Source: a virus. Taken from it: a stretch of 49,497 nucleotides of DNA. The stretch lies in IMG/VR virus record IMGVR_UViG_3300018084_000005, positions 1-49,497 of that record. The stretch is one strand, 5' to 3'. Positions 1 through 49,497 of this stretch are shown here, piece by piece. Position numbers and translations under genes: made by a program. Position 1 is the stretch's first letter. The number at the start of each line of letters is the position of its first letter. The notes beneath the pieces were generated by a model, which made no database searches, was not told the DNA's origin, and saw only the letters and a list, made by a program, of their open reading frames with translations.

Positions 1-1103
1 GCCTTCTCGGGGTCCCAGTCGTCCCGGAGTCCAGCGAGCGGAATTCCGAGATACGAGCAAATGGCCTTCCAGCCCGCGTTCTTGTCGTCCTTGGGCCCCC
101 AGGTGCACTGGCCGCTCTCACAGGTGCCGACCACCATCGGCTTCTGGCCTTGCTCGAATTCGAAGCTCGGATTGTTGTCGTCGTGATCGGGGTGCGGGCA
201 GTTCGTCTTGTACCTGGACGGGCCGATCTTCTCCAGGATGAATCCCTTGGCCTCCAGGAGCTCGCAGAAGCGCCGCATAGCCGGACCCTCGGGCATGTCT
301 GTGGCGGACAGCTGCAAGGTCGCGGAGCGCCGGTTCTCGGCCTCCTTGGGTGCCCAGAGCTTGACCTGCTCCAGCTTGACCCGGCGCATCTTGTCGATGG
401 TGCGGGGCTTGCGGCCGTTGAGCAGGTCGTCCGGATCCTTGCCGAACATCACCTGCATGAACGGCACGCTCGTGACGCCCACCTTGCGCAGAGCGCGCCA
501 CCGGCGGAGCGCTGAGACCGCGCCCGGGATGTCGCGGCCTTCCTCCTTGAGGGCTGCTACGTGCTTCTCGTCGTCCTGGTCCTTGTCCATGACGTTGACG
601 ACCTGTCCGGTGTACCCGGAGAAGTATGCAGCCGTCTCGGTGGTGAACCGGGTTCCGAGATGCGTGGTCGTGGCGTAGGCGTCCGCCTTCTCCCAGATGG
701 CCTCGCAGTCCTTCTCGCCCTCGACCAGGTAGATCCGTGGCGCACCCGTGCGGATGGCTTCGAGCAGCCGTGGGAGTCCGTACGGCAGAGACACGTGCTC
801 GGGGTTGGTGCGGTCGTAGTGCGGGCAGTACCTGTAGGTCTTGTCGCCGTCGCTGTGCTTCTCGTTGGGCGGGATCTCGAAGCGGAAGCGGCTGAACAGT
901 CGAACACCGGTTCGATCCCTGTAGGGGAACTGGTGCGTGACCTTCGCCTTGGAGTCCTTCAGGCGCGCTGTTGCCATCGTGCACTGGCACGGGTCCTGCG
1001 GGGTGGCTGCGGGCCTGTACTTCTCGCGCTGTGGCCTGGTGGCCAATGGACGCTCCGTTCTGCGGGTGCTTGCGTTGTTGCTTGTTGGTGCGGGAGCTGT
1101 CAC
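1..1103 (-). CDS. Toprim-domain DNA primase, 5' part (continues at 49497)
   Basis: Probable primase acting in phage DNA replication. Residues 127-132 read VEGEKD and 172-178 read MDKDQDD, the acidic metal-binding motifs of Toprim domains, followed by GKDPDDLL at 221-228. Near residues 302-333 a CPHPDH motif and two further cysteines form a CHC2-like zinc site. In DnaG the zinc site precedes the Toprim domain; here it follows it. The first 60 residues are basic and low in complexity. The GTG start at 1103 overlaps the stop of the 1100-1486 gene as GTGA; an internal ATG at residue 43 is the alternative. The frame is open at base 1 and continues in frame at base 49497 if the map is circular, giving 386 residues. 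Primase role inferred; Toprim assignment strong. Confidence 0.82.
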   Translation of the reverse strand, partial: MTAPAPTSNNASTRRTERPLATRPQREKYRPAATPQDPCQCTMATARLKDSKAKVTHQFPYRDRTGVRLFSRFRFEIPPNEKHSDGDKTYRYCPHYDRTNPEHVSLPYGLPRLLEAIRTGAPRIYLVEGEKDCEAIWEKADAYATTTHLGTRFTTETAAYFSGYTGQVVNVMDKDQDDEKHVAALKEEGRDIPGAVSALRRWRALRKVGVTSVPFMQVMFGKDPDDLLNGRKPRTIDKMRRVKLEQVKLWAPKEAENRRSATLQLSATDMPEGPAMRRFCELLEAKGFILEKIGPSRYKTNCPHPDHDDNNPSFEFEQGQKPMVVGTCESGQCTWGPKDDKNAGWKAICSYLGIPLAGLRDDWDPEK

Positions 1104-1486
1104 TCGAAGTCTTCCTCGTACTCGTCGTCCGGGTCCTCGTCGAGGTCGGGGTTGCCGACCAGCACGGAGGCCGGGGTGACCGTGGAGCGCAGGTCGTTGA
1201 GGTCGGCGTCTCGGAGGTCGAGTTCGGCGGAAGTCTCCTCGGCGTCTGCGGTGGCGTCCTCCTCGGTGGGCTGGACGTCGTAGAGAAGGTGGCTCAGGCG
1301 GACCAGCGCTGCGGGCGTCAGGTGCTCGCCGTAGAGCCGAACGGCGTTCTCGATGATCGCCTCGGCGTATGCTGCGCGACCCCTCGCCTCCATCTCGGGC
1401 TTGCGCAGGCGAACGCCCGCAGCGATGAGGGAAGAGCCCGACTTGATGCGGGAATACACATCCTCGTTAGCGGTCTTCATACCCAT
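1100..1486 (-). CDS. hypothetical acidic protein, 128 aa, first gene of leftward arm
   Basis: I do not recognise this protein. The N-terminal 60 residues are basic and helical in character (SSLIAAGVRLRKPEMEARGR), with a regular hydrophobic pattern on to about residue 70. The C-terminal third is very acidic and ends in DDEYEEDFE. Such a layout suits a small DNA- or protein-binding adaptor, but no function can be assigned. The ATG at 1486 has GGAG nine bases upstream. It is the promoter-proximal gene of the leftward arm, and its stop overlaps the primase GTG, so the two are probably translationally coupled. Confidence 0.75.
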   Translation of the reverse strand: MGMKTANEDVYSRIKSGSSLIAAGVRLRKPEMEARGRAAYAEAIIENAVRLYGEHLTPAALVRLSHLLYDVQPTEEDATADAEETSAELDLRDADLNDLRSTVTPASVLVGNPDLDEDPDDEYEEDFE

Positions 1487-1524
1487 TTGTTTCGCTCCAG
1501 TTTCTCTTGGGTGGGTGTTGGGGG

Positions 1525-1541
1525 AACGGGGCCGTCCCGTT
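1525..1541. repeat. small hairpin in leftward leader
   Basis: AACGGG and CCCGTT flank a five-base loop. It lies about 40 bases upstream of the leftward ATG at 1486, so it would sit in the 5' leader of that transcript. Function unknown. Confidence 0.4.
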
Positions 1542-1564
1542 AAGCCTACCCGTGAAGCTTACCC

Positions 1565-1651
1565 TGAACGGGGCCGGGGCGTTGGGTGGGTCGAAAATGT
1601 GGAGCGCGTGTCGAGAGAAATTGGGTGAACGGGTCAGGGGCGTTAGGGAGG
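1565..1651. repeat. 26-base imperfect direct repeat pair
   Basis: Bases 1565-1590 and 1626-1651 match at 21 of 26 positions, both beginning TGAACGGG and both containing GGGGCGTT, with a 61-base period. A partial third copy of the core (GAACGGGGCCG) lies near 1524. Possible protein-binding sites upstream of the leftward arm. Confidence 0.6.
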
Positions 1652-1723
1652 AATGTGCAGGAAATGGGGTTTCCGGTGGCTGATGAACCGATGGCTGGGA
1701 GATGACGTCGGATGGGCATTCAT

Positions 1724-1732
1724 CATTCTACC
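1724..1732 (-). promoter_or_regulatory. candidate -10 element, GGTAGAATG, for the leftward arm
   Basis: Minus-strand match to the GGTANNAT motif seen at gene starts elsewhere in this genome; the hexamer TAGAAT resembles a sigma-70-type -10 box. It is correctly oriented for the leftward arm beginning at 1486. No -35 box is evident. A long leader of about 230 bases would result. Confidence 0.4.
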
Positions 1733-1837
1733 TGCGGGAACACGATGAATGGGATGCCAAGTCCCTATTTACGGGGCCGTGGGAGGCCTACCTACGTGAC
1801 ACGGCTACGAGGCGTTCGAGGGGTATTCTCGACTCGA

Positions 1838-1878
1838 TATAGGGGGTTTATAGGGGTAATCATAGGGGGTCCCCTATA
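1838..1878. repeat. helically phased ATAGGGG repeats with an inverted copy
   Basis: TATAGGGGG (1838), TATAGGGGT (1849) and CATAGGGGG (1861) start 11 and 12 bases apart, close to one DNA turn. The third copy forms a palindrome with CCCCTAT (arms 1862-1868 and 1871-1877, two-base spacer). This looks like an operator or iteron cluster bound on one face of the helix. No binding protein is identified. Confidence 0.6.
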
Positions 1879-1969
1879 CGTATGTCTCTCATTTATCCGA
1901 TTCATCAGAAGGAAAGAAGGGAAAGGGCAGGTGAGAGGGTGTTCGGATGAGATTGCGGTATCCGATTGG

Positions 1970-1988
1970 CATCGGAAATTCATCGGAA
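1970..1988. repeat. CATCGGAA direct repeat, 11-base period
   Basis: CATCGGAA occurs at 1970-1977 and 1981-1988, and related CGGAT/TCCGAT sequence lies just upstream. The spacing again equals about one helical turn, suggesting cooperative protein binding just before the rightward arm. Confidence 0.45.
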
Positions 1989-2017
1989 TGATGAGGTGTC
2001 GATAGCGACAAAGTCGT

Positions 2018-2066
2018 AACGAGTCGCAATGGCGTAAGGTTGTATGAGCTGATGATCAACGAGTCG
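2018..2066. repeat. AACGAGTCG direct repeat pair
   Basis: AACGAGTCG is present at 2018-2026 and 2058-2066. The second copy lies 17 bases before the ATG of the first late gene, a position suited to an operator. Function inferred only from location. Confidence 0.35.
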
Positions 2067-2083
2067 AGTTGGGGTGTTGCACA

Positions 2084-2605
2084 ATGGGCAGGCTGGCAAA
2101 GCGGAAGACGGCGGGGCGGGGGCCTGGACGACCGTCGGATATCACGAACCAGTTCAGGGATCAGGTCACCACTCGAGCTCTTGAGCTGCGTCGTGATTCA
2201 TACACGATGCGTGAGACGGTGCAGATCGTCAACGAGGAGTTCAACGACAACCTGGCATTCGAGACTGTGAGGCGGTGGATTCAGGAGCGCATCAAGCCGG
2301 AGCTGGAGGAGACGGCTGAGGCATATCGACAGACGCTGCTCGAGCAGATCTCGTTGCAGAAGCGGCGGCTCGAACCCAAGATGCTGATGGGTGACGAGAA
2401 GGCCATTGCTGCATGGACTCGACTGGTGGATCGTGAGATGCGGTTGACGGGTGTCGAGAAGCCGGTGCAGGTCTCGCTGTCTGTGTCGAATGCGGACTCG
2501 GATGCACTCGAGGCGCAGCGGTTGCTCGATCAGTACTTCGGTGCTCCGTCCGGTGCTGGCCACGTTGTCCAGGGCGAGGTTGTGAAGCGCTCGGAAGGGG
2601 CGTAG
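2084..2605 (+). CDS. putative terminase small subunit (HTH DNA-binding protein)
   Basis: 173 residues. A basic, glycine- and arginine-rich start (GRGPGRPSD) precedes a probable helix-turn-helix region (about 20-65) and a charged helical segment (70-125). Motifs such as DREMRLTGVEKPVQVSL resemble the end of small terminase subunits, which recognise the packaging site. It is the first rightward gene, but seven or eight small genes separate it from the large terminase, which is less usual. A TTG 15 bases upstream is in frame, but ATG 2084 is preferred. Alternative: a DNA-binding regulator of the late arm. Confidence 0.5.
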   Translation: MGRLAKRKTAGRGPGRPSDITNQFRDQVTTRALELRRDSYTMRETVQIVNEEFNDNLAFETVRRWIQERIKPELEETAEAYRQTLLEQISLQKRRLEPKMLMGDEKAIAAWTRLVDREMRLTGVEKPVQVSLSVSNADSDALEAQRLLDQYFGAPSGAGHVVQGEVVKRSEGA

Positions 2606-2772
2606 CGGGGTGAATCGGGCGGAATCGCCAGGCTGGGACGTAAGGGCTCGGCGGCGGTCGGTTGGGGCAGGGGTGCCGGACGGGGCTGGCAGGCGCTTAC
2701 GCCTCAGAAAGAATCGGCGCGCGGGGCAAGGGAGCGGGGGCTTCGGGGTCAGATAGCTGGGAGGCGTGCGAG

Positions 2773-3075
2773 ATGAGCGCGAGATGCAAGGTGTGCAAGC
2801 GGCACAGGTGTGGCAGATGTGGGTGGACAGGTAGGCGCAAGGTTGGCGTGAGCGGGGATTGTGCTCGCTGTGGCGGCCACGTGACTACGCATGCTGTGAT
2901 GCACAGGCCGGGGACGATGTGCTCGCTTGAGGACTCGGCTAAGAAGCACAAGCGGCACGAGTGTCGTTGGTGCGGTCGGGTGAGGCGGGACGACAGGATG
3001 CGGCGCTGGGACGGGCAGATGGAGTGCAGAGATGTCCACTCATGTGAGAGGGCTAGGAGGCAGCGCTGTGCGTAG
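2773..3075 (+). CDS. small multi-CxxC zinc-ribbon protein
   Basis: 100 residues, very rich in Cys and Arg, with CKVC, CGRC, CARC and CRWC knuckles spread along the chain, so two or more zinc sites are likely. Its C-terminal segment (HECRWCGRVRRD, then MECRDVHSCE) closely matches the end of the next protein, so the two are tandem paralogues. The ATG at 2773 follows GGGAGG at 2759-2764. The frame stays open upstream to 2662, but that part lacks a ribosome site. Function unknown; nucleic-acid binding is a guess from the zinc knuckles and basic charge. Confidence 0.7.
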   Translation: MSARCKVCKRHRCGRCGWTGRRKVGVSGDCARCGGHVTTHAVMHRPGTMCSLEDSAKKHKRHECRWCGRVRRDDRMRRWDGQMECRDVHSCERARRQRCA

Positions 3076-3415
3076 TTCGTCGAGGCGCGTGTGTGGGGCC
3101 TGCTACCGCCACGTCTGCCCGTGCGGCTGGTACAAGGTCTTCAGTCGAGCGTTCGGTGGCGTGTCGGAGTGTGGGCGCTGCGGGACATCCTCAACGGTGA
3201 CGGTGCGCGAGGTTGCGCACTACAATGCCGGCATGGATGCCGAGTGCGGCTATCGGAACGTGATGCCTGCGGAACGCCACGAGTGTCAGTTCTGCGGACG
3301 TGTGCGGGACGAGGCGCTGCTCGACTATGCGGCGGGTGAAGGCTGGGAGTGCAAGGATGCGCGGCGCTGTGAAGCGGCCGAGCACGGGATCGAGTTGGAG
3401 GCGGAAGCGGCATGA
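3068..3415 (+). CDS. second multi-CxxC zinc-ribbon protein
   Basis: 115 residues with CGAC, CPCG, CGRC and CQFC cysteine groups. The C-terminal HECQFCGRVRDE and ECKDARRCE repeat the pattern of the preceding gene, indicating duplication. The GTG start at 3068 overlaps the end of the upstream gene by eight bases and has an ideal AGGAGG at 3055-3060. The acidic tail EHGIELEAEAA differs from the basic paralogue. Function unknown; it belongs to the small-gene block between the two terminase genes. Confidence 0.7.
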   Translation: MRSSSRRVCGACYRHVCPCGWYKVFSRAFGGVSECGRCGTSSTVTVREVAHYNAGMDAECGYRNVMPAERHECQFCGRVRDEALLDYAAGEGWECKDARRCEAAEHGIELEAEAA

Positions 3416-3678
3416 CGGGCGACAAGCTGGTCGTGGGATACAACGAGTTCGTGGGTGCAGTGGCTGCTGGCCTGGAGTCCACGGACGAGCACTCGTGCCA
3501 GGAGCAGGACGGGGTGAAGTATCGAGACATGGCCAAGACGCTATGGGCGTCCGGGTACAGGTTCGACCCTGCGGCTCGGAGGGCATGGCTGATCGTGGAG
3601 CTGCGCAGTAGTCTGGACGGGTCGCTGAGCGAGATGTTCGCCGAGCTGCTTCAGCTGGCAGGGATCGATGATGCGTAG
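3412..3678 (+). CDS. hypothetical protein, 88 aa
   Basis: I do not recognise a family. The sequence looks like a small globular alpha-helical protein (KYRDMAKTLWASGYRFDPAA, then an amphipathic LSEMFAELLQLAGI end). The ATG overlaps the stop of the preceding gene by four bases (ATGA), with a GGAGG upstream inside that gene, so it is translationally coupled. Being read in the late arm next to packaging genes says little about its job. Confidence 0.65.
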   Translation: MTGDKLVVGYNEFVGAVAAGLESTDEHSCQEQDGVKYRDMAKTLWASGYRFDPAARRAWLIVELRSSLDGSLSEMFAELLQLAGIDDA

Positions 3679-3856
3679 GTGTGTGTTGTTCGGGAAGCCG
3701 TACGTGTGGATGCGGGACAAGGATGGCGTGTTGGTGCTCTGCGGGGACGCCACGTTCGCCAATGTGCCGCAGCGTGTAGCGATGGGGCCTGTGTCGTTCG
3801 ACGACCTGGTAGGCGAGCTGGGTAGGATTGAGCGAGAGGCGACAGGAGGTGAGTGA
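3668..3856 (+). CDS. hypothetical protein, 62 aa
   Basis: Small unrecognised protein beginning MMRRCVLFGKPYVWMRDKDG; the first half looks like a beta-hairpin and the second half an acidic helix (SFDDLVGELGRIEREA). It overlaps the previous gene by 11 bases; the start could be ATG 3668 or the adjacent ATG 3671. Tight packing in the same reading direction supports expression. Confidence 0.6.
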   Translation: MMRRCVLFGKPYVWMRDKDGVLVLCGDATFANVPQRVAMGPVSFDDLVGELGRIEREATGGE

Positions 3857-3858
3857 GC

Positions 3859-4026
3859 ATGCCGATACAGAAGGTCCAGAGCGGATACCGATGGGGGCCG
3901 AGCGGGATGGTGTACCCGACCCGCAAGCAGGCGGAGACGCAGGGCGCAGCGATCGAGGCGAGCAAGGCGTCGTACACCCTGAAGTGGCCCGCGAGGAAGG
4001 GCAGGGAGCGCAAGCGGGTCGGCTGA
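3859..4026 (+). CDS. small basic phage protein, 55 aa
   Basis: Begins MPIQKVQSGYRWGPSGMVYP and ends in a run of Lys and Arg. The pattern of a short glycine/tryptophan hairpin followed by an alanine-rich helix (KQAETQGAAIEASKAS) is typical of the small proteins often found near phage packaging and head genes. The start ATG 3859 lies just after GGAGGTGAG. Function unknown; the basic tail suggests nucleic-acid contact. Confidence 0.65.
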   Translation: MPIQKVQSGYRWGPSGMVYPTRKQAETQGAAIEASKASYTLKWPARKGRERKRVG

Positions 4027-4028
4027 GG

Positions 4029-4376
4029 ATGACTGGTCGGGTGACCTGCTCGACCTGCTGGATGGACTCGCACCACTGCGAGCGGAACAGACGGTGTGCC
4101 TGTCCGGTATGCCGAACGCAAGAGGAGATCAACATGTTGGGCATGTCGCAGGACACGATCGATCGGGATGTGCAGGAGTGGGAGCGCATCGCGGCCGCAC
4201 TGGTCTTCAGGCTTCCCGAGGGCGACGAGATCCTGATCGCGCGCAAGGTGGCATGCCCGACATGCAGCAAGCCTGCCGCTCTGGTGCTGGCCGAAGGCAC
4301 GACGATTGGCTACGGTCGTCGCCACGCGCAGTGCGGACTCGACAAGGTGAAGGACGAGGAGAACAGCAATGGCTGA
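4029..4376 (+). CDS. hypothetical cysteine-containing protein, 115 aa
   Basis: The N-terminal 30 residues hold two cysteine groups (CSTC, then CACPVC) and a second CPTC occurs near residue 77, so zinc binding is plausible. The middle is acidic and helical. It is a third Cys-rich gene in this block, although it does not share the HEC...CGRV tail of the two ribbon proteins. The ATG at 4029 follows the previous stop by two bases. The ribosome site is poor, so expression may depend on coupling. Confidence 0.6.
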   Translation: MTGRVTCSTCWMDSHHCERNRRCACPVCRTQEEINMLGMSQDTIDRDVQEWERIAAALVFRLPEGDEILIARKVACPTCSKPAALVLAEGTTIGYGRRHAQCGLDKVKDEENSNG

Positions 4377-4740
4377 ACTGACAGCGAGCATGACGGTGGC
4401 AACACAGGTCGAACTGGAGGTCGGAGACAAGACCGCAGCATGGCTCGTGTCGCTGGGCTGGACGCCGCCTGTCGAGAGCACGCCGGACTCGGGGACCGTC
4501 GAACCGGCCGAGCCCTACTCGGAGCCGAGGGTGCCGTCTGCCGGTCTGGAGGCGGCCAAGCAGGCGTTCACCGCGCGTCAGGCCGGGCTGTACAAGGCAC
4601 AGCAGATCCGTGAGACGCTGAAGACCGAGGTGTCCTCGCCGGAGCGCATCGATGAGATGCTGACGATGGCAGGCGTTCCGCTCGGCAAGATGGACGCGAT
4701 GGCGTCTTCGGAGACCGTCAGTGCCACCCCTGACGCCTGA
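4369..4740 (+). CDS. hypothetical protein, 123 aa
   Basis: No recognised family. A possible small beta domain (residues 1-35) is followed by a Pro/Glu-rich linker and a helical, charged C-terminal half (GLEAAKQAFTARQAGLYKAQ). It overlaps the preceding gene by eight bases and has GAGGAG upstream. Position near the large terminase suggests a packaging or early assembly accessory role, but this is only context. Confidence 0.65.
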   Translation: MAELTASMTVATQVELEVGDKTAAWLVSLGWTPPVESTPDSGTVEPAEPYSEPRVPSAGLEAAKQAFTARQAGLYKAQQIRETLKTEVSSPERIDEMLTMAGVPLGKMDAMASSETVSATPDA

Positions 4741-5023
4741 CCAGAAGAAGGCATACGCGGATCTGGAGCACGCCATAGAGGCTGTGCTCCGGCTCCGTGG
4801 GGCCAGAGGTGTCCTGACCGAGTACGTCACCCTGTGTGGAGTGCAGACCATCGACGACGACGGCGACACAGCCGGTTCCGTCATGATGATCCTGCCGATG
4901 GGTGGCGGACTGCCGTACCACAGGGTCATGGGCTTGATCGACTACACGCATACCGTCCTGCGCGCTGAGGTGGCGCGCAATGAGCTGGGCTTGGGGACAG
5001 ACGATGACGACGACGCTGGCTGA
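4721..5023 (+). CDS. hypothetical protein, 100 aa
   Basis: Starts at GTG 4721 within the end of the previous gene. The first 30 residues are an amphipathic helix (TPDQKKAYADLEHAIEAVLR), then a strand-rich core, then a strongly acidic tail (TDDDDDAG). Small proteins with this helix-then-acidic-tail layout often sit beside the terminase of actinophages, but I cannot name a function. Its end overlaps the large terminase start by 20 bases, which suggests coupled translation. Confidence 0.65.
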   Translation: MPPLTPDQKKAYADLEHAIEAVLRLRGARGVLTEYVTLCGVQTIDDDGDTAGSVMMILPMGGGLPYHRVMGLIDYTHTVLRAEVARNELGLGTDDDDDAG

Positions 5024-6593
5024 GTACTTCCAGGACGTGGCCGACGCCATGTGCAATGGGTCCGTCGAGGCACTGCGCATGCTGTTGGGCCAGTCCTCAG
5101 GGCGTCGGTATCTCACCTATGACGAGCCGCTGCTGTTCGCCCTGACCTACATGCCGCACTCGCTCAAGATGCCGGCACCGATGGAGGAGCTGGCCGAGGG
5201 TGCCGACTCCGAGGTGGGCGTCATCTCGATGTCGGAGTTCCACTGGGACCTATGCGAGAAGGCGCGCGAGTGGGCTGAGAAGCCCGCTGCACAGTTCGGC
5301 CCTGCCGAGATGCGGGACGCCTTCATCGCACCCCGAGATGCCGGCAAGTCGACATGGCTGTTCAAGATCCTCCCGATGTGGGCGGCTGCACACGGGCACG
5401 TCAAGTTCGTGGCCGCGTTCGCCGACTCCGGGCCGCAGGCGAAGAAGCACCTGTCCAGCTTCAAGCGAGAGCTGGAGGCGAACCCGCTTATCCAGTCCGA
5501 CTTCCCGGATCTGTGCCAGCCGCTGAAGAGGCGCGGCAACATGACGGTGGCGGACACGCAGGACCTGTACCAGGCGCAGTCGGGGTTCGTGTTCGCTGCT
5601 GGTGGAGCGGACGTCTCCGTGCTCGGTATGAAGGTGGAGGACAAGAGGCCCGACCTCTTGATCCTCGACGACCTCGAGCCCGACGAGGCCAGCTACTCCC
5701 TGTACCAGATGGAGCAGCGACTGGGCACTCTGACAGACGCCATCCTGCCGCTCAACATCCGAGCCCGCGTCATCCTCGCAGGCACCGTCACCATGCCAGG
5801 CTCGATCACGCACCAGCTGATCAAGGCGACACTGCCAGGCGAGGAGACCGAGGAGTGGATTACCACTGAGAAGTTCAAGGTCCACCACTACAAGCCGATC
5901 GCAGTCGACGACGAGGGCAATGAGCGCAGCCTTTGGCCGGAGAAGTGGCCCATGGACTGGCTCAACTCGGTGCGCCACACGCGGTCGTTCGCCAAGAACT
6001 ACGAGAACAACCCGCTCGCGATCGACGGCCAGTACTGGACGCGGGACGACTTCACATACGGCTCGCTGCCTTGCGCCATCACGGTGCTGTCTGTCGACGG
6101 TGCAGTCACAGACAACAAGAAGAGCGACTTCACGGGGCTGGCCGTTGTTGGGGCCACGGCTCATCAGCCGGGGGACCTCAGGCGTCGATGCGAGGTCAAG
6201 TACGCGGTCGGCGTCAAGTTGCTCGGCAAGGCGCTGCGAGCACGCATCCTGAAGATCATCGAGATGTACCCGGAGATCAAGGTGATCCTTGTCGAGGCGA
6301 ACCAGGGTGGCGAGCTGTGGCGAGACGTGATGCACGACATGCCCGTCAAGGTGGTGCTGTTCAACAACTCCGAGCCCAAGGAGGTTCGGGCTGGTAAGGT
6401 GCACGCCTACTACCAGCGTATCCCGACGCGCGTCATGCACACCGAGCGACTGCCGCAGGCCGAGGAGAACATGGTCGGCTTCCCCAAGCTCAAGCACGAC
6501 GACATCGTGGACGCTGTGGGCAATGCAGTGCTGAAGCTCTTGGGCGCTCCCAAGACAACGCGCCGAAAGGTTTCCAGCGGAGCTTATGCATAA
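5004..6593 (+). CDS. terL: terminase large subunit
   Basis: ATP-driven DNA packaging motor with nuclease activity. 529 residues, a usual length. The ATPase half shows a Walker A region at about 110-120 (APRDAGKSTW) and a Walker B at about 212-217 (LLILDDLEP). The nuclease half has the RNase H-like acidic residues SVDGAV, VEANQGG and a final KHDDIVDA. The ATG 5004 is chosen because upstream in-frame starts lie deep within the preceding gene. The gene order terminase, portal, MuF, scaffold, capsid is standard and confirms the call. Confidence 0.95.
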   Translation: MTTTLAEYFQDVADAMCNGSVEALRMLLGQSSGRRYLTYDEPLLFALTYMPHSLKMPAPMEELAEGADSEVGVISMSEFHWDLCEKAREWAEKPAAQFGPAEMRDAFIAPRDAGKSTWLFKILPMWAAAHGHVKFVAAFADSGPQAKKHLSSFKRELEANPLIQSDFPDLCQPLKRRGNMTVADTQDLYQAQSGFVFAAGGADVSVLGMKVEDKRPDLLILDDLEPDEASYSLYQMEQRLGTLTDAILPLNIRARVILAGTVTMPGSITHQLIKATLPGEETEEWITTEKFKVHHYKPIAVDDEGNERSLWPEKWPMDWLNSVRHTRSFAKNYENNPLAIDGQYWTRDDFTYGSLPCAITVLSVDGAVTDNKKSDFTGLAVVGATAHQPGDLRRRCEVKYAVGVKLLGKALRARILKIIEMYPEIKVILVEANQGGELWRDVMHDMPVKVVLFNNSEPKEVRAGKVHAYYQRIPTRVMHTERLPQAEENMVGFPKLKHDDIVDAVGNAVLKLLGAPKTTRRKVSSGAYA

Positions 6594-6631
6594 TGCCGCA
6601 GGGACAAGGTATCATTGGCCCATTGCGGCAT
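6593..6631 (+). repeat. inverted repeat enclosing a promoter-like motif
   Basis: ATGCCGCA (6593-6600) and TGCGGCAT (6624-6631) are perfect 8-base arms around a 23-base loop that contains GGTATCATT. It begins at the end of the large terminase gene and could act as a weak terminator or as an operator around the promoter element. Confidence 0.45.
6608..6616 (+). promoter_or_regulatory. candidate -10 element GGTATCATT upstream of portal
   Basis: Identical to the element upstream of the major capsid gene and related to four others on this strand. TATCAT would be the -10 box; no clear -35 box is visible, so recognition may rely on the G run or on a phage factor. Confidence 0.5.
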
Positions 6632-6632
6632 G

Positions 6633-6666
6633 GCCCTGAGTGGGGCAAGCAGCCCTGACCTGGGGC
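6633..6666 (+). ncRNA. conserved two-hairpin leader, copy 1 (before portal)
   Basis: A 34-base element (GCCCTGAGTGGGGCAAGC then AGCCCTGACCTGGGGC) that can fold into two short GC hairpins. A near-identical copy lies at 10909-10941 before the major capsid gene. Both sit downstream of GGTATCATT and upstream of the ribosome site, so they are part of the mRNA leader. Function unknown: mRNA stabilisation or translational control are possible. Confidence 0.5.
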
Positions 6667-6717
6667 ATCTCCTCCTTATGGGATGCCTTGTGCACATTTG
6701 TTGAGGAGGTGTTATCC

Positions 6718-8274
6718 ATGGCCCACAAGCAACTGCTGCGGGATTCGCTCAAGGAGCTCGACAGGGCAATCCCCGGCTATGTCGAGGCGGACAAGTTCTA
6801 CAAGGGCACGTTCGCCGAGCCCTTTCAGAGCCTGGTGATGCAGCGCCTGCTGATCCGCAAGGAGGTCAACTACAAGGCCGTGCTCAGCGCGGTTCCGGTT
6901 GACGCCGTTGTTGAGAAGCTGGAGATCGTCGACATCCAGTCCAACGACGAAGAGATCACGGACTTCCTGCAGGACGAGGTCTGGAAGGCGAACCAGTTCC
7001 AGTTCGTTCACAAGACCGCGATCCTCGCTGCCGAGAAGTTCGGCGACGCCTACATCTTCATGTGGCCCGAGTACGACGACGCAGAGGGTGCAGTCGACGA
7101 GACCGCGACGGGCGGCGAGGACGAGGACGGGGCGCAGCAGGAGCTCACGGGCATCGTGGCGTGCTACCAGTCGCCCATGAAGGTCCGCGTGTTCTACGAC
7201 GACATGAACCCGTCGAGGAAGACGCACGCCGTCAAGCGGCTCAAGACCGGCAAGGGCAAGCAGGAGCGGGCCTGGCTGTACCTCGAAGACGGCACCATCG
7301 AGCTGTACGAGACGCCGCTGAACAAGTGCGGGATCGACGACTTCGAGTACGTGGAGGACGTCGAGAACTACACGGGTGGTATCCCGTTCATCCACCTGCG
7401 GAACGACCTGCCCTACGGCTGCCCGCTGCACAAGAACGCATACGGTCCGCAGAACCAGATCACCAAGTTCCTCGTGAACGAGGTGTCGGGCTCGGACTTC
7501 AACGCGTTCCCGCAGCGGTACGCTCTGGCCAAGACGCGCTCTGCATCTTCCGGCGGCGACGACATCGACTGGTCGGGCACGGATGAGACCATCCCGGACA
7601 AGGACGAGAACATCGTCAGCAAGCTGGTCTCCGGACCGGGGCGTATCTGGGACATGTCGGGCTTCGACTCCGTGGGGCAGTTCGCCAGTGCGGACGTCGA
7701 GCAGTACCTGAAGCCGTTGGACAAGGCTGTGCAGCTCATGGCTGCCGCCACGAACACGCCGGTTTACTACTTCACTGCAGACAACGTGGGCGGAGGTACG
7801 CCTTCGGGTGAGGCCGTCCGTCAGCGTGACGCGCGCCTGAACACCAAGGCGGAGTGGCAGCAGAAGCTTCTGGACTCCCAGTTCGACGAGATGCTCATGA
7901 TGGCTGTGGACATCGCGTTCGACGCTCCTGACGACCTCTCGATCTCGATCAAGTGGAAGCCGATCGAGTACGTGCCGGAGACCGAGAAGCTGGAGCTCGT
8001 CCAGAAGAAGATCGACCTGGGCATCCCGCCTGCCATCGCGTTCGCGGAAGCGGGCTACGACGAGACCACGGTCCAGACGTGGCTCACGGGGCAGCCCAAC
8101 GACACCGAGCTGCTGCGCCGTGTGACCCTGCTCAACACCATGGGTGACGCGGTCCAGAAGATCGGCACCGCTGCGGCTCTGGGCATCGACCTGTCCCAGG
8201 CCAACGAACTGATCTCCGAGCTGTTCAGCGACATCGCTGGACTCCGCGAGAGCAACACCGACGAGGAAGGCTGA
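6718..8274 (+). CDS. portal protein
   Basis: 518 residues, consistent with the SPP1 gp6-like portal family that forms the dodecameric DNA channel at the capsid vertex. An acidic surface insertion (DETATGGEDEDGAQQ) lies near residue 130. The middle contains AYGPQNQITKFLVNEVSGSD and the later PLDKAVQLMAAATNTPVYYF segment typical of portal stem and wing regions, followed by GTPSGEAVRQRDARL. A longer frame upstream exists, but ATG 6718 has GAGGAGGTG just before it. It directly follows the large terminase and precedes the MuF gene. Confidence 0.9.
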   Translation: MAHKQLLRDSLKELDRAIPGYVEADKFYKGTFAEPFQSLVMQRLLIRKEVNYKAVLSAVPVDAVVEKLEIVDIQSNDEEITDFLQDEVWKANQFQFVHKTAILAAEKFGDAYIFMWPEYDDAEGAVDETATGGEDEDGAQQELTGIVACYQSPMKVRVFYDDMNPSRKTHAVKRLKTGKGKQERAWLYLEDGTIELYETPLNKCGIDDFEYVEDVENYTGGIPFIHLRNDLPYGCPLHKNAYGPQNQITKFLVNEVSGSDFNAFPQRYALAKTRSASSGGDDIDWSGTDETIPDKDENIVSKLVSGPGRIWDMSGFDSVGQFASADVEQYLKPLDKAVQLMAAATNTPVYYFTADNVGGGTPSGEAVRQRDARLNTKAEWQQKLLDSQFDEMLMMAVDIAFDAPDDLSISIKWKPIEYVPETEKLELVQKKIDLGIPPAIAFAEAGYDETTVQTWLTGQPNDTELLRRVTLLNTMGDAVQKIGTAAALGIDLSQANELISELFSDIAGLRESNTDEEG

Positions 8275-8279
8275 AGTCC

Positions 8280-8669
8280 ATGAACGCCGAGAGCTTGATG
8301 CACGAGCGCGGCAACGTCGCCGTCATCGCGCACAAGAACCAGTTCACCCGCGAGGAGAAGGATGCGCTGCGCAACAGCGATCTCGTCTTCGCGACCGGGG
8401 ACCACTACGTCCTGCCGATCACCGAAGAGGTCGAGCTCAACGACGCTCTCGCGCTCGCCGCGTACGAGGAGTTCGAGGAAGACCAGCGCACCCCGATCAC
8501 CGAGGTTGCTCCCGGCGGAGAGCCGACCATGGAGGACCTGCGCGGTCTGACGGTGGCGCGGCTCCAGGAGCTGGCCGACAACGAGAGCGTCGACCTGACC
8601 GGCCTCAAGCTCAAGGACGACATCCTGGGTCGGCTGGCGATGCACTTCGGGCTCGACCCGGCCAACTGA
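8280..8669 (+). CDS. hypothetical protein with HeH/SAP-like C-terminal motif
   Basis: 129 residues. The N-terminal half is unrecognised and partly acidic. The C-terminal 45 residues (EDLRGLTVARLQELADNE, then LTGLKLKDDILGRLAMHF) follow the helix-extended loop-helix pattern of HeH/SAP-like modules, small two-helix folds that bind DNA or protein. A similar pattern ends the SSB-like protein at 47638-48486. The ATG 8280 follows GAGGAAGG. Located between portal and MuF genes, so it may be a minor head component. Confidence 0.65.
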   Translation: MNAESLMHERGNVAVIAHKNQFTREEKDALRNSDLVFATGDHYVLPITEEVELNDALALAAYEEFEEDQRTPITEVAPGGEPTMEDLRGLTVARLQELADNESVDLTGLKLKDDILGRLAMHFGLDPAN

Positions 8670-8679
8670 GAGGTGTGAC

Positions 8680-8883
8680 ATGGCTGACCTTCTCGATGAA
8701 GCGATCGAGGATCTATACAAGCGCAAAGGCAGGAATGTCCGCGTCATCGATGAGAGCGACCCGACGCTCACCGGGAGGGATCGGGACACGCTGATGGCTG
8801 CAAGGACGATGAGGCGTGCGCTCCTGGTGAACAGGAGCGCATATGCCAACAGGATGGACCTGGAGAAGGCCAAGGAGGGATGA
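8680..8883 (+). CDS. hypothetical helical protein, 67 aa
   Basis: A short charged protein (MADLLDEAIEDLYKRKG...) predicted to be mostly helical, with no known motif. It lies between the head genes with a GAGAGGTG ribosome site and only three bases before the MuF-like gene, so it is surely co-translated with them. Possibly a head accessory or assembly factor. Confidence 0.65.
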   Translation: MADLLDEAIEDLYKRKGRNVRVIDESDPTLTGRDRDTLMAARTMRRALLVNRSAYANRMDLEKAKEG

Positions 8884-8886
8884 CCG

Positions 8887-9945
8887 ATGGCCGACCCGAT
8901 CAACGCTGAAGAGCTGCTGGCTCTTGTGCAGCAGAAGCAGATCGACGTGATTGCCGGCATCGAGGACAAGGCGATCAAGGCGGCTACAGAGAAGCGCTTC
9001 GCTGCCATCGACGATGCCATCGGGTCGGCCACGTCCAACTGGATCAAGGCGTTCGGCACGATGTCGGCTGACGGCGAGGGTGCGCCGCTCGACGACATCC
9101 TCCGGAAGGCGCTGTCCGCGAGCAACGGCGCGCTCAAGGGGCTGGAGGGTTCGGTCATCTCGGCCCTCTCGGAAGCCGTAGGCTCAGCCGTAACGGCCGC
9201 ACAGGCGCAGGGTAAGGACTTCGTTGAGGCCGCCACCGGGAAGCGCGCAGCTGCCAAGGTAGCGACGCCTGCGGTGTCCCTGGCCGAAGAGCGCGCGGCC
9301 GTGAAGGCGGCAGTCAAGGAAGGCGAAGGGATCTTCAAGAGGATCCTGCGCAAGCCGGTTATCGAGCGTCTCGGTCTGCGTGGCGTGCTGTCGGGGCTGC
9401 GTCAGGCTCGCAATGTCGTATCGCGCGCCAAGTCCACGATCACGACGTCGGTGAACGCCAACGTCACCAAGACGATGCAGGCAACCTCGGTCGCCAACAA
9501 GGCGAAGTACGAGGTGTGGGTGTCCGAGCGCGACGCGTGCGTGAACTGCCTCGCCTATGCCGGCAAGATCGTGCCCGTTGGAGAAGGCTGGCAAGAGGGC
9601 CTCTCGTGGGATCCCAAGCAGAACGATCCGCAGCCCAAGGGAAGGGGCAAGGGAGTTCGTCCGCCTCTCCATCCACATTGCCGATGCAGGCCCGTTCCGT
9701 GGGATCCAGCGTGGGCTCGTGAAGGCGAGGTAAGCTTGCCGGAAGCGGTCAGCCGAGAAGCGCAAAGGTCCATCGCAAGAGGATTCTCACTCCCTTCCGA
9801 ATCCAATGCAGCGAGGATCCGAGCGTTGAAGAAGCTGCTTTCGGGCAGCCCCGATCTCCCCAAGACCGTGCTCGAACGAGCTCGTCGTGATTTGAAGAAT
9901 GGCGAGTTCGCAAGAGGTCGGAGTGTTCCGACCACGAATCCCTAA
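8887..9945 (+). CDS. MuF-like minor head protein
   Basis: 352 residues. The C-terminal region has the Mu gpF signature: the ERDACVNCLAYAG motif, then a proline-rich gap and LHPHCRCRPVPW, a metal-binding Cys/His constellation. The N-terminal 200 residues are helical and Ala-rich, as usual for the portal-proximal part. Proteins of this family help assemble the head and may be injected. Its place between portal and scaffold is standard. The tail beyond residue 290 is basic and unrecognised. Confidence 0.85.
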   Translation: MADPINAEELLALVQQKQIDVIAGIEDKAIKAATEKRFAAIDDAIGSATSNWIKAFGTMSADGEGAPLDDILRKALSASNGALKGLEGSVISALSEAVGSAVTAAQAQGKDFVEAATGKRAAAKVATPAVSLAEERAAVKAAVKEGEGIFKRILRKPVIERLGLRGVLSGLRQARNVVSRAKSTITTSVNANVTKTMQATSVANKAKYEVWVSERDACVNCLAYAGKIVPVGEGWQEGLSWDPKQNDPQPKGRGKGVRPPLHPHCRCRPVPWDPAWAREGEVSLPEAVSREAQRSIARGFSLPSESNAARIRALKKLLSGSPDLPKTVLERARRDLKNGEFARGRSVPTTNP

Positions 9946-9957
9946 GGACTACTGCAC

Positions 9958-10845
9958 ATGATGAAGCACCTTCTCCGTCCTGGAATGCAGGCCGCGATGT
10001 CCGTGGGAACGGACCTCCTGACCGCATCCGGTGTGGACGGATACGAGCCTGGGTGGGCTCACCCCTACGCCACGGATCCCTTCTCGCCCGTGTTCTACGC
10101 CGATGGTGGCGACGAGGACGACGACGAGGATGAAGAGGACGAGGAGGACGACAAGGGCAAGGAGGACGAGGACGACGACGATGACGACGATGACGAGGAC
10201 AAGGGCAAGACGCCCGAGGAACTCGCCGCCGAAGTCAAGCGTCTGCGTGCCGCGTACCTCAAGAAGCTCAAGAACTCCAAGAACCGTGGCACCCGGCTGA
10301 CGGCTGCGGAGGCGGAGAAGGCGAAGCTGCAGTCCGAGTACGCCACTCTGCAGGAGCAGTTCGACGAGCTCAAGAAGACTGCCGGCAAGGAGGTCGACTC
10401 CGAGGCCGCGACGCGCCGCATCAACGAGCTCATCGAGAAGGCGCGCGACGAGGGCAAGGAAGCGTTCAAGCCCACCGTCATCCGCATGGCCGCCCGTGCC
10501 GAGCTCATGGCGGCCGGTGCCCGTCCCGCCCTGGTGGACCGCCTGGTCCGGATGATCGACGTCGGTGAGGTCGACATCGACGACGAGGACGGCACCATCG
10601 ACGTCACCGACCAGGTGGACGCCCTCAAGAAGGACATGCCCGAGATGTTCGGGCCGAAGCGGGCCACCACCGCGCGGAAGCGCAAGGCCGCTGGTTCGGG
10701 CGGGGGCGAGGGATCCGGCGGCGGTGCTGGCACCGGCAAGGGTGCGGCCCGCAAGGCTGGTGGCTCCGGCGGCGGCGACGAGGGTGCCGGTGAGGAGAAG
10801 CTCACGGCCGCACAGAAGGTGGCGAACCGGCTGCGAGGCCTGTAA
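9958..10845 (+). CDS. capsid scaffolding protein
   Basis: 295 residues with the typical scaffold layout: a very acidic Asp/Glu run (about residues 50-80), a long coiled-coil helix (about 85-150, with LRAAYLKKLKNSKNRG and similar heptads), further helices, then a Gly/Lys-rich flexible stretch and a basic helical end (TAAQKVANRLRGL) that would bind the capsid protein. It directly precedes the major capsid gene. Starts at 9958 or the adjacent ATG 9961. Sequence identity of scaffolds is low, so the call rests on composition and position. Confidence 0.85.
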   Translation: MMKHLLRPGMQAAMSVGTDLLTASGVDGYEPGWAHPYATDPFSPVFYADGGDEDDDEDEEDEEDDKGKEDEDDDDDDDDEDKGKTPEELAAEVKRLRAAYLKKLKNSKNRGTRLTAAEAEKAKLQSEYATLQEQFDELKKTAGKEVDSEAATRRINELIEKARDEGKEAFKPTVIRMAARAELMAAGARPALVDRLVRMIDVGEVDIDDEDGTIDVTDQVDALKKDMPEMFGPKRATTARKRKAAGSGGGEGSGGGAGTGKGAARKAGGSGGGDEGAGEEKLTAAQKVANRLRGL

Positions 10846-10856
10846 GCCAGAACACG

Positions 10857-10884
10857 GTGCATGGGGTATCATTACCCCGAGCAC
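10857..10884 (+). repeat. hairpin containing the capsid promoter-like motif
   Basis: GGGGTA-TCAT-TACCCC is a perfect 6-base stem, extended by GTGC and GCAC outer arms with a short bulge. The GGTATCATT element lies inside. It follows the scaffold stop by about ten bases and might combine termination, promoter and operator functions. Confidence 0.5.
10865..10873 (+). promoter_or_regulatory. candidate -10 element GGTATCATT upstream of major capsid gene
   Basis: Same nine bases as at 6608-6616, and about 108 bases before the capsid ATG. An additional promoter for the most abundant virion protein would be expected biologically. Confidence 0.5.
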
Positions 10885-10908
10885 ACCGGCCTTGTGCCGA
10901 GTGCAGCA

Positions 10909-10941
10909 GCCCTGGGTGGGGCAAGGATCCCCGCCTGGGGC
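10909..10941 (+). ncRNA. conserved two-hairpin leader, copy 2 (before capsid)
   Basis: Aligns with 6633-6666 over its whole length with few changes and one single-base gap; the second hairpin keeps its pairing as CCCC-GCCT-GGGG despite base changes, which hints at selection on structure. It lies between GGTATCATT and the GGAAGGAG ribosome site of the capsid gene. Confidence 0.5.
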
Positions 10942-10981
10942 TGTTTGCATTGATCATCTCATCTCCTGGAAGGAGCCCTTC

Positions 10982-12055
10982 ATGGAATTCTCCATGGACG
11001 CATGGGCTGCGCGCAAGGCCAAGTATGCGGCCGAGCTCGCTGCCCGCGATGTGTGGACCGAGTTCGAGCCCGGCGACGTCGTCGGCTACCGCGCGAGCGG
11101 TGCGCCCATCCTGTTCGCAGCCGGTGGTGCGGCGGACAACTTCGACGACTGGATCCCGGAGGAGACCGACTCCGCCGTCATCCAGCGCGTCGCGCAGGTC
11201 TCGGCCGTGGAGTTCTTCGGGCGTCACACCCCGATGTCCACCGCGACCAAGAAGGAGCCGCGCTCCTCGGGCATGGAGGTCAAGACCCTCGGCAAGTCGG
11301 GTCAGTACACCTCCAGCAACGACGAGAACGACGACGTCCTGCTCACCGCGCGGAAGCACACCGGCCTCCTGACCGTGGCGGAAGAGGACCTGAACGACTC
11401 TGCGGCGGACATCATCGCCACCAAGGAGCGCGACTGGGCCACCTCCTACGCCAAGTACTTCGACAACGCGACGCTCGCGACCTCCGCTGCGGAGAACGCG
11501 CCGACCGTCCCGTACACGTCGGTGTACTACGCGCTCACGCAGACCAACGCGACCACCGGCTACACGGCCAACGACAACATCGTCGGCACCGTGACGGTCG
11601 GCGAGGTCACCTACGACGAGCTGTCCGAGGCGCTCGGTCGGTACGAGGACGGCGACTACTTCGACGAGTCGATGTCGGTCGTCATCGCGCACCCGACCTT
11701 CCGCAAGCAGCTCCGTCAGATCAAGGACGACCAGGGCCAGCCGATCTTCGTGCGGGGTCAGGGCGGTGACGCCGGTACGCCGGACACCGTCTTCGACATC
11801 CCCGTCCGTTGGTCGAACGGCTGCCGCCTGTCCGCCACGGCCTCTGCCGCTCCGGCCGGTGCCCCGATCATGGTCTTCGGCAACCGCGACTTCCTGATCG
11901 TCGGCGACCGCTCGACCGTCGAGACCCAGCCGATCCCGGCCGCGATCTCCACGACCGACGAGGCCAACGTCAAGATCCGCGTCCGCAAGGGCTTCGCGAT
12001 CGGCCACGAGAAGGCGTTCGCCGTCCTCATCGACGACGGCTCCGCCCTGAGCTGA
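10982..12055 (+). CDS. major capsid protein (HK97 fold)
   Basis: 357 residues, within the usual range of HK97-type capsid proteins without a fused scaffold domain. The segments SAVIQRVAQVSAVEFFGRHT, then KHTGLLTVAEEDLNDS (spine helix region) and AHPTFRKQLRQIKDDQGQPI are typical, as is the ending in which beta-strands lead to FAIGHEKAFAVL. ATG 10982 follows GGAAGGAG. The gene is preceded by scaffold and its own leader and followed by a strong hairpin terminator, consistent with high, separately controlled expression. Confidence 0.93.
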   Translation: MEFSMDAWAARKAKYAAELAARDVWTEFEPGDVVGYRASGAPILFAAGGAADNFDDWIPEETDSAVIQRVAQVSAVEFFGRHTPMSTATKKEPRSSGMEVKTLGKSGQYTSSNDENDDVLLTARKHTGLLTVAEEDLNDSAADIIATKERDWATSYAKYFDNATLATSAAENAPTVPYTSVYYALTQTNATTGYTANDNIVGTVTVGEVTYDELSEALGRYEDGDYFDESMSVVIAHPTFRKQLRQIKDDQGQPIFVRGQGGDAGTPDTVFDIPVRWSNGCRLSATASAAPAGAPIMVFGNRDFLIVGDRSTVETQPIPAAISTTDEANVKIRVRKGFAIGHEKAFAVLIDDGSALS

Positions 12056-12097
12056 TCTCCGTAAGGCCGTACACGCCCCGTAGGCGGCCTGCGAGTG

Positions 12098-12130
12098 ACG
12101 GCCCGGTCCCCTTGCCGGGGATCGGGCCGT
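12098..12130 (+). terminator. GC-rich hairpin terminator after capsid gene
   Basis: Fourteen-base arms ACGGCCCGGTCCCC and GGGGATCGGGCCGT (one G-T pair) with a TTGCC loop, followed by TTCTC. No long T run, as is common in high-GC genomes. Probably partial, because head-tail genes follow without an obvious new promoter. Confidence 0.75.
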
Positions 12131-12182
12131 TCTCACGTTACACGCCCACCGAGGACCCAAGACGACCGCGAGGAGGACGAAC

Positions 12183-12677
12183 GTGTCAACGCCGGAGGAG
12201 TGCACGGACACCTGGGCCACCCCGGCCGAGGCGAGCACGATCACTGGAGTAACGCTTTACCAGTCAGACTTGAACACCGCACAGTCGATCATCGACTTGT
12301 TCACGGACCTCCACTATGGACTCGTTGACGACCTCCAGCCGCGCACGTTGCGCATCCTGAAGCAGGCCGTCAGCTGGCAGGCCAAGTGGCAGAAGGAGCA
12401 GGGTACCGAGGACTTCGGTACCGGGCTCGAGAAGCAGAGCGAATCGCTCGGCGACTACAGTTACACCAACGGCTCCGGCGGTTCGGGGTCGGGCGGCAGC
12501 TCGGAGGATTCCGCGATGCTCGCGCCGATCGCGCAGCGCTGGATAACCAAGCTCGGATGGAAGCGCACCCGCACGATCGACCCGCTCACCCCGAGTGAAA
12601 AGATCCTCGTGGAGAACGGCGACATCGACGGGATCTTCCCGTGGATCCAGCGCCCCGATATCGGATCGGGGTACTGA
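12183..12677 (+). CDS. head-tail connector (adaptor) protein
   Basis: 164 residues. The first 100 residues are helical (residues 28-80, with LNTAQSIIDLFTDL and LKQAVSWQAKWQK) as in gp6/gp15-like adaptors that bind the portal. A Gly/Ser-rich linker (about 96-108) follows, then a short C-terminal part. The GTG start at 12183 has GAGGAGG upstream. First gene after the capsid, the standard place for the adaptor. Assignment is by position and helical pattern. Confidence 0.7.
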   Translation: MSTPEECTDTWATPAEASTITGVTLYQSDLNTAQSIIDLFTDLHYGLVDDLQPRTLRILKQAVSWQAKWQKEQGTEDFGTGLEKQSESLGDYSYTNGSGGSGSGGSSEDSAMLAPIAQRWITKLGWKRTRTIDPLTPSEKILVENGDIDGIFPWIQRPDIGSGY

Positions 12678-12678
12678 G

Positions 12679-13020
12679 ATGAGCTTGGTGACACATCTGC
12701 TCAAGCAGACCGCCGATGTCTATCGACGGACTGAAGTGTCGGACGGGCAAGGTGGAGTGGATTACTCCTATGCCCTGCTTGAGAGCGCACGCAGAGTCAA
12801 GATTGACCAAGCGTCCGCCAGGGAGCAGTTCGAGGCTGAGCAGGCTGGTGCATCTCTGACCCACAAGGTGTACCAGAATCATGACGACGACATCCAGCGC
12901 GGCGATGAATATCGCCAGGGCTCGGATCATTTCCGTGTGATGAACGTCGTCAAGCCCTCCACGTCCGGGGTCTATCTCCGGGCAGACGTGGAGCTCATCC
13001 AGAGCGAGCAGGGGAGTTGA
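12679..13020 (+). CDS. head closure (stopper) protein
   Basis: 113 residues of beta-rich protein (VYRRTEVSDGQGGVDYSYAL, then DEYRQGSDHFRVMNVV and YLRADVELIQ) with the pattern of SPP1 gp16-like head-closure proteins, which sit under the adaptor and hold the packaged DNA. ATG 12679 follows one base after the adaptor stop; upstream in-frame starts fall inside that gene. Family assignment from order and strand pattern. Confidence 0.7.
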   Translation: MSLVTHLLKQTADVYRRTEVSDGQGGVDYSYALLESARRVKIDQASAREQFEAEQAGASLTHKVYQNHDDDIQRGDEYRQGSDHFRVMNVVKPSTSGVYLRADVELIQSEQGS

Positions 13021-13022
13021 TC

Positions 13023-13199
13023 ATGGCCGACATCGAGAAGCCCTCTCAGGAGGCGAAGCCGATCGGCCCCACCGAGGCGCGTGAGCGGGCGGAAGCTGCA
13101 GCCCGTGCCGGGCAGTGGGAAGAGTCGCAAGCATGGTCTCTGCTCGGCCTGCTCGCTCTGGAAAGGCGCAACGCGTCGGGAGGTCGTCGTGGGAATTAG
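13023..13199 (+). CDS. small hypothetical protein, 58 aa
   Basis: A short charged and alanine-rich protein (PTEARERAEAAARAGQWEES) likely to be helical. It overlaps the next gene by 11 bases and begins two bases after the previous stop. Small frames of this sort occur between connector genes in actinophages; no function is known. Confidence 0.55.
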   Translation: MADIEKPSQEAKPIGPTEARERAEAAARAGQWEESQAWSLLGLLALERRNASGGRRGN

Positions 13200-13539
13200 G
13201 GCACGCGGCATCCGAGCCGCGCAGAACCGGCTCAACAGCCTGGCCGACCGGATCGCGGGTGCGACCGAGGAGGCCATCAGCGACTTCGCCGACGAGGTTG
13301 TGGACCACATGAAGGGCGTCGTTCCGGTCGACACCGGCAGGCTCCGCGACTCCATCGACAAGCAGGTCTCCGGAACGCAGGTCACCGTCGGACCGCGCGG
13401 GGTGGAGTACGCCTCGTTCGTCGAATACGGGACCAGCCGAGGACCGGCTCAGCCGTACGTACGACCGACGATCCAGTGGGTGCGGGCTAACGGTCCGGCC
13501 CGCATCGCGAGGCGCATCGAAGGAGTGATCGAGGAATGA
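13189..13539 (+). CDS. HK97 gp10-like tail completion protein
   Basis: 116 residues with the hallmark pattern VPVDTGRLRDSI, then YASFVEYGTSRGPAQPYVRP, seen in HK97 gp10-type neck or tail-completion proteins. The start is GTG 13189 inside the end of the preceding small gene, with GGGAGG upstream; the frame is open further back to 13081 but that part has no ribosome site and lies inside the small gene. It joins the head to the tail. Confidence 0.85.
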   Translation: MGIRARGIRAAQNRLNSLADRIAGATEEAISDFADEVVDHMKGVVPVDTGRLRDSIDKQVSGTQVTVGPRGVEYASFVEYGTSRGPAQPYVRPTIQWVRANGPARIARRIEGVIEE

Positions 13540-13952
13540 GCACTCCCGCATCGCTGCCGCCTTTCAACGAGCTTCAGAAGCAGCTGTTCGTCGCTCTCGA
13601 TGGCGACATCTCTGCTCCTGTATACGACAATGTTCCAGAGGACGCGGCTAAGCCCTGGGTGACGATTGGTGAAGTGTTCGCTATTCCGGACACATGGCAC
13701 GGTGGATTTGGCTGGGACATCCTGGCCACGATCCACGTGTGGACCAAATCCCTCGGCTTCAAGTCGGCCCTGGACATTGCCCAGGAGATACTCCCCATCC
13801 TGGACCACAAGCGGGCATCCCTTGCCCTGCCGGACTCCTGGTCGGTTGTCTCAATTCGATTCGTGTCGCTCGCTACCCTGCGCGACCCGGACCCCGAGAT
13901 CCGCCACGTACCGGTACAATTCCGGATAGTGATTCACCAGCAGGAGGTGTGA
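13536..13952 (+). CDS. tail terminator protein
   Basis: 138 residues with the alpha/beta pattern of tail terminator proteins (lambda gpU type): an early KQLFVALDGD segment, KPWVTIGE strand, DILATIHVWTKSLG strand, then a helix (ALDIAQEILPIL) and final strands. These proteins form a ring that ends the tail tube. ATG 13536 overlaps the previous stop by four bases. It lies immediately before the major tail protein, as usual. Confidence 0.78.
   Translation: MSTPASLPPFNELQKQLFVALDGDISAPVYDNVPEDAAKPWVTIGEVFAIPDTWHGGFGWDILATIHVWTKSLGFKSALDIAQEILPILDHKRASLALPDSWSVVSIRFVSLATLRDPDPEIRHVPVQFRIVIHQQEV
13913..13921 (+). promoter_or_regulatory. candidate -10 element GGTACAATT upstream of major tail gene
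   Basis: Fits the GGTANNATT pattern and lies within the last codons of the tail terminator gene, 35 bases before the major tail protein ATG. Flanked by CCGG on each side. An internal promoter for an abundant structural protein is plausible. Confidence 0.4.
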
Positions 13953-13955
13953 CCA

Positions 13956-14393
13956 ATGGCAGGACAGGATGCATGGGGTACCCAGTTCAAGCGTGAGACC
14001 AACACGCCTGGGACCTTCGAGGTCGTGGCCAACATCACGGACATCTCGGGTCCGAGTCGGGAGCGGGAGGCCATCGAGGTCACCGCGCACGACTCGCCCG
14101 ACCAGTACCGCGAGTTCGTCAAGGGCCTCAAGGACGGCGGGGAGGTCGAGATCACGATCAACTACGACCCCGGCGTCGCGACGGTCGCGGTGCTCGACGA
14201 CGACTTCGAGGAGGACGACAACCGGAACTACCAGGTCGTCATCTTCCCGGACACGGCCGACGAGTACACCTGGGACTTCGAGGGCCTCATCACCGCGAAC
14301 GGCGACGAGTTCCCGCACGACGACAAGATGGAGAGGACGGTGACCGTGAAGATCAGCGGCAAGCCGGTCCTCACCCACACCGCTGGCAGCTGA
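13956..14393 (+). CDS. major tail protein
   Basis: 145 residues, short but typical of the tube-forming beta-sandwich proteins of siphoviruses. It has characteristic segments ITDISGPSREREAIEVTAHD and REFVKGLKDGGEVEITINYD. There is no extra C-terminal immunoglobulin-like domain. It has a strong GGAGG ribosome site and a possible own promoter (13913). It is followed by the tail assembly chaperones, which confirms the call. Confidence 0.88.
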   Translation: MAGQDAWGTQFKRETNTPGTFEVVANITDISGPSREREAIEVTAHDSPDQYREFVKGLKDGGEVEITINYDPGVATVAVLDDDFEEDDNRNYQVVIFPDTADEYTWDFEGLITANGDEFPHDDKMERTVTVKISGKPVLTHTAGS

Positions 14394-14406
14394 GGAAGAG
14401 CGCATC

Positions 14407-14811
14407 ATGGCACTGTTGGGCAAGCAGCAGATCAACGCGGTAGTCGACCGCAAGTGGGAAGACGTCGAGGTCCCCGAGTGGGGCGGAGAGGTTCGTCTCA
14501 TGGAGCTCTCGGCAGCCGATCGCGGCTACATCGAGGCGGGCTCGGTCGTGGCGAACGGGCAGACGCCCGCTCTCAAGGTCGAGTCGCTCAAGGTGTACCG
14601 CGAGAAGCTCGTCTCGTTCGGGCTCGTGGACGAGAACTTCGAGCGGCTGTACACCAACAAGGAGATCGTTGACCTCGGCAAGAAGTCGGGCCAGGTCATC
14701 GAGCGTCTCGCGGACAAGGTGCAGAAGCTCTCGGGCATGGGCCGATACGCCGTGAAGGAAGCCGAGGGAAACTCCGACGCCGCCCCGAGCTCCTCTTCCG
14801 CTTCCGACTAG
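14407..14811 (+). CDS. tail assembly chaperone, short form
   Basis: 134 residues; the upstream product of the chaperone pair (lambda gpG-like). It helps polymerise tail tube on the tape measure and is not retained in virions in known systems. The Ser-rich end (DAAPSSSSASD) after residue 120 is downstream of a frameshift site, so it is present only in the non-shifted form. Confidence 0.8.
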   Translation: MALLGKQQINAVVDRKWEDVEVPEWGGEVRLMELSAADRGYIEAGSVVANGQTPALKVESLKVYREKLVSFGLVDENFERLYTNKEIVDLGKKSGQVIERLADKVQKLSGMGRYAVKEAEGNSDAAPSSSSASD

Positions 14812-15107
14812 CAGAACACCTCGGGATGACCGTGGCCGACCTGGACTCCCGAATGGGTGCGTCCGAGCTGACCGAGTGGATCGCGTTCGAGAATGTAACC
14901 GGTCCGCTCGGTCGGCGTCGTCAGGACATCCAGGCGGCCACAATTGCGGCCACCATAGCCAATGCCAACCGGGGCAAGAAGGGCAGGAAGTTCAAGCTGT
15001 CCGACTTCCTGATCCCGTACGGCACGTCGGAGAAGAAGACGCCTGAGCAGATGCTCGCGGCGATCAAGAGCATCAACAAGTCGATGGGAGGTGAAGAACG
15101 TGGCTGA
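14407..15107 (+). CDS. tail assembly chaperone, long form by -1 frameshift
   Basis: The heptamer GGGAAAC at 14766-14772 is read G-GGA-AAC in the chaperone frame, a classical X-XXY-YYZ slippery site. A -1 shift enters a frame that is open from there to 15107 and gives a 233-residue fusion. The conserved stretch RLAEHLGMTVADLDSRMGAS begins upstream of the only ATG (14826) of the second frame, so that frame is best expressed by shifting. This arrangement (gpG/gpGT) is general in siphoviruses. No long downstream pseudoknot was verified. Confidence 0.85.
14766..14772 (+). other. programmed -1 frameshift slippery site GGGAAAC
   Basis: In phase with the upstream chaperone codons (GAG GGA AAC). Slippage to GGG AAA gives the downstream chaperone frame, which has no stop before 15107. 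Confidence 0.85.
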
Positions 15108-16755
15108 CGTGGATATCGATATCGCAGCCAACCTCGGCAACACAACCTCGACGCTCAACAGCGCATCTCAGGGGCTCGGCTCTCTCGGCGACGCGGCCAA
15201 CGCTGCAAGTTCCGATCTGGACGGAGTCGATAGCTCTGCGACGCAGGCGGAAGGCGGCCTCAACAAGGTCGGTGTCGGAGCGATCGCTGCAGCCGGTGGC
15301 ATGAGCCAGATGACCGACATCGTCGGACAGGCTGTCGACGTATGGAACCTTGGCGACCGCGCAGCGGACGACCTGGCTCGTGCACAGAACGACGTGGCTC
15401 AGGCCGCGCTCGACCTGACGCAGGCCAACCAGGACATGAAGCAGTCCCAGATCGACGCGAACCAGGCTCAGATCGACGGCACCCAGTCGGGCATCGACCT
15501 TGAGCAGGCTCTGCTCGACCAGAAGACTGCACAGAAGGACTACAACGAGGCGGTCAAGGAGTACGGGGCCAACTCGCTGGAAGCCCAGCAGGCGGCCATC
15601 GACCTGAAGCAGGCGGACGCGGACGCCAAGCAGGCCAAGCTCGACGGCAAGCAGGCGACCGAGGACTTCAACCAGGCACAGATCGACGGCAAGCAGTCCA
15701 CGATCGATGCCAAGAATGCACAGCTGGACCTCAACGAGGCACAGCGCAACGTGCAGAGTACCGAGATCATGTCGGGATGGTTCGGCGTCGTCTCACAGCT
15801 CGGCACTGCAGTCTTCGGTCTCGTCGGCACGTTCGCGCTCCTCGGCACGGCCTGGATCGGAACGGCGGCGACCGCTGTTGCGACGGCTGTCACCACTGCA
15901 GCCGCATGGGTCGGTGCATGGATTGCCATGGCTGCCAGCGCCACGGCTTCTGCGATCGCGATGGCAGCTGCCTGGCTCCTGTCGATCTGGCCGATTGCTC
16001 TGGTGATCGCGGCCATCGTGCTCATCGTCGTGCTGATCATCAAGTACTGGGACCAGATCAAGGCGGCGACCATCGCCGTCTGGAACGCGGTCATGGGCTG
16101 GCTCGCCTCCGCCTGGGAGACGATCAAGGCGACCGCCATCTCGGCATGGAACGCGGTCTGGAGCTTCTTCGTCGGCCTGTGGAACAAGATCAAGGCCGTC
16201 ATCTCCGGAGCCATCGACGTCATCAAGTACATCTTCTTCAACTTCATGCCGCTGGGCATCATCATCAAGAACTGGGGTGGCATCACCGGCTGGATCAAGG
16301 GGGCCTGGGACAAGGCTGCAGGACTCGTCAAGGGTGCCGTGAAGAGGATCGGTGGATTCTTCAACGGCATGTGGAACGGAATCAAGAACGGGCTCAGCTC
16401 TGCGCTGAATGGAGCCATCGGCCTTATCAACCGGGCCATCGGTGGAATCAACAGCCTGATTCGTGGAGCCAACCGCGTTCCCGGCGTCAACATCCCGCAG
16501 ATCCCGTCTATCCCGTATCTGGCTTCTGGTGGTGTGACAACCGGTCCGACCCTGGCGATGATCGGTGAAGGCCGAGAGCAGGAAGCCGTCCTCCCCCTGA
16601 GCAAGCTTCAGGGTATGCTTAACATGACCGGAGGTGGTGGCGTGTCTGCCACAGTTATCGAATTCCGAGGAGGCTCCAGGGCATTCAGGGAGTTCTTCCA
16701 GGAGTCGGTTCGCACCCAGGCCGGTGGAAGCGTAGTCAAGTTCGCGGAGGGATAA
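15100..16755 (+). CDS. tail tape measure protein
   Basis: 551 residues, short for the family, so a short tail is expected (tape length scales with tail length). An N-terminal Ala/Ser/Gly-rich part is followed by a long coiled region of about 100 residues built from degenerate QAxxDLxQA-like units (TQANQDMKQSQIDANQAQID and so on), then strong hydrophobic helices (about 225-320), then Trp-rich repeats (IKAATIAVWNAVMGWLASAW). The end has the family motif YLASGGVTTGPTLAMIGEGR. GTG 15100 is preferred because GGGAGG lies eight bases upstream. Confidence 0.9.
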   Translation: MADVDIDIAANLGNTTSTLNSASQGLGSLGDAANAASSDLDGVDSSATQAEGGLNKVGVGAIAAAGGMSQMTDIVGQAVDVWNLGDRAADDLARAQNDVAQAALDLTQANQDMKQSQIDANQAQIDGTQSGIDLEQALLDQKTAQKDYNEAVKEYGANSLEAQQAAIDLKQADADAKQAKLDGKQATEDFNQAQIDGKQSTIDAKNAQLDLNEAQRNVQSTEIMSGWFGVVSQLGTAVFGLVGTFALLGTAWIGTAATAVATAVTTAAAWVGAWIAMAASATASAIAMAAAWLLSIWPIALVIAAIVLIVVLIIKYWDQIKAATIAVWNAVMGWLASAWETIKATAISAWNAVWSFFVGLWNKIKAVISGAIDVIKYIFFNFMPLGIIIKNWGGITGWIKGAWDKAAGLVKGAVKRIGGFFNGMWNGIKNGLSSALNGAIGLINRAIGGINSLIRGANRVPGVNIPQIPSIPYLASGGVTTGPTLAMIGEGREQEAVLPLSKLQGMLNMTGGGGVSATVIEFRGGSRAFREFFQESVRTQAGGSVVKFAEG

Positions 16756-16758
16756 GAG

Positions 16759-19700
16759 ATGCCGAGCCTGCCGCCCCGCATCACAGCCGATCTGTTCTAT
16801 GACGGGCTGTGGAACGACATCACGTCCGGCCTGAGCCAGACGGAGTCGGTCGAGATCACGCGGGGAGCCACGTCCGAGGGGAACCAGCCGGACCCCAACG
16901 AGGGCTCGGCTCTCCTCCAGAACGCAACGGGCAACTTCAGCCCGAAGAACCCCAACAGCCCGCTGTACGGCAAGATCGGGCGCAACACGCCGATCCGCTT
17001 CAATGTGGATGCCGGCAGTGTGCGCCTCAACCTTCCGAGGCCCAACGCCGAATCCACCGCGATCGCCGCCGACAACGCCGCGCTCGACATCACGGGCGAC
17101 ATCGACATTCGGATCGATGCCCGGCTCAACTGGGGCGACCGAGGAGCGGCCAACGTCCTGGAGCTCATCGGCAAGCAGGAGACCGTCGGCGACCAGAGGT
17201 CCTGGCGATTCTTCAACTATGGCGAGTCCTTCACCGGGTTCGGCGGCAAGGTCGGCTTCCTGTGGTCGCTGGACGGAACCGACACCGGTGCCGGACAGGC
17301 CATCTCGACGGAGCGCCTTCCCGTGGCCCCTCGCCGTCGTCTCGCCGTCAGGGTCACGCTGGACGTTGACAACGGGGCCGGTGGCTGGACGGCCAAGTTC
17401 TACACCGCTCCGACTATCGCCGGTCCGTGGCAGCAGCTCGGCGAGGACGTCACCGGCGTCGGCGTTACGTCTATCTTCTCCAGCGCATCCAATCTGAACG
17501 TCGGCAACGTCCTGAGTCAGGGGCAGAACGGCCCGTCGGGGTCGTTCTACACCGCGCAGGTCTACAACGGCATCGACGGCACGCTGGTTGCAGACGCCGA
17601 CTTCACTTCTCTTGCAGCGGGCACAACCGCATGGACCGACTCGGTGGGCCGCTCATGGTCGCTCGCGGGCTCGGCGGAGGTTTCCTCAACCCTGAGCCGC
17701 CTCGTCGGCGAGGTGCCCGCCTGGCCACCGCGACGGACAACCTCGGGGCATGTGACCGTCCCGATCGCGCCCGCTGGCATCCTCCGTCGTCTCGGATCGG
17801 GGTCCAAGCCCCTTCAGTCTGCAGCTTTCCGGTCGACGCAGTTCAACGATCCGGACGCGCCAATCCTGGAGTACTGGCCGTGTGAGGACGGCGAGGAGGC
17901 TGGCACGATCGCGTCCGGCCTCGACGGTGGAAAGAACGCCATCATCTCGGGCAACATCGCGCTGGCTGCATCCAGCGTGTTCATCTCGTCTGCGCCGCTG
18001 CCTGAGATGAACGCATCCTCGTTCTCGATGCCGATCCGGTCGTACACGACGACTGGCGAGAGCCAGATGCGCTTCTTCATGTCCATCCCTTCGGGCGGAC
18101 TGGTGGACGGAACGCTGCTCGCTCGCATGACCTGCACTGGCACCGCCAAGTCGTTGGACATGACGTACACGACCGGCGGCGGACTGCAGTTCAGCGCGTA
18201 CGACGGCGACCGAACGCTGCTCGACCAGACGGGCGCGATCTCGTTCAACGTCAACGGGCGTCCGATGCGATTCTCCATCGGACTTACGCAGGTCGGTGCG
18301 GACATCCAGATCACCGTCGGCTCGCTCGTCCCCAACGCCGCGTTCGCCAACGTCCTCGTGGACACGCTCAACGGGGCGACCGTCGGCCGTGTGACGGGCA
18401 TGTCCATCGGATCGACCGTTGACATTGCGGACTCTGTGTTCGGCCACGTGACGTTCCAGTCTGCAGAGACCAACCTGTTCGACGTCGTCGAGCAGCTGGA
18501 CGCGTACGACGGAGAGGCCGCCGGAACGCGCATCGTCCGGCTATGCACCGAGCAGGGCGTCTCGGCTTCCTTCCCCGCGTCCGCTCTCGCCGATCAGATC
18601 ACCCTTGGTCCGCAGCGGATCAAGAAGTTCGTGGACCTTCTGGAGGAGGCCGCCACATCGGACCAGGGCTTCTTGCTGGAGGCTCGGGACGCGATCGAGA
18701 TCAACTATCGTTCGCTGACTACGATGTACAACCAGATCCCCGGCGTCGTCCTGGACTACTCGGCCGGTCTCATCAGTCCGCCGTTCCAGCCGGTTGACGA
18801 CGACAAGCTGACGCAGAACAGCGTCATCGTCAAGGTGGACGGAGGCTCTAGCAGCTCTCCGCAGATCCTCACGTCGGGTCCGATGTCGATTCAGGATCCG
18901 CCCGACGGAGTCGGCCTGTACGACGTGGAGTACACGTACAGCCTGGAGAACATCCTCCTCGCGGACAGCCTGGCCGGATGGCTGCTCCGCACGGGCACCT
19001 TCGACGGGCTTCGGTACACCCGCATCACTCTCGATCTCGCGAACGCACGTGTGTACCAGTACGCCGAGGACATCCTCAGCCTGGACGTCGGCGACATGAT
19101 GCGTCTCCGCAACCTTCCGGACGACCTCCCGCCGGACGATGTGGACCTGATCATCATCGGGTACAGCGAGACCATGGGTCCGGAGGAGTGGAAGATCACG
19201 TTCGTCTGCATCCCCGGCGAGCCCTACAACGTGGGCAGCGTTCCTGGCACCGGCACGAGCGACGACTTCGCGACGAACTTCGACAATCGGGCGGACCTCA
19301 CGAACTCGACCGTTCTCACGGCCGCTGATTCGGACGACACCTCCATCGAGGTTGTTCTTGCCGACGACTCGGGCGTCCCTTGGGCGAGCGCCTATCCCGT
19401 GATCAGCACCAATCCGGCCTTGCGTGCAGGCATCACGAACTGGAGGGCTCAGGGCGGATCCCTGGCATGGGCAGACGCTCCCGGCGAGCTTCCGTTCGAC
19501 ACCGTCAAGGCTGCGAAGTTCACGAGCGATGGCGTCGCAACAATCCAGTCCATCATCAACGACTCGTCGGCTGCCGGCACCGTCACGCCTTCCCTGGCGT
19601 ACTACGCCAACGGATGGATCTACTCCGACTTCACGATCCGCGCCCGCATCGCGATTAACTGGGCTGACGCCTCCAACGTGTATCTGTCCACGTCTAGCGG

Positions 19701-20691
19701 ATCCACAATCGTGATCCAGCCTGGCGTGTGGACATACCTGTCCGGCTCGATGGTCGCTCCTGCGAGCGCATCTCGCGGTGCTGTCCACTTCAGCCTGGAC
19801 GATTCCACCGGGGCTGCGACCGTGCCCGTCGACGCGCAGGTGTTCGGAACGGAGGCACGACTCCGTCGAGACGGCTCGTCCGTCTATCAGCAGTTCAGCG
19901 AGGACGACTTCCCTCTCGCTCTCCGGATCGACGGCGAGGTTGTGCGGGCCGAATCCTGCGTGCCGAAGTTCCACGATTCGTTCTTCCGCACCGTGGCGAG
20001 TGGCTGGGGCACCTCCGACTCGGGCCACGTTTACGGAACCGGTGGAGGCACGGCTGCCGACTACTCGGTTGACGCCACGGCTTTGGAGGGAAGGCACACC
20101 CTCGCAACAGTCAACGCGTCGCGTCGCACGTTCTTCACGTCATTCAGAGACGACATCGACACGACGTGCTTCATCGGGACGGACCAGCTCGCCACCGGGG
20201 CGAGCCTGACCGGAGGGATCACCGGTCGATACGCCGACGCCGATAATCTGTACACCGCTCGGATCGAGTTCACGACGGACGCGATGCTGAATCTCTCGAT
20301 CCGCAAGCGAGTAGGCGGCGTCGAGACGCAGCTGGGATTCGTCGATACGCAGATCGCGCACGTGGTCGGTCGCGGATACGGACTTCGATTCTACATACGA
20401 GGTTCGAACCTCAAGGCTCAGCTCTGGGACAGCAACAACGGACAGGCTATCCAGAGGCCGTGGGATCTGGAAGTCACCGACACGGATCTCACGACCGGAA
20501 CGCTCCAGGGATTCAGGTCCATATCGTTCTCGTCGAACACCAACGTCAACCCGATCGTGGCGTACGCTTTCGCCAAGAACAACTATCCGCAGGTGTTCGT
20601 CGTGGAGCGTTCGAGGAACGGGGCTGTCAAGTCGATTCCCGTCGGGGCAGACGTCAACGTCAACGAGCCGCTGACCACCATCGTAAGGTAA
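16759..20691 (+). CDS. large minor tail protein with jelly-roll-like domains
   Basis: 1310 residues. The position after the tape measure marks it as a tail-tip structural protein (distal tail/hub region), probably combining baseplate hub and glycan-binding functions. The start (ITADLFYDGLWNDITSGLSQ) is common in actinophage minor tail proteins. Two segments (about 105-300 and about 1070-1290) look like concanavalin/laminin-G-type sandwiches, each with a DxDxxIDARL- or FxxSFRDDIDT-like opening and a GxxxR...VTLDVDN- or GRGYGLRFYIRG-like core. No enzyme motif was recognised. Confidence 0.8.
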   Translation: MPSLPPRITADLFYDGLWNDITSGLSQTESVEITRGATSEGNQPDPNEGSALLQNATGNFSPKNPNSPLYGKIGRNTPIRFNVDAGSVRLNLPRPNAESTAIAADNAALDITGDIDIRIDARLNWGDRGAANVLELIGKQETVGDQRSWRFFNYGESFTGFGGKVGFLWSLDGTDTGAGQAISTERLPVAPRRRLAVRVTLDVDNGAGGWTAKFYTAPTIAGPWQQLGEDVTGVGVTSIFSSASNLNVGNVLSQGQNGPSGSFYTAQVYNGIDGTLVADADFTSLAAGTTAWTDSVGRSWSLAGSAEVSSTLSRLVGEVPAWPPRRTTSGHVTVPIAPAGILRRLGSGSKPLQSAAFRSTQFNDPDAPILEYWPCEDGEEAGTIASGLDGGKNAIISGNIALAASSVFISSAPLPEMNASSFSMPIRSYTTTGESQMRFFMSIPSGGLVDGTLLARMTCTGTAKSLDMTYTTGGGLQFSAYDGDRTLLDQTGAISFNVNGRPMRFSIGLTQVGADIQITVGSLVPNAAFANVLVDTLNGATVGRVTGMSIGSTVDIADSVFGHVTFQSAETNLFDVVEQLDAYDGEAAGTRIVRLCTEQGVSASFPASALADQITLGPQRIKKFVDLLEEAATSDQGFLLEARDAIEINYRSLTTMYNQIPGVVLDYSAGLISPPFQPVDDDKLTQNSVIVKVDGGSSSSPQILTSGPMSIQDPPDGVGLYDVEYTYSLENILLADSLAGWLLRTGTFDGLRYTRITLDLANARVYQYAEDILSLDVGDMMRLRNLPDDLPPDDVDLIIIGYSETMGPEEWKITFVCIPGEPYNVGSVPGTGTSDDFATNFDNRADLTNSTVLTAADSDDTSIEVVLADDSGVPWASAYPVISTNPALRAGITNWRAQGGSLAWADAPGELPFDTVKAAKFTSDGVATIQSIINDSSAAGTVTPSLAYYANGWIYSDFTIRARIAINWADASNVYLSTSSGSTIVIQPGVWTYLSGSMVAPASASRGAVHFSLDDSTGAATVPVDAQVFGTEARLRRDGSSVYQQFSEDDFPLALRIDGEVVRAESCVPKFHDSFFRTVASGWGTSDSGHVYGTGGGTAADYSVDATALEGRHTLATVNASRRTFFTSFRDDIDTTCFIGTDQLATGASLTGGITGRYADADNLYTARIEFTTDAMLNLSIRKRVGGVETQLGFVDTQIAHVVGRGYGLRFYIRGSNLKAQLWDSNNGQAIQRPWDLEVTDTDLTTGTLQGFRSISFSSNTNVNPIVAYAFAKNNYPQVFVVERSRNGAVKSIPVGADVNVNEPLTTIVR

Positions 20692-20701
20692 TGGAGGAGC
20701 A

Positions 20702-21193
20702 ATGAGTGTAGCACAGTGGCTTGGCGGCCAGCGCGTCACGGCCGAACGCCTGCAGGAGATGCTCAACAAGTTCTCCGACTTCACGCCGACGCTCGGCGTG
20801 TCGTCGGGGACCGCGCCGACCTACGGCAACGCGACCGTCCTCTGTCGATACTCGCAGTCCGGGGATTTGGTCACGGCGCACTACAACATCGTGTGGGGAA
20901 GCACTTCGACATTCGGCACTGCGAGCGGTTCGTCCAACTGGCGATTCGGCCTGCCTGTGCCTGCAGCCGCCACGACCCAGGCGACCGGCGTGATCTTCGT
21001 GGAGAACGGGACGGCTAAGCGTTATCCGTGTCGTGCAAGGTTCACGAGCACGACCTTCATGGAGCTGGAGCTGGCTGGTGGAGCACCGGACTCCGTGGCC
21101 GCCGCCAACACTGGCATCTGCGACGCGATCACTCCGTTCACCTGGAACGACCCCGACACCCTCAAGGGCGTCATCCGCTACGAAGCCGCGTGA
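20702..21193 (+). CDS. minor tail protein, paralogue A
   Basis: 163 residues, beta-rich. It starts with a helical plug (GGQRVTAERLQEMLNKFSDF) and continues with YGNATVLCRYSQSGDLVTAHYN-like strands. The next gene has the same order of motifs, so this is a tandem duplication. It follows the large minor tail protein by ten bases with a GGAGG site. The likely role is a tail-tip or receptor-contact protein, assigned from position. Confidence 0.72.
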   Translation: MSVAQWLGGQRVTAERLQEMLNKFSDFTPTLGVSSGTAPTYGNATVLCRYSQSGDLVTAHYNIVWGSTSTFGTASGSSNWRFGLPVPAAATTQATGVIFVENGTAKRYPCRARFTSTTFMELELAGGAPDSVAAANTGICDAITPFTWNDPDTLKGVIRYEAA

Positions 21194-21202
21194 GGAGGAA
21201 GC

Positions 21203-21718
21203 ATGGCTGCATCATCCTGGGTCGGAGGCGAGCTGCTCGCTGCAGACCGGCTTGCGAACATGCTTCACAAGTCGTTCGACTTCACGCCCACCTGGAACAC
21301 CGTCACCAGTGACAACGATCCGTCGTACGGCAACGCCGTGATCGACTGCCGATACACGCAGTCTGGCGATCTGGTCATCGTCCATTACGGGATCACGTTC
21401 GGGTCGACTACCAACTTCGGCACCGCTCCGGTTGTTGCCGACGACTGGATCTTCTCGCTGCCGGTCAACGCTCTCGACGGAGCGGTGATCGTCCAGGCCG
21501 TCGGAGAGCTGACGATCGGGACGACTGCGGGCGGTGCGAGGGTCACCACCCGTGCTCGCCTGCACGACGAGAGTAACGTCAAGATGGATATCTCGAACGG
21601 CAGGCTTGACGCCGGAGCCATCGCAGCCGCCAACCGATCTCTCGTGGACTCAATCTCGCCCTTCACGTTCAACAGCGGATCGTTCGTCAAGGGTGTAATC
21701 GAATACGAAGCGGCATAG
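21203..21718 (+). CDS. minor tail protein, paralogue B
   Basis: 171 residues. Shares with its upstream neighbour the opening (GGELLAADRLANMLHKSFDF), the SYGNAVIDCRYTQSGDLVIV core, the FGTAP and FSLPVNA strands and the closing ISPFTFNSGSFVKGVIEYEA. The loops between these differ strongly, as expected of diverging surface proteins. No promoter lies between the two genes. Probably a tail-tip component. Confidence 0.72.
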   Translation: MAASSWVGGELLAADRLANMLHKSFDFTPTWNTVTSDNDPSYGNAVIDCRYTQSGDLVIVHYGITFGSTTNFGTAPVVADDWIFSLPVNALDGAVIVQAVGELTIGTTAGGARVTTRARLHDESNVKMDISNGRLDAGAIAAANRSLVDSISPFTFNSGSFVKGVIEYEAA

Positions 21719-21749
21719 GCACCCGGTAGAGCGCGCTTCCGGGGCAGTG

Positions 21750-21758
21750 GGTAAGATT
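21750..21758 (+). promoter_or_regulatory. candidate -10 element GGTAAGATT before lysis region
   Basis: Matches the GGTANNATT pattern, in the gap after the tail paralogues and 33 bases before the next ATG. Could start a lysis transcript. Confidence 0.45.
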
Positions 21759-21790
21759 GCTTAGGTCAGCCAACCGAAGGAGCCTACGCG

Positions 21791-21991
21791 ATGTCAACAC
21801 CCGAGGACACGGTCCCCGAGCGCCTCGCTCGTATCGAGACCAAAGTGGATCAGCTCTTGGAGAGAACCAAGGAAGACCGAACGGACTTCCGAGGCAGGAT
21901 CAGGGCGCTGGAGTACTGGCGATACGGAACGGGCGCGGCGGTGATCGCTTCGGTTGTGAACCTGATCCCGGGTTCGACCACGAAGGGCTGA
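21791..21991 (+). CDS. XhlA-like small membrane protein, possible lysis accessory
   Basis: 66 residues. A charged coiled segment (ERLARIETKVDQLLERTKED) is followed by RALEYWRYGTG and a single hydrophobic helix (AAVIASVVNLIPG). This is the layout of XhlA-type haemolysin-like proteins, which assist holins. It lies just before the endolysin and holin, has a GAAGGAG ribosome site and its own candidate promoter. Family is suggested by pattern only. Confidence 0.6.
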   Translation: MSTPEDTVPERLARIETKVDQLLERTKEDRTDFRGRIRALEYWRYGTGAAVIASVVNLIPGSTTKG

Positions 21992-22022
21992 GAGCCCGCG
22001 TAAGGCCCGAACGGCTGCCCAT

Positions 22023-22069
22023 GAGGCCCGCGTACCGACCCCGACCCACGGGGCGGCTACGCGGGCCTC
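22023..22069 (+). terminator. long GC hairpin terminator
   Basis: Twelve-base perfect arms GAGGCCCGCGTA and TACGCGGGCCTC around an inner CCGACCCCG...CGGGGCGG pairing, followed by TGCGTCGTTT. It separates the small membrane gene from the endolysin, which has its own promoter-like motif. Confidence 0.8.
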
Positions 22070-22107
22070 TGCGTCGTTTCTGGGATGCTCCTCGGCGATC
22101 GTGTTCG

Positions 22108-22116
22108 GGTATGATT
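22108..22116 (+). promoter_or_regulatory. candidate -10 element GGTATGATT upstream of endolysin
   Basis: GGTANNATT match located between the terminator at 22023 and the endolysin ATG 22159, where a new promoter would be required. Confidence 0.55.
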
Positions 22117-22158
22117 CAACTGAAACACAGCTACGGGGCGAAACGCAGGGAGCAACAG

Positions 22159-23073
22159 ATGGCAACACCGCTCAGTGCAGATACGATCCTCACGGTGCTT
22201 CGGGCCGAGGGGATCGAGGTCTTCGAGCACACCGGATGGAAGACCCACAACCGCGACGCGGCCACCGGCAAGACCTTCGGGCCGGTGCACGGCGTCCTGA
22301 TCCACCACACGGCCGGTCACAACGACAAGGAGTACTGCTACAACGGCAGCAGTGCACTCCCCGGTCCGCTGTGCCACTCCTGGCTCGGCAAGACCGCCGG
22401 TCTCTGGATGATCGGACACGGCCGAGCGAACCACGCCGGTCTCGTCGACCCGGACGTCATCGCCGCGCTCATCGCCGAGACGACGCTGCCGCACGACGAC
22501 TACGCGAGCATGGACGGCAACGACCTGCTCTACGGTCTCGAGATGGAGAACCTCGGCGACGGCGAAGACCCGTGGCCGCAGGAGCAGTACGCCATCGCAG
22601 TCAAGTGGGCGGCCGGTCTGTGCCGCAAGCACGGCTGGTCCGAGAAGAGCGTCGCCGGGCACAAGGAAGTCCAGCCCGGCAAGATCGACCCGACGTTCGA
22701 CATGGACGACTTCCGTCAGGCCGTCAAGGTCCAACTCGGCAAGCTGCCCGGCGAGGTCATCGTCACGCCGACCCCGACCAAGCCGAAGGTCGATCTCTCG
22801 CGTCTCGTGTCGGCCGCCAAGACCGACCCCGGTGCCGCTCAGGGCCACGTCACGTACATGGCTGGCACCAACATCGTCGAGAACGCTCTCGTCCGCGAGG
22901 GGCTGCTCGCCAAGACCTACGCGGGCGACGGATCGTTCGGATCCACCACCGTCGCTGCCTACAAGAAGTGGCAGCAGAAGCTCGGCTACACCGGATCGGA
23001 CGCCGACGGCATCCCCGGCTCGACGAGCCTCAAGAAGCTCGGAGCCAAGTACGGCTTCGACGTCGTCGCCTAA
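22159..23073 (+). CDS. endolysin: N-acetylmuramoyl-L-alanine amidase with cell-wall-binding domain
   Basis: 304 residues. The N-terminal 190 residues form an Amidase_2/PGRP-type domain: zinc ligands are suggested by LIHHTAGHND (about 48-57) and by GHKEVQPGKIDPTFD (about 173-187), and the fold cuts the bond between muramic acid and the stem peptide. A Pro/Thr linker (VTPTPTKPK) leads to a C-terminal peptidoglycan-binding module (about 225-304; GDGSFGSTTVAAYKKWQQKL). No signal peptide, so release depends on the holin. The ATG at 22159 follows CAGGGAG; the frame open upstream is non-coding leader. Confidence 0.92.
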   Translation: MATPLSADTILTVLRAEGIEVFEHTGWKTHNRDAATGKTFGPVHGVLIHHTAGHNDKEYCYNGSSALPGPLCHSWLGKTAGLWMIGHGRANHAGLVDPDVIAALIAETTLPHDDYASMDGNDLLYGLEMENLGDGEDPWPQEQYAIAVKWAAGLCRKHGWSEKSVAGHKEVQPGKIDPTFDMDDFRQAVKVQLGKLPGEVIVTPTPTKPKVDLSRLVSAAKTDPGAAQGHVTYMAGTNIVENALVREGLLAKTYAGDGSFGSTTVAAYKKWQQKLGYTGSDADGIPGSTSLKKLGAKYGFDVVA

Positions 23074-23082
23074 GGAGGCAGC

Positions 23083-23316
23083 ATGGCTCTCAGTCATGAG
23101 ACCAAGGTCACCGTCAGAACGGTCATCCAGACGGTCGTGTCCGTCGCCCTCGTAGCGCCGCTGGTCATCGACCAGGTCGGCGGCACGGAGGCGGCTGGCT
23201 GGCTCGCTGGTGTGGCCGCCGTGTCCGCAGTCGTCACTCGGTTCATGGCGTCGTCCCTCGGCCAGAAGCTGATGGGTGCCCTGAACACCAGCATCGAGAA
23301 CGACACCAAGAAGTAG
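23083..23316 (+). CDS. holin
   Basis: 77 residues with two hydrophobic helices (about 14-34, VIQTVVSVALVAPLVI, and about 38-57, AGWLAGVAAVSAVVTRFM), separated by a short turn, and a charged C-terminal tail ending NDTKK. This is the size and layout of class II-type holins, which permeabilise the membrane to release the endolysin. It follows the endolysin by nine bases with an AAGGAGG site. Confidence 0.82.
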   Translation: MALSHETKVTVRTVIQTVVSVALVAPLVIDQVGGTEAAGWLAGVAAVSAVVTRFMASSLGQKLMGALNTSIENDTKK

Positions 23317-23335
23317 AACCTGGAGGAGCTCAGCC

Positions 23336-26300
23336 GTGGCAATCCCCGATGGCGTCGAGACCGTAACGATCAACAGCTGCACGCCGTTGACGTTGCCCGA
23401 CGGAACCCTCATCCGTGGCCACATTCGATTCGTGGCACCCGACCTCAATGTGATCGGCGACGAGGACTTCATCTTCGGTGGAGAATCCCCGGCTGAGCTC
23501 TGCCATGGCGAGTTCAGCATCACGCTGGTTCCGCCGGACGCGACTGGCATCACTCCGACCGGATGGACCTACACGGCCATCGCGGAGTTCACCAACGCGC
23601 CCGGCTGGACGCGCTACGTCGACATCACCAAGGACAACCCGACCGTCTGCTTCGACGACGTGATCGTCCTCACGCCTGGAGACATCACCAACCCCGACAC
23701 GACGTTCGTCCGCAAGGCGGGCGACACCATGACCGGGGCTCTCATCCTGTCCGGTGACCCGTTGGTTGATCTGCAGGCTGCCACCAAGCAGTACGTGGAC
23801 AACGCCTTCGATCCGGCTCAGTTCGTGGACGTCGCAGGCGACACCATGACTGGTGAGCTCGTTCTGTTCGGCAACCCCACGCAGGCTCTCGGAGCCGCGC
23901 CGAGGCAGTACGTCGACCAGGCAGAGGCGGACGCCATAGCTTCGGCTACGGCGACAGCGGCGGCCGAGTCGGTCAGCCTCTCAGGCGATACGATGACAGG
24001 CCCCCTCGTGCTGAGCGGAGCCCCGACAATCGGTAACGGGGCGGCGACGAAGGACTACGTTGACACCGGAGACGACGCCCGCGTGGCCGTCGCCGGAGAC
24101 ACGATGACCGGACAGCTGGTCCTGTTCGGAGATCCGACGGTTGCTCTTGGTGCTGCTCCGAAGCAGTATGTGGATGCACAGGCGGCGGCTGCACAGGCGG
24201 CAGCGGAAGCGACTGCGGCAGCCGAGTCCGTCTCGCTCTCCGGCGACACGATGACCGGGGCACTGGTGCTCAACGCGGATCCGGTTGTTGCCCTCGGTGC
24301 GGCCACGAAGCAGTTCGCAGAAGCAGAGGCCGACGCTGCTCAAGCTGCTGCCGCTGCTGAGTCCGTCTCGCTCACTGGTGACACCATGTCAGGCGAGCTC
24401 GTGCTCTTCGGCGATCCCACGGTTGCACTCGGAGCCGCCCCCAAGCAGTACGTGGACGCCGCTCAGGCTGCTGCCGAAGCGACCGCAGCTGCGGAGTCGG
24501 TCTCGATCTCGGGCGACACCATGACCGGTCCGCTGATCCTGAACGCCGATCCGACGGTCGCTCTCGGCGCGGCGACCAAGCAGTACGTGGACCAGGCCGA
24601 GGCCGACGCGATCTCCACGGCGACGGCAACGGCGGCTGCAGAGTCCGTGAGTCTGACCGGCGACACGATGACGGGCGAACTCGTCTTGTTCGGCGACCCG
24701 ACCGTGGCTCTGGGTGCGACCCCGAAGCAGTACGTCGACGGACTGGACGCGCAGAATGTCAAGCTCACGGGCAACCAGACGATCGCTGGGATCAAGACGT
24801 TCTCCTCGATCCCCGTTCTGCCCGGTTCGGACCCGGTGGCTGCGAACGAGGCAGTGCGCAAGGCGTATGTCGACACGCTCGATGCACAGAACGTTAAGCT
24901 CACTGGTGCGCAGTCTGTCGCTGGCCAGAAGACCTTCACCGACGCGCTCGCGGTCGAGGACGGCTCGGACGTCAACCTGTTCACGGTCGAGCAGACCAAC
25001 ACGGGTGCTCTCGCCGGGGTCATGAAGCTCATCGCCGGGCAGTCGATCCAGTCGGCCTTCCTCGGTACGTACCAGGGTGCTGCAACCAACTCCTGGGCGA
25101 TCCGGGCGGACGGCCGGTACGAGGCCGGAGACGGCACCCTCGCTCGCGACGCGCTCATCGCTCGCGTCGCGGCTGGAGTCTGGCAGGTCACGTCGCAGAT
25201 CCGAGCTTCCGGGGCTGCTCCGCTGGACGACGCCGACCTGACGCGCAAGGACTACGTCGACGGGCTCGACGCGGAGAACGTCAAGCTCACCGGTGCACAG
25301 AGCATCGATGGCGTCAAGACGTTCACGAGCATCCCGGTGCTGCCGGCAAGCGACCCCACGACCGACAACGAAGCCGTCCGCAAGTTGTACGTGGACACGG
25401 GCGACGATGCTCGGGTCGCGGTCGCGGGCGACACGATGACGGGCTTCCTGACGCTCAACGCCGATCCGACGGATCCGCTCCACGCTGCGACCCAGCAGTA
25501 TGTCGACCAGCAGGCGGATGCGGCTCAGGCCGCCGCTGAGGCCACGGCTGCTGCAGAGTCGGTGTCCGTCACGGGCGACACGATGTCTGGAGAGCTGATC
25601 CTCTTCGGCGATCCGACCGTGGATCTTGGGGCCGCTCCCAAGCAGTACGTCGACGACACGATCATCTCCGAGTTCCTGTCGACCCTCGGACTCTCGACCG
25701 GCGTCATCCTCGGTGGCGAGTTGGAGGTCAACGGCGTCGACGACACGATGGTCGACATCAGCGACACGGTCGGCGTGATCGTGGACTACACAACGACGCC
25801 GACGACTCCGACCATCACCAAGGTCTCGTTCCCTGCGGACACGATCACGATCACCGATCTCGTCGAGCCCATCACCTGGCTCCTTCTGGACTCGACCGGA
25901 ACGGTAGTTCAGCAGACGACGCGCCCCACCAATACGCAGCGCCGCTCGCACCTGGTACTCGGGGGCGTACTGATCGGTGGCGGCGGCATCATCGCCGACC
26001 AGAGCCTGCCGAACTACCTTCCGCAGACGCTCAACCAGCTGTACGACCTGATGGACGCGCTCGGTCCGTTCAACATCACGGGCAACCTCCTCACGCCCTC
26101 CGGCGCGAATCTGCAGCTGGCCAAGACTGCCGGCACCGTGTTCGACCGCGCGTTCAACCACTTCGCCGGACCGGTACTCACGGCCGATCCGCACGTGTCC
26201 GAGACGGCTGCACAGAACCCGGTCACAATGCGCTACGTGACGCAGACGCCCGCTGCGCCTGTGGCCACGGTTACGGTTGTGGACCCGACGATGTACGACG

Positions 26301-27835
26301 TTGCTGGAACGATCACGGCGATCCCTGGCGGATCCGGCGTGTCGACGATCCAGCGCGTCTACATCACGCCGCTCAACGACGTGACGCAGCAGGTCGTGAT
26401 CCAGTACGGCCAGACCGCATACGCAAGCCTGGACGAGGCGATCGCCAACATCGGTCGTCAGAGCTTCGTGCGTAACCCGAATCTGCAGGACTCCGTGCTC
26501 CTCGGATATGTCGTCATGAAGAAGTCCGCCACCAACCTGTCCGTTACTGCGGACGCCCGCGTCATCCAGGCGGCGAGGCTCAGCGGGAACGCGGCCGGTT
26601 CGGGAGACAGCCTCTCGCTGGCTCTGCTCCTCACCGGCGGAACCATGACGGGCGATCTGGTGCTGGCTGGCGACCCGAACGCGGCTCTCGAGGCTGCCAC
26701 GATGCAGTACGTGGATGCGGGCGACGCCACGGCCGTCAAGCTCACGGGTGCACAGACCGTGGCTGGTGTCAAGACGTTCTCCAGCATCCCGGTCCTCCCG
26801 GCCTCGGACCCGACAACGGGCAACGAGGCGACGCGCAAGACGTACGTGGACAACCTGGACGCGGCCAACGTCAAGCTCACGGGAGCGCAGACGATTGCGG
26901 GCGTGAAGACGTTCTCGTCGATCCCCGTGGGACCGGCCTCGGACCCCACGACCGACAACCAGCTGACTCGCAAGTTCTATGTCGATGCGGGCGACTCTGC
27001 CAACGCCTCGGACATCGCCACGCTCGACGGCGAAGTCGTGAAGCTTACCGGGGACCAGGCTGTTGCAGGTATCAAGACCTTCTCGTCCATCCCGGTCGGC
27101 CCCGCATCCGACCCGACCACCGACAACCAGCTCACGAGGAAGCTGTACGTCGACAACGGCGACGCAGCAGTCCAGTCCAACGTGGACGACGTGGTCTCGG
27201 ACCTGGCAGCCCTCGACGCGGCGGTCGTCAAGCTCACTGGCGATCAGTCGGTTGCCGGCATCAAGACATTCAGCTCGATCCCGCTCCTGCCGGCATCCAA
27301 CCCCACCACTGACAACCAGGCCACCCGCAAGCTCTACGTCGACACGCTTGACGGAGCCAACGTCAAGCTGACCGGCAACCAGTCGATCTCCGGCGTCAAG
27401 ACCTTCTCAAGCGGCATCAGCGTCACGGCCGGTCTCGGATCGGACAGGTTCGCTCGCAAGACCGCCAACACATCAAGGGCAAGCACGGTAACCACGACCG
27501 TTGACCCGCATCTTGTTGTTGCAGTTGAGGCCAACGCAACGTACAACGTGCTGGCGAACCTGGTTTGGCGACCCTCTGGATCAGGAGGATTCCGATTCAA
27601 GTTCACGGGTCCTTCCGGTGCAGAGATGGTCTACATGGACAATGACAGTGGTTCGGTTCTGGCAATAAACACCGAGCTCACATTCAACGTGACAACTGGA
27701 GCCAGCATCGGTGGCACGCTCGTCACCGCAGGAACTGCCGGCAACCTCTCGCTGTTCTGGGCTCAGAACGTCTCCAATGCAACGAACACCACCCTCAATG
27801 AGCACTCCGCACTCTGGCTCCGTCGGGTAGCATAG
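23336..27835 (+). CDS. tail fibre protein with two interspersed repeat families
   Basis: 1499 residues; likely the receptor-binding fibre. After a beta-rich N-terminal domain (1-120) come about 11 units of type A (GDTMTGELVLFGDPTVALGA then AAPKQYVD) and about 8 of type B (VKLTGAQTVAGVKTFSSIPV then RKLYVD), matching known phage tail fibre repeats. Between about residues 520 and 640 a B unit is interrupted by a different beta domain, and about 770-1080 is a non-repeat module (FPADTITITDLVEPITWLLL). The last 130 residues form a separate tip domain. GTG 23336 follows GGAGGAG. Located after lysis genes, which is unusual for structural genes but common in this phage type. Confidence 0.85.
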   Translation: MAIPDGVETVTINSCTPLTLPDGTLIRGHIRFVAPDLNVIGDEDFIFGGESPAELCHGEFSITLVPPDATGITPTGWTYTAIAEFTNAPGWTRYVDITKDNPTVCFDDVIVLTPGDITNPDTTFVRKAGDTMTGALILSGDPLVDLQAATKQYVDNAFDPAQFVDVAGDTMTGELVLFGNPTQALGAAPRQYVDQAEADAIASATATAAAESVSLSGDTMTGPLVLSGAPTIGNGAATKDYVDTGDDARVAVAGDTMTGQLVLFGDPTVALGAAPKQYVDAQAAAAQAAAEATAAAESVSLSGDTMTGALVLNADPVVALGAATKQFAEAEADAAQAAAAAESVSLTGDTMSGELVLFGDPTVALGAAPKQYVDAAQAAAEATAAAESVSISGDTMTGPLILNADPTVALGAATKQYVDQAEADAISTATATAAAESVSLTGDTMTGELVLFGDPTVALGATPKQYVDGLDAQNVKLTGNQTIAGIKTFSSIPVLPGSDPVAANEAVRKAYVDTLDAQNVKLTGAQSVAGQKTFTDALAVEDGSDVNLFTVEQTNTGALAGVMKLIAGQSIQSAFLGTYQGAATNSWAIRADGRYEAGDGTLARDALIARVAAGVWQVTSQIRASGAAPLDDADLTRKDYVDGLDAENVKLTGAQSIDGVKTFTSIPVLPASDPTTDNEAVRKLYVDTGDDARVAVAGDTMTGFLTLNADPTDPLHAATQQYVDQQADAAQAAAEATAAAESVSVTGDTMSGELILFGDPTVDLGAAPKQYVDDTIISEFLSTLGLSTGVILGGELEVNGVDDTMVDISDTVGVIVDYTTTPTTPTITKVSFPADTITITDLVEPITWLLLDSTGTVVQQTTRPTNTQRRSHLVLGGVLIGGGGIIADQSLPNYLPQTLNQLYDLMDALGPFNITGNLLTPSGANLQLAKTAGTVFDRAFNHFAGPVLTADPHVSETAAQNPVTMRYVTQTPAAPVATVTVVDPTMYDVAGTITAIPGGSGVSTIQRVYITPLNDVTQQVVIQYGQTAYASLDEAIANIGRQSFVRNPNLQDSVLLGYVVMKKSATNLSVTADARVIQAARLSGNAAGSGDSLSLALLLTGGTMTGDLVLAGDPNAALEAATMQYVDAGDATAVKLTGAQTVAGVKTFSSIPVLPASDPTTGNEATRKTYVDNLDAANVKLTGAQTIAGVKTFSSIPVGPASDPTTDNQLTRKFYVDAGDSANASDIATLDGEVVKLTGDQAVAGIKTFSSIPVGPASDPTTDNQLTRKLYVDNGDAAVQSNVDDVVSDLAALDAAVVKLTGDQSVAGIKTFSSIPLLPASNPTTDNQATRKLYVDTLDGANVKLTGNQSISGVKTFSSGISVTAGLGSDRFARKTANTSRASTVTTTVDPHLVVAVEANATYNVLANLVWRPSGSGGFRFKFTGPSGAEMVYMDNDSGSVLAINTELTFNVTTGASIGGTLVTAGTAGNLSLFWAQNVSNATNTTLNEHSALWLRRVA
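23703..27430 (+). repeat. in-gene repeat array coding the A and B fibre units
   Basis: DNA-level similarity between units (for example GGCGACACCATGACCGG-like starts) follows from the protein repeats. A units dominate the first third and B units the last third, with one A unit (GGTMTGDLVLAGDP) heading the final B array. Such tandem homology allows unit loss or gain by recombination. Confidence 0.75.
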
Positions 27836-27836
27836 G

Positions 27837-27867
27837 TTCTCGCGGCGGATGGGTGTCCGCCTGAGAA
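27837..27867 (+). terminator. hairpin between fibre gene and glycosyltransferase
   Basis: Arms TTCTC-GC-GGCGGA and TCCGCC-T-GAGAA around a TGGGTG loop. It could attenuate transcription so that the downstream sugar cassette is less expressed than the fibre. Confidence 0.55.
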
Positions 27868-27877
27868 TGGAGCGATC

Positions 27878-28816
27878 GTGTCAGAGCTGAAGCTGTACAT
27901 CCTTGGCTATCCCCAGGAGTTCCGAGGGAACCACTGGAAGCGGGATATCGAGAAGGCTGCTCTCAAGCTCGGATGGGACGTAACACACAGGGCGGCTCAG
28001 GCCGCTCGAACGGAAGAGGTCCTGCGTGAGTGCAAAGACGCGGACCTCTTCCTGTGGTTGCGGACGCATCGCAACGATCCGCACGACGACGCATACGCGA
28101 TGCTCCGCAAGATCGAGGACGCGGGTGTTCCGACCGTCGGCATGCACATGGACTTGTACTGGAACCTTCCGCAGCGAGAGCCGTACGTGAACATCCAGCA
28201 GAACCCCTGGTGGTCCTGCCAGCGCGTCTACACGGCCGACGGGGGCCACGCGGCGGAGTTCGCTGAGCGGGGTATCAACCACTTCTGGATGCCGCCTGCA
28301 ATGGGCGACGAGCACTTCGGGCTCGCCGAGCTCCCGGTCAGGTGCCGCTTCAAGAAGCGCTACGTGTTCGTCGGCAGCAACTCGCGCGGCATCCACGGCG
28401 ACCACCGAGCTAAGCTGCTCCAGTGGGCTCGCAGGCGGTACGGTCCGGGCTTCCAGCACTACGGACAGCACAACAAGGTGTACAACTCGGAGCTCAGTCA
28501 GGTGTACGCCGTGGCCCGCGTTGCGTTCGGAGACTCGGCACCGGCCGACTACTACTGGTCGGACCGCATCCCGACGACGATGGGCAGGGGCGGGGTGCTG
28601 GCCTACCCCAACACGCCGGGGCTCGCAGAGCAGGGCTACGACGACACCAACATGATCCTGTTCGACAGGTACGACTTCGACACGCTGAGCTACAAGGTCT
28701 CGGCCCTCGACACCAATGAGCTCGCAGCCATGCGAGAGGCCGCGCTCACGGTCACGGAAGAACGACACATGTGGCGGCACAGGCTGCTGCAGATCAAGGA
28801 AGAGGTCCTGGGATGA
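27878..28816 (+). CDS. CgeB-like glycosyltransferase (GT-B type)
   Basis: 312 residues. The N-terminal half (ADLFLWLRTHRNDPHDDAYA, then VGMHMDLYWNLPQREP) and C-terminal half (KKRYVFVGSNSRGIHGDHRA, then MGRGGVLAYPNTPGL) resemble the Glyco_trans_1_2/CgeB family, which transfer an activated sugar. The Gly-rich GRGGVLAYP loop is the usual nucleotide-sugar site. GTG 27878 starts ten bases after a hairpin. It begins a cassette with a nucleotidyltransferase and a methyltransferase and follows the tail fibre, so modification of virion protein or of host glycan are the leading ideas. Acceptor unknown. Confidence 0.72.
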   Translation: MSELKLYILGYPQEFRGNHWKRDIEKAALKLGWDVTHRAAQAARTEEVLRECKDADLFLWLRTHRNDPHDDAYAMLRKIEDAGVPTVGMHMDLYWNLPQREPYVNIQQNPWWSCQRVYTADGGHAAEFAERGINHFWMPPAMGDEHFGLAELPVRCRFKKRYVFVGSNSRGIHGDHRAKLLQWARRRYGPGFQHYGQHNKVYNSELSQVYAVARVAFGDSAPADYYWSDRIPTTMGRGGVLAYPNTPGLAEQGYDDTNMILFDRYDFDTLSYKVSALDTNELAAMREAALTVTEERHMWRHRLLQIKEEVLG

Positions 28817-29463
28817 AGGTCATCGTCGCTGCTTCCGGCAGCCAGAACAAGTGGGGTCGACATCTCGGCGTCCCTTCGCATCTCGCTCCGCTGACGCGCC
28901 ACGACGGGCAGCCTCTCATCGAGCGAACCATCGAGCAGCTGTCTGCCTACGGCCACGAGGTGCACCTCCTCACGCCGAATGACCCGGCATACGTAGGACT
29001 GCCGGCAACCCGGCACATCATCCAGGAGTTCAAGCAGAGCGAGTTCGAGGCGAGCCGTCCGCTGTGGGATCCGGAGGGCCGGACGATCCTGTTCTTGGGC
29101 GACGTGTACTTCAGCGACCAGGCCATCGAGCGCATCATGCACTTCGGCAAGCGGCAGTACATGGCGTTCGGCCGGTTCGGTCCGAGCCAGATCACCGGGA
29201 CGCCGTACGGCGAGCTGTTCGCTGCCAGCTGGTACGGCGAGCACATCATCCAGATGGACGCGTATCTGCGCAACGTGCACAAGCTCCGCGCCGACGGCAA
29301 GATCACGCGGCCTCCCGGATGGATGCTCCTGCGGTCCTGGCAGCGGACCCCGATCGCTCGCCACAAGGTGACGCCGAAGCACTTCATCGAGATCAACGAC
29401 GAGACCGACGACATCGACTTCCCGGTGGACTACGAGCGCCACCCCGCAACGAGGAGCAACTGA
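28813..29463 (+). CDS. nucleotidyltransferase-like protein (GT-A/NTP-transferase fold)
   Basis: 216 residues. The start MKVIVAASGSQNKWGRHLGV continues PSHLAPL and follows the G-x3-R-x-P(K)xLxPL opening of NTP_transferases that make NDP-sugars, and TILFLGDVYFSD resembles the metal-binding strand. The lysine that usually follows the proline is replaced by Ser-His, so activity towards a normal sugar phosphate is uncertain. ATG 28813 overlaps the glycosyltransferase stop by four bases, so the two are coupled. Alternative: an inactive or glycosyltransferase A relative. Confidence 0.6.
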   Translation: MKVIVAASGSQNKWGRHLGVPSHLAPLTRHDGQPLIERTIEQLSAYGHEVHLLTPNDPAYVGLPATRHIIQEFKQSEFEASRPLWDPEGRTILFLGDVYFSDQAIERIMHFGKRQYMAFGRFGPSQITGTPYGELFAASWYGEHIIQMDAYLRNVHKLRADGKITRPPGWMLLRSWQRTPIARHKVTPKHFIEINDETDDIDFPVDYERHPATRSN

Positions 29464-30113
29464 TGGGCACCGTGTTCGTGGACTTCCCGTCCCTGGTCAC
29501 CAATCTCGGCATCACGCCGACCCACATCATCCACGTGGGAGCGCACAGGGGCGAGGAGGTTCCGTTCTACAAGGAGGCCAACGCCGGACACATCACGCTC
29601 GTCGAGCCGATCCCCGAGCTCGCTCAGGTCCTGCGGGATCGGTACGAGGAGGACACGACAGTCACCGTCGTCGAGAGCGCCTGCGGCCCTGCCCCGACCA
29701 CCGCCACGTTGAGCATCATGCAGAAGACGAACCTGTCCACTCTCGTGACGCCGCAGAGCTCCGACCTTCTTCACCGAGTCATCCAGGTCTCCGTGGTCCG
29801 GCTCGACAGCATCCAGGGCGACGCGAACGTGGCCGTGATCGACGCACAGGGCATGGAGCTCCAGGTACTCGGAGCCGCCGACCTGACGCAGTTCGATCTC
29901 ATCATCACGGAGTGCTGCACCAAGGACGACCCGACCATCGCCGTCGGCTACGACGAGACGGTAGAGTTCATGGAAGCCAACGGCTTCCGCGAGGCCAACA
30001 AGTGGTCGCGCGACTACCAGTGGATCAACAAGTGGTCGCGAGGCAGCCGGGCTCGCTTCCACAAGGGCGGCGGAGCCGTGTACGACGCGGCCTTCATCAA
30101 GGAGGATGCATGA
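29463..30113 (+). CDS. FkbM-family methyltransferase
   Basis: 216 residues. The segment HIIHVGAHRGEEVPFYKEA is the family's SAM-binding motif I, LVEPIPELAQVL the acidic end of the second strand, VVESACGP the third, and VVRLDSI then VAVIDAQGMELQVLGAAD match the conserved FkbM pattern VRLDS...IKIDVQGxE. Known members O-methylate sugars or polyketides. Overlaps the previous gene by one base (TGATG). The family and the cassette suggest methylation of the sugar added by the neighbouring glycosyltransferase. Confidence 0.85.
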   Translation: MGTVFVDFPSLVTNLGITPTHIIHVGAHRGEEVPFYKEANAGHITLVEPIPELAQVLRDRYEEDTTVTVVESACGPAPTTATLSIMQKTNLSTLVTPQSSDLLHRVIQVSVVRLDSIQGDANVAVIDAQGMELQVLGAADLTQFDLIITECCTKDDPTIAVGYDETVEFMEANGFREANKWSRDYQWINKWSRGSRARFHKGGGAVYDAAFIKEDA

Positions 30114-30319
30114 CAACTGCAGACATCGTGTGGGGGCTTCTGCTCCTCGCTGGCGTCGTCTACGAGATCGCGGCCATCCGCTCGAAGCGCTGGGAGGACA
30201 CCCTCTCCCAGACCACTCGCAAGTGGTTCCACACCAAGACGGTGGCCGGTGCCTGGACCTTCGGCGTCCTCTGGGTCGGCTTCTCCGGCTGGTACCTCTG
30301 GCACATCCTCTGGCAGTAA
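30110..30319 (+). CDS. small membrane protein, 69 aa
   Basis: Two hydrophobic segments (IVWGLLLLAGVVYEIAAI and TFGVLWVGFSGWYLWHILW) are joined by a basic charged loop. ATG 30110 overlaps the methyltransferase stop (ATGA) with GGAGG upstream. Similar two-helix proteins occur as second holins or superinfection-related proteins in actinophages; here it closes the sugar cassette, so a membrane anchor for that pathway is also possible. Confidence 0.65.
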   Translation: MTTADIVWGLLLLAGVVYEIAAIRSKRWEDTLSQTTRKWFHTKTVAGAWTFGVLWVGFSGWYLWHILWQ

Positions 30320-30353
30320 TTCTGCAGAAGGGTAGCCAGCGTTCTCGAGATGG

Positions 30354-30362
30354 GGTATAGTT
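30354..30362 (+). promoter_or_regulatory. candidate -10 element GGTATAGTT before last late gene
   Basis: One mismatch to GGTANNATT; the hexamer TATAGT is close to a canonical -10. It lies 43 bases before ATG 30405 and is directly followed by a leader hairpin. Confidence 0.5.
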
Positions 30363-30388
30363 CTTGTTGTAAGGGAAACAACGAGAAC
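30360..30388 (+). repeat. leader hairpin before last late gene
   Basis: Eleven-base arms GTTCTTGTTGT and ACAACGAGAAC (one G-T pair) with a seven-base purine loop lie between the promoter-like motif and the AGGAGG ribosome site. A 5' hairpin of this kind can stabilise mRNA or act as an operator. Confidence 0.55.
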
Positions 30389-30404
30389 GCCCCAGGAGGC
30401 AACC

Positions 30405-30932
30405 ATGGACCGCACCGAGTTCGAGAACGCTGCTTACTCCGGCTACGTCAGCCGTGGCATCGGCGACACGGACGGCTGGTACCACCCGATCGACAAGACC
30501 GCGTTCGTCGACGCCATGCGCCTGCGGGTGCCGGTCATGCCGGAGGACTTCACCCGCTACAACGACACGGAGTTCCGCCCCACCGAGCAGCAGTGCCGCG
30601 AGTACAACCAGACCTTCACCAGCAAGCCGAAGGTCCTGCGCCTCGCGGTCAAGGTCGCCGAGGGCTGGAGGACGGTCGAGGTTGCCGGCACGAAGGACGC
30701 TCACGAGGTGCTCGGCCGCATCGCCGCCACGGTCGGCTTCACGGAGGCCCGCCTGGAGGACTACGCCAGCGTCGAGAACGGCTACTGGGTCCCGCAGATC
30801 CGCTACATCGCCGGTGAGTTCGTCGGCAACAACAAGGCGGTCACCGACAAGAAGCGGATCCGCCGGGGCGACCGATTCGGCAAGTACGCCGAGCTGCTGA
30901 AGTGGAGCGAGTCGAGCGACATGAGCATCTGA
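30405..30932 (+). CDS. hypothetical protein, 175 aa, last late gene
   Basis: No recognised family. It starts MDRTEFENAAYSGYVSRGIG, is aromatic-rich in the first half and basic at the end (KKRIRRGDRFGKYAELLKWS). It has its own promoter-like motif, leader hairpin, strong AGGAGG site and following terminator, so it is a separate well-expressed unit. That arrangement suggests an independently timed gene, perhaps early, rather than a structural part. Confidence 0.7.
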   Translation: MDRTEFENAAYSGYVSRGIGDTDGWYHPIDKTAFVDAMRLRVPVMPEDFTRYNDTEFRPTEQQCREYNQTFTSKPKVLRLAVKVAEGWRTVEVAGTKDAHEVLGRIAATVGFTEARLEDYASVENGYWVPQIRYIAGEFVGNNKAVTDKKRIRRGDRFGKYAELLKWSESSDMSI

Positions 30933-30944
30933 GCCAGAACGCAA

Positions 30945-30980
30945 AAGAGCCCCGCTTCCCTTCCGGGAGGCGGGGCTCTT
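30945..30980. terminator. bidirectional terminator between convergent arms
   Basis: Arms AAGAGCCCCGC and GCGGGGCTCTT with an inner CTTCCC/GGGAGG-like pairing, flanked by an A run on the left. It serves the rightward arm and, by its symmetry, the leftward helicase transcript. Confidence 0.85.
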
Positions 30981-31008
30981 CGCCGTTGTCATGCCGGCAA
31001 GGCGGCTC

Positions 31009-31087
31009 GGTGGGCGCGTAACGGGAGACGGAGTCTGGGTCGGTCCCCTGGGCCATCCGAGCCGAGCTCGGCCGTTACGCGCCCACC
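31009..31087. repeat. 16-base perfect inverted repeat with structured loop
   Basis: GGTGGGCGCGTAACGG at 31009-31024 is the exact reverse complement of 31072-31087. The 47-base interior contains further pairing (GGTCGG...CCGAGCC). It lies ten bases from the helicase stop and may be its main terminator, but its arms are longer than needed for that alone. Confidence 0.8.
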
Positions 31088-31096
31088 TACGGCTTC

Positions 31097-32920
31097 TCAG
31101 CCGTTCTTGAACACCAGCGGCAGGTGCTTGGACATCTGCGGCAGAGGCCCGCGCTGGATGACGCGGCGGAACCGGCCGTCGCAGACGACGATCTTGCCCG
31201 TGTCCTCCTCGGACCGCAGCAGCCGACCGATGCCCTGGACGAGACGGGTGTGCATGGACTCGTTGCTGTACGAGAACTGCATGTCCCGCGTCTTCCCGCC
31301 GATCGCGTTGTGAAGCAGCGTCGGCACTGCATACGGAAGCTTCCAGATGGCGACGAGCGAGAGCGCCGGACCCGAGACGTCCACGCCCTTCCAGAAGCTC
31401 TCGACGCCCACGAGGATGGCGTTACCGTCCTCCCGGAACGCCTTGATGAGGGCGGGGTTGCCGGCAGTGTTACCGGGCTCCTGGCACAACACGAGGCGAC
31501 GCCCCTGGTACCGCCGCACCGCCTTCTGGTACAGCCGGTCGGCGTCCATGTTGGACGTGGCCAGGATCAGCGCACCGCCTTCGGTCTGGTCGAGCTGCTC
31601 CGCCAGGATCTCCCAGCGCTGGTCGAACCATCCACGGTTCTGCCAGTCGCCGGGGTCCATACCGGCATCGACCATGATGCCCTCGCAGTTGTTCCTCCAG
31701 TCGAACATCTGCGGGAGGAAGTCCGCCTTGGCCTTGGGGAAGCCGGTCCGACGCGGCAGCGAGCCGGGCACCGTCGCCGAGATCATCCGGGGCTGCCAGT
31801 GCCGGCAAGCGTTCACCACAGCAGGACCCGCGTGAAGCACGTCCCAGTGGATCCCGTTCGGATCGATCCAGGTCAGCGCGAAGCCGTCCTCCCATTCCTC
31901 CTTCTGCTTCTTCTCCAGAGCGAAGATCCGCCGCTCAAGGAACTGCGAGGGCGTCTCGAGGTCGTCCTCGATGTCCTCCTCCTTGATCGTTGCATCCTTC
32001 ATGGCCTCGCGCAGGCCACGCAGCACCGCCGAGAGCTCCAGTCGCTCGCCGTCCGACAGCGCCCGGTCCTTGAACCGCTTGGCCGGGCTCTTGGCGTCCG
32101 CGGAACGCCCCTCGGCAACCTCGCCCTCGATGTACTTGCCGATGACGTCCTTGACGGCCGTCCGCAGGTCCTCCGCGAGATCCCGTCCGAGGGCACCACC
32201 GGAGTTCGGCGTGAGCTCCCAGCCGAGGCTGTCGCGGACGGTCTGCGGAAGCTGCTGCGCCTCGTCCACGTACGGCTGTCCGAACGGGATGAGCTGCACG
32301 AGTCCGTCGGTCTGGTCGTAGAGGCTCGCGTTAACCAGCCACATGGAGGTGTTGGTCAGGACGACGTCTGCCTCGTGAGCCAGCTTCCGAGCCCGCTTGG
32401 CCCAGCAGATCCCCTGGTCGTGGTCGCAGTCCTCGCGCTCGCACACGCCGATGCCGGCACAGGCGACACATCGACCACCGCCGTTGCAAGGGTTGATCTC
32501 GCCCCTGGCCTTGGCCTCCTCCGGGCCACGCATGCGGTCCACGCTCAGAGCGCGGTCCATCATGGCCTGGTACTCCTCGTTGTCCTCGTTGTTGGCAGAT
32601 GCGCACGCGTAGTGGCGACGCCCCTTGACGACTGCATAGGTGAAGCGTTCGCTCCTCGCCATGGCAGGAAGATCCTTCATGGCGTACTGATCCAGCAGCG
32701 TGTTGTCCGCCGCGATGATGATCGAGACATCGCCGGTGATCTCCGCATTGGCCGCCGCATGGGCGATCGCCGCGAAGGACTTGCCGACGCCCGTCGGAGC
32801 CTGGACGTATCGGGCACCCCCGTCGCTCAGGAAGCGGAGGAGATCGAGCTGACGAGGGCGAGGCTTGATGCCTGCGGCCTCCATGATCTCCACGGCCACC
32901 TCGTAGACGTCTTGGGTCAT
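31097..32920 (-). CDS. DinG/XPD-like superfamily 2 DNA helicase with iron-sulphur cysteines
   Basis: 607 residues. Walker A is YVQAPTGVGKSFA, the DEAH-type box is VDEAQQL and motif VI is QGIGRLLRSEEDTG. Between motifs Ia and II four or more Cys (RHYACA, CNGGGRCVAC, CERED, GICWAK) form the iron-sulphur domain of DinG/XPD 5'-3' helicases. The start at 32920 has AGGGAG upstream. The longer in-frame start at 32974 overlaps a candidate -10 box, which argues against it. With no DnaB-like helicase recognised, this is a candidate for unwinding in replication or repair. Confidence 0.85.
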   Translation of the reverse strand: MTQDVYEVAVEIMEAAGIKPRPRQLDLLRFLSDGGARYVQAPTGVGKSFAAIAHAAANAEITGDVSIIIAADNTLLDQYAMKDLPAMARSERFTYAVVKGRRHYACASANNEDNEEYQAMMDRALSVDRMRGPEEAKARGEINPCNGGGRCVACAGIGVCEREDCDHDQGICWAKRARKLAHEADVVLTNTSMWLVNASLYDQTDGLVQLIPFGQPYVDEAQQLPQTVRDSLGWELTPNSGGALGRDLAEDLRTAVKDVIGKYIEGEVAEGRSADAKSPAKRFKDRALSDGERLELSAVLRGLREAMKDATIKEEDIEDDLETPSQFLERRIFALEKKQKEEWEDGFALTWIDPNGIHWDVLHAGPAVVNACRHWQPRMISATVPGSLPRRTGFPKAKADFLPQMFDWRNNCEGIMVDAGMDPGDWQNRGWFDQRWEILAEQLDQTEGGALILATSNMDADRLYQKAVRRYQGRRLVLCQEPGNTAGNPALIKAFREDGNAILVGVESFWKGVDVSGPALSLVAIWKLPYAVPTLLHNAIGGKTRDMQFSYSNESMHTRLVQGIGRLLRSEEDTGKIVVCDGRFRRVIQRGPLPQMSKHLPLVFKNG

Positions 32921-32971
32921 TTCCCTAACTCCCTGTCCTGCATTCTGAGTTGGCGTTCTTTCGGATTTCGA

Positions 32972-32980
32972 CATCTTACC
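32972..32980 (-). promoter_or_regulatory. candidate -10 element GGTAAGATG upstream of helicase
   Basis: Minus-strand match to the recurrent motif, in the gap between the RuvC-like and helicase genes. Transcription from here would begin about ten bases downstream and makes 32920 the sensible start codon. Confidence 0.5.
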
Positions 32981-33027
32981 CCGGAACGGGCCGATCGGCA
33001 AATGACCAGCCGATCGGCCCGTCGGAG

Positions 33028-33630
33028 TCAGGCCGCCTTGAGCAGGTCAACCCGGTGCTTGCGGAGCCACATGAGAGCGTGGCGGGTCGCGTCCCTGGCA
33101 TGGTCCGGACCCGGTGTGTACATCGCCATGAGCTTGAGTCGCTCGTCGGTCATGACGGACTTGGCATCTCCAGGAGACTGCCAGTACGGCTCGAACCGGA
33201 GCCGTTCCCCGCTGGCCACCTTCAGGCCACGCCAGAGCTGATAGTCCACCTTGTGCCCGATGCGGACAGGAGACAGGAGCTCTCGCCCCTTGATGGCCGA
33301 CCGCAGGATGAAGTCCTCGATCACCATGTCGGCCGTGTCCTGTCCGAACGACCTGTTGGCGAACCAGCGGAGGATCTCGAGCGTCTGCTCGTTCTCGCCG
33401 CCTCGCAAGCAGGCTGACTGCCAGGCGAGCAAGCACTTCTGCATCGGGACGCTCGGACTGGCAAGACCTTCGGCCCAGTACCAGACCGTGCAGATTCCGG
33501 TCGAGCCGCCGGGGTCGACGGCTGTGATCGAGGAGAACGGCGTGAGATCGTCGTCCTCCTCTGCCCTCAGTCGCTGGATCCCATTGCTGGAACCAGCAGA
33601 TGGCGCGCTAGTGGCCCATGACCAATCCAC
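33028..33630 (-). CDS. RuvC-like Holliday junction resolvase
   Basis: 200 residues with an RNase H-like layout: ITAVDPGGSTG (first catalytic Asp, about residue 39), MVIEDFIL (Glu, about 103) and HARDATRHALMWL (final acidic/His cluster, about 176). Phages use such enzymes to resolve branched DNA before packaging. GTG 33630 follows the TGA of the previous gene directly. No separate ribosome site is strong, so translational coupling is likely. Confidence 0.8.
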   Translation of the reverse strand: MDWSWATSAPSAGSSNGIQRLRAEEDDDLTPFSSITAVDPGGSTGICTVWYWAEGLASPSVPMQKCLLAWQSACLRGGENEQTLEILRWFANRSFGQDTADMVIEDFILRSAIKGRELLSPVRIGHKVDYQLWRGLKVASGERLRFEPYWQSPGDAKSVMTDERLKLMAMYTPGPDHARDATRHALMWLRKHRVDLLKAA

Positions 33631-33891
33631 TCAGAGAACTCCTCTCCAGCCGTTGCGCGCGATGTACTGCCACCTGAAGATCCGCTCCTTGACCTTGCCC
33701 GCCTTGTCGCGGTGCACGATCTCAGCAGCCGACCCATGGCCGCCGAGCATGTGGGCGATCGCCTTGAGCTCGCACGCCAAGTGTCGCCACTCGCCCGGTT
33801 CGAAGTCCTCGCCCTCGATGAAGTCCCACGGACCTCTGTCCCAGATGACGACCGGAGCGTTCGTTGCGTCTGCGATCGGCACAGGACTCAC
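33631..33891 (-). CDS. hypothetical protein, 86 aa
   Basis: No recognised family. It contains NAPVVIWDRGPWDFIEGEDF, then a basic helical part (AAEIVHRDKAGKVKERIF). The GTG start at 33891 overlaps the previous stop as GTGA; an in-frame GTG upstream exists but lies deeper in that gene. Sits next to the resolvase, so a DNA-metabolism accessory role is possible. Confidence 0.6.
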   Translation of the reverse strand: MSPVPIADATNAPVVIWDRGPWDFIEGEDFEPGEWRHLACELKAIAHMLGGHGSAAEIVHRDKAGKVKERIFRWQYIARNGWRGVL

Positions 33892-34094
33892 AGCGCCCGG
33901 TTCCCGATGAGCACCTGCCACATGCTCACCTCGGCCATCGAGGCCGGACGGACGCGCCCCTGACGCGGGCTGTTGTGCTCAGCGTCCTTCTCGTCGAACA
34001 CCAGGTTCACGAGACGTGCATCTCGTCCGGATCCCGCGATCACGAAGCCCAGTCCGACTCCGACTGCCTTCTCACGATCGTTGCGCCACTGCAT
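33888..34094 (-). CDS. hypothetical protein, 68 aa
   Basis: Begins MQWRNDREKAVGVGLGFVIA and is rich in beta-pattern residues (DARLVNLVFDEKD). ATG 34094 follows GAGAGG and overlaps the HNH gene by 23 bases. The frame stays open upstream to 34259, but that stretch lies within the HNH gene and looks non-coding. Unknown function. Confidence 0.6.
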   Translation of the reverse strand: MQWRNDREKAVGVGLGFVIAGSGRDARLVNLVFDEKDAEHNSPRQGRVRPASMAEVSMWQVLIGNRAL

Positions 34095-34347
34095 GTTGGT
34101 TCCTCTCATCGGGATTATCCATTCCCACTCCGGACTCTCCATCCCAGCTGTCGGCCTTATCGCTATTGCAAGGCTCGCACATAAGCTGCAGATTGAAGAA
34201 TGCGTAGGGGTGCCCGCCCTTTGACTTCGGACGGATGTGATCGATGGTGAGCTCCTCATTCGGAAACTCGCGTCCGCACCCCTGGCAGATCAGCCCGTAT
34301 CGCGCCACGAGCTTTCGCCTTCTGCTAGCTATTCCCTTCTTCGCCAT
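34072..34347 (-). CDS. HNH endonuclease
   Basis: 91 residues. The motif CQGCGREFPNEELTIDHIRP, then KGGHPYAFFNLQLMCEPCNS is a complete HNH domain with two CxxC zinc pairs (residues about 26-29 and 62-65) and the catalytic DH. ATG 34347 is favoured because GAGG lies just upstream; ATGs at 34353 and 34359 are possible. It lies in the replication arm rather than beside the terminase, so it may be a free-standing homing or DNA-processing nuclease. Confidence 0.85.
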   Translation of the reverse strand: MAKKGIASRRRKLVARYGLICQGCGREFPNEELTIDHIRPKSKGGHPYAFFNLQLMCEPCNSDKADSWDGESGVGMDNPDERNQHAVAQRS

Positions 34348-34362
34348 CGCCATCCTCATCGT

Positions 34363-34551
34363 CTAGTTGTAGCCGAGGACGATGTTGTCCGGCTCTCCGA
34401 TCTCGGCGTTGGCCTCTGCTTCGATCATGTTGCAGTTGTTGGTGTGTCCCGCGCCTTGCTTCACGAGGCACAGGGCGCAACAGCCGCCCCGGATCGGCCC
34501 CTTGATCTGCCGGAGTCGGTTGCACCCCGGAGTGTTGCAGTCAGCTGCCAC
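34363..34551 (-). CDS. small cysteine-rich protein, 62 aa
   Basis: Begins at GTG 34551 with CNTPGCNRLRQIKG and CCALC, then an acidic tail. Four to six Cys suggest a zinc knuckle of about 35 residues. Overlaps the previous gene by 11 bases with GAGG upstream. Function unknown. Confidence 0.6.
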   Translation of the reverse strand: MAADCNTPGCNRLRQIKGPIRGGCCALCLVKQGAGHTNNCNMIEAEANAEIGEPDNIVLGYN

Positions 34552-34735
34552 GCGCGTCCTCGTTCTCCTTGTGCTCGGCGCACTCCCAGCCGCCTTCGCC
34601 GTCCGCCCGGATCAGGTCGCCTTCCTCGAAGCGCTCGGTGATGCACTCGTAATGCGAGCAAGCACCGCCGTGCCCCGCGTGGAAGGCCGGACCCTTCTTG
34701 TTCGGCTCCTTGTAGCCGAACGGCATCGTCTTCAC
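34541..34735 (-). CDS. small His/Cys-containing protein, 64 aa
   Basis: Starts MKTMPFGYKEPNKKGPAFHA and contains HAGHGGACSHYEC followed by GGWECAEH, a Cys/His pattern compatible with one zinc site. GTG 34735 overlaps the stop of the upstream membrane mini-gene as GTGA; ATG 34726 is the alternative. No family recognised. Confidence 0.6.
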   Translation of the reverse strand: MKTMPFGYKEPNKKGPAFHAGHGGACSHYECITERFEEGDLIRADGEGGWECAEHKENEDARGS

Positions 34736-34863
34736 CGACCGCGCCCCGAACCGGACGAACCGGCCCACACCAGGACGATGGCGATCACGACGATGACGAG
34801 AATGCTCTTACCGGAGATGCTGGTGCTGCTGTCCTCGGCGGCGAGGTTGAGTATGGTGATCAC
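34732..34863 (-). CDS. single-span membrane mini-protein, 43 aa
   Basis: Residues about 18-36 are a hydrophobic helix (SILVIVVIAIVLVWAG) followed by a Gly/Ser/Arg tail. GTG 34863 forms a GTGA overlap with the preceding gene and lies six bases after GGGAGG; ATG 34866 is only three bases from that site. A membrane micro-protein of unknown role, adjacent to another of the same kind. Confidence 0.55.
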   Translation of the reverse strand: MITILNLAAEDSSTSISGKSILVIVVIAIVLVWAGSSGSGRGR

Positions 34864-34994
34864 CATCCGCCTCCCATCGTGAGAGATCCGACCCAGACGA
34901 ACACTATGATCGCGACAACGAACGCGACCCTTCGGACCCAACGTCGGAGCGGCGTGTCGTGCTCACCGGGCTCCCAGTTGTGGTCGAACTCCAT
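34860..34994 (-). CDS. single-span membrane mini-protein, 44 aa
   Basis: Begins MEFDHNWEPGEHDTPLRRWV and has a hydrophobic helix (VAFVVAIIVFVWVGSLTM), with two Arg before it that predict a cytoplasmic N-terminus. The ATG follows CTGGAGG. It is preceded and followed by overlapping genes. Together with the next gene it forms a pair of tandem membrane mini-proteins; a role in the membrane, such as blocking superinfection, is only a guess. Confidence 0.6.
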   Translation of the reverse strand: MEFDHNWEPGEHDTPLRRWVRRVAFVVAIIVFVWVGSLTMGGGW

Positions 34995-35221
34995 CACTGC
35001 CTCCAGATCTCGTGCCAACTGACTCGGCCGGTTGCCCAGAACCACAGCATCCGCGCCTTGTTGGGATATCGCCAGACGCGATCGTACGCGCCGAAGACTC
35101 CCTCGAACGCATGAACATGGAAGTACGCCTGGCACGGTGCACACCAGTACAGCCCTCCGACCCGAAGCAGCTCGGGGTCCGGGAGGTGTGCACACTCCTC
35201 GCGATGCGGCTTTTCAGTCAC
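34994..35221 (-). CDS. small protein with CxxC, 75 aa
   Basis: Contains HREECAHLPDPELLRVGGLY, then WCAPCQAYFHVHAF and a Trp/Arg-rich end (RMLWFWATGRVSWHEIWRQ). One CAPC pair plus other His/Cys could bind metal. GTG 35221 overlaps the preceding mini-gene as GTGA. The frame is open to 35305, but the first part overlaps another coupled frame. Unknown function. Confidence 0.6.
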   Translation of the reverse strand: MTEKPHREECAHLPDPELLRVGGLYWCAPCQAYFHVHAFEGVFGAYDRVWRYPNKARMLWFWATGRVSWHEIWRQ

Positions 35222-35322
35222 CAGCCGTTCCTTCCGTCGCACAGCCCGGCGAGCCGGACGAACCAGTGGATCGGCGACCCACGGAACCTCCAGCACGCCG
35301 GGCACATCAGCTTGCCGAGCAC
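35218..35322 (-). CDS. micro-protein with CPAC motif, 34 aa
   Basis: A very short frame (GTG 35322; in-frame ATG after five codons) reading MCPACWRFRG and ending DGRNGW, with GTGA overlap to the next gene. It fills what would otherwise be the only long gap in a tightly coupled series. No ribosome site is strong and it may not be made. Confidence 0.35.
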   Translation of the reverse strand: MLGKLMCPACWRFRGSPIHWFVRLAGLCDGRNGW

Positions 35323-35323
35323 G

Positions 35324-35788
35324 TCAGAACTGGCCGGTGCCCATGACGTGGCCGTCCACGTCGTAGACCGTAACGAGCCCGTTCTTCGAGCTGTAGCAGT
35401 CGGCGAACACGGACGCCAGGACGTTGCCCTCGGCGGCGTGAGCGGCGAACCCGCCCTTGTAGTTCGTCCAGATCTTCGGGTTGTCGAGGATCCCGTTCCA
35501 GTCGTCCATGTTGGACAGCTTGGTCACGTGGGTCCCAGCGGTCTTCTCGGCGACCATGCCCTTCTGCTGGATGCACGCCTTGAAGCCCTCGATGCTCTTG
35601 AGCCGGGGCTGCGGGACGCTGTCGCCCTCCGGCTCGGCCGGTGCCGTCGGAGCCGCGTTGGGCTTCGGGGTCGGCGTCGCGGACGGCTTGTCGTCGCTCC
35701 CGGCACTGGCCACGGCGCTCGCGATGACGAGGACGGCAACACCGCTGGCGAACGCGATGGCGAACTTCTGAACTCGCTTGCTACTCAC
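35324..35788 (-). CDS. secreted or membrane-anchored protein, 154 aa
   Basis: The N-terminus has a basic start and a hydrophobic core (FAIAFASGVAVLVIASAVAS), a signal peptide or anchor. A Pro/Thr/Ala-rich spacer (PSATPTPKPNAAPTAPAEPE) follows, then a small domain (KACIQQKGM, WTNYKGGFAAHA, SVFADCYSSKNGLV) with two Cys that could form a disulphide outside the cell. GTG 35788 overlaps the ThyX stop as GTGA. An exported phage protein in the replication arm suggests superinfection exclusion or host-surface interference, but that is inference. Confidence 0.65.
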   Translation of the reverse strand: MSSKRVQKFAIAFASGVAVLVIASAVASAGSDDKPSATPTPKPNAAPTAPAEPEGDSVPQPRLKSIEGFKACIQQKGMVAEKTAGTHVTKLSNMDDWNGILDNPKIWTNYKGGFAAHAAEGNVLASVFADCYSSKNGLVTVYDVDGHVMGTGQF

Positions 35789-36855
35789 TTCTTGTCCATT
35801 CCCGGCCGACGGCCGATGGTGTGGAACAGCGGATTGAACGACCGCTGCTCGTTCTTGGCCCAGGGCTTGTCGCACTGGCCTTCCGGCGACTCCCAGCCCT
35901 GGAAGGTGCACTTGGCACCGATCTTGCCCTGGCCGCCGCAGAGCCCGCACGGACGGCCCTGCTCGATGCCGAGCTCGATGTCAACCGGCGTGTTGACTCC
36001 GACGCGCCCGGTGCCGCTGCACTCGGTGCATTCGGTCCCGGTCTTCTCGCAGGAGATCTTGATGTAAGGCTCCAGCCATGGCGACTGCTCCAGGATGGCG
36101 GTGCGCATCTTGCGCATCACGTCCACCATCTCCCACATGAACATGGAGCAGCCCCGATAGGCGAACACGTTGATGAACTCGCGCACGGTGTAGGTGCACT
36201 GGATGAAGTTCACCGTCGCCTCGGGCAGGATGAACCGCGCGTCCTGGTACGAGATGTCCTCGTCGCATGCGATCTCGTACGCACGCCACGCCGCTTCGGT
36301 CGCGTGCTCGTACGCCTCTCGAGCCCTCGCGTTCTTCCAGACGGACAGCGGCATGCGGACGTCCGGACGGTCGCCGTAGAACGTCGCTCGCTGGCTCTGC
36401 TGGTGGAAGGCCGCGTTGCGCGACCGGACGAGCTGGTGGGTCAGAGCGCGGCTCGCACCGAAGACCTGGAAGACCATCGACTGCGTCTCCAGCGCGGACT
36501 GCAGTCCGCCTCGCATCATCTCCTCCCAGTCCCGGTTGTCGTCGCCGCCGTCCGGGGAGATGCCGACCGTGGCCCGCGTGGCCGACGACAGGACCGACTT
36601 GAACAGGTCCTGGTCGATGCCCTGCACGAGCTTGACTTCGAGACCGGCGGTGCCCGTGAGGATCTCGCCGTTGTCGTTCGGCGAGACGTGCTCGCCATCG
36701 TTGACCGAGTGCTTGTTGAAGGCGACGTCGGCCAGCGTGATGTTGTTGTGGTCGTCCGGGTTGTGGTTGTAGTGCGGAGCCGACGCCAGAGGCGAGTAGG
36801 GAACCTCCATGCGGTGCTCGTCCAGCCAGTCCGGGGTGTCGTTGCCGATGCTCAC
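35785..36855 (-). CDS. thyX: flavin-dependent thymidylate synthase ThyX with C-terminal zinc module
   Basis: 356 residues, over 100 longer than usual ThyX. It makes dTMP from dUMP with FAD and methylene-folate. The region ASRALTHQLVRSRNAAFHQQ and SQR corresponds to the ThyX signature RHR-x7-S, but the His is Ser here (R-S-R). After the ThyX fold (about residue 270) come CTECSGTGRV and CGLCGGQGKI, two CxxCxGxG motifs like the DnaJ zinc-binding module, with further Cys. GTG 36855 overlaps the MazG-like gene stop (GTGA). Activity is likely, although the altered motif is notable. Confidence 0.85.
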   Translation of the reverse strand: MSIGNDTPDWLDEHRMEVPYSPLASAPHYNHNPDDHNNITLADVAFNKHSVNDGEHVSPNDNGEILTGTAGLEVKLVQGIDQDLFKSVLSSATRATVGISPDGGDDNRDWEEMMRGGLQSALETQSMVFQVFGASRALTHQLVRSRNAAFHQQSQRATFYGDRPDVRMPLSVWKNARAREAYEHATEAAWRAYEIACDEDISYQDARFILPEATVNFIQCTYTVREFINVFAYRGCSMFMWEMVDVMRKMRTAILEQSPWLEPYIKISCEKTGTECTECSGTGRVGVNTPVDIELGIEQGRPCGLCGGQGKIGAKCTFQGWESPEGQCDKPWAKNEQRSFNPLFHTIGRRPGMDKK

Positions 36856-37217
36856 TTGCCGTTCTCCCTCTTGATCTCTTCGATGATGGACTCGCCCCAT
36901 GCCGTGAAGACGGCAGCGGCCTGAACGACCTCGTCGAACAGCTTGCGCTTGTCCGTCTCGACCGCGACCTCGAAGAACTCTTCAGCCGCGATGGTCAGCC
37001 AGTCGTCCATGCCGGCAGCATTGTTGGAGTCGCAGATCTGCTTCCACTGCTCCATGATCGCTCCGGCCGCAGCCAGGCCGGTGCCGTGCGGGTGCCTCTG
37101 CACTCCCCACTTCGCCAGCTGACGCTTGCGCTCCTCTCGGATGGCCAGCATCATCATGATGTGGTTCGAGTCCAGCGGGTTGTCGGGACGATCCAGCTTG
37201 ATCGGCTTGTCGCTCAT
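36852..37217 (-). CDS. MazG-like nucleotide pyrophosphohydrolase
   Basis: 121 residues, all-helical. REERKRQLAKWGVQRHP followed by WLTIAAEEFFEVAVET and LFDEVVQAAAVFTAW fits the MazG-like EExxE...ExxD-type layout, which cleaves (d)NTPs to monophosphates. It is coupled to ThyX by a GTGA overlap, so it may supply dUMP or clean the nucleotide pool for thymidylate synthesis. Confidence 0.7.
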   Translation of the reverse strand: MSDKPIKLDRPDNPLDSNHIMMMLAIREERKRQLAKWGVQRHPHGTGLAAAGAIMEQWKQICDSNNAAGMDDWLTIAAEEFFEVAVETDKRKLFDEVVQAAAVFTAWGESIIEEIKRENGK

Positions 37218-37296
37218 TCGGTTCCGTTCCTATGAGAAGCCGTAGACGCCCGCCTAATGGGCGATCTCATCGGCCTGAATACCTTGGCCCAAGGGG

Positions 37297-37334
37297 CGGA
37301 GGCTCGCTCGGCGAGCGGCCAGCGAGCGGCCTCC
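37297..37334 (-). terminator. GC hairpin terminator
   Basis: CGGAGGCTCGCT pairs with AGCGAG-(CGG)-CCTCCG through a three-base bulge. It lies just after the stop at 37344 in the leftward direction. A smaller GCCC...GGGC hairpin follows near 37250. The rest of 37218-37343 shows nothing else. Confidence 0.65.
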
Positions 37335-37343
37335 GCGTCCGAG

Positions 37344-37976
37344 CTACGAGCCCGGCGTCACCGTACCACCGGCCGCGACGCGCTCAACGACCTTGGCGGC
37401 GTCGTCCATGGACATGCCGCCGACCGTCGGGATAGGCTGCGTCTCGTCGGTGCTGCCGTTGGCCCAGTTGACCCGCTGCTGCGGAACGGGCACCTCCTGC
37501 ACGGGCCACGTGATCTTGATCGACTGCGTGACCTCGCCGTCCGGAGTCACCGGCTGAACCGGGCTCCGACGGGGCTGCACCTTGCGCGTCATCAGCGCGG
37601 TGCCGACGGACTGGATGCGCTCGGGGCTCGGGGCGGAGCTCGGCTCCTGGATCGGAGCGGGCTTGGGATCGCCGTACGGCTTGAGCTGCTGGTTCCACTT
37701 CTGCTGCAGCTCCTCGTACGCGGGCTCCTCCCAGCGCTCCTCCGTGACGGCGACGACGTTGACGATGACCGTCTCCAGGTCCGTGGGCATGATGTACTGC
37801 TTGTGGCCCCGGTCGTTGACGAACTCGATGGCGTAGTCCCGCAGCGAGATGGCCGACTTGGCCTGCTGCTCCAGGTCCTCCAGCTCCCAGCCGAGGTGCA
37901 CCTGCTTGTGCTGCGCCCGGTACTGCCGTCCGCTCTTGGCCACGTAGATCAGCTCGACGGTCGCGATCTGGCTCAT
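37344..37976 (-). CDS. hypothetical protein, 210 aa
   Basis: The first 75 residues look like a small beta-rich domain (IATVELIYVAKSGRQYRAQH, then YIMPTDLETVIVNVVAV). The rest is Pro/Gln-rich and probably flexible, ending in a helix (DDAAKVVERVAAGG). No family recognised. ATG 37976 overlaps the preceding stop (ATGA) and the gene ends before a terminator, so it closes a unit that begins with the polymerase. Confidence 0.65.
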   Translation of the reverse strand: MSQIATVELIYVAKSGRQYRAQHKQVHLGWELEDLEQQAKSAISLRDYAIEFVNDRGHKQYIMPTDLETVIVNVVAVTEERWEEPAYEELQQKWNQQLKPYGDPKPAPIQEPSSAPSPERIQSVGTALMTRKVQPRRSPVQPVTPDGEVTQSIKITWPVQEVPVPQQRVNWANGSTDETQPIPTVGGMSMDDAAKVVERVAAGGTVTPGS

Positions 37977-38122
37977 CGGTTCTGCTCCTTCAGAGACTTG
38001 CGAGTGTTGGCGGTCTTGGACTGGACGAGATGCACGAGCATCCTGCCCTGGAACATCTGGTTGCTCTTGCGACGCCGGGTCGCCCTCTGGTACGAGCGGA
38101 TACGGCGCATCGTGTTCGTCAC
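37973..38122 (-). CDS. small basic protein, 49 aa
   Basis: Almost a quarter of the residues are Arg or Lys (MRRIRSYQRATRRRKSNQMF), and the start GTG 38122 overlaps the previous stop as GTGA. Nucleic-acid binding is plausible from charge alone. The frame is open upstream, but that part lies inside the previous gene. Confidence 0.55.
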   Translation of the reverse strand: MTNTMRRIRSYQRATRRRKSNQMFQGRMLVHLVQSKTANTRKSLKEQNR

Positions 38123-38265
38123 TTCATCACCACGTGGACAGGGAGCACGCCCGAGCTGATCAGCCAAGGCATCGCCTTCAGCATCAACCACGAGCCGCCT
38201 CCGAACGAGAGCGCCAGCATGAGGTTGCTCGTCGTGGTCTGCACGATCCGATCCTTGAGCCCCAT
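38119..38265 (-). CDS. small membrane-like protein, 48 aa
   Basis: Begins MGLKDRIVQTTTSNLMLALS, with a hydrophobic stretch (LMLALSFGGGSWLMLKAMPWLI) that could cross or lie on the membrane. ATG 38265 follows AGGAAGGAG and comes 14 bases after the polymerase stop. No function is recognised. Confidence 0.55.
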   Translation of the reverse strand: MGLKDRIVQTTTSNLMLALSFGGGSWLMLKAMPWLISSGVLPVHVVMK

Positions 38266-38279
38266 GATGGCGCTCCTTC

Positions 38280-41200
38280 CTAGTCGTCTTCGGGGTCGAT
38301 GACCCACATCTGATTGCAGTGGACGGTCTTGCCGTAGAACGCTTTCTTCTCCACCCGCATGAGCACGAAGTCGTGGCCCAGCTTGATGTCCCAGAGCGCG
38401 TCCTTCAGCTTGGGGTACAGCCACCTGTTGACCTTGACAGTCATCAGGCCGGACTCGTCCTCCATGTACAGCGTCATGCTGTCCTTGAGGTGCGGGTCCT
38501 TAACCTCCTTCGGATCGAGCTCCTCACCGGTCCGCGACCTGTGGTTCTCGAACATGTCCTGGAGGTTTCGAGCTCGGACGGTTCCGAGTATAGCGTGTCG
38601 AGAACGCTTTGCGTCGTACGGGATGTCATCTGCCAGCGTATCGGGCAAGGGCAAGCTCCCCAACTGGCCACGTCGAATGGCCTTTACGATCGCCGCAGAT
38701 CCGTTCTTAAGTTTCCCGAGATCGAATGGATCGTCCTTCTGGCAGAAGGCTGTGATCATCTCCATCTTGGCAGCGCCGATGCCCCGCACCTTGATGAGGT
38801 CGCCCCAGCTCTCGAAGCCTCCCATCTCCTCGCGGGCGTCCGTGATCGCCTTGGCGTAGCTCCCGCCGATGCCCTTGATCTGGAGGAACCCGGCCTGTAC
38901 GCCGTCGCCGTTCGGGTGCCGCTCCCAGGTCTCCGAGCTCGTGTTGAGGTCCGGCGGATACACCTTGAAGTCGCGTCCGTAACGTGCATCCGACATATCG
39001 CGCATCACTGCGATGTGCTTCATCTTCTTCGGGTCGACCGGAGTCTTGCGAAGCTGTGCAGCATAGAACGCGATCGGGTGGTGCACCTTCAACCACATGC
39101 ACCAGAAGGCCAGCATGGCGTACGAGATGCAGTGCGCGATGTTGAACGCGTACGCACCGGCCGTAACCATCTTCTTCCAGATCATGTCGGCCGTGCGTTC
39201 GTCGATCCCTTGCCCCGTCGCTCCCTTCATGAAGTCCTCATACAGGACGTTGAATGCAGCCTCGCCCTTCTTCTGAGCGATGACCTTGCGGATCGTGGCC
39301 GCGTGAAGCCACGGGAACTTGCCGATCTCTCGACAGATGGCCAGGATCTGCTCCTGATAGATGATCTGGCCGTGCGTGGTCTCCGTGAGCTTGGAGATGT
39401 ACGGATGCAGATGCTCGATCTTGCCTCGTCCGTGCTTGATGGCGATGTAGTCGCCGGTCTGCCCGGAGTGAAGAGGACCGGGTCGGCTGAGCGCGTTGAT
39501 GTCGGCAAGCTCCATGAAGTTCTCCGGAGCCACCTCCTGACACACCATCCGAGTGGTCCTGCCCTCGAACTGGAAGATGCCGATCACGTCCGCCTTCTTG
39601 AACGCGGCGAGCGTCTTCGGGTCGTCCATCGGAATCTCGTACAGCTCTTCGAGCGGCATGTCGATAAGGTCGAGGGCGATCTTGATCATGCCCATTGTGG
39701 TGAGACCGAGCGCGTCCAGCTTCAGCACGCCAAGGTGTTCGCCGTCGTACTTGTCGAGCGACAACACCGATAGCGTCTTCTTCTCGACGCCGACGTCGTG
39801 CCTGGTATACAGAGCGCAATACCTGTTGAGGTCGTCCGCTCCCACAACCACACCGGCCGCGTGAACGCCGAAGCCCTTGAGGTTGCCCTCCAGCTCGATC
39901 GACTTGTACAGCTCGGGGTACTTGTCGAACACCTCCTTGACAACCGGGAACTGCGCCACGGTGTCCTCAAGCGATGCGTCGAACCGGCTGTCGCCGCCGG
40001 ACCGCTCGACCAAGAACTCCTTCGCCCGGTCGATCTCGAACTTCGGGATCTCGTACACCCGAGCGACATCGTCCAGGGAGTTCTTCCCGCGATAGCGGGT
40101 GTAGGTCCCGATGTTGCCAACCCGGTTCTCGCCATAGCGCATGATCATGTGCTGGCGAACGTAGTCCCGCTGCTCGTCCGCGAAGTCGAGGTCGACGTCG
40201 GGGAGGTCGTGCCGGTTGGGGTCGATGAATCGCTCGAACATCATCATGGGATATCGAAGCGGGTCGATCTCCGTGATGCGGAGGATGTAGCAGATGAGCG
40301 ATGCTGCGGCTGAGCCACGCGCCGGTCCGACGGGGATGCCGGCATCCTTGGTGTGGCGAACCGCATCGGACAGCATCAGGAAGTAGTCGATGAAGTCCTT
40401 GCTGGTCATAAGGTCCATCTCGTATCGGACCCGGTCCATGTATCGCTTCTTCTCCTTGCCACGGAGCTTGTCCAGCTTGCGATACTTCCAGCCGTCGTTG
40501 AGCCACTGCTTGAACATGTCCAGATGCGACATGCCCTCCCTGAAGTTGGCCTCCTGCTCGATGGGGTATCGAACCCGATCCATCTTCGGGATCTCCACGT
40601 TACACCGAGCCGCGATTTCGGCCGTAGAGGCGATGGCCTGCTCGGCCCCGGACTTACTCAGGCCGGTCGCGCGCAGGCGCTCGTAGATCATCTTGTCCGA
40701 CGTAGGGAGCGTCAGGCGGATGTCGTACTCCCAGCCCGCGTCCGCCGCCGCAACCGTGCCGAGCCCTCGGTTGGCCGCGTGAAGGATCCTCTGCATCCCG
40801 TTGTCTTCGGGCATGGGGTAGTGGCAGTCCGACGTGGCGACGAGCGGGACGCCATAGCGCTTCGACATCTGCTCGTACCACTCGTTGAGCTGCTTGGTCC
40901 TGCCCAGCTCCGGGAACTGCTGCGTCTCCAGGTAGTACCGATCCCCGAGCAGCCTCTTGAAGTTCTCGATCACCTTGCGGGCTCGGCGCTCGTCGCCCGT
41001 CTCGATACCCTTGCCACCCAGCAGGTTGCAGGCCAGCATCGAGTCCGCGCATCCAGAGAGCACGATGAGCCCCTGGTGGTGGTCCTTCAGGATGTTGCCG
41101 GTGACCGTCGGCCATCGGTAGAACCCCTCGGCCCAAGACCTGGAGACGATCTGGTTGAGGTTGAAGTGCCCCTCTTCGTTCATCGCCAGCAAGGTCAGGT

Positions 41201-41450
41201 GCCACTTGCGGGTGTTCTTGGTCTCGCGCATATCGATCGGAGCTGTGTACGCCTCCAGACCGTAGATCGGCTTGAGCCCGTACTTCGCCCCCGCGAGCGA
41301 CGCCTTGACCTGCGACGAGACGTTGCCGTGCTCAGTGACGGCCATGGCCGACATCCCCAGGTCCGCAGCGCGCTTGAAGTGCGCGTCGGGCGACCCGAAG
41401 CCATCGGCATACGAATACGTCGTGTGGTGATGAAGGGACACGTACTTCAT
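38280..41450 (-). CDS. dnaE: DNA polymerase III alpha subunit (C family)
   Basis: 1056 residues. An N-terminal PHP domain keeps the metal-binding pattern HHHTTYSYADG, AVTEHGN and TSDCHYP, so a 3'-5' exonuclease in the same chain is possible. The palm has PDVDLDFADEQRD (about 414-426) and VLKLDALGL (about 577), the three catalytic Asp; GPARGSAAASLICYIL is the conserved dNTP-binding loop. The helix-hairpin-helix region (IKGIGGSYAKAI, VRGIGAAKMEMI) and an OB-like C-terminus follow. ATG 41450 overlaps the previous stop (ATGA). It lacks a recognisable clamp or loader in this genome and probably borrows the host's. Confidence 0.95.
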   Translation of the reverse strand: MKYVSLHHHTTYSYADGFGSPDAHFKRAADLGMSAMAVTEHGNVSSQVKASLAGAKYGLKPIYGLEAYTAPIDMRETKNTRKWHLTLLAMNEEGHFNLNQIVSRSWAEGFYRWPTVTGNILKDHHQGLIVLSGCADSMLACNLLGGKGIETGDERRARKVIENFKRLLGDRYYLETQQFPELGRTKQLNEWYEQMSKRYGVPLVATSDCHYPMPEDNGMQRILHAANRGLGTVAAADAGWEYDIRLTLPTSDKMIYERLRATGLSKSGAEQAIASTAEIAARCNVEIPKMDRVRYPIEQEANFREGMSHLDMFKQWLNDGWKYRKLDKLRGKEKKRYMDRVRYEMDLMTSKDFIDYFLMLSDAVRHTKDAGIPVGPARGSAAASLICYILRITEIDPLRYPMMMFERFIDPNRHDLPDVDLDFADEQRDYVRQHMIMRYGENRVGNIGTYTRYRGKNSLDDVARVYEIPKFEIDRAKEFLVERSGGDSRFDASLEDTVAQFPVVKEVFDKYPELYKSIELEGNLKGFGVHAAGVVVGADDLNRYCALYTRHDVGVEKKTLSVLSLDKYDGEHLGVLKLDALGLTTMGMIKIALDLIDMPLEELYEIPMDDPKTLAAFKKADVIGIFQFEGRTTRMVCQEVAPENFMELADINALSRPGPLHSGQTGDYIAIKHGRGKIEHLHPYISKLTETTHGQIIYQEQILAICREIGKFPWLHAATIRKVIAQKKGEAAFNVLYEDFMKGATGQGIDERTADMIWKKMVTAGAYAFNIAHCISYAMLAFWCMWLKVHHPIAFYAAQLRKTPVDPKKMKHIAVMRDMSDARYGRDFKVYPPDLNTSSETWERHPNGDGVQAGFLQIKGIGGSYAKAITDAREEMGGFESWGDLIKVRGIGAAKMEMITAFCQKDDPFDLGKLKNGSAAIVKAIRRGQLGSLPLPDTLADDIPYDAKRSRHAILGTVRARNLQDMFENHRSRTGEELDPKEVKDPHLKDSMTLYMEDESGLMTVKVNRWLYPKLKDALWDIKLGHDFVLMRVEKKAFYGKTVHCNQMWVIDPEDD

Positions 41451-41719
41451 GCAGGATTACCTCTTACCCATGCGAGCGGTTCAGGCAGAGCGCCGATGCG
41501 CTTTCCGGATTCTACCTCCGGTGCCAGCCATTTCATATAGCGATCGAGATCGCTTCGACTGACGCTCATGAAGTGGCTTGCGCATGCCTTCAGCGCCACG
41601 GCTCGACCCGACATGTATCGGTCCTTGTTGCCGGCTGCGATCTCGCTGTCTGCCTTCATGATCTCTTCGAGAATCCAGGTTACATCTGATCTCCGAAGTG
41701 ACGATATGTTCGACGACAT
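41447..41719 (-). CDS. hypothetical helical protein, 90 aa
   Basis: An all-helical pattern (DVTWILEEIMKADSEIAAGN, then MSGRAVALKACASHF) without a known motif. It starts after a terminator and is coupled to the polymerase gene by ATGA, so it may be a polymerase accessory factor. The ATG follows GGGAGCAGG. Confidence 0.65.
   Translation of the reverse strand: MSSNISSLRRSDVTWILEEIMKADSEIAAGNKDRYMSGRAVALKACASHFMSVSRSDLDRYMKWLAPEVESGKRIGALPEPLAWVRGNPA
41508..41516 (-). promoter_or_regulatory. candidate -10 element GGTAGAATC before polymerase
   Basis: Minus-strand GGTANNAT match inside the end of the 41447-41719 gene, about 58 bases ahead of the dnaE ATG. Support is weaker because it lies in coding sequence. 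Confidence 0.3.
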
Positions 41720-41738
41720 CCTGCTCCCTATCGTGCGA

Positions 41739-41769
41739 GCGGGGAGCCCCGGCGTCCGAGGCTCCCCGC
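41739..41769 (-). terminator. hairpin terminator after VOC-like gene
   Basis: GCGGGGAGCC and GGCTCCCCGC are perfect ten-base arms with an eleven-base loop. It separates the enzyme block (41784 upwards) from the polymerase unit. Confidence 0.8.
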
Positions 41770-41783
41770 GTTCTGCTGCTGAC

Positions 41784-42326
41784 CTAGCCCTGGTAGTCCC
41801 AGGCCACCTTCTGGATGAACTTCAGGTCCGCGCCGATCAGGGAGCGGGTGTCGAAGATCGTCTCGGTGAACCGCTTCTTGCCCTTGACGCGCGGGTTGGT
41901 GTGGCCCTCGGTCGTGAACTTGTAGTACGGGCCGAAGCCCAGGACGCCCGCGAGCTCACCGGCCTCCCGCTCCAGGTTCTCGGTGTAGACCGAGAAGTGC
42001 GACAGGAACGGGTCGCCGCCGAAGCCGGGCTGCGTGTACCGGTGGTCGCCCGCCGAGTAGTGCAGGACCTCGAACTCCATCGGCATGATGGTGTAGTTGA
42101 AGAACATGCGGGCCTGAGTGACGGACTTCTTCCACTCGGCCCAGCCGTCCGCGTCGACGCCGGTCTTGGTCGCTCCGCGGAGCGTGGCCCCGTCCTCGGC
42201 GAACTCGTGGCCCATGCCGTTCCACATCGCCATGGCCTCATGGGCCTGGTCGAAGGTCGGGTAGTACATCGCGACCTGGTGGAACTGGTACTCCAGCTTC
42301 CCGATCTTCGCCTTCTGCTCCAGCAT
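41784..42326 (-). CDS. VOC/glyoxalase-like protein (tentative)
   Basis: 180 residues. Two similar halves, each with an opening His strand (YQFHQVAMYYPTFDQA and LSHFSVYTENLEREA) and later acidic strands (EFEVLHYSAG and FTETIFDTR), fit the doubled module of vicinal oxygen chelate proteins. If so, His/Glu residues bind one metal. The substrate is unknown. It follows the SDR gene by three bases and ends before a terminator, so it closes the enzyme block. The assignment is weak and rests on pattern alone. Confidence 0.45.
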   Translation of the reverse strand: MLEQKAKIGKLEYQFHQVAMYYPTFDQAHEAMAMWNGMGHEFAEDGATLRGATKTGVDADGWAEWKKSVTQARMFFNYTIMPMEFEVLHYSAGDHRYTQPGFGGDPFLSHFSVYTENLEREAGELAGVLGFGPYYKFTTEGHTNPRVKGKKRFTETIFDTRSLIGADLKFIQKVAWDYQG

Positions 42327-42329
42327 GTG

Positions 42330-43016
42330 TTACTTACCTCCGGTGAGCTCGGTGATGTTGCCCGACATGTAAGCCGGTGCCTTGAGGGCGTCCATGAGGA
42401 GGTGGCTGACCTCCTCCTTGGTGGCGCGACGCCCCATGGGGATCATGGACGCTTCGTACGCCTTGGCCTTCTCCGGGTCCCAGCCACGGAACCCCGGAAC
42501 GGTCGAGTCGATGTAGTTCGTCATCGGCGTGTCCTCGATGATGCCGGGCGAGATGCCGTTGACGGACCAGGCCGGTGCGAGCTCGCGGGCCAGGCACTTG
42601 ATCGCCATGACGAGCGCGGCCTTGGACGAGCAGTACGCGATCGAGCCGCGCATGGGCGTGTGGGAGCTGTCCGACACGACCGTGATGGCCCGCGTCTCGT
42701 GTCCGGGGAACGCCTCGGCCTGCGCGCCGCACACCAGGATGAAGCCGAACAGGTTGACCGAGTAGGTCGCCTGCAGATCCTGGGCCCTGACCTCCGACAC
42801 CCACTTGAGCTGGTTCACACCGGCCGTGTAGACGATGTAGTCGAACGGACCGTAGAGCTCCATGTACGCGAGGATGTGCTCGCCATCCCGCACGTCCAGG
42901 TACTCCTGAGCCGGGTGGAACCAGTCGACGCCCTCGAATCGCGGGTCGTCCTGGACCCGCTTGTAGAACTCGGCTCCGACTCCGGAACCTGCACCGACGA
43001 TGAGGCCCTTGGCCAT
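42330..43016 (-). CDS. SDR-family NAD(P)-dependent oxidoreductase
   Basis: 228 residues. GLIVGAGSGVG is the Rossmann nucleotide site (TGxxxGxG type), IVYTAGVN corresponds to the NAG motif, VVSDSS carries the catalytic Ser, and YCSSK the catalytic Tyr-x3-Lys, followed by VNGISPGIIEDTPM. All catalytic residues are present, so it should be an active dehydrogenase or reductase. ATG 43016 has AGGAGGG upstream; an in-frame ATG at 43052 lies in the previous gene's end. The substrate is unknown. Confidence 0.88.
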   Translation of the reverse strand: MAKGLIVGAGSGVGAEFYKRVQDDPRFEGVDWFHPAQEYLDVRDGEHILAYMELYGPFDYIVYTAGVNQLKWVSEVRAQDLQATYSVNLFGFILVCGAQAEAFPGHETRAITVVSDSSHTPMRGSIAYCSSKAALVMAIKCLARELAPAWSVNGISPGIIEDTPMTNYIDSTVPGFRGWDPEKAKAYEASMIPMGRRATKEEVSHLLMDALKAPAYMSGNITELTGGK

Positions 43017-43044
43017 GCTGTTGCCCTCCTGGTTGGACATGCGG

Positions 43045-43791
43045 TCAGACACCGCGCGTCATCTTGTACATCTGGATCGCGATCTCACGCTGCGCGTCGG
43101 CCAGCTTGTTGGACTGGTCGATCAGGTCGAGCAGGGTCGGAGGCGAAACGTCCTCGTCGTCCGCGTAACGGCTCGCGGCGGCGTCCTCGGGGTAACCCTC
43201 AGCCACCCCGTGCTGCTCGGCGTCGGCCTGAGCGAAAGCCTCTCCGCTCAGACGTGCCAGTCCCTCGGAGACGGACATCCGCTTGTCCGGGGTCCACGCG
43301 CTCTCCACGACGTTCCCGTAGAGCATCTCGCGGCACCGGTCGGTGATCCGGGACGAGAGCGCTTCGCTCAGCGTGTTGGAGACGCGCAGGGCCTGGGACG
43401 GACCGCCGAGCTCTCCGATGAACCGCTCGACGAACTCGTCCGTGCTCAGGCCGCTGTAGGCGTGGCTGCGGTCGGTCTCCTCCTTGAAGCGGATCATGTG
43501 CAGCGTGAGGAACAGGTGGCCGATCAGGTCCATGATGACCTCGTCGGAGTCCTCGAACTGCAGCTTGTCGCCGTCCCAGAGCGAGCGCTTCAGCTTCAGC
43601 ATCTTGCGGTTGATGTCCGCATACTGGCCGCGCACCCCGAGGACCTTGGCCCCGTCGCCGTAGTCGGCGTTCTTGCTGGCGAACAGCCGGAGCCACTCGG
43701 GCATCAGCCGGGTCGCGATGTTCATCAGCTCGATGCTGTCGCCGGTCTGCCCGTTGATCTCGACGCCGTCTCCGTCAGGCATGATGCGCAT
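43045..43791 (-). CDS. NMAD1/DUF1599-like or MazG-related nucleotide-associated protein
   Basis: 248 residues. The segment FASKNADYGDGAKVLG, then NRKMLKLKRSLWDG and DSDEVIMDLIGHLFLTLHMI resembles the helical KNxDYGD...RK...D..D domain (DUF1599, nucleotide modification associated domain 1), seen in phages with modified bases and related to pyrophosphohydrolases. The C-terminal half (120-248) is unrecognised. The start may be ATG 43791 or 43782. It overlaps the HAD gene, so the two are made together. Function inferred. Confidence 0.6.
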   Translation of the reverse strand: MRIMPDGDGVEINGQTGDSIELMNIATRLMPEWLRLFASKNADYGDGAKVLGVRGQYADINRKMLKLKRSLWDGDKLQFEDSDEVIMDLIGHLFLTLHMIRFKEETDRSHAYSGLSTDEFVERFIGELGGPSQALRVSNTLSEALSSRITDRCREMLYGNVVESAWTPDKRMSVSEGLARLSGEAFAQADAEQHGVAEGYPEDAAASRYADDEDVSPPTLLDLIDQSNKLADAQREIAIQMYKMTRGV

Positions 43792-44431
43792 AGGTCCCAG
43801 TTCCGTTCTTGTGCATGTTGATCAGCTCAAGGATCGTTTCCTTGGCCGCTTCCAGAGTCCATACGGACATCTGATCCTTGTCGGGCGTGTATGCCCGGTT
43901 GGCCTCGTTCAGCCGCATGATGGTCGGCACCCCGAGTCCGTTGGCCACCCCGATCTGGCTGAGGTCGTCGTCGAGCGCGCAGACAACCCGATCGCGGCCG
44001 ACCGACCTCACGAGGTCCCTGTACTTGTGCTCGCCGTACAGGATGTGGTCGACCTTGATTCCGTTCCGTCGGAGCCAGTGCTGGGTGTCCAGGTCGATCG
44101 TGCTCATGGCCAGGTACGGCCGTGTCGTGCAGGCCGCCACGCCGACGCCCGCCTTACGGATGGTTCGGACCATCTCTGCAGCCCCGTCGAACACCGGGAT
44201 GGAGCGCTTCATGCCGCCCATTCGGTATGCGAGCTTACACTGCCTGTAGACAGCCTTGCTCATGCCGAGCTGCTTATAGAACGGACCGACGACTTCCGGG
44301 TCCCAGACGATCTCGCGGCCCACCCACATCCGAGCGAACTGCTCGAAGTGCCTGTGGTAGTCGCCGAGGGTTCCGTCGAGGTCCAGCGCTACCAGCGGGG
44401 CGCTAGGCCCCGGTCGTGTCGAGCGATACAT
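43775..44431 (-). CDS. HAD-superfamily hydrolase (nucleotidase-like)
   Basis: 218 residues. Motif I is LVALDLDGTLGDY (catalytic Asp near residue 15), motif II is VAACTTRPY, motif III the Lys/Arg region around HKYRDLV and motif IV VVCALDDDLSQI. The compact helical cap (FEQFARMWVGREIVWDP) resembles 5'(3')-deoxyribonucleotidases or other small phosphatases. ATG 44431 overlaps the preceding gene by 29 bases. Dephosphorylation of a nucleotide or sugar phosphate is the likely reaction; its neighbours (oxidoreductases, NMAD1-like) suggest a shared pathway. Confidence 0.82.
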   Translation of the reverse strand: MYRSTRPGPSAPLVALDLDGTLGDYHRHFEQFARMWVGREIVWDPEVVGPFYKQLGMSKAVYRQCKLAYRMGGMKRSIPVFDGAAEMVRTIRKAGVGVAACTTRPYLAMSTIDLDTQHWLRRNGIKVDHILYGEHKYRDLVRSVGRDRVVCALDDDLSQIGVANGLGVPTIMRLNEANRAYTPDKDQMSVWTLEAAKETILELINMHKNGTGTYAHHA

Positions 44432-45197
44432 CCGTCTGTACTCCGTCCATGATCTTGTTGGCCTCCTCCCAGGCTTCGTGCGAGAGGACGCCCTTCTTCC
44501 ACTTACCGTACCGGCCCATCCGGTGAACGTCGGGGAAGCACCGGCACGACGTGCGGATGGGCTTCTCCACTCGCCAGATCTGGCCGTTGTACGAGAGCGG
44601 GTACTTGTGGTGCGGCCACTCCGTGTTGGTGAAGCCCTGGATCTTGCTGGCTCGGTACCAGTCGAAGCTGGCCTCCCCGTTGCACAAGACCGTGTTGTTC
44701 GACAACGTGCACTCAAGCTCGTTCGTGGCCCACACGAGCTCGGACTCGAACTTGTGCCCGCTGTTGTAGCAGAGGATCTTCGCCGGGATCGTGGAGATGA
44801 CCGCGTCCGGCTTCCAGTTGCGGATCAGGTTGGACAGGACAGACGGCGAGATGTCGACGTCGTGCACGTCCGAGCCGTACAAGGCCCACAGGCTGTCGTA
44901 CGCCTCTCGGATGTCCCAGGCCTGGTGTCGGCCGAGCAGCGACTGCGGGCTGACCTCGACGTTGCTGTCCGGCCCGTACACCTTGTCTCGGTAACCGGCC
45001 ACGTCGCCGCTGAGCTCGTAGTTGATCTCGAACGGAGCCTTGATCGACACGCCGGGGATCGGCGCATGCAGATACTGGGCTCCGTTCATGAACGACTTGC
45101 GAGCCTTCGACATGACGACGAAGTTCGCACCCCGGCTGTATGCGGCGTGCGCCGCGATGAGGCCTGCCGGGCCACAACCCAGGATCAGCACCTTCAC
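44403..45197 (-). CDS. FAD-dependent oxidoreductase
   Basis: 264 residues. VKVLILGCGPAGLIAAHAAY is a dinucleotide-binding fold start (GxGxxG), followed by an acidic/basic exchange at the end of the second strand (VVMSKA) where the usual Glu is absent. The end RMGRYGKWKKGVLSHEAWEE resembles the second FAD contact of amine oxidase and UDP-galactopyranose mutase-like flavoproteins. It is shorter than most such enzymes, so the substrate domain is reduced. GTG 45197 overlaps the preceding stop as GTGA. Confidence 0.75.
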   Translation of the reverse strand: MKVLILGCGPAGLIAAHAAYSRGANFVVMSKARKSFMNGAQYLHAPIPGVSIKAPFEINYELSGDVAGYRDKVYGPDSNVEVSPQSLLGRHQAWDIREAYDSLWALYGSDVHDVDISPSVLSNLIRNWKPDAVISTIPAKILCYNSGHKFESELVWATNELECTLSNNTVLCNGEASFDWYRASKIQGFTNTEWPHHKYPLSYNGQIWRVEKPIRTSCRCFPDVHRMGRYGKWKKGVLSHEAWEEANKIMDGVQTDVSLDTTGA

Positions 45198-45370
45198 TTG
45201 ATCTCCACTGTCTCGATCGGCTTCTGCCCGACCTCGTGGATTCGAGATCGGATTGCTCCGGCCCTTGCGTGCGGGACGCACTGTGAGTCTATCACGTGAA
45301 TCCCGCCGCACGTCTTAGCCTTCTCGCAGGTGCACCCCGGCTCGTCGGGAAGGCAGCAGACCAAGCTCAT
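45194..45370 (-). CDS. small cysteine-rich protein, 58 aa
   Basis: The first half has seven Cys (LVCCLPDEPGCTCEKAKTC, then SQC), the second half is basic with none. ATG 45370 overlaps the preceding stop (ATGA). It directly precedes the FAD oxidoreductase and could be a metal- or electron-carrying partner, though there is no direct evidence. Confidence 0.55.
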   Translation of the reverse strand: MSLVCCLPDEPGCTCEKAKTCGGIHVIDSQCVPHARAGAIRSRIHEVGQKPIETVEIK

Positions 45371-45615
45371 CTCTTCAACCTCGTCAATCCCGGATGCGGC
45401 ATCCTCTTGAAGGCGGCGAGGTCCTTGGGGTCGGCCCACTTCTTCGGATTGAATCCCCACGGCTCGGCGTCGCAGTCGCTCGCCATGACCTGATGGTCGA
45501 GCCACATGTCCAGCAAAGCGTTCACCAGGTCGGTGTTGCCCTGGTTCTTGGCGATCGTGATCCGCTCGCCGATGTACTTGTACGCCTCGGGGTTGGTCTG
45601 CGGTGTGTCGGGCAT
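45367..45615 (-). CDS. hypothetical protein, 82 aa
   Basis: A helical start (TNPEAYKYIGERITIAKNQG, LVNALLDMWLDHQVM) is followed by Trp-containing loops (PWGFNPKKWADPKDL). The ATG overlaps the TAA of the previous gene by one base. No known family. Confidence 0.6.
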   Translation of the reverse strand: MPDTPQTNPEAYKYIGERITIAKNQGNTDLVNALLDMWLDHQVMASDCDAEPWGFNPKKWADPKDLAAFKRMPHPGLTRLKR

Positions 45616-46166
45616 TACAGGTTCACCACCCTGCTTCTGATGTCGTCCGGCAGCCAGAGGTCGTCAACCTCCATCGCCGCCTTGTCAGTCTTGTTCACCC
45701 GAAGCTCGTAGCCGCCATCCTCAGCGGGAACGGGCCACAGGGTCGGCCAGTATTCGTCGACCTCCGGCCATGGTACCTCTGCCTCGGCCACGATGGCCTC
45801 ATGCCGAAGTCCAGTCGACCAGTGAGACTTGATGATGTCCTCGTCCTCGTGCCATGCCGGCATCTCGAACGTGGCCCCGAGTCGGACAAGCTCCTTGCCG
45901 TAATTGGCAAACATCCAGAACCAACCGGGGTCGTTGAAGCGGTTGACGCGCATCTCCTGACAGGCCAGAGAGCCGTACACGCACACCGCCAAGTGGCTGC
46001 CTCGCCAACCCTGTCCGGCTGCCGGCAGCTTGTCCTCTCCGTCCTGCATCCGACTGTGAACAGCCCCGAGCAGCTTGGTGAGGTTCTCCAGTGCGTCTTC
46101 CTTCAGCCATTCCAGCGTCAGCGTCGGACGCGGATCGAGCCACCAGATGACTCGGGGGTCGCTCAC
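45615..46166 (-). CDS. MSMEG_6728/DNA-glycosylase-like hypothetical protein (tentative)
   Basis: 183 residues, rich in Trp. The pattern FWMFANYGKELVRLG, then EMPAWHEDEDIIKSHWSTGL and a final YWPTLWPVP recalls phage and actinobacterial proteins of the MSMEG_6728 type (related by name to pyrimidine-dimer glycosylases), whose SHRSxL motif has Arg where Trp stands here. Function not established. GTG 46166 overlaps the previous stop (GTGA). It precedes the enzyme block and may be part of it. Confidence 0.5.
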   Translation of the reverse strand: MSDPRVIWWLDPRPTLTLEWLKEDALENLTKLLGAVHSRMQDGEDKLPAAGQGWRGSHLAVCVYGSLACQEMRVNRFNDPGWFWMFANYGKELVRLGATFEMPAWHEDEDIIKSHWSTGLRHEAIVAEAEVPWPEVDEYWPTLWPVPAEDGGYELRVNKTDKAAMEVDDLWLPDDIRSRVVNL

Positions 46167-46348
46167 TTGAACCATCCCTCCACTTCTTCGGGCGGTGTGC
46201 CCGGCTTGCACTCTACGACGTCGATGATCTCGAAGCCCTGGTCCTCCAACTCGTCGGCGCGGTCGTTGGCGAGATCCTCGCTGTACGACACGACCGACGT
46301 CCGAACCTCGCCACGTTCGTTGCGCCAGACCGGCTTGTAGTTCTTCAC
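46163..46348 (-). CDS. hypothetical protein, 61 aa
   Basis: Starts MKNYKPVWRNERGEVRTSVV and is predicted to be a beta-hairpin, a helix (EDLANDRADELEDQG) and a strand. GTG 46348 overlaps the previous stop as GTGA. Small single-domain protein with no known function. Confidence 0.6.
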   Translation of the reverse strand: MKNYKPVWRNERGEVRTSVVSYSEDLANDRADELEDQGFEIIDVVECKPGTPPEEVEGWFK

Positions 46349-46680
46349 CGCCTGTCCTCCATGCGGATCTCGATGCAGTTCGAAGACGTCGGCTTCATGA
46401 TCACGGTTGTGGCCGCGTAGATCTTCAGCGTGTCGCCCTCGATGTGAACGTTGAACTCGTCGCCCCATGCCTTGCTCTTGGGCACCTTGAAGATGATGCG
46501 CGGGCTCTTGCCGAGAGCTTCGTTCTCGACCTCATGGGGTCCCTGAAGGAAGGTGTTGCTGTCGTTCACATCCTGTTCGAGCGCCTTCTGCAATGTCCGA
46601 ATGGATCCTCGCAGCGAGTTGATGTGGTCTTGGACCCACTTTGGCAGGTTGCTTTCTCGCGGGTCGATCTTGTAGTACAT
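46345..46680 (-). CDS. hypothetical protein, 111 aa
   Basis: Begins MYYKIDPRESNLPKWVQDHI and continues with a helix (SLRGSIRTLQKALEQ), then a beta-rich C-terminus. Similar YKIDPRESNLPKW openings are familiar from actinophage hypothetical proteins. ATG 46680 follows GGGAGG; a start at 46695 is possible but less well placed. It heads a long series of coupled genes after a hairpin. Confidence 0.65.
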   Translation of the reverse strand: MYYKIDPRESNLPKWVQDHINSLRGSIRTLQKALEQDVNDSNTFLQGPHEVENEALGKSPRIIFKVPKSKAWGDEFNVHIEGDTLKIYAATTVIMKPTSSNCIEIRMEDRR

Positions 46681-46699
46681 GTCCACCTCCCTCAAGGCC

Positions 46700-46742
46700 G
46701 TGCCCCGGCTGCGTCCAACTCCCTGATGGGATACCGGGGCAC
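46700..46742 (-). terminator. hairpin after the TerD gene
   Basis: GTGCCCCGG and CCGGGGCAC are perfect arms with a 25-base loop. It follows the TerD stop at 46764 in the leftward direction. A GGTATCCCAT sequence in the loop resembles, imperfectly, the promoter-like motif. Confidence 0.6.
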
Positions 46743-46763
46743 GACGTTCATGGAGCGGCTCGT

Positions 46764-47468
46764 TCAGCTCGCGACGACGGACAGCCCGGCCATGCGGCCC
46801 GACTTCAGGAGGAAGTCGTCGCGGTCGCCCTGCTTGACGTCGACGGACGTGTCGAGCACCATCAGCTCCCAGGCACCGGGGATGACCTTGCCCGCGTCGT
46901 CCCGCTTGCGCCGGAGGTGCGCGACGGCGATGGTGTTCTTCGGCTTGTACAGGCTCGGCTCGATCCAGGCCACGGGGCTCTTGCTGCCGCCGCTGGAGTC
47001 GTACAGCGTGACCGTGATGTTCTTGGCCCGCGTCATGTCCGAGCCACGCTTGAAGGCAGCCGCGTTCAGGACGATGTCCGTGATGCGGATCGGCAGCTTG
47101 GCGAGCTCGAACCGCGCGGTCTCGTCATCCCCCGCTCCCTCGCCGGTCTGGTTGTCCCCGGTGTGCGTGGCCGAACCGGCGGCGCTGCCCTCGTTCGAGA
47201 AGGAGTCGAGCTCGTCCCAGCCGAGGTACTTGACCGGCTTGTTGCCCGCGTAGAACGTGGCGACCCCGTCCAGGTCGGAGCCCGCCTTGCGGTTCAGCCA
47301 GCCCAGGGCACCGCCCTTGCCACCCGTGGACTTGTCCCAGCCCAGGCCCATCTCGAGAACCTCGACGCCGGACAGGTCGTTCCAGCCGTCGGCCGGGGTG
47401 ATGGTCTGCAGCTGCGCGTAGTCCACCTCGACGACCGGGGTGGTGTAGCCCTTGCTCAGATCCGCCAT
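46764..47468 (-). CDS. terD: TerD-domain protein
   Basis: 234 residues. The TerD core is clear: VEVLEMGLGWDK, SDLDGVATFYA, then the hallmark THTGDNQTGEGAGDDE with acidic residues that bind calcium, and LPIRITDIVLNAAAF. Bacterial TerD proteins are linked to tellurite resistance, stress and phage inhibition. GGAGTGC precedes the ATG. It stands alone between hairpins on both sides, which suggests separate and probably strong expression. A role in protecting or signalling in the infected cell is unproven. Confidence 0.9.
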   Translation of the reverse strand: MADLSKGYTTPVVEVDYAQLQTITPADGWNDLSGVEVLEMGLGWDKSTGGKGGALGWLNRKAGSDLDGVATFYAGNKPVKYLGWDELDSFSNEGSAAGSATHTGDNQTGEGAGDDETARFELAKLPIRITDIVLNAAAFKRGSDMTRAKNITVTLYDSSGGSKSPVAWIEPSLYKPKNTIAVAHLRRKRDDAGKVIPGAWELMVLDTSVDVKQGDRDDFLLKSGRMAGLSVVAS

Positions 47469-47512
47469 GGTTGATGCACTCCTTCTCCGGGCCAGACAGC
47501 CCGGAATCGGTA

Positions 47513-47532
47513 GGAGCCCGCGTAAGGGCTCC
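47513..47532. terminator. hairpin 1 of three upstream of TerD gene
   Basis: GGAGCCC-GCGTAA-GGGCTCC, seven-base perfect stem. The same GCCCGCGTAAGG core occurs at 21993 and, partly, in the hairpins at 22023 and 31009. Confidence 0.6.
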
Positions 47533-47539
47533 GAGGGGC

Positions 47540-47564
47540 GGGGTCGGCCCCTTTGACCGACCCC
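47540..47564. terminator. hairpin 2 of three upstream of TerD gene
   Basis: GGGGTCGG and CCGACCCC arms around a nine-base loop. Confidence 0.6.
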
Positions 47565-47579
47565 GACGTTCAGATGTGC

Positions 47580-47614
47580 GAGAGGCCCCGAGGAATCGGT
47601 TCCTGGGGCCTCTC
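47580..47614 (-). terminator. hairpin 3: terminator of SSB-like gene
   Basis: GAGAGGCCCC and GGGGCCTCTC with further GAGGA/TCCT pairing inside; it lies 23 bases after the SSB-like stop in the leftward direction and is the strongest of the three. Confidence 0.75.
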
Positions 47615-47637
47615 TGGGTGGGACGGACGCGCGCCGG

Positions 47638-48486
47638 TTAGAACGGCGGCTCGTCGCTCTCCTCGGCCAGGACGATCTCGTCCTCGATGAGCTTGGCGAG
47701 CAGCTTCTTCTTACCAGCGGGACCCTTGAAAGGGTTGAGGTCCGAGTCCTCGTACTCGTACTGCTTGGCGAGCTTCTTCAGCTCCACGAGCGAGAGCTTG
47801 ACGGCGTCCTCGTACGCGACGCCCTCCTCCTCGTCCTCGTCGGAGTCCTCGCCCTCATCCTCGTCGTCCGAGTCGTCGTCGCCCTCGTCCTCGGCGTCGT
47901 CGTCCTCTTCCTCCTCGGGCTCGACGTCGTCCTCGTCGTCCTCGATCTCGTCCTCGACGTCCTCCACCGGCTCGGCCTCGTCCTCGGCCTCGACCTTGGT
48001 CTTCGGCTTCCAGCCGGGGATGATGTCGGCGGACTCGGCGGTCCAGGGCGTCTCCTCGCCCTCGATGGCGTTGCGCGTGTCCTTCTTGCGCTGGAAGGTC
48101 ATGCCCGCCTTGACGCCCTCGGGCTTGCGACCGCCGATGGTCTTGACCTTGCCGCCGTCCTCGACGTCCTCGTGCACGATGTCGGCCATGTTCTTGCCGG
48201 TCACGGCCTGCATGTACTGCGCGATCCGCGTCTGCTGGATCTCGTGCTCGCCCGGGATCAGGCGGTGCCAGGCGGTGTAGCCCTTGCAGTCGCCGGACTC
48301 GATCTCCCACATCGTGTTGACGTAGGGGGTGCCGGGGTTCTTGGAGTTCTCGCCGGTCAGCCGGATGGTTGCCGACTTCTGCACGACCGGGTAGATGACA
48401 CCCGGCTTCGGCAGCGGACCCTCGTAAGGGGTGAAGCCGGAGTCCGTGGAGACGTTGTTGCCAACGCCGAACTTCATCTTCGCCAT
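47638..48486 (-). CDS. SSB-like DNA-binding protein with hyperacidic tail
   Basis: 282 residues. The first 150 residues are beta-rich (SGFTPYEGPLPKPGVIYPVV, then GTPYVNTMWEIESGDCKGYT) as in phage OB-type single-strand binding proteins found beside Sak4 or RecT-type recombinases. Residues about 170-230 are almost entirely Asp and Glu. The end (KLSLVELKKLAKQYEYEDSD) has an HeH/SAP-like helix pair. ATG 48486 follows AGGAGAAT; the frame is open far upstream but that is the shadow of the Sak4 gene. Pairing with the Sak4-like gene supports the role. Confidence 0.7.
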   Translation of the reverse strand: MAKMKFGVGNNVSTDSGFTPYEGPLPKPGVIYPVVQKSATIRLTGENSKNPGTPYVNTMWEIESGDCKGYTAWHRLIPGEHEIQQTRIAQYMQAVTGKNMADIVHEDVEDGGKVKTIGGRKPEGVKAGMTFQRKKDTRNAIEGEETPWTAESADIIPGWKPKTKVEAEDEAEPVEDVEDEIEDDEDDVEPEEEEDDDAEDEGDDDSDDEDEGEDSDEDEEEGVAYEDAVKLSLVELKKLAKQYEYEDSDLNPFKGPAGKKKLLAKLIEDEIVLAEESDEPPF

Positions 48487-48500
48487 GCTGTGATTCTCCT

Positions 48501-49280
48501 CTATCGGGTGGTGCGGGCGGTGGTCTTCTTGGCCACTGCCTTGCGGACCGGCCGTGCAGCCGGAGCCTCGATGATCTCGCGGACGCCCTTGAGCGTCGGC
48601 TTGTCGATGTACCGAGGCAGCTTGTTGTTGCGGTCCTTGCCCCTGTACGGGCCGGTGTGGCGGAAGTACATGCGGCGCACTTCGCGACCGTTGTCGTCTT
48701 CCGCCAGGATGCCGTAACCAGCCACGTTCATGTGACCGAGGACCTGCTGGGCAACCTCGCCACGTCCGCCGTGCACATACGGCAGGATCATGGGCTCGCC
48801 CTCGGCGTCCTCCAGGTTGTACGGGTGCGCGGTGTACAGGGTGTTCATCGGCAGGTCGTTGAACTGCATGATGAACTTGATGGTCTGGATCTGCGCCTTC
48901 TGGTGCACGTCCATGGACGGAACGTCCGGGTCGCGCTTGCCGGGCTGCGCAGCGTACGAGGCGTCGAGGGCCGACCGCTGGAGGATGCGCTGAGCGCCAC
49001 CGACGGTGTCGACGACGACCCATCGGAACTCCTTGTGGCCTTCGTCTCGGAGCCAGCGGTATGCCTCGTCCAGATCCTTGAAGGTCTTGATCGGCCACTC
49101 CTCGGCGGAGCTGCCCATCGCACCGGCGGAGAGGGTGCCCTCCGGGTCGCACGTGAGGAACAACACCCCGTCGTCCGAACCGCCGAACACCGTCTTGCCC
49201 CAGCCAGAGTCGGCCACCACAACCATGTGGATGAACACCTTCTGGTCCTTCACAGATCGGATGGCTTTAGGCCGTGCCAT
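48501..49280 (-). CDS. Sak4-like RecA-fold ATPase (single-strand annealing/recombination)
   Basis: 259 residues. Walker A is VVVADSGWGKTVF, Walker B is FRWVVVDTVGG, and the core has ILPYVHGGRGEVAQQVLGHM, as in the short RecA-like ATPases of phages (Sak4). These act in recombination-dependent replication with a partner SSB, here the next gene. The C-terminal tail is basic (RPVRKAVAKKTTARTTR). ATG 49280 overlaps the upstream gene by 14 bases. Confidence 0.85.
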   Translation of the reverse strand: MARPKAIRSVKDQKVFIHMVVVADSGWGKTVFGGSDDGVLFLTCDPEGTLSAGAMGSSAEEWPIKTFKDLDEAYRWLRDEGHKEFRWVVVDTVGGAQRILQRSALDASYAAQPGKRDPDVPSMDVHQKAQIQTIKFIMQFNDLPMNTLYTAHPYNLEDAEGEPMILPYVHGGRGEVAQQVLGHMNVAGYGILAEDDNGREVRRMYFRHTGPYRGKDRNNKLPRYIDKPTLKGVREIIEAPAARPVRKAVAKKTTARTTR

Positions 49281-49443
49281 CGTCCTCCTCTTCCATCTTC
49301 TCGATGCGCTCGTCGATCTCGTCGAGCCGCGTGCGGATGAACTCGTGATCCTCAGACGTGATGGCCTGAGCGCCGAGCGCCCGTCCGATCCTACGCCTCA
49401 GCCGGTCAACCTCGCCGGGGCCAGCGTCCTTGACGCTCCTCAT
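49267..49443 (-). CDS. small coiled-coil protein, 58 aa
   Basis: Starts MRSVKDAGPGEVDRLRRRIG and ends in an acidic coil (EIDERIEKMEEEDDG). ATG 49443 overlaps the preceding stop (ATGA), and its end overlaps the Sak4-like ATG. It lies between primase and recombinase genes; a protein-protein adaptor is possible. Confidence 0.65.
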   Translation of the reverse strand: MRSVKDAGPGEVDRLRRRIGRALGAQAITSEDHEFIRTRLDEIDERIEKMEEEDDGTA

Positions 49444-49497
49444 GCTGCCTTCCTCGTGTCTCGGTGGTCCCCGTACGGGTCCCGCTTCTTGTAGACC
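49440..49497 (-). CDS. Toprim-domain primase, 3' end (continues from base 1)
   Basis: The minus-strand frame entering at the right edge reads VYKKRDPYGDHRDTRKAA and stops at 49440-49442, with the TGA overlapping the next ATG. If base 49497 is joined to base 1, the primase codons run through in frame (a GCG codon spans the junction) and give a 386-residue protein. Confidence 0.75.
   Translation of the reverse strand, partial: VYKKRDPYGDHRDTRKAA

Follow-up and report, generated by a model that had tools for sequence, protein, structure and literature searches.

Virion glycosylation has been proven in only a few phages, and with enzymes other than those described here. The mycobacteriophages Che8 (gp108-110), Corndog (gp38) and Myrna encode their own glycosyltransferases for capsid and tail proteins (PMC12363180, PMC13313380), and both the capsid and the tail of Che8 are glycosylated (reviewed in PMC12363180). 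Che8 is the closest proven system to the cassette analysed here, which lies in a linear virus record of 49.5 kb (the window, 49,497 nucleotides in full). Che8 gp108 carries a TylF domain, placing a sugar-type methyltransferase domain in the same gene block as glycosyltransferases, as in the window. The enzymes themselves appear unrelated, however: Che8 gp108-110 belong to the GT2/TylF, GT2 and GT25 families, in contrast to the GT4-like glycosyltransferase (GT), nucleotidyltransferase-fold protein (NT) and FkbM methyltransferase (MT) of the window, and comparison of these Che8 enzymes with GT, NT and MT gave no HMM match and BLASTP E-values of 0.18 or worse. Furthermore, gp108-110 include no nucleotidyltransferase and are located at the right genome end rather than behind a capsid or fibre gene.

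A second likeness is found in the Type A / b-type flagellin glycosylation islands of C. difficile (cd0240-cd0244) and P. aeruginosa PAO1 (pa1088-pa1091), which combine a glycosyltransferase, a nucleotidyltransferase (CD0242/PA1090) and a methyltransferase for a bulk structural protein, a single filament protein. They differ in holding a phosphatase-like enzyme (CD0241/PA1089) and a CDP-dependent phosphotransferase (CD0244), neither of which is present in the window cassette. In these islands the nucleotidyltransferase is taken to serve a CDP-linked non-sugar group, an assignment that is itself a model (PMC10714395, PMC11833859). Within the open-licence literature we found neither a paper on the present cassette nor a report of virion glycosylation in its phage group.

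Layout and conservation of the cassette

The window DNA matched the phages Rooney, Gibson, Wentworth, Dryad, Lizz, PHTowN, ShakeNBake and phiRKBJ001 at ~80% identity over two thirds of the searched stretch. Together with the more distant Yara, these belong to Streptomyces cluster BN, whose members are described as lytic (PMC8852317); by this DNA similarity the window is a Streptomyces phage with kinship to cluster BN. The four coupled genes that the original prediction had placed behind the tail fibre were located there (Table 1), with one small correction, the ATG of the membrane gene being at 30110. The fibre gene and GT are separated by 42 bases, and the following genes overlap by 4 bases (GT/NT, ATGA), 1 base (NT/MT) and 4 bases (MT/membrane gene); a search of the + strand across this stretch revealed no terminator-like site. 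The cassette comprises only GT, NT and MT, plus the membrane gene in some phages, and since neither a sugar kinase nor a mutase is encoded in the window cassette, the host must supply the substrate. Downstream, a sigma-70-like promoter match was observed at 30333-30361 (chance expectation 0.5), followed at 30405-30932 by a conserved 175-aa protein with no Pfam match that is kept in the examined cluster BN isolates and Yara.

Table 1. Features of the window around and within the sugar cassette
Feature	Position	Strand	Description
Major capsid protein, HK97 (PF05065)	11153..12028	+	E 1.9e-22; 16 kb upstream of cassette
Long tail fibre	23336..27835	+	1499 aa, GDTMTG / BppL_N repeats; phrog_16641 tail fiber, PF18338 8e-42
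GT, GT-B fold, GT4-like (PF13524)	27878..28816	+	312 aa; PF13524 5e-7, phrog_28745, pLDDT 88.8
NT (nucleotidyltransferase-fold protein)	28813..29463	+	216 aa; phrog_33187, pLDDT 94, full-length GlmU/IspD/LicC/RmlA/KdsB matches
NT N-terminal signature, K13-W14 to S22-H23	28849..28881	+	K13 = GxGxR Arg place, S22 = P-K Lys place
NT D97 of LGDV motif, putative metal ligand	29101..29103	+	Asp in 63/64 relatives
NT C-terminal DDID (D199-D202), putative second metal site	29407..29418	+	D200 64/64, D202 63/64, D199 60/64
MT, FkbM family (PF05050)	29463..30113	+	216 aa; PF05050 3.6e-12, TIGR01444 1.2e-12
Small membrane protein	30110..30319	+	69 aa, two hydrophobic stretches; accessory

The GT-NT-MT order behind the fibre was kept in all nine sequenced cluster BN phages in GenBank, including Yara, and the trio was also found in BN-like uncultured contigs, one of which (L017) ends inside MT. 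In GenBank the BN genes are already annotated as glycosyltransferase, hypothetical protein or nucleotidyl transferase, and methyltransferase, so the cassette genes are not new in themselves. Comparison with relatives revealed dN/dS values of 0.13-0.17 for GT, 0.15-0.17 for NT and 0.20-0.29 for MT; all three are under purifying selection. The membrane gene, with values of 0.40-0.48, was present in the window, L005/L014, L006/L015, L016, L021 and Yara and missing from eight of the nine BN isolates, and this patchy distribution does not support its earlier inclusion as a core part of the cassette. We likewise rejected its product as a fourth core enzyme or flippase, as it is patchy and reached no family cut-off (PF24202, 17.9 bits vs 27).

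GT, NT and MT each showed a strong match to a PHROG family. The original calls of a CgeB-like glycosyltransferase and an FkbM methyltransferase were borne out by profile searches, in which GT scored 30.2 bits against PF13524 (curated cut-off 25) and MT 47.2 bits against PF05050 (cut-off 22.7) and 48.5 bits against TIGR01444 (cut-off 37.7). The predicted GT model (pLDDT 88.8) adopts a GT-B fold, and its top Foldseek matches were GT-B/GT4 enzymes (E 1e-11 to 4e-8) such as 7qsg, a methylmannose polysaccharide mannosyltransferase that ranked first, GlgM and BshA. MT is probably a sugar O-methyltransferase: it matches the full FkbM domain, while differing from described FkbM sugar O-methyltransferases in forming a distinct phage subfamily (phrog_36045).

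Fold and active site of the nucleotidyltransferase

By profile search the window NT fell short of PF12804 (14.2 bits vs a cut-off of 27, E 0.05). Its homologues in L039, L055 and L085 exceeded that cut-off (28-35 bits), and these intermediates tie the window protein to the PF12804 superfamily. The structure prediction proposed for this protein gave an AlphaFold model of high confidence (pLDDT 94, pTM 0.91), for which both Foldseek and VIA-align returned nucleotidyltransferases throughout the top 50, matching over the whole chain (KdsB, RmlA, GlmU, IspD, LicC, MurU; Z 15-16, 166-197 residues aligned). On the evidence of this model, the protein has a real nucleotidyltransferase fold; a GT-A glycosyltransferase was judged unlikely, with no glycosyltransferase in the top 50 of either fold search, and a thymidine kinase chain matched by the NT profile (1xx6, E 7e-4) was inconsistent with these folds and was treated as a chance match. 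Relative to MobA-like and sugar-1-phosphate nucleotidyltransferases (PF12804; GlmU, RmlA, IspD, LicC), the whole-chain fold and the positions of the metal-site Asp residues are shared, whereas the signature Lys is variable in the window NT family and sequence similarity is very low. The metal-binding role of these Asp residues is putative and taken from the family.

The Ser-His pair at residues 22-23, to which the original prediction drew attention, is real; the placement of K13 and S22 in the signature comes from a weak alignment to M. tuberculosis IspD. Among 64 distinct NT domains, residue 13 was K or R in 63 and residue 14 was W in 63, in contrast to residue 22, which was S in 38, K in 16, R in 9 and N in 1. 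This last distribution requires 6 changes on the NT tree, where the K22 clade (L020/L022/L031) is sister to an S22 clade (L023/L025/L029/L034) in the same gene context. Since the site varies among close relatives while the other active-site residues stay constant, loss of the lysine was rejected as a mark of new chemistry, and the proposal that Ser-His signals an undescribed route is not upheld.

The NT family is essentially phage-restricted. A cellular origin was considered and rejected: homologues were detected in 2 of 392 sampled Streptomyces genomes (both known prophage carriers) and in 2 of 396 Actinomycetota genomes. A Roseibium plasmid protein (L012:5947-6669) with 22% identity to the window NT adjoins a glycosyltransferase and an ABC transporter and may be related, as a bacterial counterpart, to the GT-NT pair. 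At L035:1894-2568, an NT that has lost the LGDV motif (D97 to N) adjoins an FkbM gene and an HK97 capsid gene, and is possibly a decaying copy.

Association of the NT gene with varied partners and capsid genes

Scans of viral contigs were started from GT and from MT, with NT left out of the search. An NT gene was nearby in 44 of 47 close GT loci, a count that includes near-identical copies (L073, L074, L076-L079); of the three loci without NT, L067 and possibly L081 lie at contig ends, and L080 has 2.6 kb of downstream sequence. Around MT, NT was nearby in 24 of 25 loci and GT in only 17. The distant GT relatives (L088-L097 and L099, 30-37% identity; L098 is a cut contig) were without NT, so the GT-NT link is specific to the close GT clade. 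In L120, L121 and L123, NT is linked to MT without GT. From these gene neighbourhoods, the NT gene is seen to be the hub of the cassette. The trio, whose absence elsewhere would have counted against the original prediction, thus co-occurs widely and is normally docked to capsid genes.

It is quite unlikely that the NT-like protein does not function as a nucleotidyltransferase and has turned into a second glycosyltransferase or a binding partner in the service of GT. The window protein and many relatives do lack the signature lysine, and NT travels with GT and is sometimes fused to or placed beside other glycosyltransferase domains (L028, L039, L085). The top fold matches are nonetheless all nucleotidyltransferases, the metal-site Asp residues hardly vary across 64 diverged family members, even close relatives differ in whether they have the lysine, and the association with MT alone argues against a partner devoted to GT.

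The other parts of the cassette are exchanged. Methyltransferases include FkbM types, TylF in L026, where an NAD sugar epimerase is added, and rhamnosyl-O-methyltransferase/CmcI in L027 and L061; capsid-linked cassettes carry further GT2-like enzymes. NT lies within longer proteins in L055 and L085, and in L039 it follows a GT-like stretch in one reading frame. In the phage contig L028, an 859-aa protein (L028:5142-7721) with LicD, NT and rhamnosyltransferase-like stretches is encoded between terminase-like and portal-like genes and adjoins a CTP-transferase-like gene. This LicD fusion and its neighbour, the occurrence of LicC, a CTP:phosphocholine cytidylyltransferase, among the close NT folds, and the gene content of the C. 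difficile and P. aeruginosa clusters would all suit an arrangement like that of the flagellin islands, with NT activating a non-sugar phospho-compound (CDP-linked) that is hung on a GT-placed sugar and MT methylating that moiety rather than the sugar. We consider this unlikely: the window cassette lacks the phosphoserine-phosphatase-like gene and the CDP-dependent phosphotransferase, and the TylF and rhamnosyl-type methyltransferases and the epimerase of related cassettes all act on sugars.

Searches for capsid families covered 46 contigs and identified a major capsid gene in 26; in 25 of these it precedes the cassette on the same strand at a distance of 25 bases to 2.7 kb (an upstream extension of the NT frame by the ORF caller makes the printed gap of L111 negative). 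Among the capsid-bearing contigs of at least 20 kb, 16 of 17 were capsid-docked, the exception being the BN-type phage L043. The docked capsids belong to the P22 coat, HK97 and phrog_777 families, with phrog_1328 in L072 and phrog_1650 in L085. Most capsid-docked copies are metagenomic contigs, and since contigs are mutually related these counts are not counts of independent events; the tree needs at least 5 context changes among 4 classes. Directly behind the cassettes of L020 and L052, one intact ORF (L020:7290-8294, L052:6239-7324) fuses a galactosyltransferase-like domain (phrog_1721) to a head-tail connector domain (phrog_2322), which seems to be a structural protein carrying its own glycosyltransferase. 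Capsid docking together with the hub role of the NT gene is what is new here.

In the window, by contrast, 16 kb separate the cassette from the capsid gene, and the fibre is the sole adjacent structural gene; L021 and Yara also have the fibre upstream, as in BN. The fibre-linked NT genes formed a single clade (support 96) among capsid-linked ones in an unrooted tree, on which some context labels were set by similarity to tested loci. This single clade suggests one relocation of the cassette. Residues 857-975 of the Yara fibre (gp27, L009:10200-14081) form a glycerophosphodiester phosphodiesterase domain (PF03009, 6e-23); no such domain was detected in the fibre of the window.

A proposed role in virion decoration

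We propose that the cassette is expressed late and that its products make a sugar, link it to virion proteins and methylate it, a reading to which we assign a probability of roughly 0.6. NT would make the activated donor, a sugar or sugar derivative linked to NDP or CDP; the GT-B glycosyltransferase would transfer the sugar to a virion protein, here most likely the neighbouring fibre product or the capsid, both of which are candidate acceptors in BN; and the FkbM enzyme would O-methylate the sugar, the cassette presumably being read together with the late structural genes. We infer catalysis, donor, step order, acceptor and late expression from sequence, predicted structure and gene order. Decoration of the virion is the best reading because the cassette is placed behind varied capsid genes, lies in the head operon of prophages and uses interchangeable sugar methyltransferases; the 16-kb distance to the capsid gene in the window, the lack of a sugar kinase or mutase, the absent NT lysine and the 3 close GT loci without NT are points against it. 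DNA modification, suggested by a thymidylate synthase gene nearby in relatives, is not favoured for a cassette that sits among late structural genes and has a sugar-type methyltransferase.

Phage-carried glycosyltransferases commonly alter host glycans, and the original prediction had named both virion proteins and the host surface as possible targets. The first target is retained as the best reading. Modification of the cell surface, for receptor masking or superinfection exclusion, is decidedly unlikely, even with a small membrane protein behind the cassette in some members: prophages carry the cassette within the head operon, with capsid genes on one side and head-tail genes on the other, a location in which it should be silent in the lysogen, whereas host-surface conversion would need lysogen expression. 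Cluster BN is moreover described as lytic, the conserved genes include no flippase or other transporter, the membrane gene is patchy, and the GT-connector fusions place a glycosyltransferase-like domain on a particle component.

Since actinobacterial phages and prophages repeatedly carry the gene set behind capsid genes from several unrelated families, particle decoration may be far commoner than known. The hub position of NT suggests that the phages contribute to donor synthesis themselves and do not draw solely on NDP-sugars of the host, and with cluster BN phages in culture, decoration is directly testable. A broader picture, which we regard as tentative and doubtful as a whole, is a mobile capsid glycosylation island with a phage-restricted NT hub that would dock behind unrelated capsid genes, swap methyltransferases and glycosyltransferases and bring an unusual donor (possibly CDP-linked) to the shell; it would be the phage counterpart of the flagellin glycosylation islands, moved once to the fibre in cluster BN. 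In L027 and L063, the gene directly behind NT (L027:6636-7310, L063:5549-6223) has a weak PHROG hydrolase match and a P-loop-like N-terminus (IVGTGRSGTRF) reminiscent of sulfotransferases, and the decoration in these phages may also be sulfated.

Follow-up and report, generated by a model that had tools for sequence, protein, structure and literature searches.

What is the product of an eight-gene block that lies just upstream of a DnaE-type polymerase gene in the virus record IMGVR_UViG_3300018084_000005? We studied positions 1 to 49,497 of this record, which is a fragment (here, the window). An earlier note on this DNA had proposed that the eight genes could modify nucleotides or make a small molecule and knew of no described pathway with this set; likewise, none was found in the literature searched. 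Our analysis shows that the block is the form taken in a Streptomyces phage by a cassette common to hundreds of unrelated phages, where it always accompanies an altered thymidylate synthase and a DNA polymerase. We put at about 0.6 the probability that the block and a nearby gene encoding an altered ThyX form a phage pathway whose product, a modified pyrimidine deoxynucleotide, goes into the phage's own DNA, where it is most likely a 5-substituted uracil that replaces some or all of the thymine and leaves the DNA poorly cut by host nucleases.

All eight genes were found on the minus strand (41784 to 46166), in the order given by the earlier note. In transcription order, and followed by the downstream features, they are as follows.

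45615 to 46166, minus strand: Pyr_excise/MSMEG_6728-like (“glycosylase-like”) protein, GLY, upstream of FAD
45367 to 45615, minus strand: 82-aa protein, clade-specific (PHROG 27068)
45194 to 45370, minus strand: small Cys-rich protein, clade-specific (PHROG 36196)
44403 to 45197, minus strand: FAD-binding flavoenzyme, core member (PHROG 8720); its GTG start overlaps the upstream stop
43775 to 44431, minus strand: HAD phosphatase, PNKP/nucleotidase-like (PHROG 415, 8.8e-24)
43045 to 43791, minus strand: NMAD1-like protein with KNxDYG...DLIGH (PHROG 10271)
42330 to 43016, minus strand: SDR (FabG-like) dehydrogenase (Pfam adh_short, 2e-22; PHROG 3142)
41784 to 42326, minus strand: VOC-superfamily (vicinal oxygen chelate) protein, from a structure model and invariant columns
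about 41725 to 41769, minus strand: perfect 14-bp GC-rich hairpin 3' of VOC (coordinates approximate, from the fold of 41700 to 41783)
41447 to 41719, minus strand: 90-aa hypothetical protein between the hairpin and DnaE, by position the equivalent of Dryad gp57
38280 to 41450, minus strand: DnaE-type DNA polymerase III alpha, which adjoins the cassette in almost every lineage examined that has it
35785 to 36855, minus strand: altered ThyX (flavin-dependent thymidylate synthase family), core member (Pfam Thy1, 9.8e-28)

The genes are tightly coupled, as had been noted: of the seven internal junctions, six are overlaps or gaps of no more than 4 nt (GTGA, ATGA, or TAATG type), and the seventh, between the NMAD1-like and SDR genes, spans 28 nt, with an AGGAGG preceding the likely SDR start at 43016. 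The block is real, but two of its partners, the altered ThyX and DnaE, had been overlooked. The “strong terminator” said to close the block is indeed a perfect GC-rich hairpin after VOC (−40 kcal/mol, z −3.8), but it lacks a T tract and was not detected by a terminator scan; it is a possible attenuator or terminator. An Rfam scan of the window gave no match, and no tRNA genes were found in it.

At the sequence level, only an N-terminal flavin Rossmann region is recognized in the FAD protein, and its structure model (pLDDT 95) has a UGM/DAAO/VioD fold, in agreement with an FAD oxidoreductase. UGM is among the best matches in the fold search, with DAAO and VioD scoring alike, and the protein does not match the UGM sequence family. 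Two forms of the FAD protein (a and g) align by profile in the N-terminal Rossmann region only (probability 78%), and by eye they have a C-terminal GR-(Y/F)-x-x-W in common. The HAD phosphatase has intact catalytic D-D-T-K-DD motifs in addition to its PHROG match, and the SDR, a strong assignment from its Pfam match, has the Rossmann glycine motif and a catalytic N-S-Y-K tetrad conserved in invariant columns. The VOC protein has no Pfam match; its model (pLDDT 88.5) shows a double beta-alpha-beta-beta-beta fold, with methylmalonyl-CoA epimerase as the best PDB match (E value, 1.4e-6), which supports the VOC-like label. Its conserved residues are Q17, E84/E86, H110, and H142; Q17, E86, and H110, invariant in 55 sequences, are candidates for the metal site, with K169 as the likely fourth position. 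By contrast, membership of the NMAD1-like protein in DUF1599 is rejected, as Pfam DUF1599 (PF07659) is matched by none of 12 members and its profile finds nothing at an E value of ≤1 across 12 cassette records. Only a short stretch of this protein aligns with DUF6378 of Gram-negative phages (hhalign probability, 11%), and the two are treated here as positional equivalents of unproven homology. “Glycosylase-like” is weakly supported: GLY of the window matches NCBIfam MSMEG_6728 (2.7e-4), and RikSengupta gp54 matches Pfam Pyr_excise (0.0016). GLY lies ahead of FAD in some actinophages and was not found in the Gram-negative phages; together with the two small upstream ORFs, it is a clade-specific extra outside the core.

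The ThyX of the window departs from the family pattern. Its RHR flavin motif reads R-S-R in the motif alignment, CxxC repeats are present at its C terminus, and its score against the TIGR02170 thyX equivalog (72.2 bits) is below the cutoff of 87.9. Among 188 aligned cassette ThyX sequences, the middle residue of the motif is T in 116, Q in 32, S in 31, N in 6, and H in 3, the last a point against the proposed pathway, whereas H is found in 72 of the 74 control ThyX sequences in which the position was resolved. The controls were gathered by alignment search; Mycobacterium tuberculosis ThyX as a single query gave just 3. Cassette ThyX retains the motif's S/T and R, which bind the nucleotide, and cassette phages have one Thy1 gene per genome. 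In the ThyX tree, one branch (support, 94) parts altered from canonical ThyX. Because this single branch divides the two, part of the cassette linkage reflects shared descent. Convergence through repeated independent loss of the RHR histidine is unsupported, one branch being enough.

Actinophages, Wifcevirus, Carpasinavirus, Myosmarvirus, and Pbunavirus share the FAD gene, altered ThyX, HAD, NMAD1/DUF6378, and DnaE, in many cases together with SDR and VOC. The FAD gene is carried by 479 phage records (120 actinophage and 359 other), and its counts per host agree with those of altered ThyX (e.g., Pseudomonas, 291/291; Escherichia, 27/27); a genome_contigs search gave only 3 matches, every one with the FAD gene. 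For viral contigs with 8 kb on either side of ThyX (32 altered and 54 canonical), FAD is near altered ThyX in 31 cases, DnaE in 32, NMAD1/DUF6378 in 26, SDR in 10, and VOC in 8, whereas none of these five is near canonical ThyX (0/54 each), although both kinds of ThyX belong to Pfam Thy1. HAD is near ThyX in 28/32 altered and 5/54 canonical cases. This grouping is far beyond chance expectation. The order FAD-ThyX-HAD-DUF6378-SDR-VOC is intact in 52 contigs, and 40 more have the same order with HAD fused to DUF6378. SDR accompanies VOC in 134 of the 136 VOC contigs, and VOC presence switches at least six times on the ThyX tree, tracking SDR. Elsewhere the order is reshuffled among lineages, with ThyX adjacent or distant, and the set persists. 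Far from being scattered independently in other phages, a prospect raised by the earlier note, the genes stay linked across distant phages. RikSengupta has the full set, and the Streptomyces phage Dryad lacks SDR and VOC. A dCMP deaminase gene is present in Dryad, and some cassettes include a methyltransferase (Troll4 gp63).

Restriction phenotypes are available for two cassette-bearing groups, Wifcevirus and Pbunavirus, and none were found in the literature for actinophages; neither did it yield a mass spectrum or an enzyme assay for any phage with the cassette. Wifcevirus phages Bas98 to Bas101, of which Bas101 has the full cassette, resist all restriction-modification systems tested except EcoP1_I, with no known protection (PMC11990801). 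DNA of Pbunavirus JG024, which carries FAD, altered ThyX, HAD plus DUF6378, and DnaE, is uncut by ScaI, NdeI, and BsaI and cut by XbaI and SacII, for which its authors' guess was methylation (PMC10913387). In PB1-like phage P1-14pyo, EcoRI and HindIII digestion is incomplete, and Sau3A and AluI cut (PMC3634792); nicks reported in the same paper were set aside, because they concern a LUZ24-like phage rather than one with the cassette. The DNA of ViI, which is hypermodified at T, likewise resists NdeI and other enzymes (PMC6449724). Since XbaI, whose site (TCTAGA) contains T, cuts JG024 DNA, a modification would be partial or context dependent, and since Pbunavirus and Wifcevirus differ in SDR/VOC content, one common product cannot be assumed. 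These data fit DNA modification in cassette phages, and the cassette product probably shields the phage from bacterial DNA-cutting enzymes. The earlier idea of nucleotide modification is thus strengthened, as the genes keep company with a variant thymidylate synthase and DnaE in distant phages, and two cassette-bearing groups show unexplained restriction resistance.

In the proposed pathway, altered ThyX would use methylene-tetrahydrofolate to attach a one-carbon unit at C5 of dUMP, and the RSR/RTR/RQR motif may shift the outcome away from plain dTMP, for example to a 5-hydroxymethyl product. The nearly constant FAD enzyme would perform the next redox or flavin-adduct step. From their folds, we infer that the linked and occasionally fused HAD phosphatase and NMAD1/DUF6378 protein may clear competing or intermediate nucleotides, that SDR may oxidize or reduce the side chain, and that VOC, in the company of SDR, may finish a decorated form in some of the phages. 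The linked DnaE-type polymerase would copy with the modified nucleotide.

The 5hmdU-derived thymidine hypermodification of ViI, M6, and phiW-14 also combines a thymidylate-synthase-family enzyme with tailoring genes. Known hypermodification pathways, in work by Lee from 2018 and 2022, reportedly begin with a dUMP hydroxymethylase of the ThyA type and a 5hmdU DNA kinase. ThyA (PF00303) was found in none of 12 cassette-bearing records (the window and 11 deposited phage records), with controls matched in 9/14, so that the cassette pathway, of the ThyX type and with a different tailoring set, differs from the ThyA-type systems; the HMUDK_hel (PF18723) profile also gave 0/12, in a search in which no positive control matched. 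Z-genome phages have MazZ/DatZ. The scheme of these phages (PurZ, Z-specific polymerase DpoZ) is a parallel, in that modified-nucleotide synthesis, pool-cleaning hydrolases, and a dedicated polymerase are combined (PMC12884076), but their chemistry is that of purines and no genes are in common with the cassette. The MetaGPA 5-carbamoyloxymethylcytosine cassette similarly links a thymidylate-synthase-like enzyme to a tailoring enzyme, but it uses a ThyA-type enzyme acting on cytosine nucleotides and a carbamoyltransferase, neither of which the block has (PMC8670742). In actinophage annotation (for example, Xenia2, cluster DV), an oxidoreductase, a phosphatase, a methyltransferase, a FabG-like reductase, and ThyX appear as individual phams in clusters that include D, DG, DV, and EF; they are not seen as a single pathway or linked to Gram-negative phages (PMC11385102). 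We see about an even chance that the cassette represents an undescribed, widespread C5 hypermodification derived from ThyX, not ThyA, yielding a new thymine-site base or bases in known phages that number several hundred, among them the Pbunavirus phages used in therapy, with SDR and VOC adding a decorated form in a subset.

Alternatively, altered ThyX might just make dTMP with the FAD protein as electron donor, while HAD and the NMAD1-like protein tune the dNTP pool, so that thymidylate supply is boosted and the DNA is unmodified. The retained ThyX fold and nucleotide-binding residues, the single Thy1 gene, and the almost invariable FAD gene agree with this explanation; however, it appears unlikely, because phages with ordinary ThyX lack the set (0/54), dTMP synthesis has no place for SDR and VOC, and the restriction resistance of Wifcevirus and JG024 would be left unexplained. 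That the set modifies cytosine or adenine, not thymine, is improbable. Although ThyA relatives are able to act on dCMP, and the Dryad deaminase and the Troll4 methyltransferase would suit such a role, SacII, Sau3A, and AluI, whose sites each contain C, cut JG024 or PB1-like DNA, and the sites of ScaI and NdeI, which fail to cut, are rich in T/A, in a small and mixed sample.

We see very little chance that the linkage is mere shared descent of a replication module, with no joint pathway and another cause of restriction resistance. The single ThyX branch and the related DnaE polymerases of the lineages compared (about 30 to 63% identity) point that way, but the set persists through reshuffling, HAD is fused to DUF6378, and the repeated changes in VOC track SDR. 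The small molecule of the earlier note, such as a nucleoside antibiotic-like compound or a host inhibitor made during infection, is unsupported and highly improbable: the set stays linked to DnaE and replication genes throughout, it includes neither a transporter nor a resistance gene, and the restriction phenotypes operate at the DNA level, even though FAD, SDR, HAD, and VOC enzymes are frequent in secondary metabolism and nucleoside antibiotics also use flavin- and folate-dependent carbon transfer (PMC5954106).

If true, a modified pyrimidine made by the cassette would give a common cause for the restriction resistance of Wifcevirus, which has no known mechanism, and the uncut DNA of the therapeutic-type Pbunavirus JG024, and a ThyX-based route would join the known ways of phage DNA modification. 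It bears on the laboratory cloning and handling of such phages as unmodified DNA, and “hypothetical,” “oxidoreductase,” and “phosphatase” genes of about 480 sequenced phages would become one testable pathway.

The window, a virus record of 49,497 bases, carries the eight packed genes (GLY, two small ORFs, FAD, HAD, NMAD1-like, SDR, and VOC; minus strand, 41784-46166) in the order given by the earlier note, with an overlap or a distance of at most 4 nt at six of the seven internal junctions. It is close to the Streptomyces phages Dryad, Wentworth, and Gibson, with 80 to 82% identity across two thirds of the block. The SDR call agrees with a match to Pfam adh_short and the HAD call with intact catalytic motifs, while structural models support a UGM/DAAO/VioD-type fold for the flavin protein (pLDDT, 95) and a true VOC fold for the block's last protein. 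The "glycosylase-like" protein is weakly supported as a Pyr_excise/MSMEG_6728 relative. The protein called NMAD1/DUF1599-like fails the profile of that family; a KNxDYG...DLIGH pattern is conserved within its own family. As for the proposed strong terminator, a perfect 14-bp GC stem hairpin (41725-41769) follows VOC, but the T tract is absent; XcP1 and MTx have annotated terminators at the same position, directly after VOC. Upstream of the block lies a TerD-domain protein (46764-47468; Pfam, 2.5e-12), which relatives also have (annotated as tellurium resistance protein D family in Rooney and Lizz).

The block as drawn in the earlier note is incomplete. Its members accompany a ThyX in other phages; the window has one ThyX gene (35785-36855). 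The order is FAD-ThyX-HAD(+DUF6378)-SDR-VOC-exonuclease-DnaE in the Gram-negative phages XcP1, MTx, and Bas101. In actinophages it is FAD-HAD-NMAD1-like/DUF6378-(SDR)-(VOC)-DnaE, with variations and with ThyX nearby (between FAD and the NMAD1-like gene in Krampus). The C-terminal tail of the window ThyX contains CxxC repeats, with a weak DnaJ CXXCXGXG match (E value, 0.014); this tail also occurs in Dryad and is absent from the Gram-negative ThyX proteins. Wollypog, RikSengupta, Krampus, and Onyinye (loci L008, L003, L009, and L404) have a DnaE split over two ORFs, which in Wollypog flank an HNH endonuclease gene.

We searched 2.9 million viral contigs for FAD (two forms), VOC, and altered ThyX (RHR flavin motif changed), using canonical ThyX as the control, and classified all ORFs of the scanned contigs with custom profiles. 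On contigs extending at least 8 kb on each side of ThyX, the neighbors of altered (n = 32) versus canonical (n = 54) ThyX were FAD (31/32 versus 0/54), DnaE (32/32 versus 0/54), HAD (28/32 versus 5/54), NMAD1/DUF6378 (26/32 versus 0/54), SDR (10/32 versus 0/54), and VOC (8/32 versus 0/54); the ThyX-anchored scan pattern includes the altered motif, which leaves these counts unbiased for neighbors and biased for the motif. Among named phage records, FAD form a was found in 120 actinophages, and the NMAD1-like gene was found in 115 records with nearly the same host split. FAD form g was found in 359 records and ThyX, with Bas101 as query, in 521, the two counts being equal for Pseudomonas (291), Escherichia (27), Serratia (9), and Xanthomonas (6). 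Only three contigs matched among 84,980 bacterial and archaeal genomes (FAD gene in 3/3), and the gene set is therefore essentially viral.

The core of this cassette is FAD plus altered ThyX, and DnaE lies close by. HAD and NMAD1/DUF6378 are almost always present, and about 40 contigs encode them as a fusion. SDR and VOC form an accessory module: of 136 contigs with VOC, 134 also have SDR, and the ThyX tree shows at least six changes in the presence of VOC. Dryad lacks both genes where the window has them; thus, the window phage carries a larger version. Some cassettes, at L007:13416-13946 and about 13 further loci, contain an inserted small methyltransferase (PHROG 6636; e.g., Troll4 gp63 and Genamy16 gp75).

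Flavin-dependent thymidylate synthases contact their flavin through a conserved RHR motif (PMC6514825). The middle residue of this motif is T in 116, Q in 32, S in 31, N in 6, and H in 3 of 188 cassette ThyX sequences (four further rows are gapped there), versus H in 72 of 74 resolved controls; in the cassette sequences, the R on either side of it and the nucleotide-binding S/T-x-R are largely conserved. A single branch (support, 94) separates altered from canonical ThyX, and the altered side comprises three deep lineages. The window ThyX scores 72.2 bits against a thyX equivalog cutoff of 87.9 bits. The histidine is kept at loci L089, L090, and L236; L089 and L236, which were placed on the tree, both fall within the altered side, and L089 and L090 lack HAD and DUF6378. 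Each of 12 cassette-bearing records (11 deposited phage records and the window fragment) has exactly one Thy1 gene, and none of the 12 has ThyA. The cassette probably works like the known thymidine hypermodification systems, but we do not file it as a member, because a ThyA-type hydroxymethylase was tested for and is absent from these records. No description of the gene set as a pathway was found in the literature searched, where subscription papers and preprints were thinly covered, so an earlier report is possible.

Two cassette-bearing phage groups, Wifcevirus and Pbunavirus, have published restriction phenotypes without explanation. The Wifcevirus phages Bas98-101 resist every restriction-modification system tested except EcoP1_I (PMC11990801). 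ScaI, NdeI, and BsaI fail to cut virion DNA of the Pbunavirus JG024 although it has their sites, but XbaI and SacII digest it; methylation was the explanation suspected by the authors of that study (PMC10913387). JG024 (L403) has the core set, and the cassette is a possible alternative cause of this resistance. Digestion of a PB1-like phage was incomplete with EcoRI and HindIII, and Sau3A and AluI cut (PMC3634792). Because C-/G-containing sites are cut and T/A-rich sites are resistant, this small sample, in which XbaI is an exception, may point to thymine (or adenine) as the modified base. NdeI is also blocked on ViI DNA, which contains a hypermodified thymine (PMC6449724).

Gene linkage, gene order, the fusion, the motif change, the folds, and the lack of ThyA are observations, whereas the mechanism is inferred. 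We propose that C5 of dUMP would receive a one-carbon unit with a changed outcome. The FAD enzyme and SDR may then perform side-chain redox chemistry, which VOC would complete; this tailoring may take place either on nucleotides or on DNA, with HAD and NMAD1/DUF6378 probably serving in nucleotide clean-up, and DnaE would use the product.
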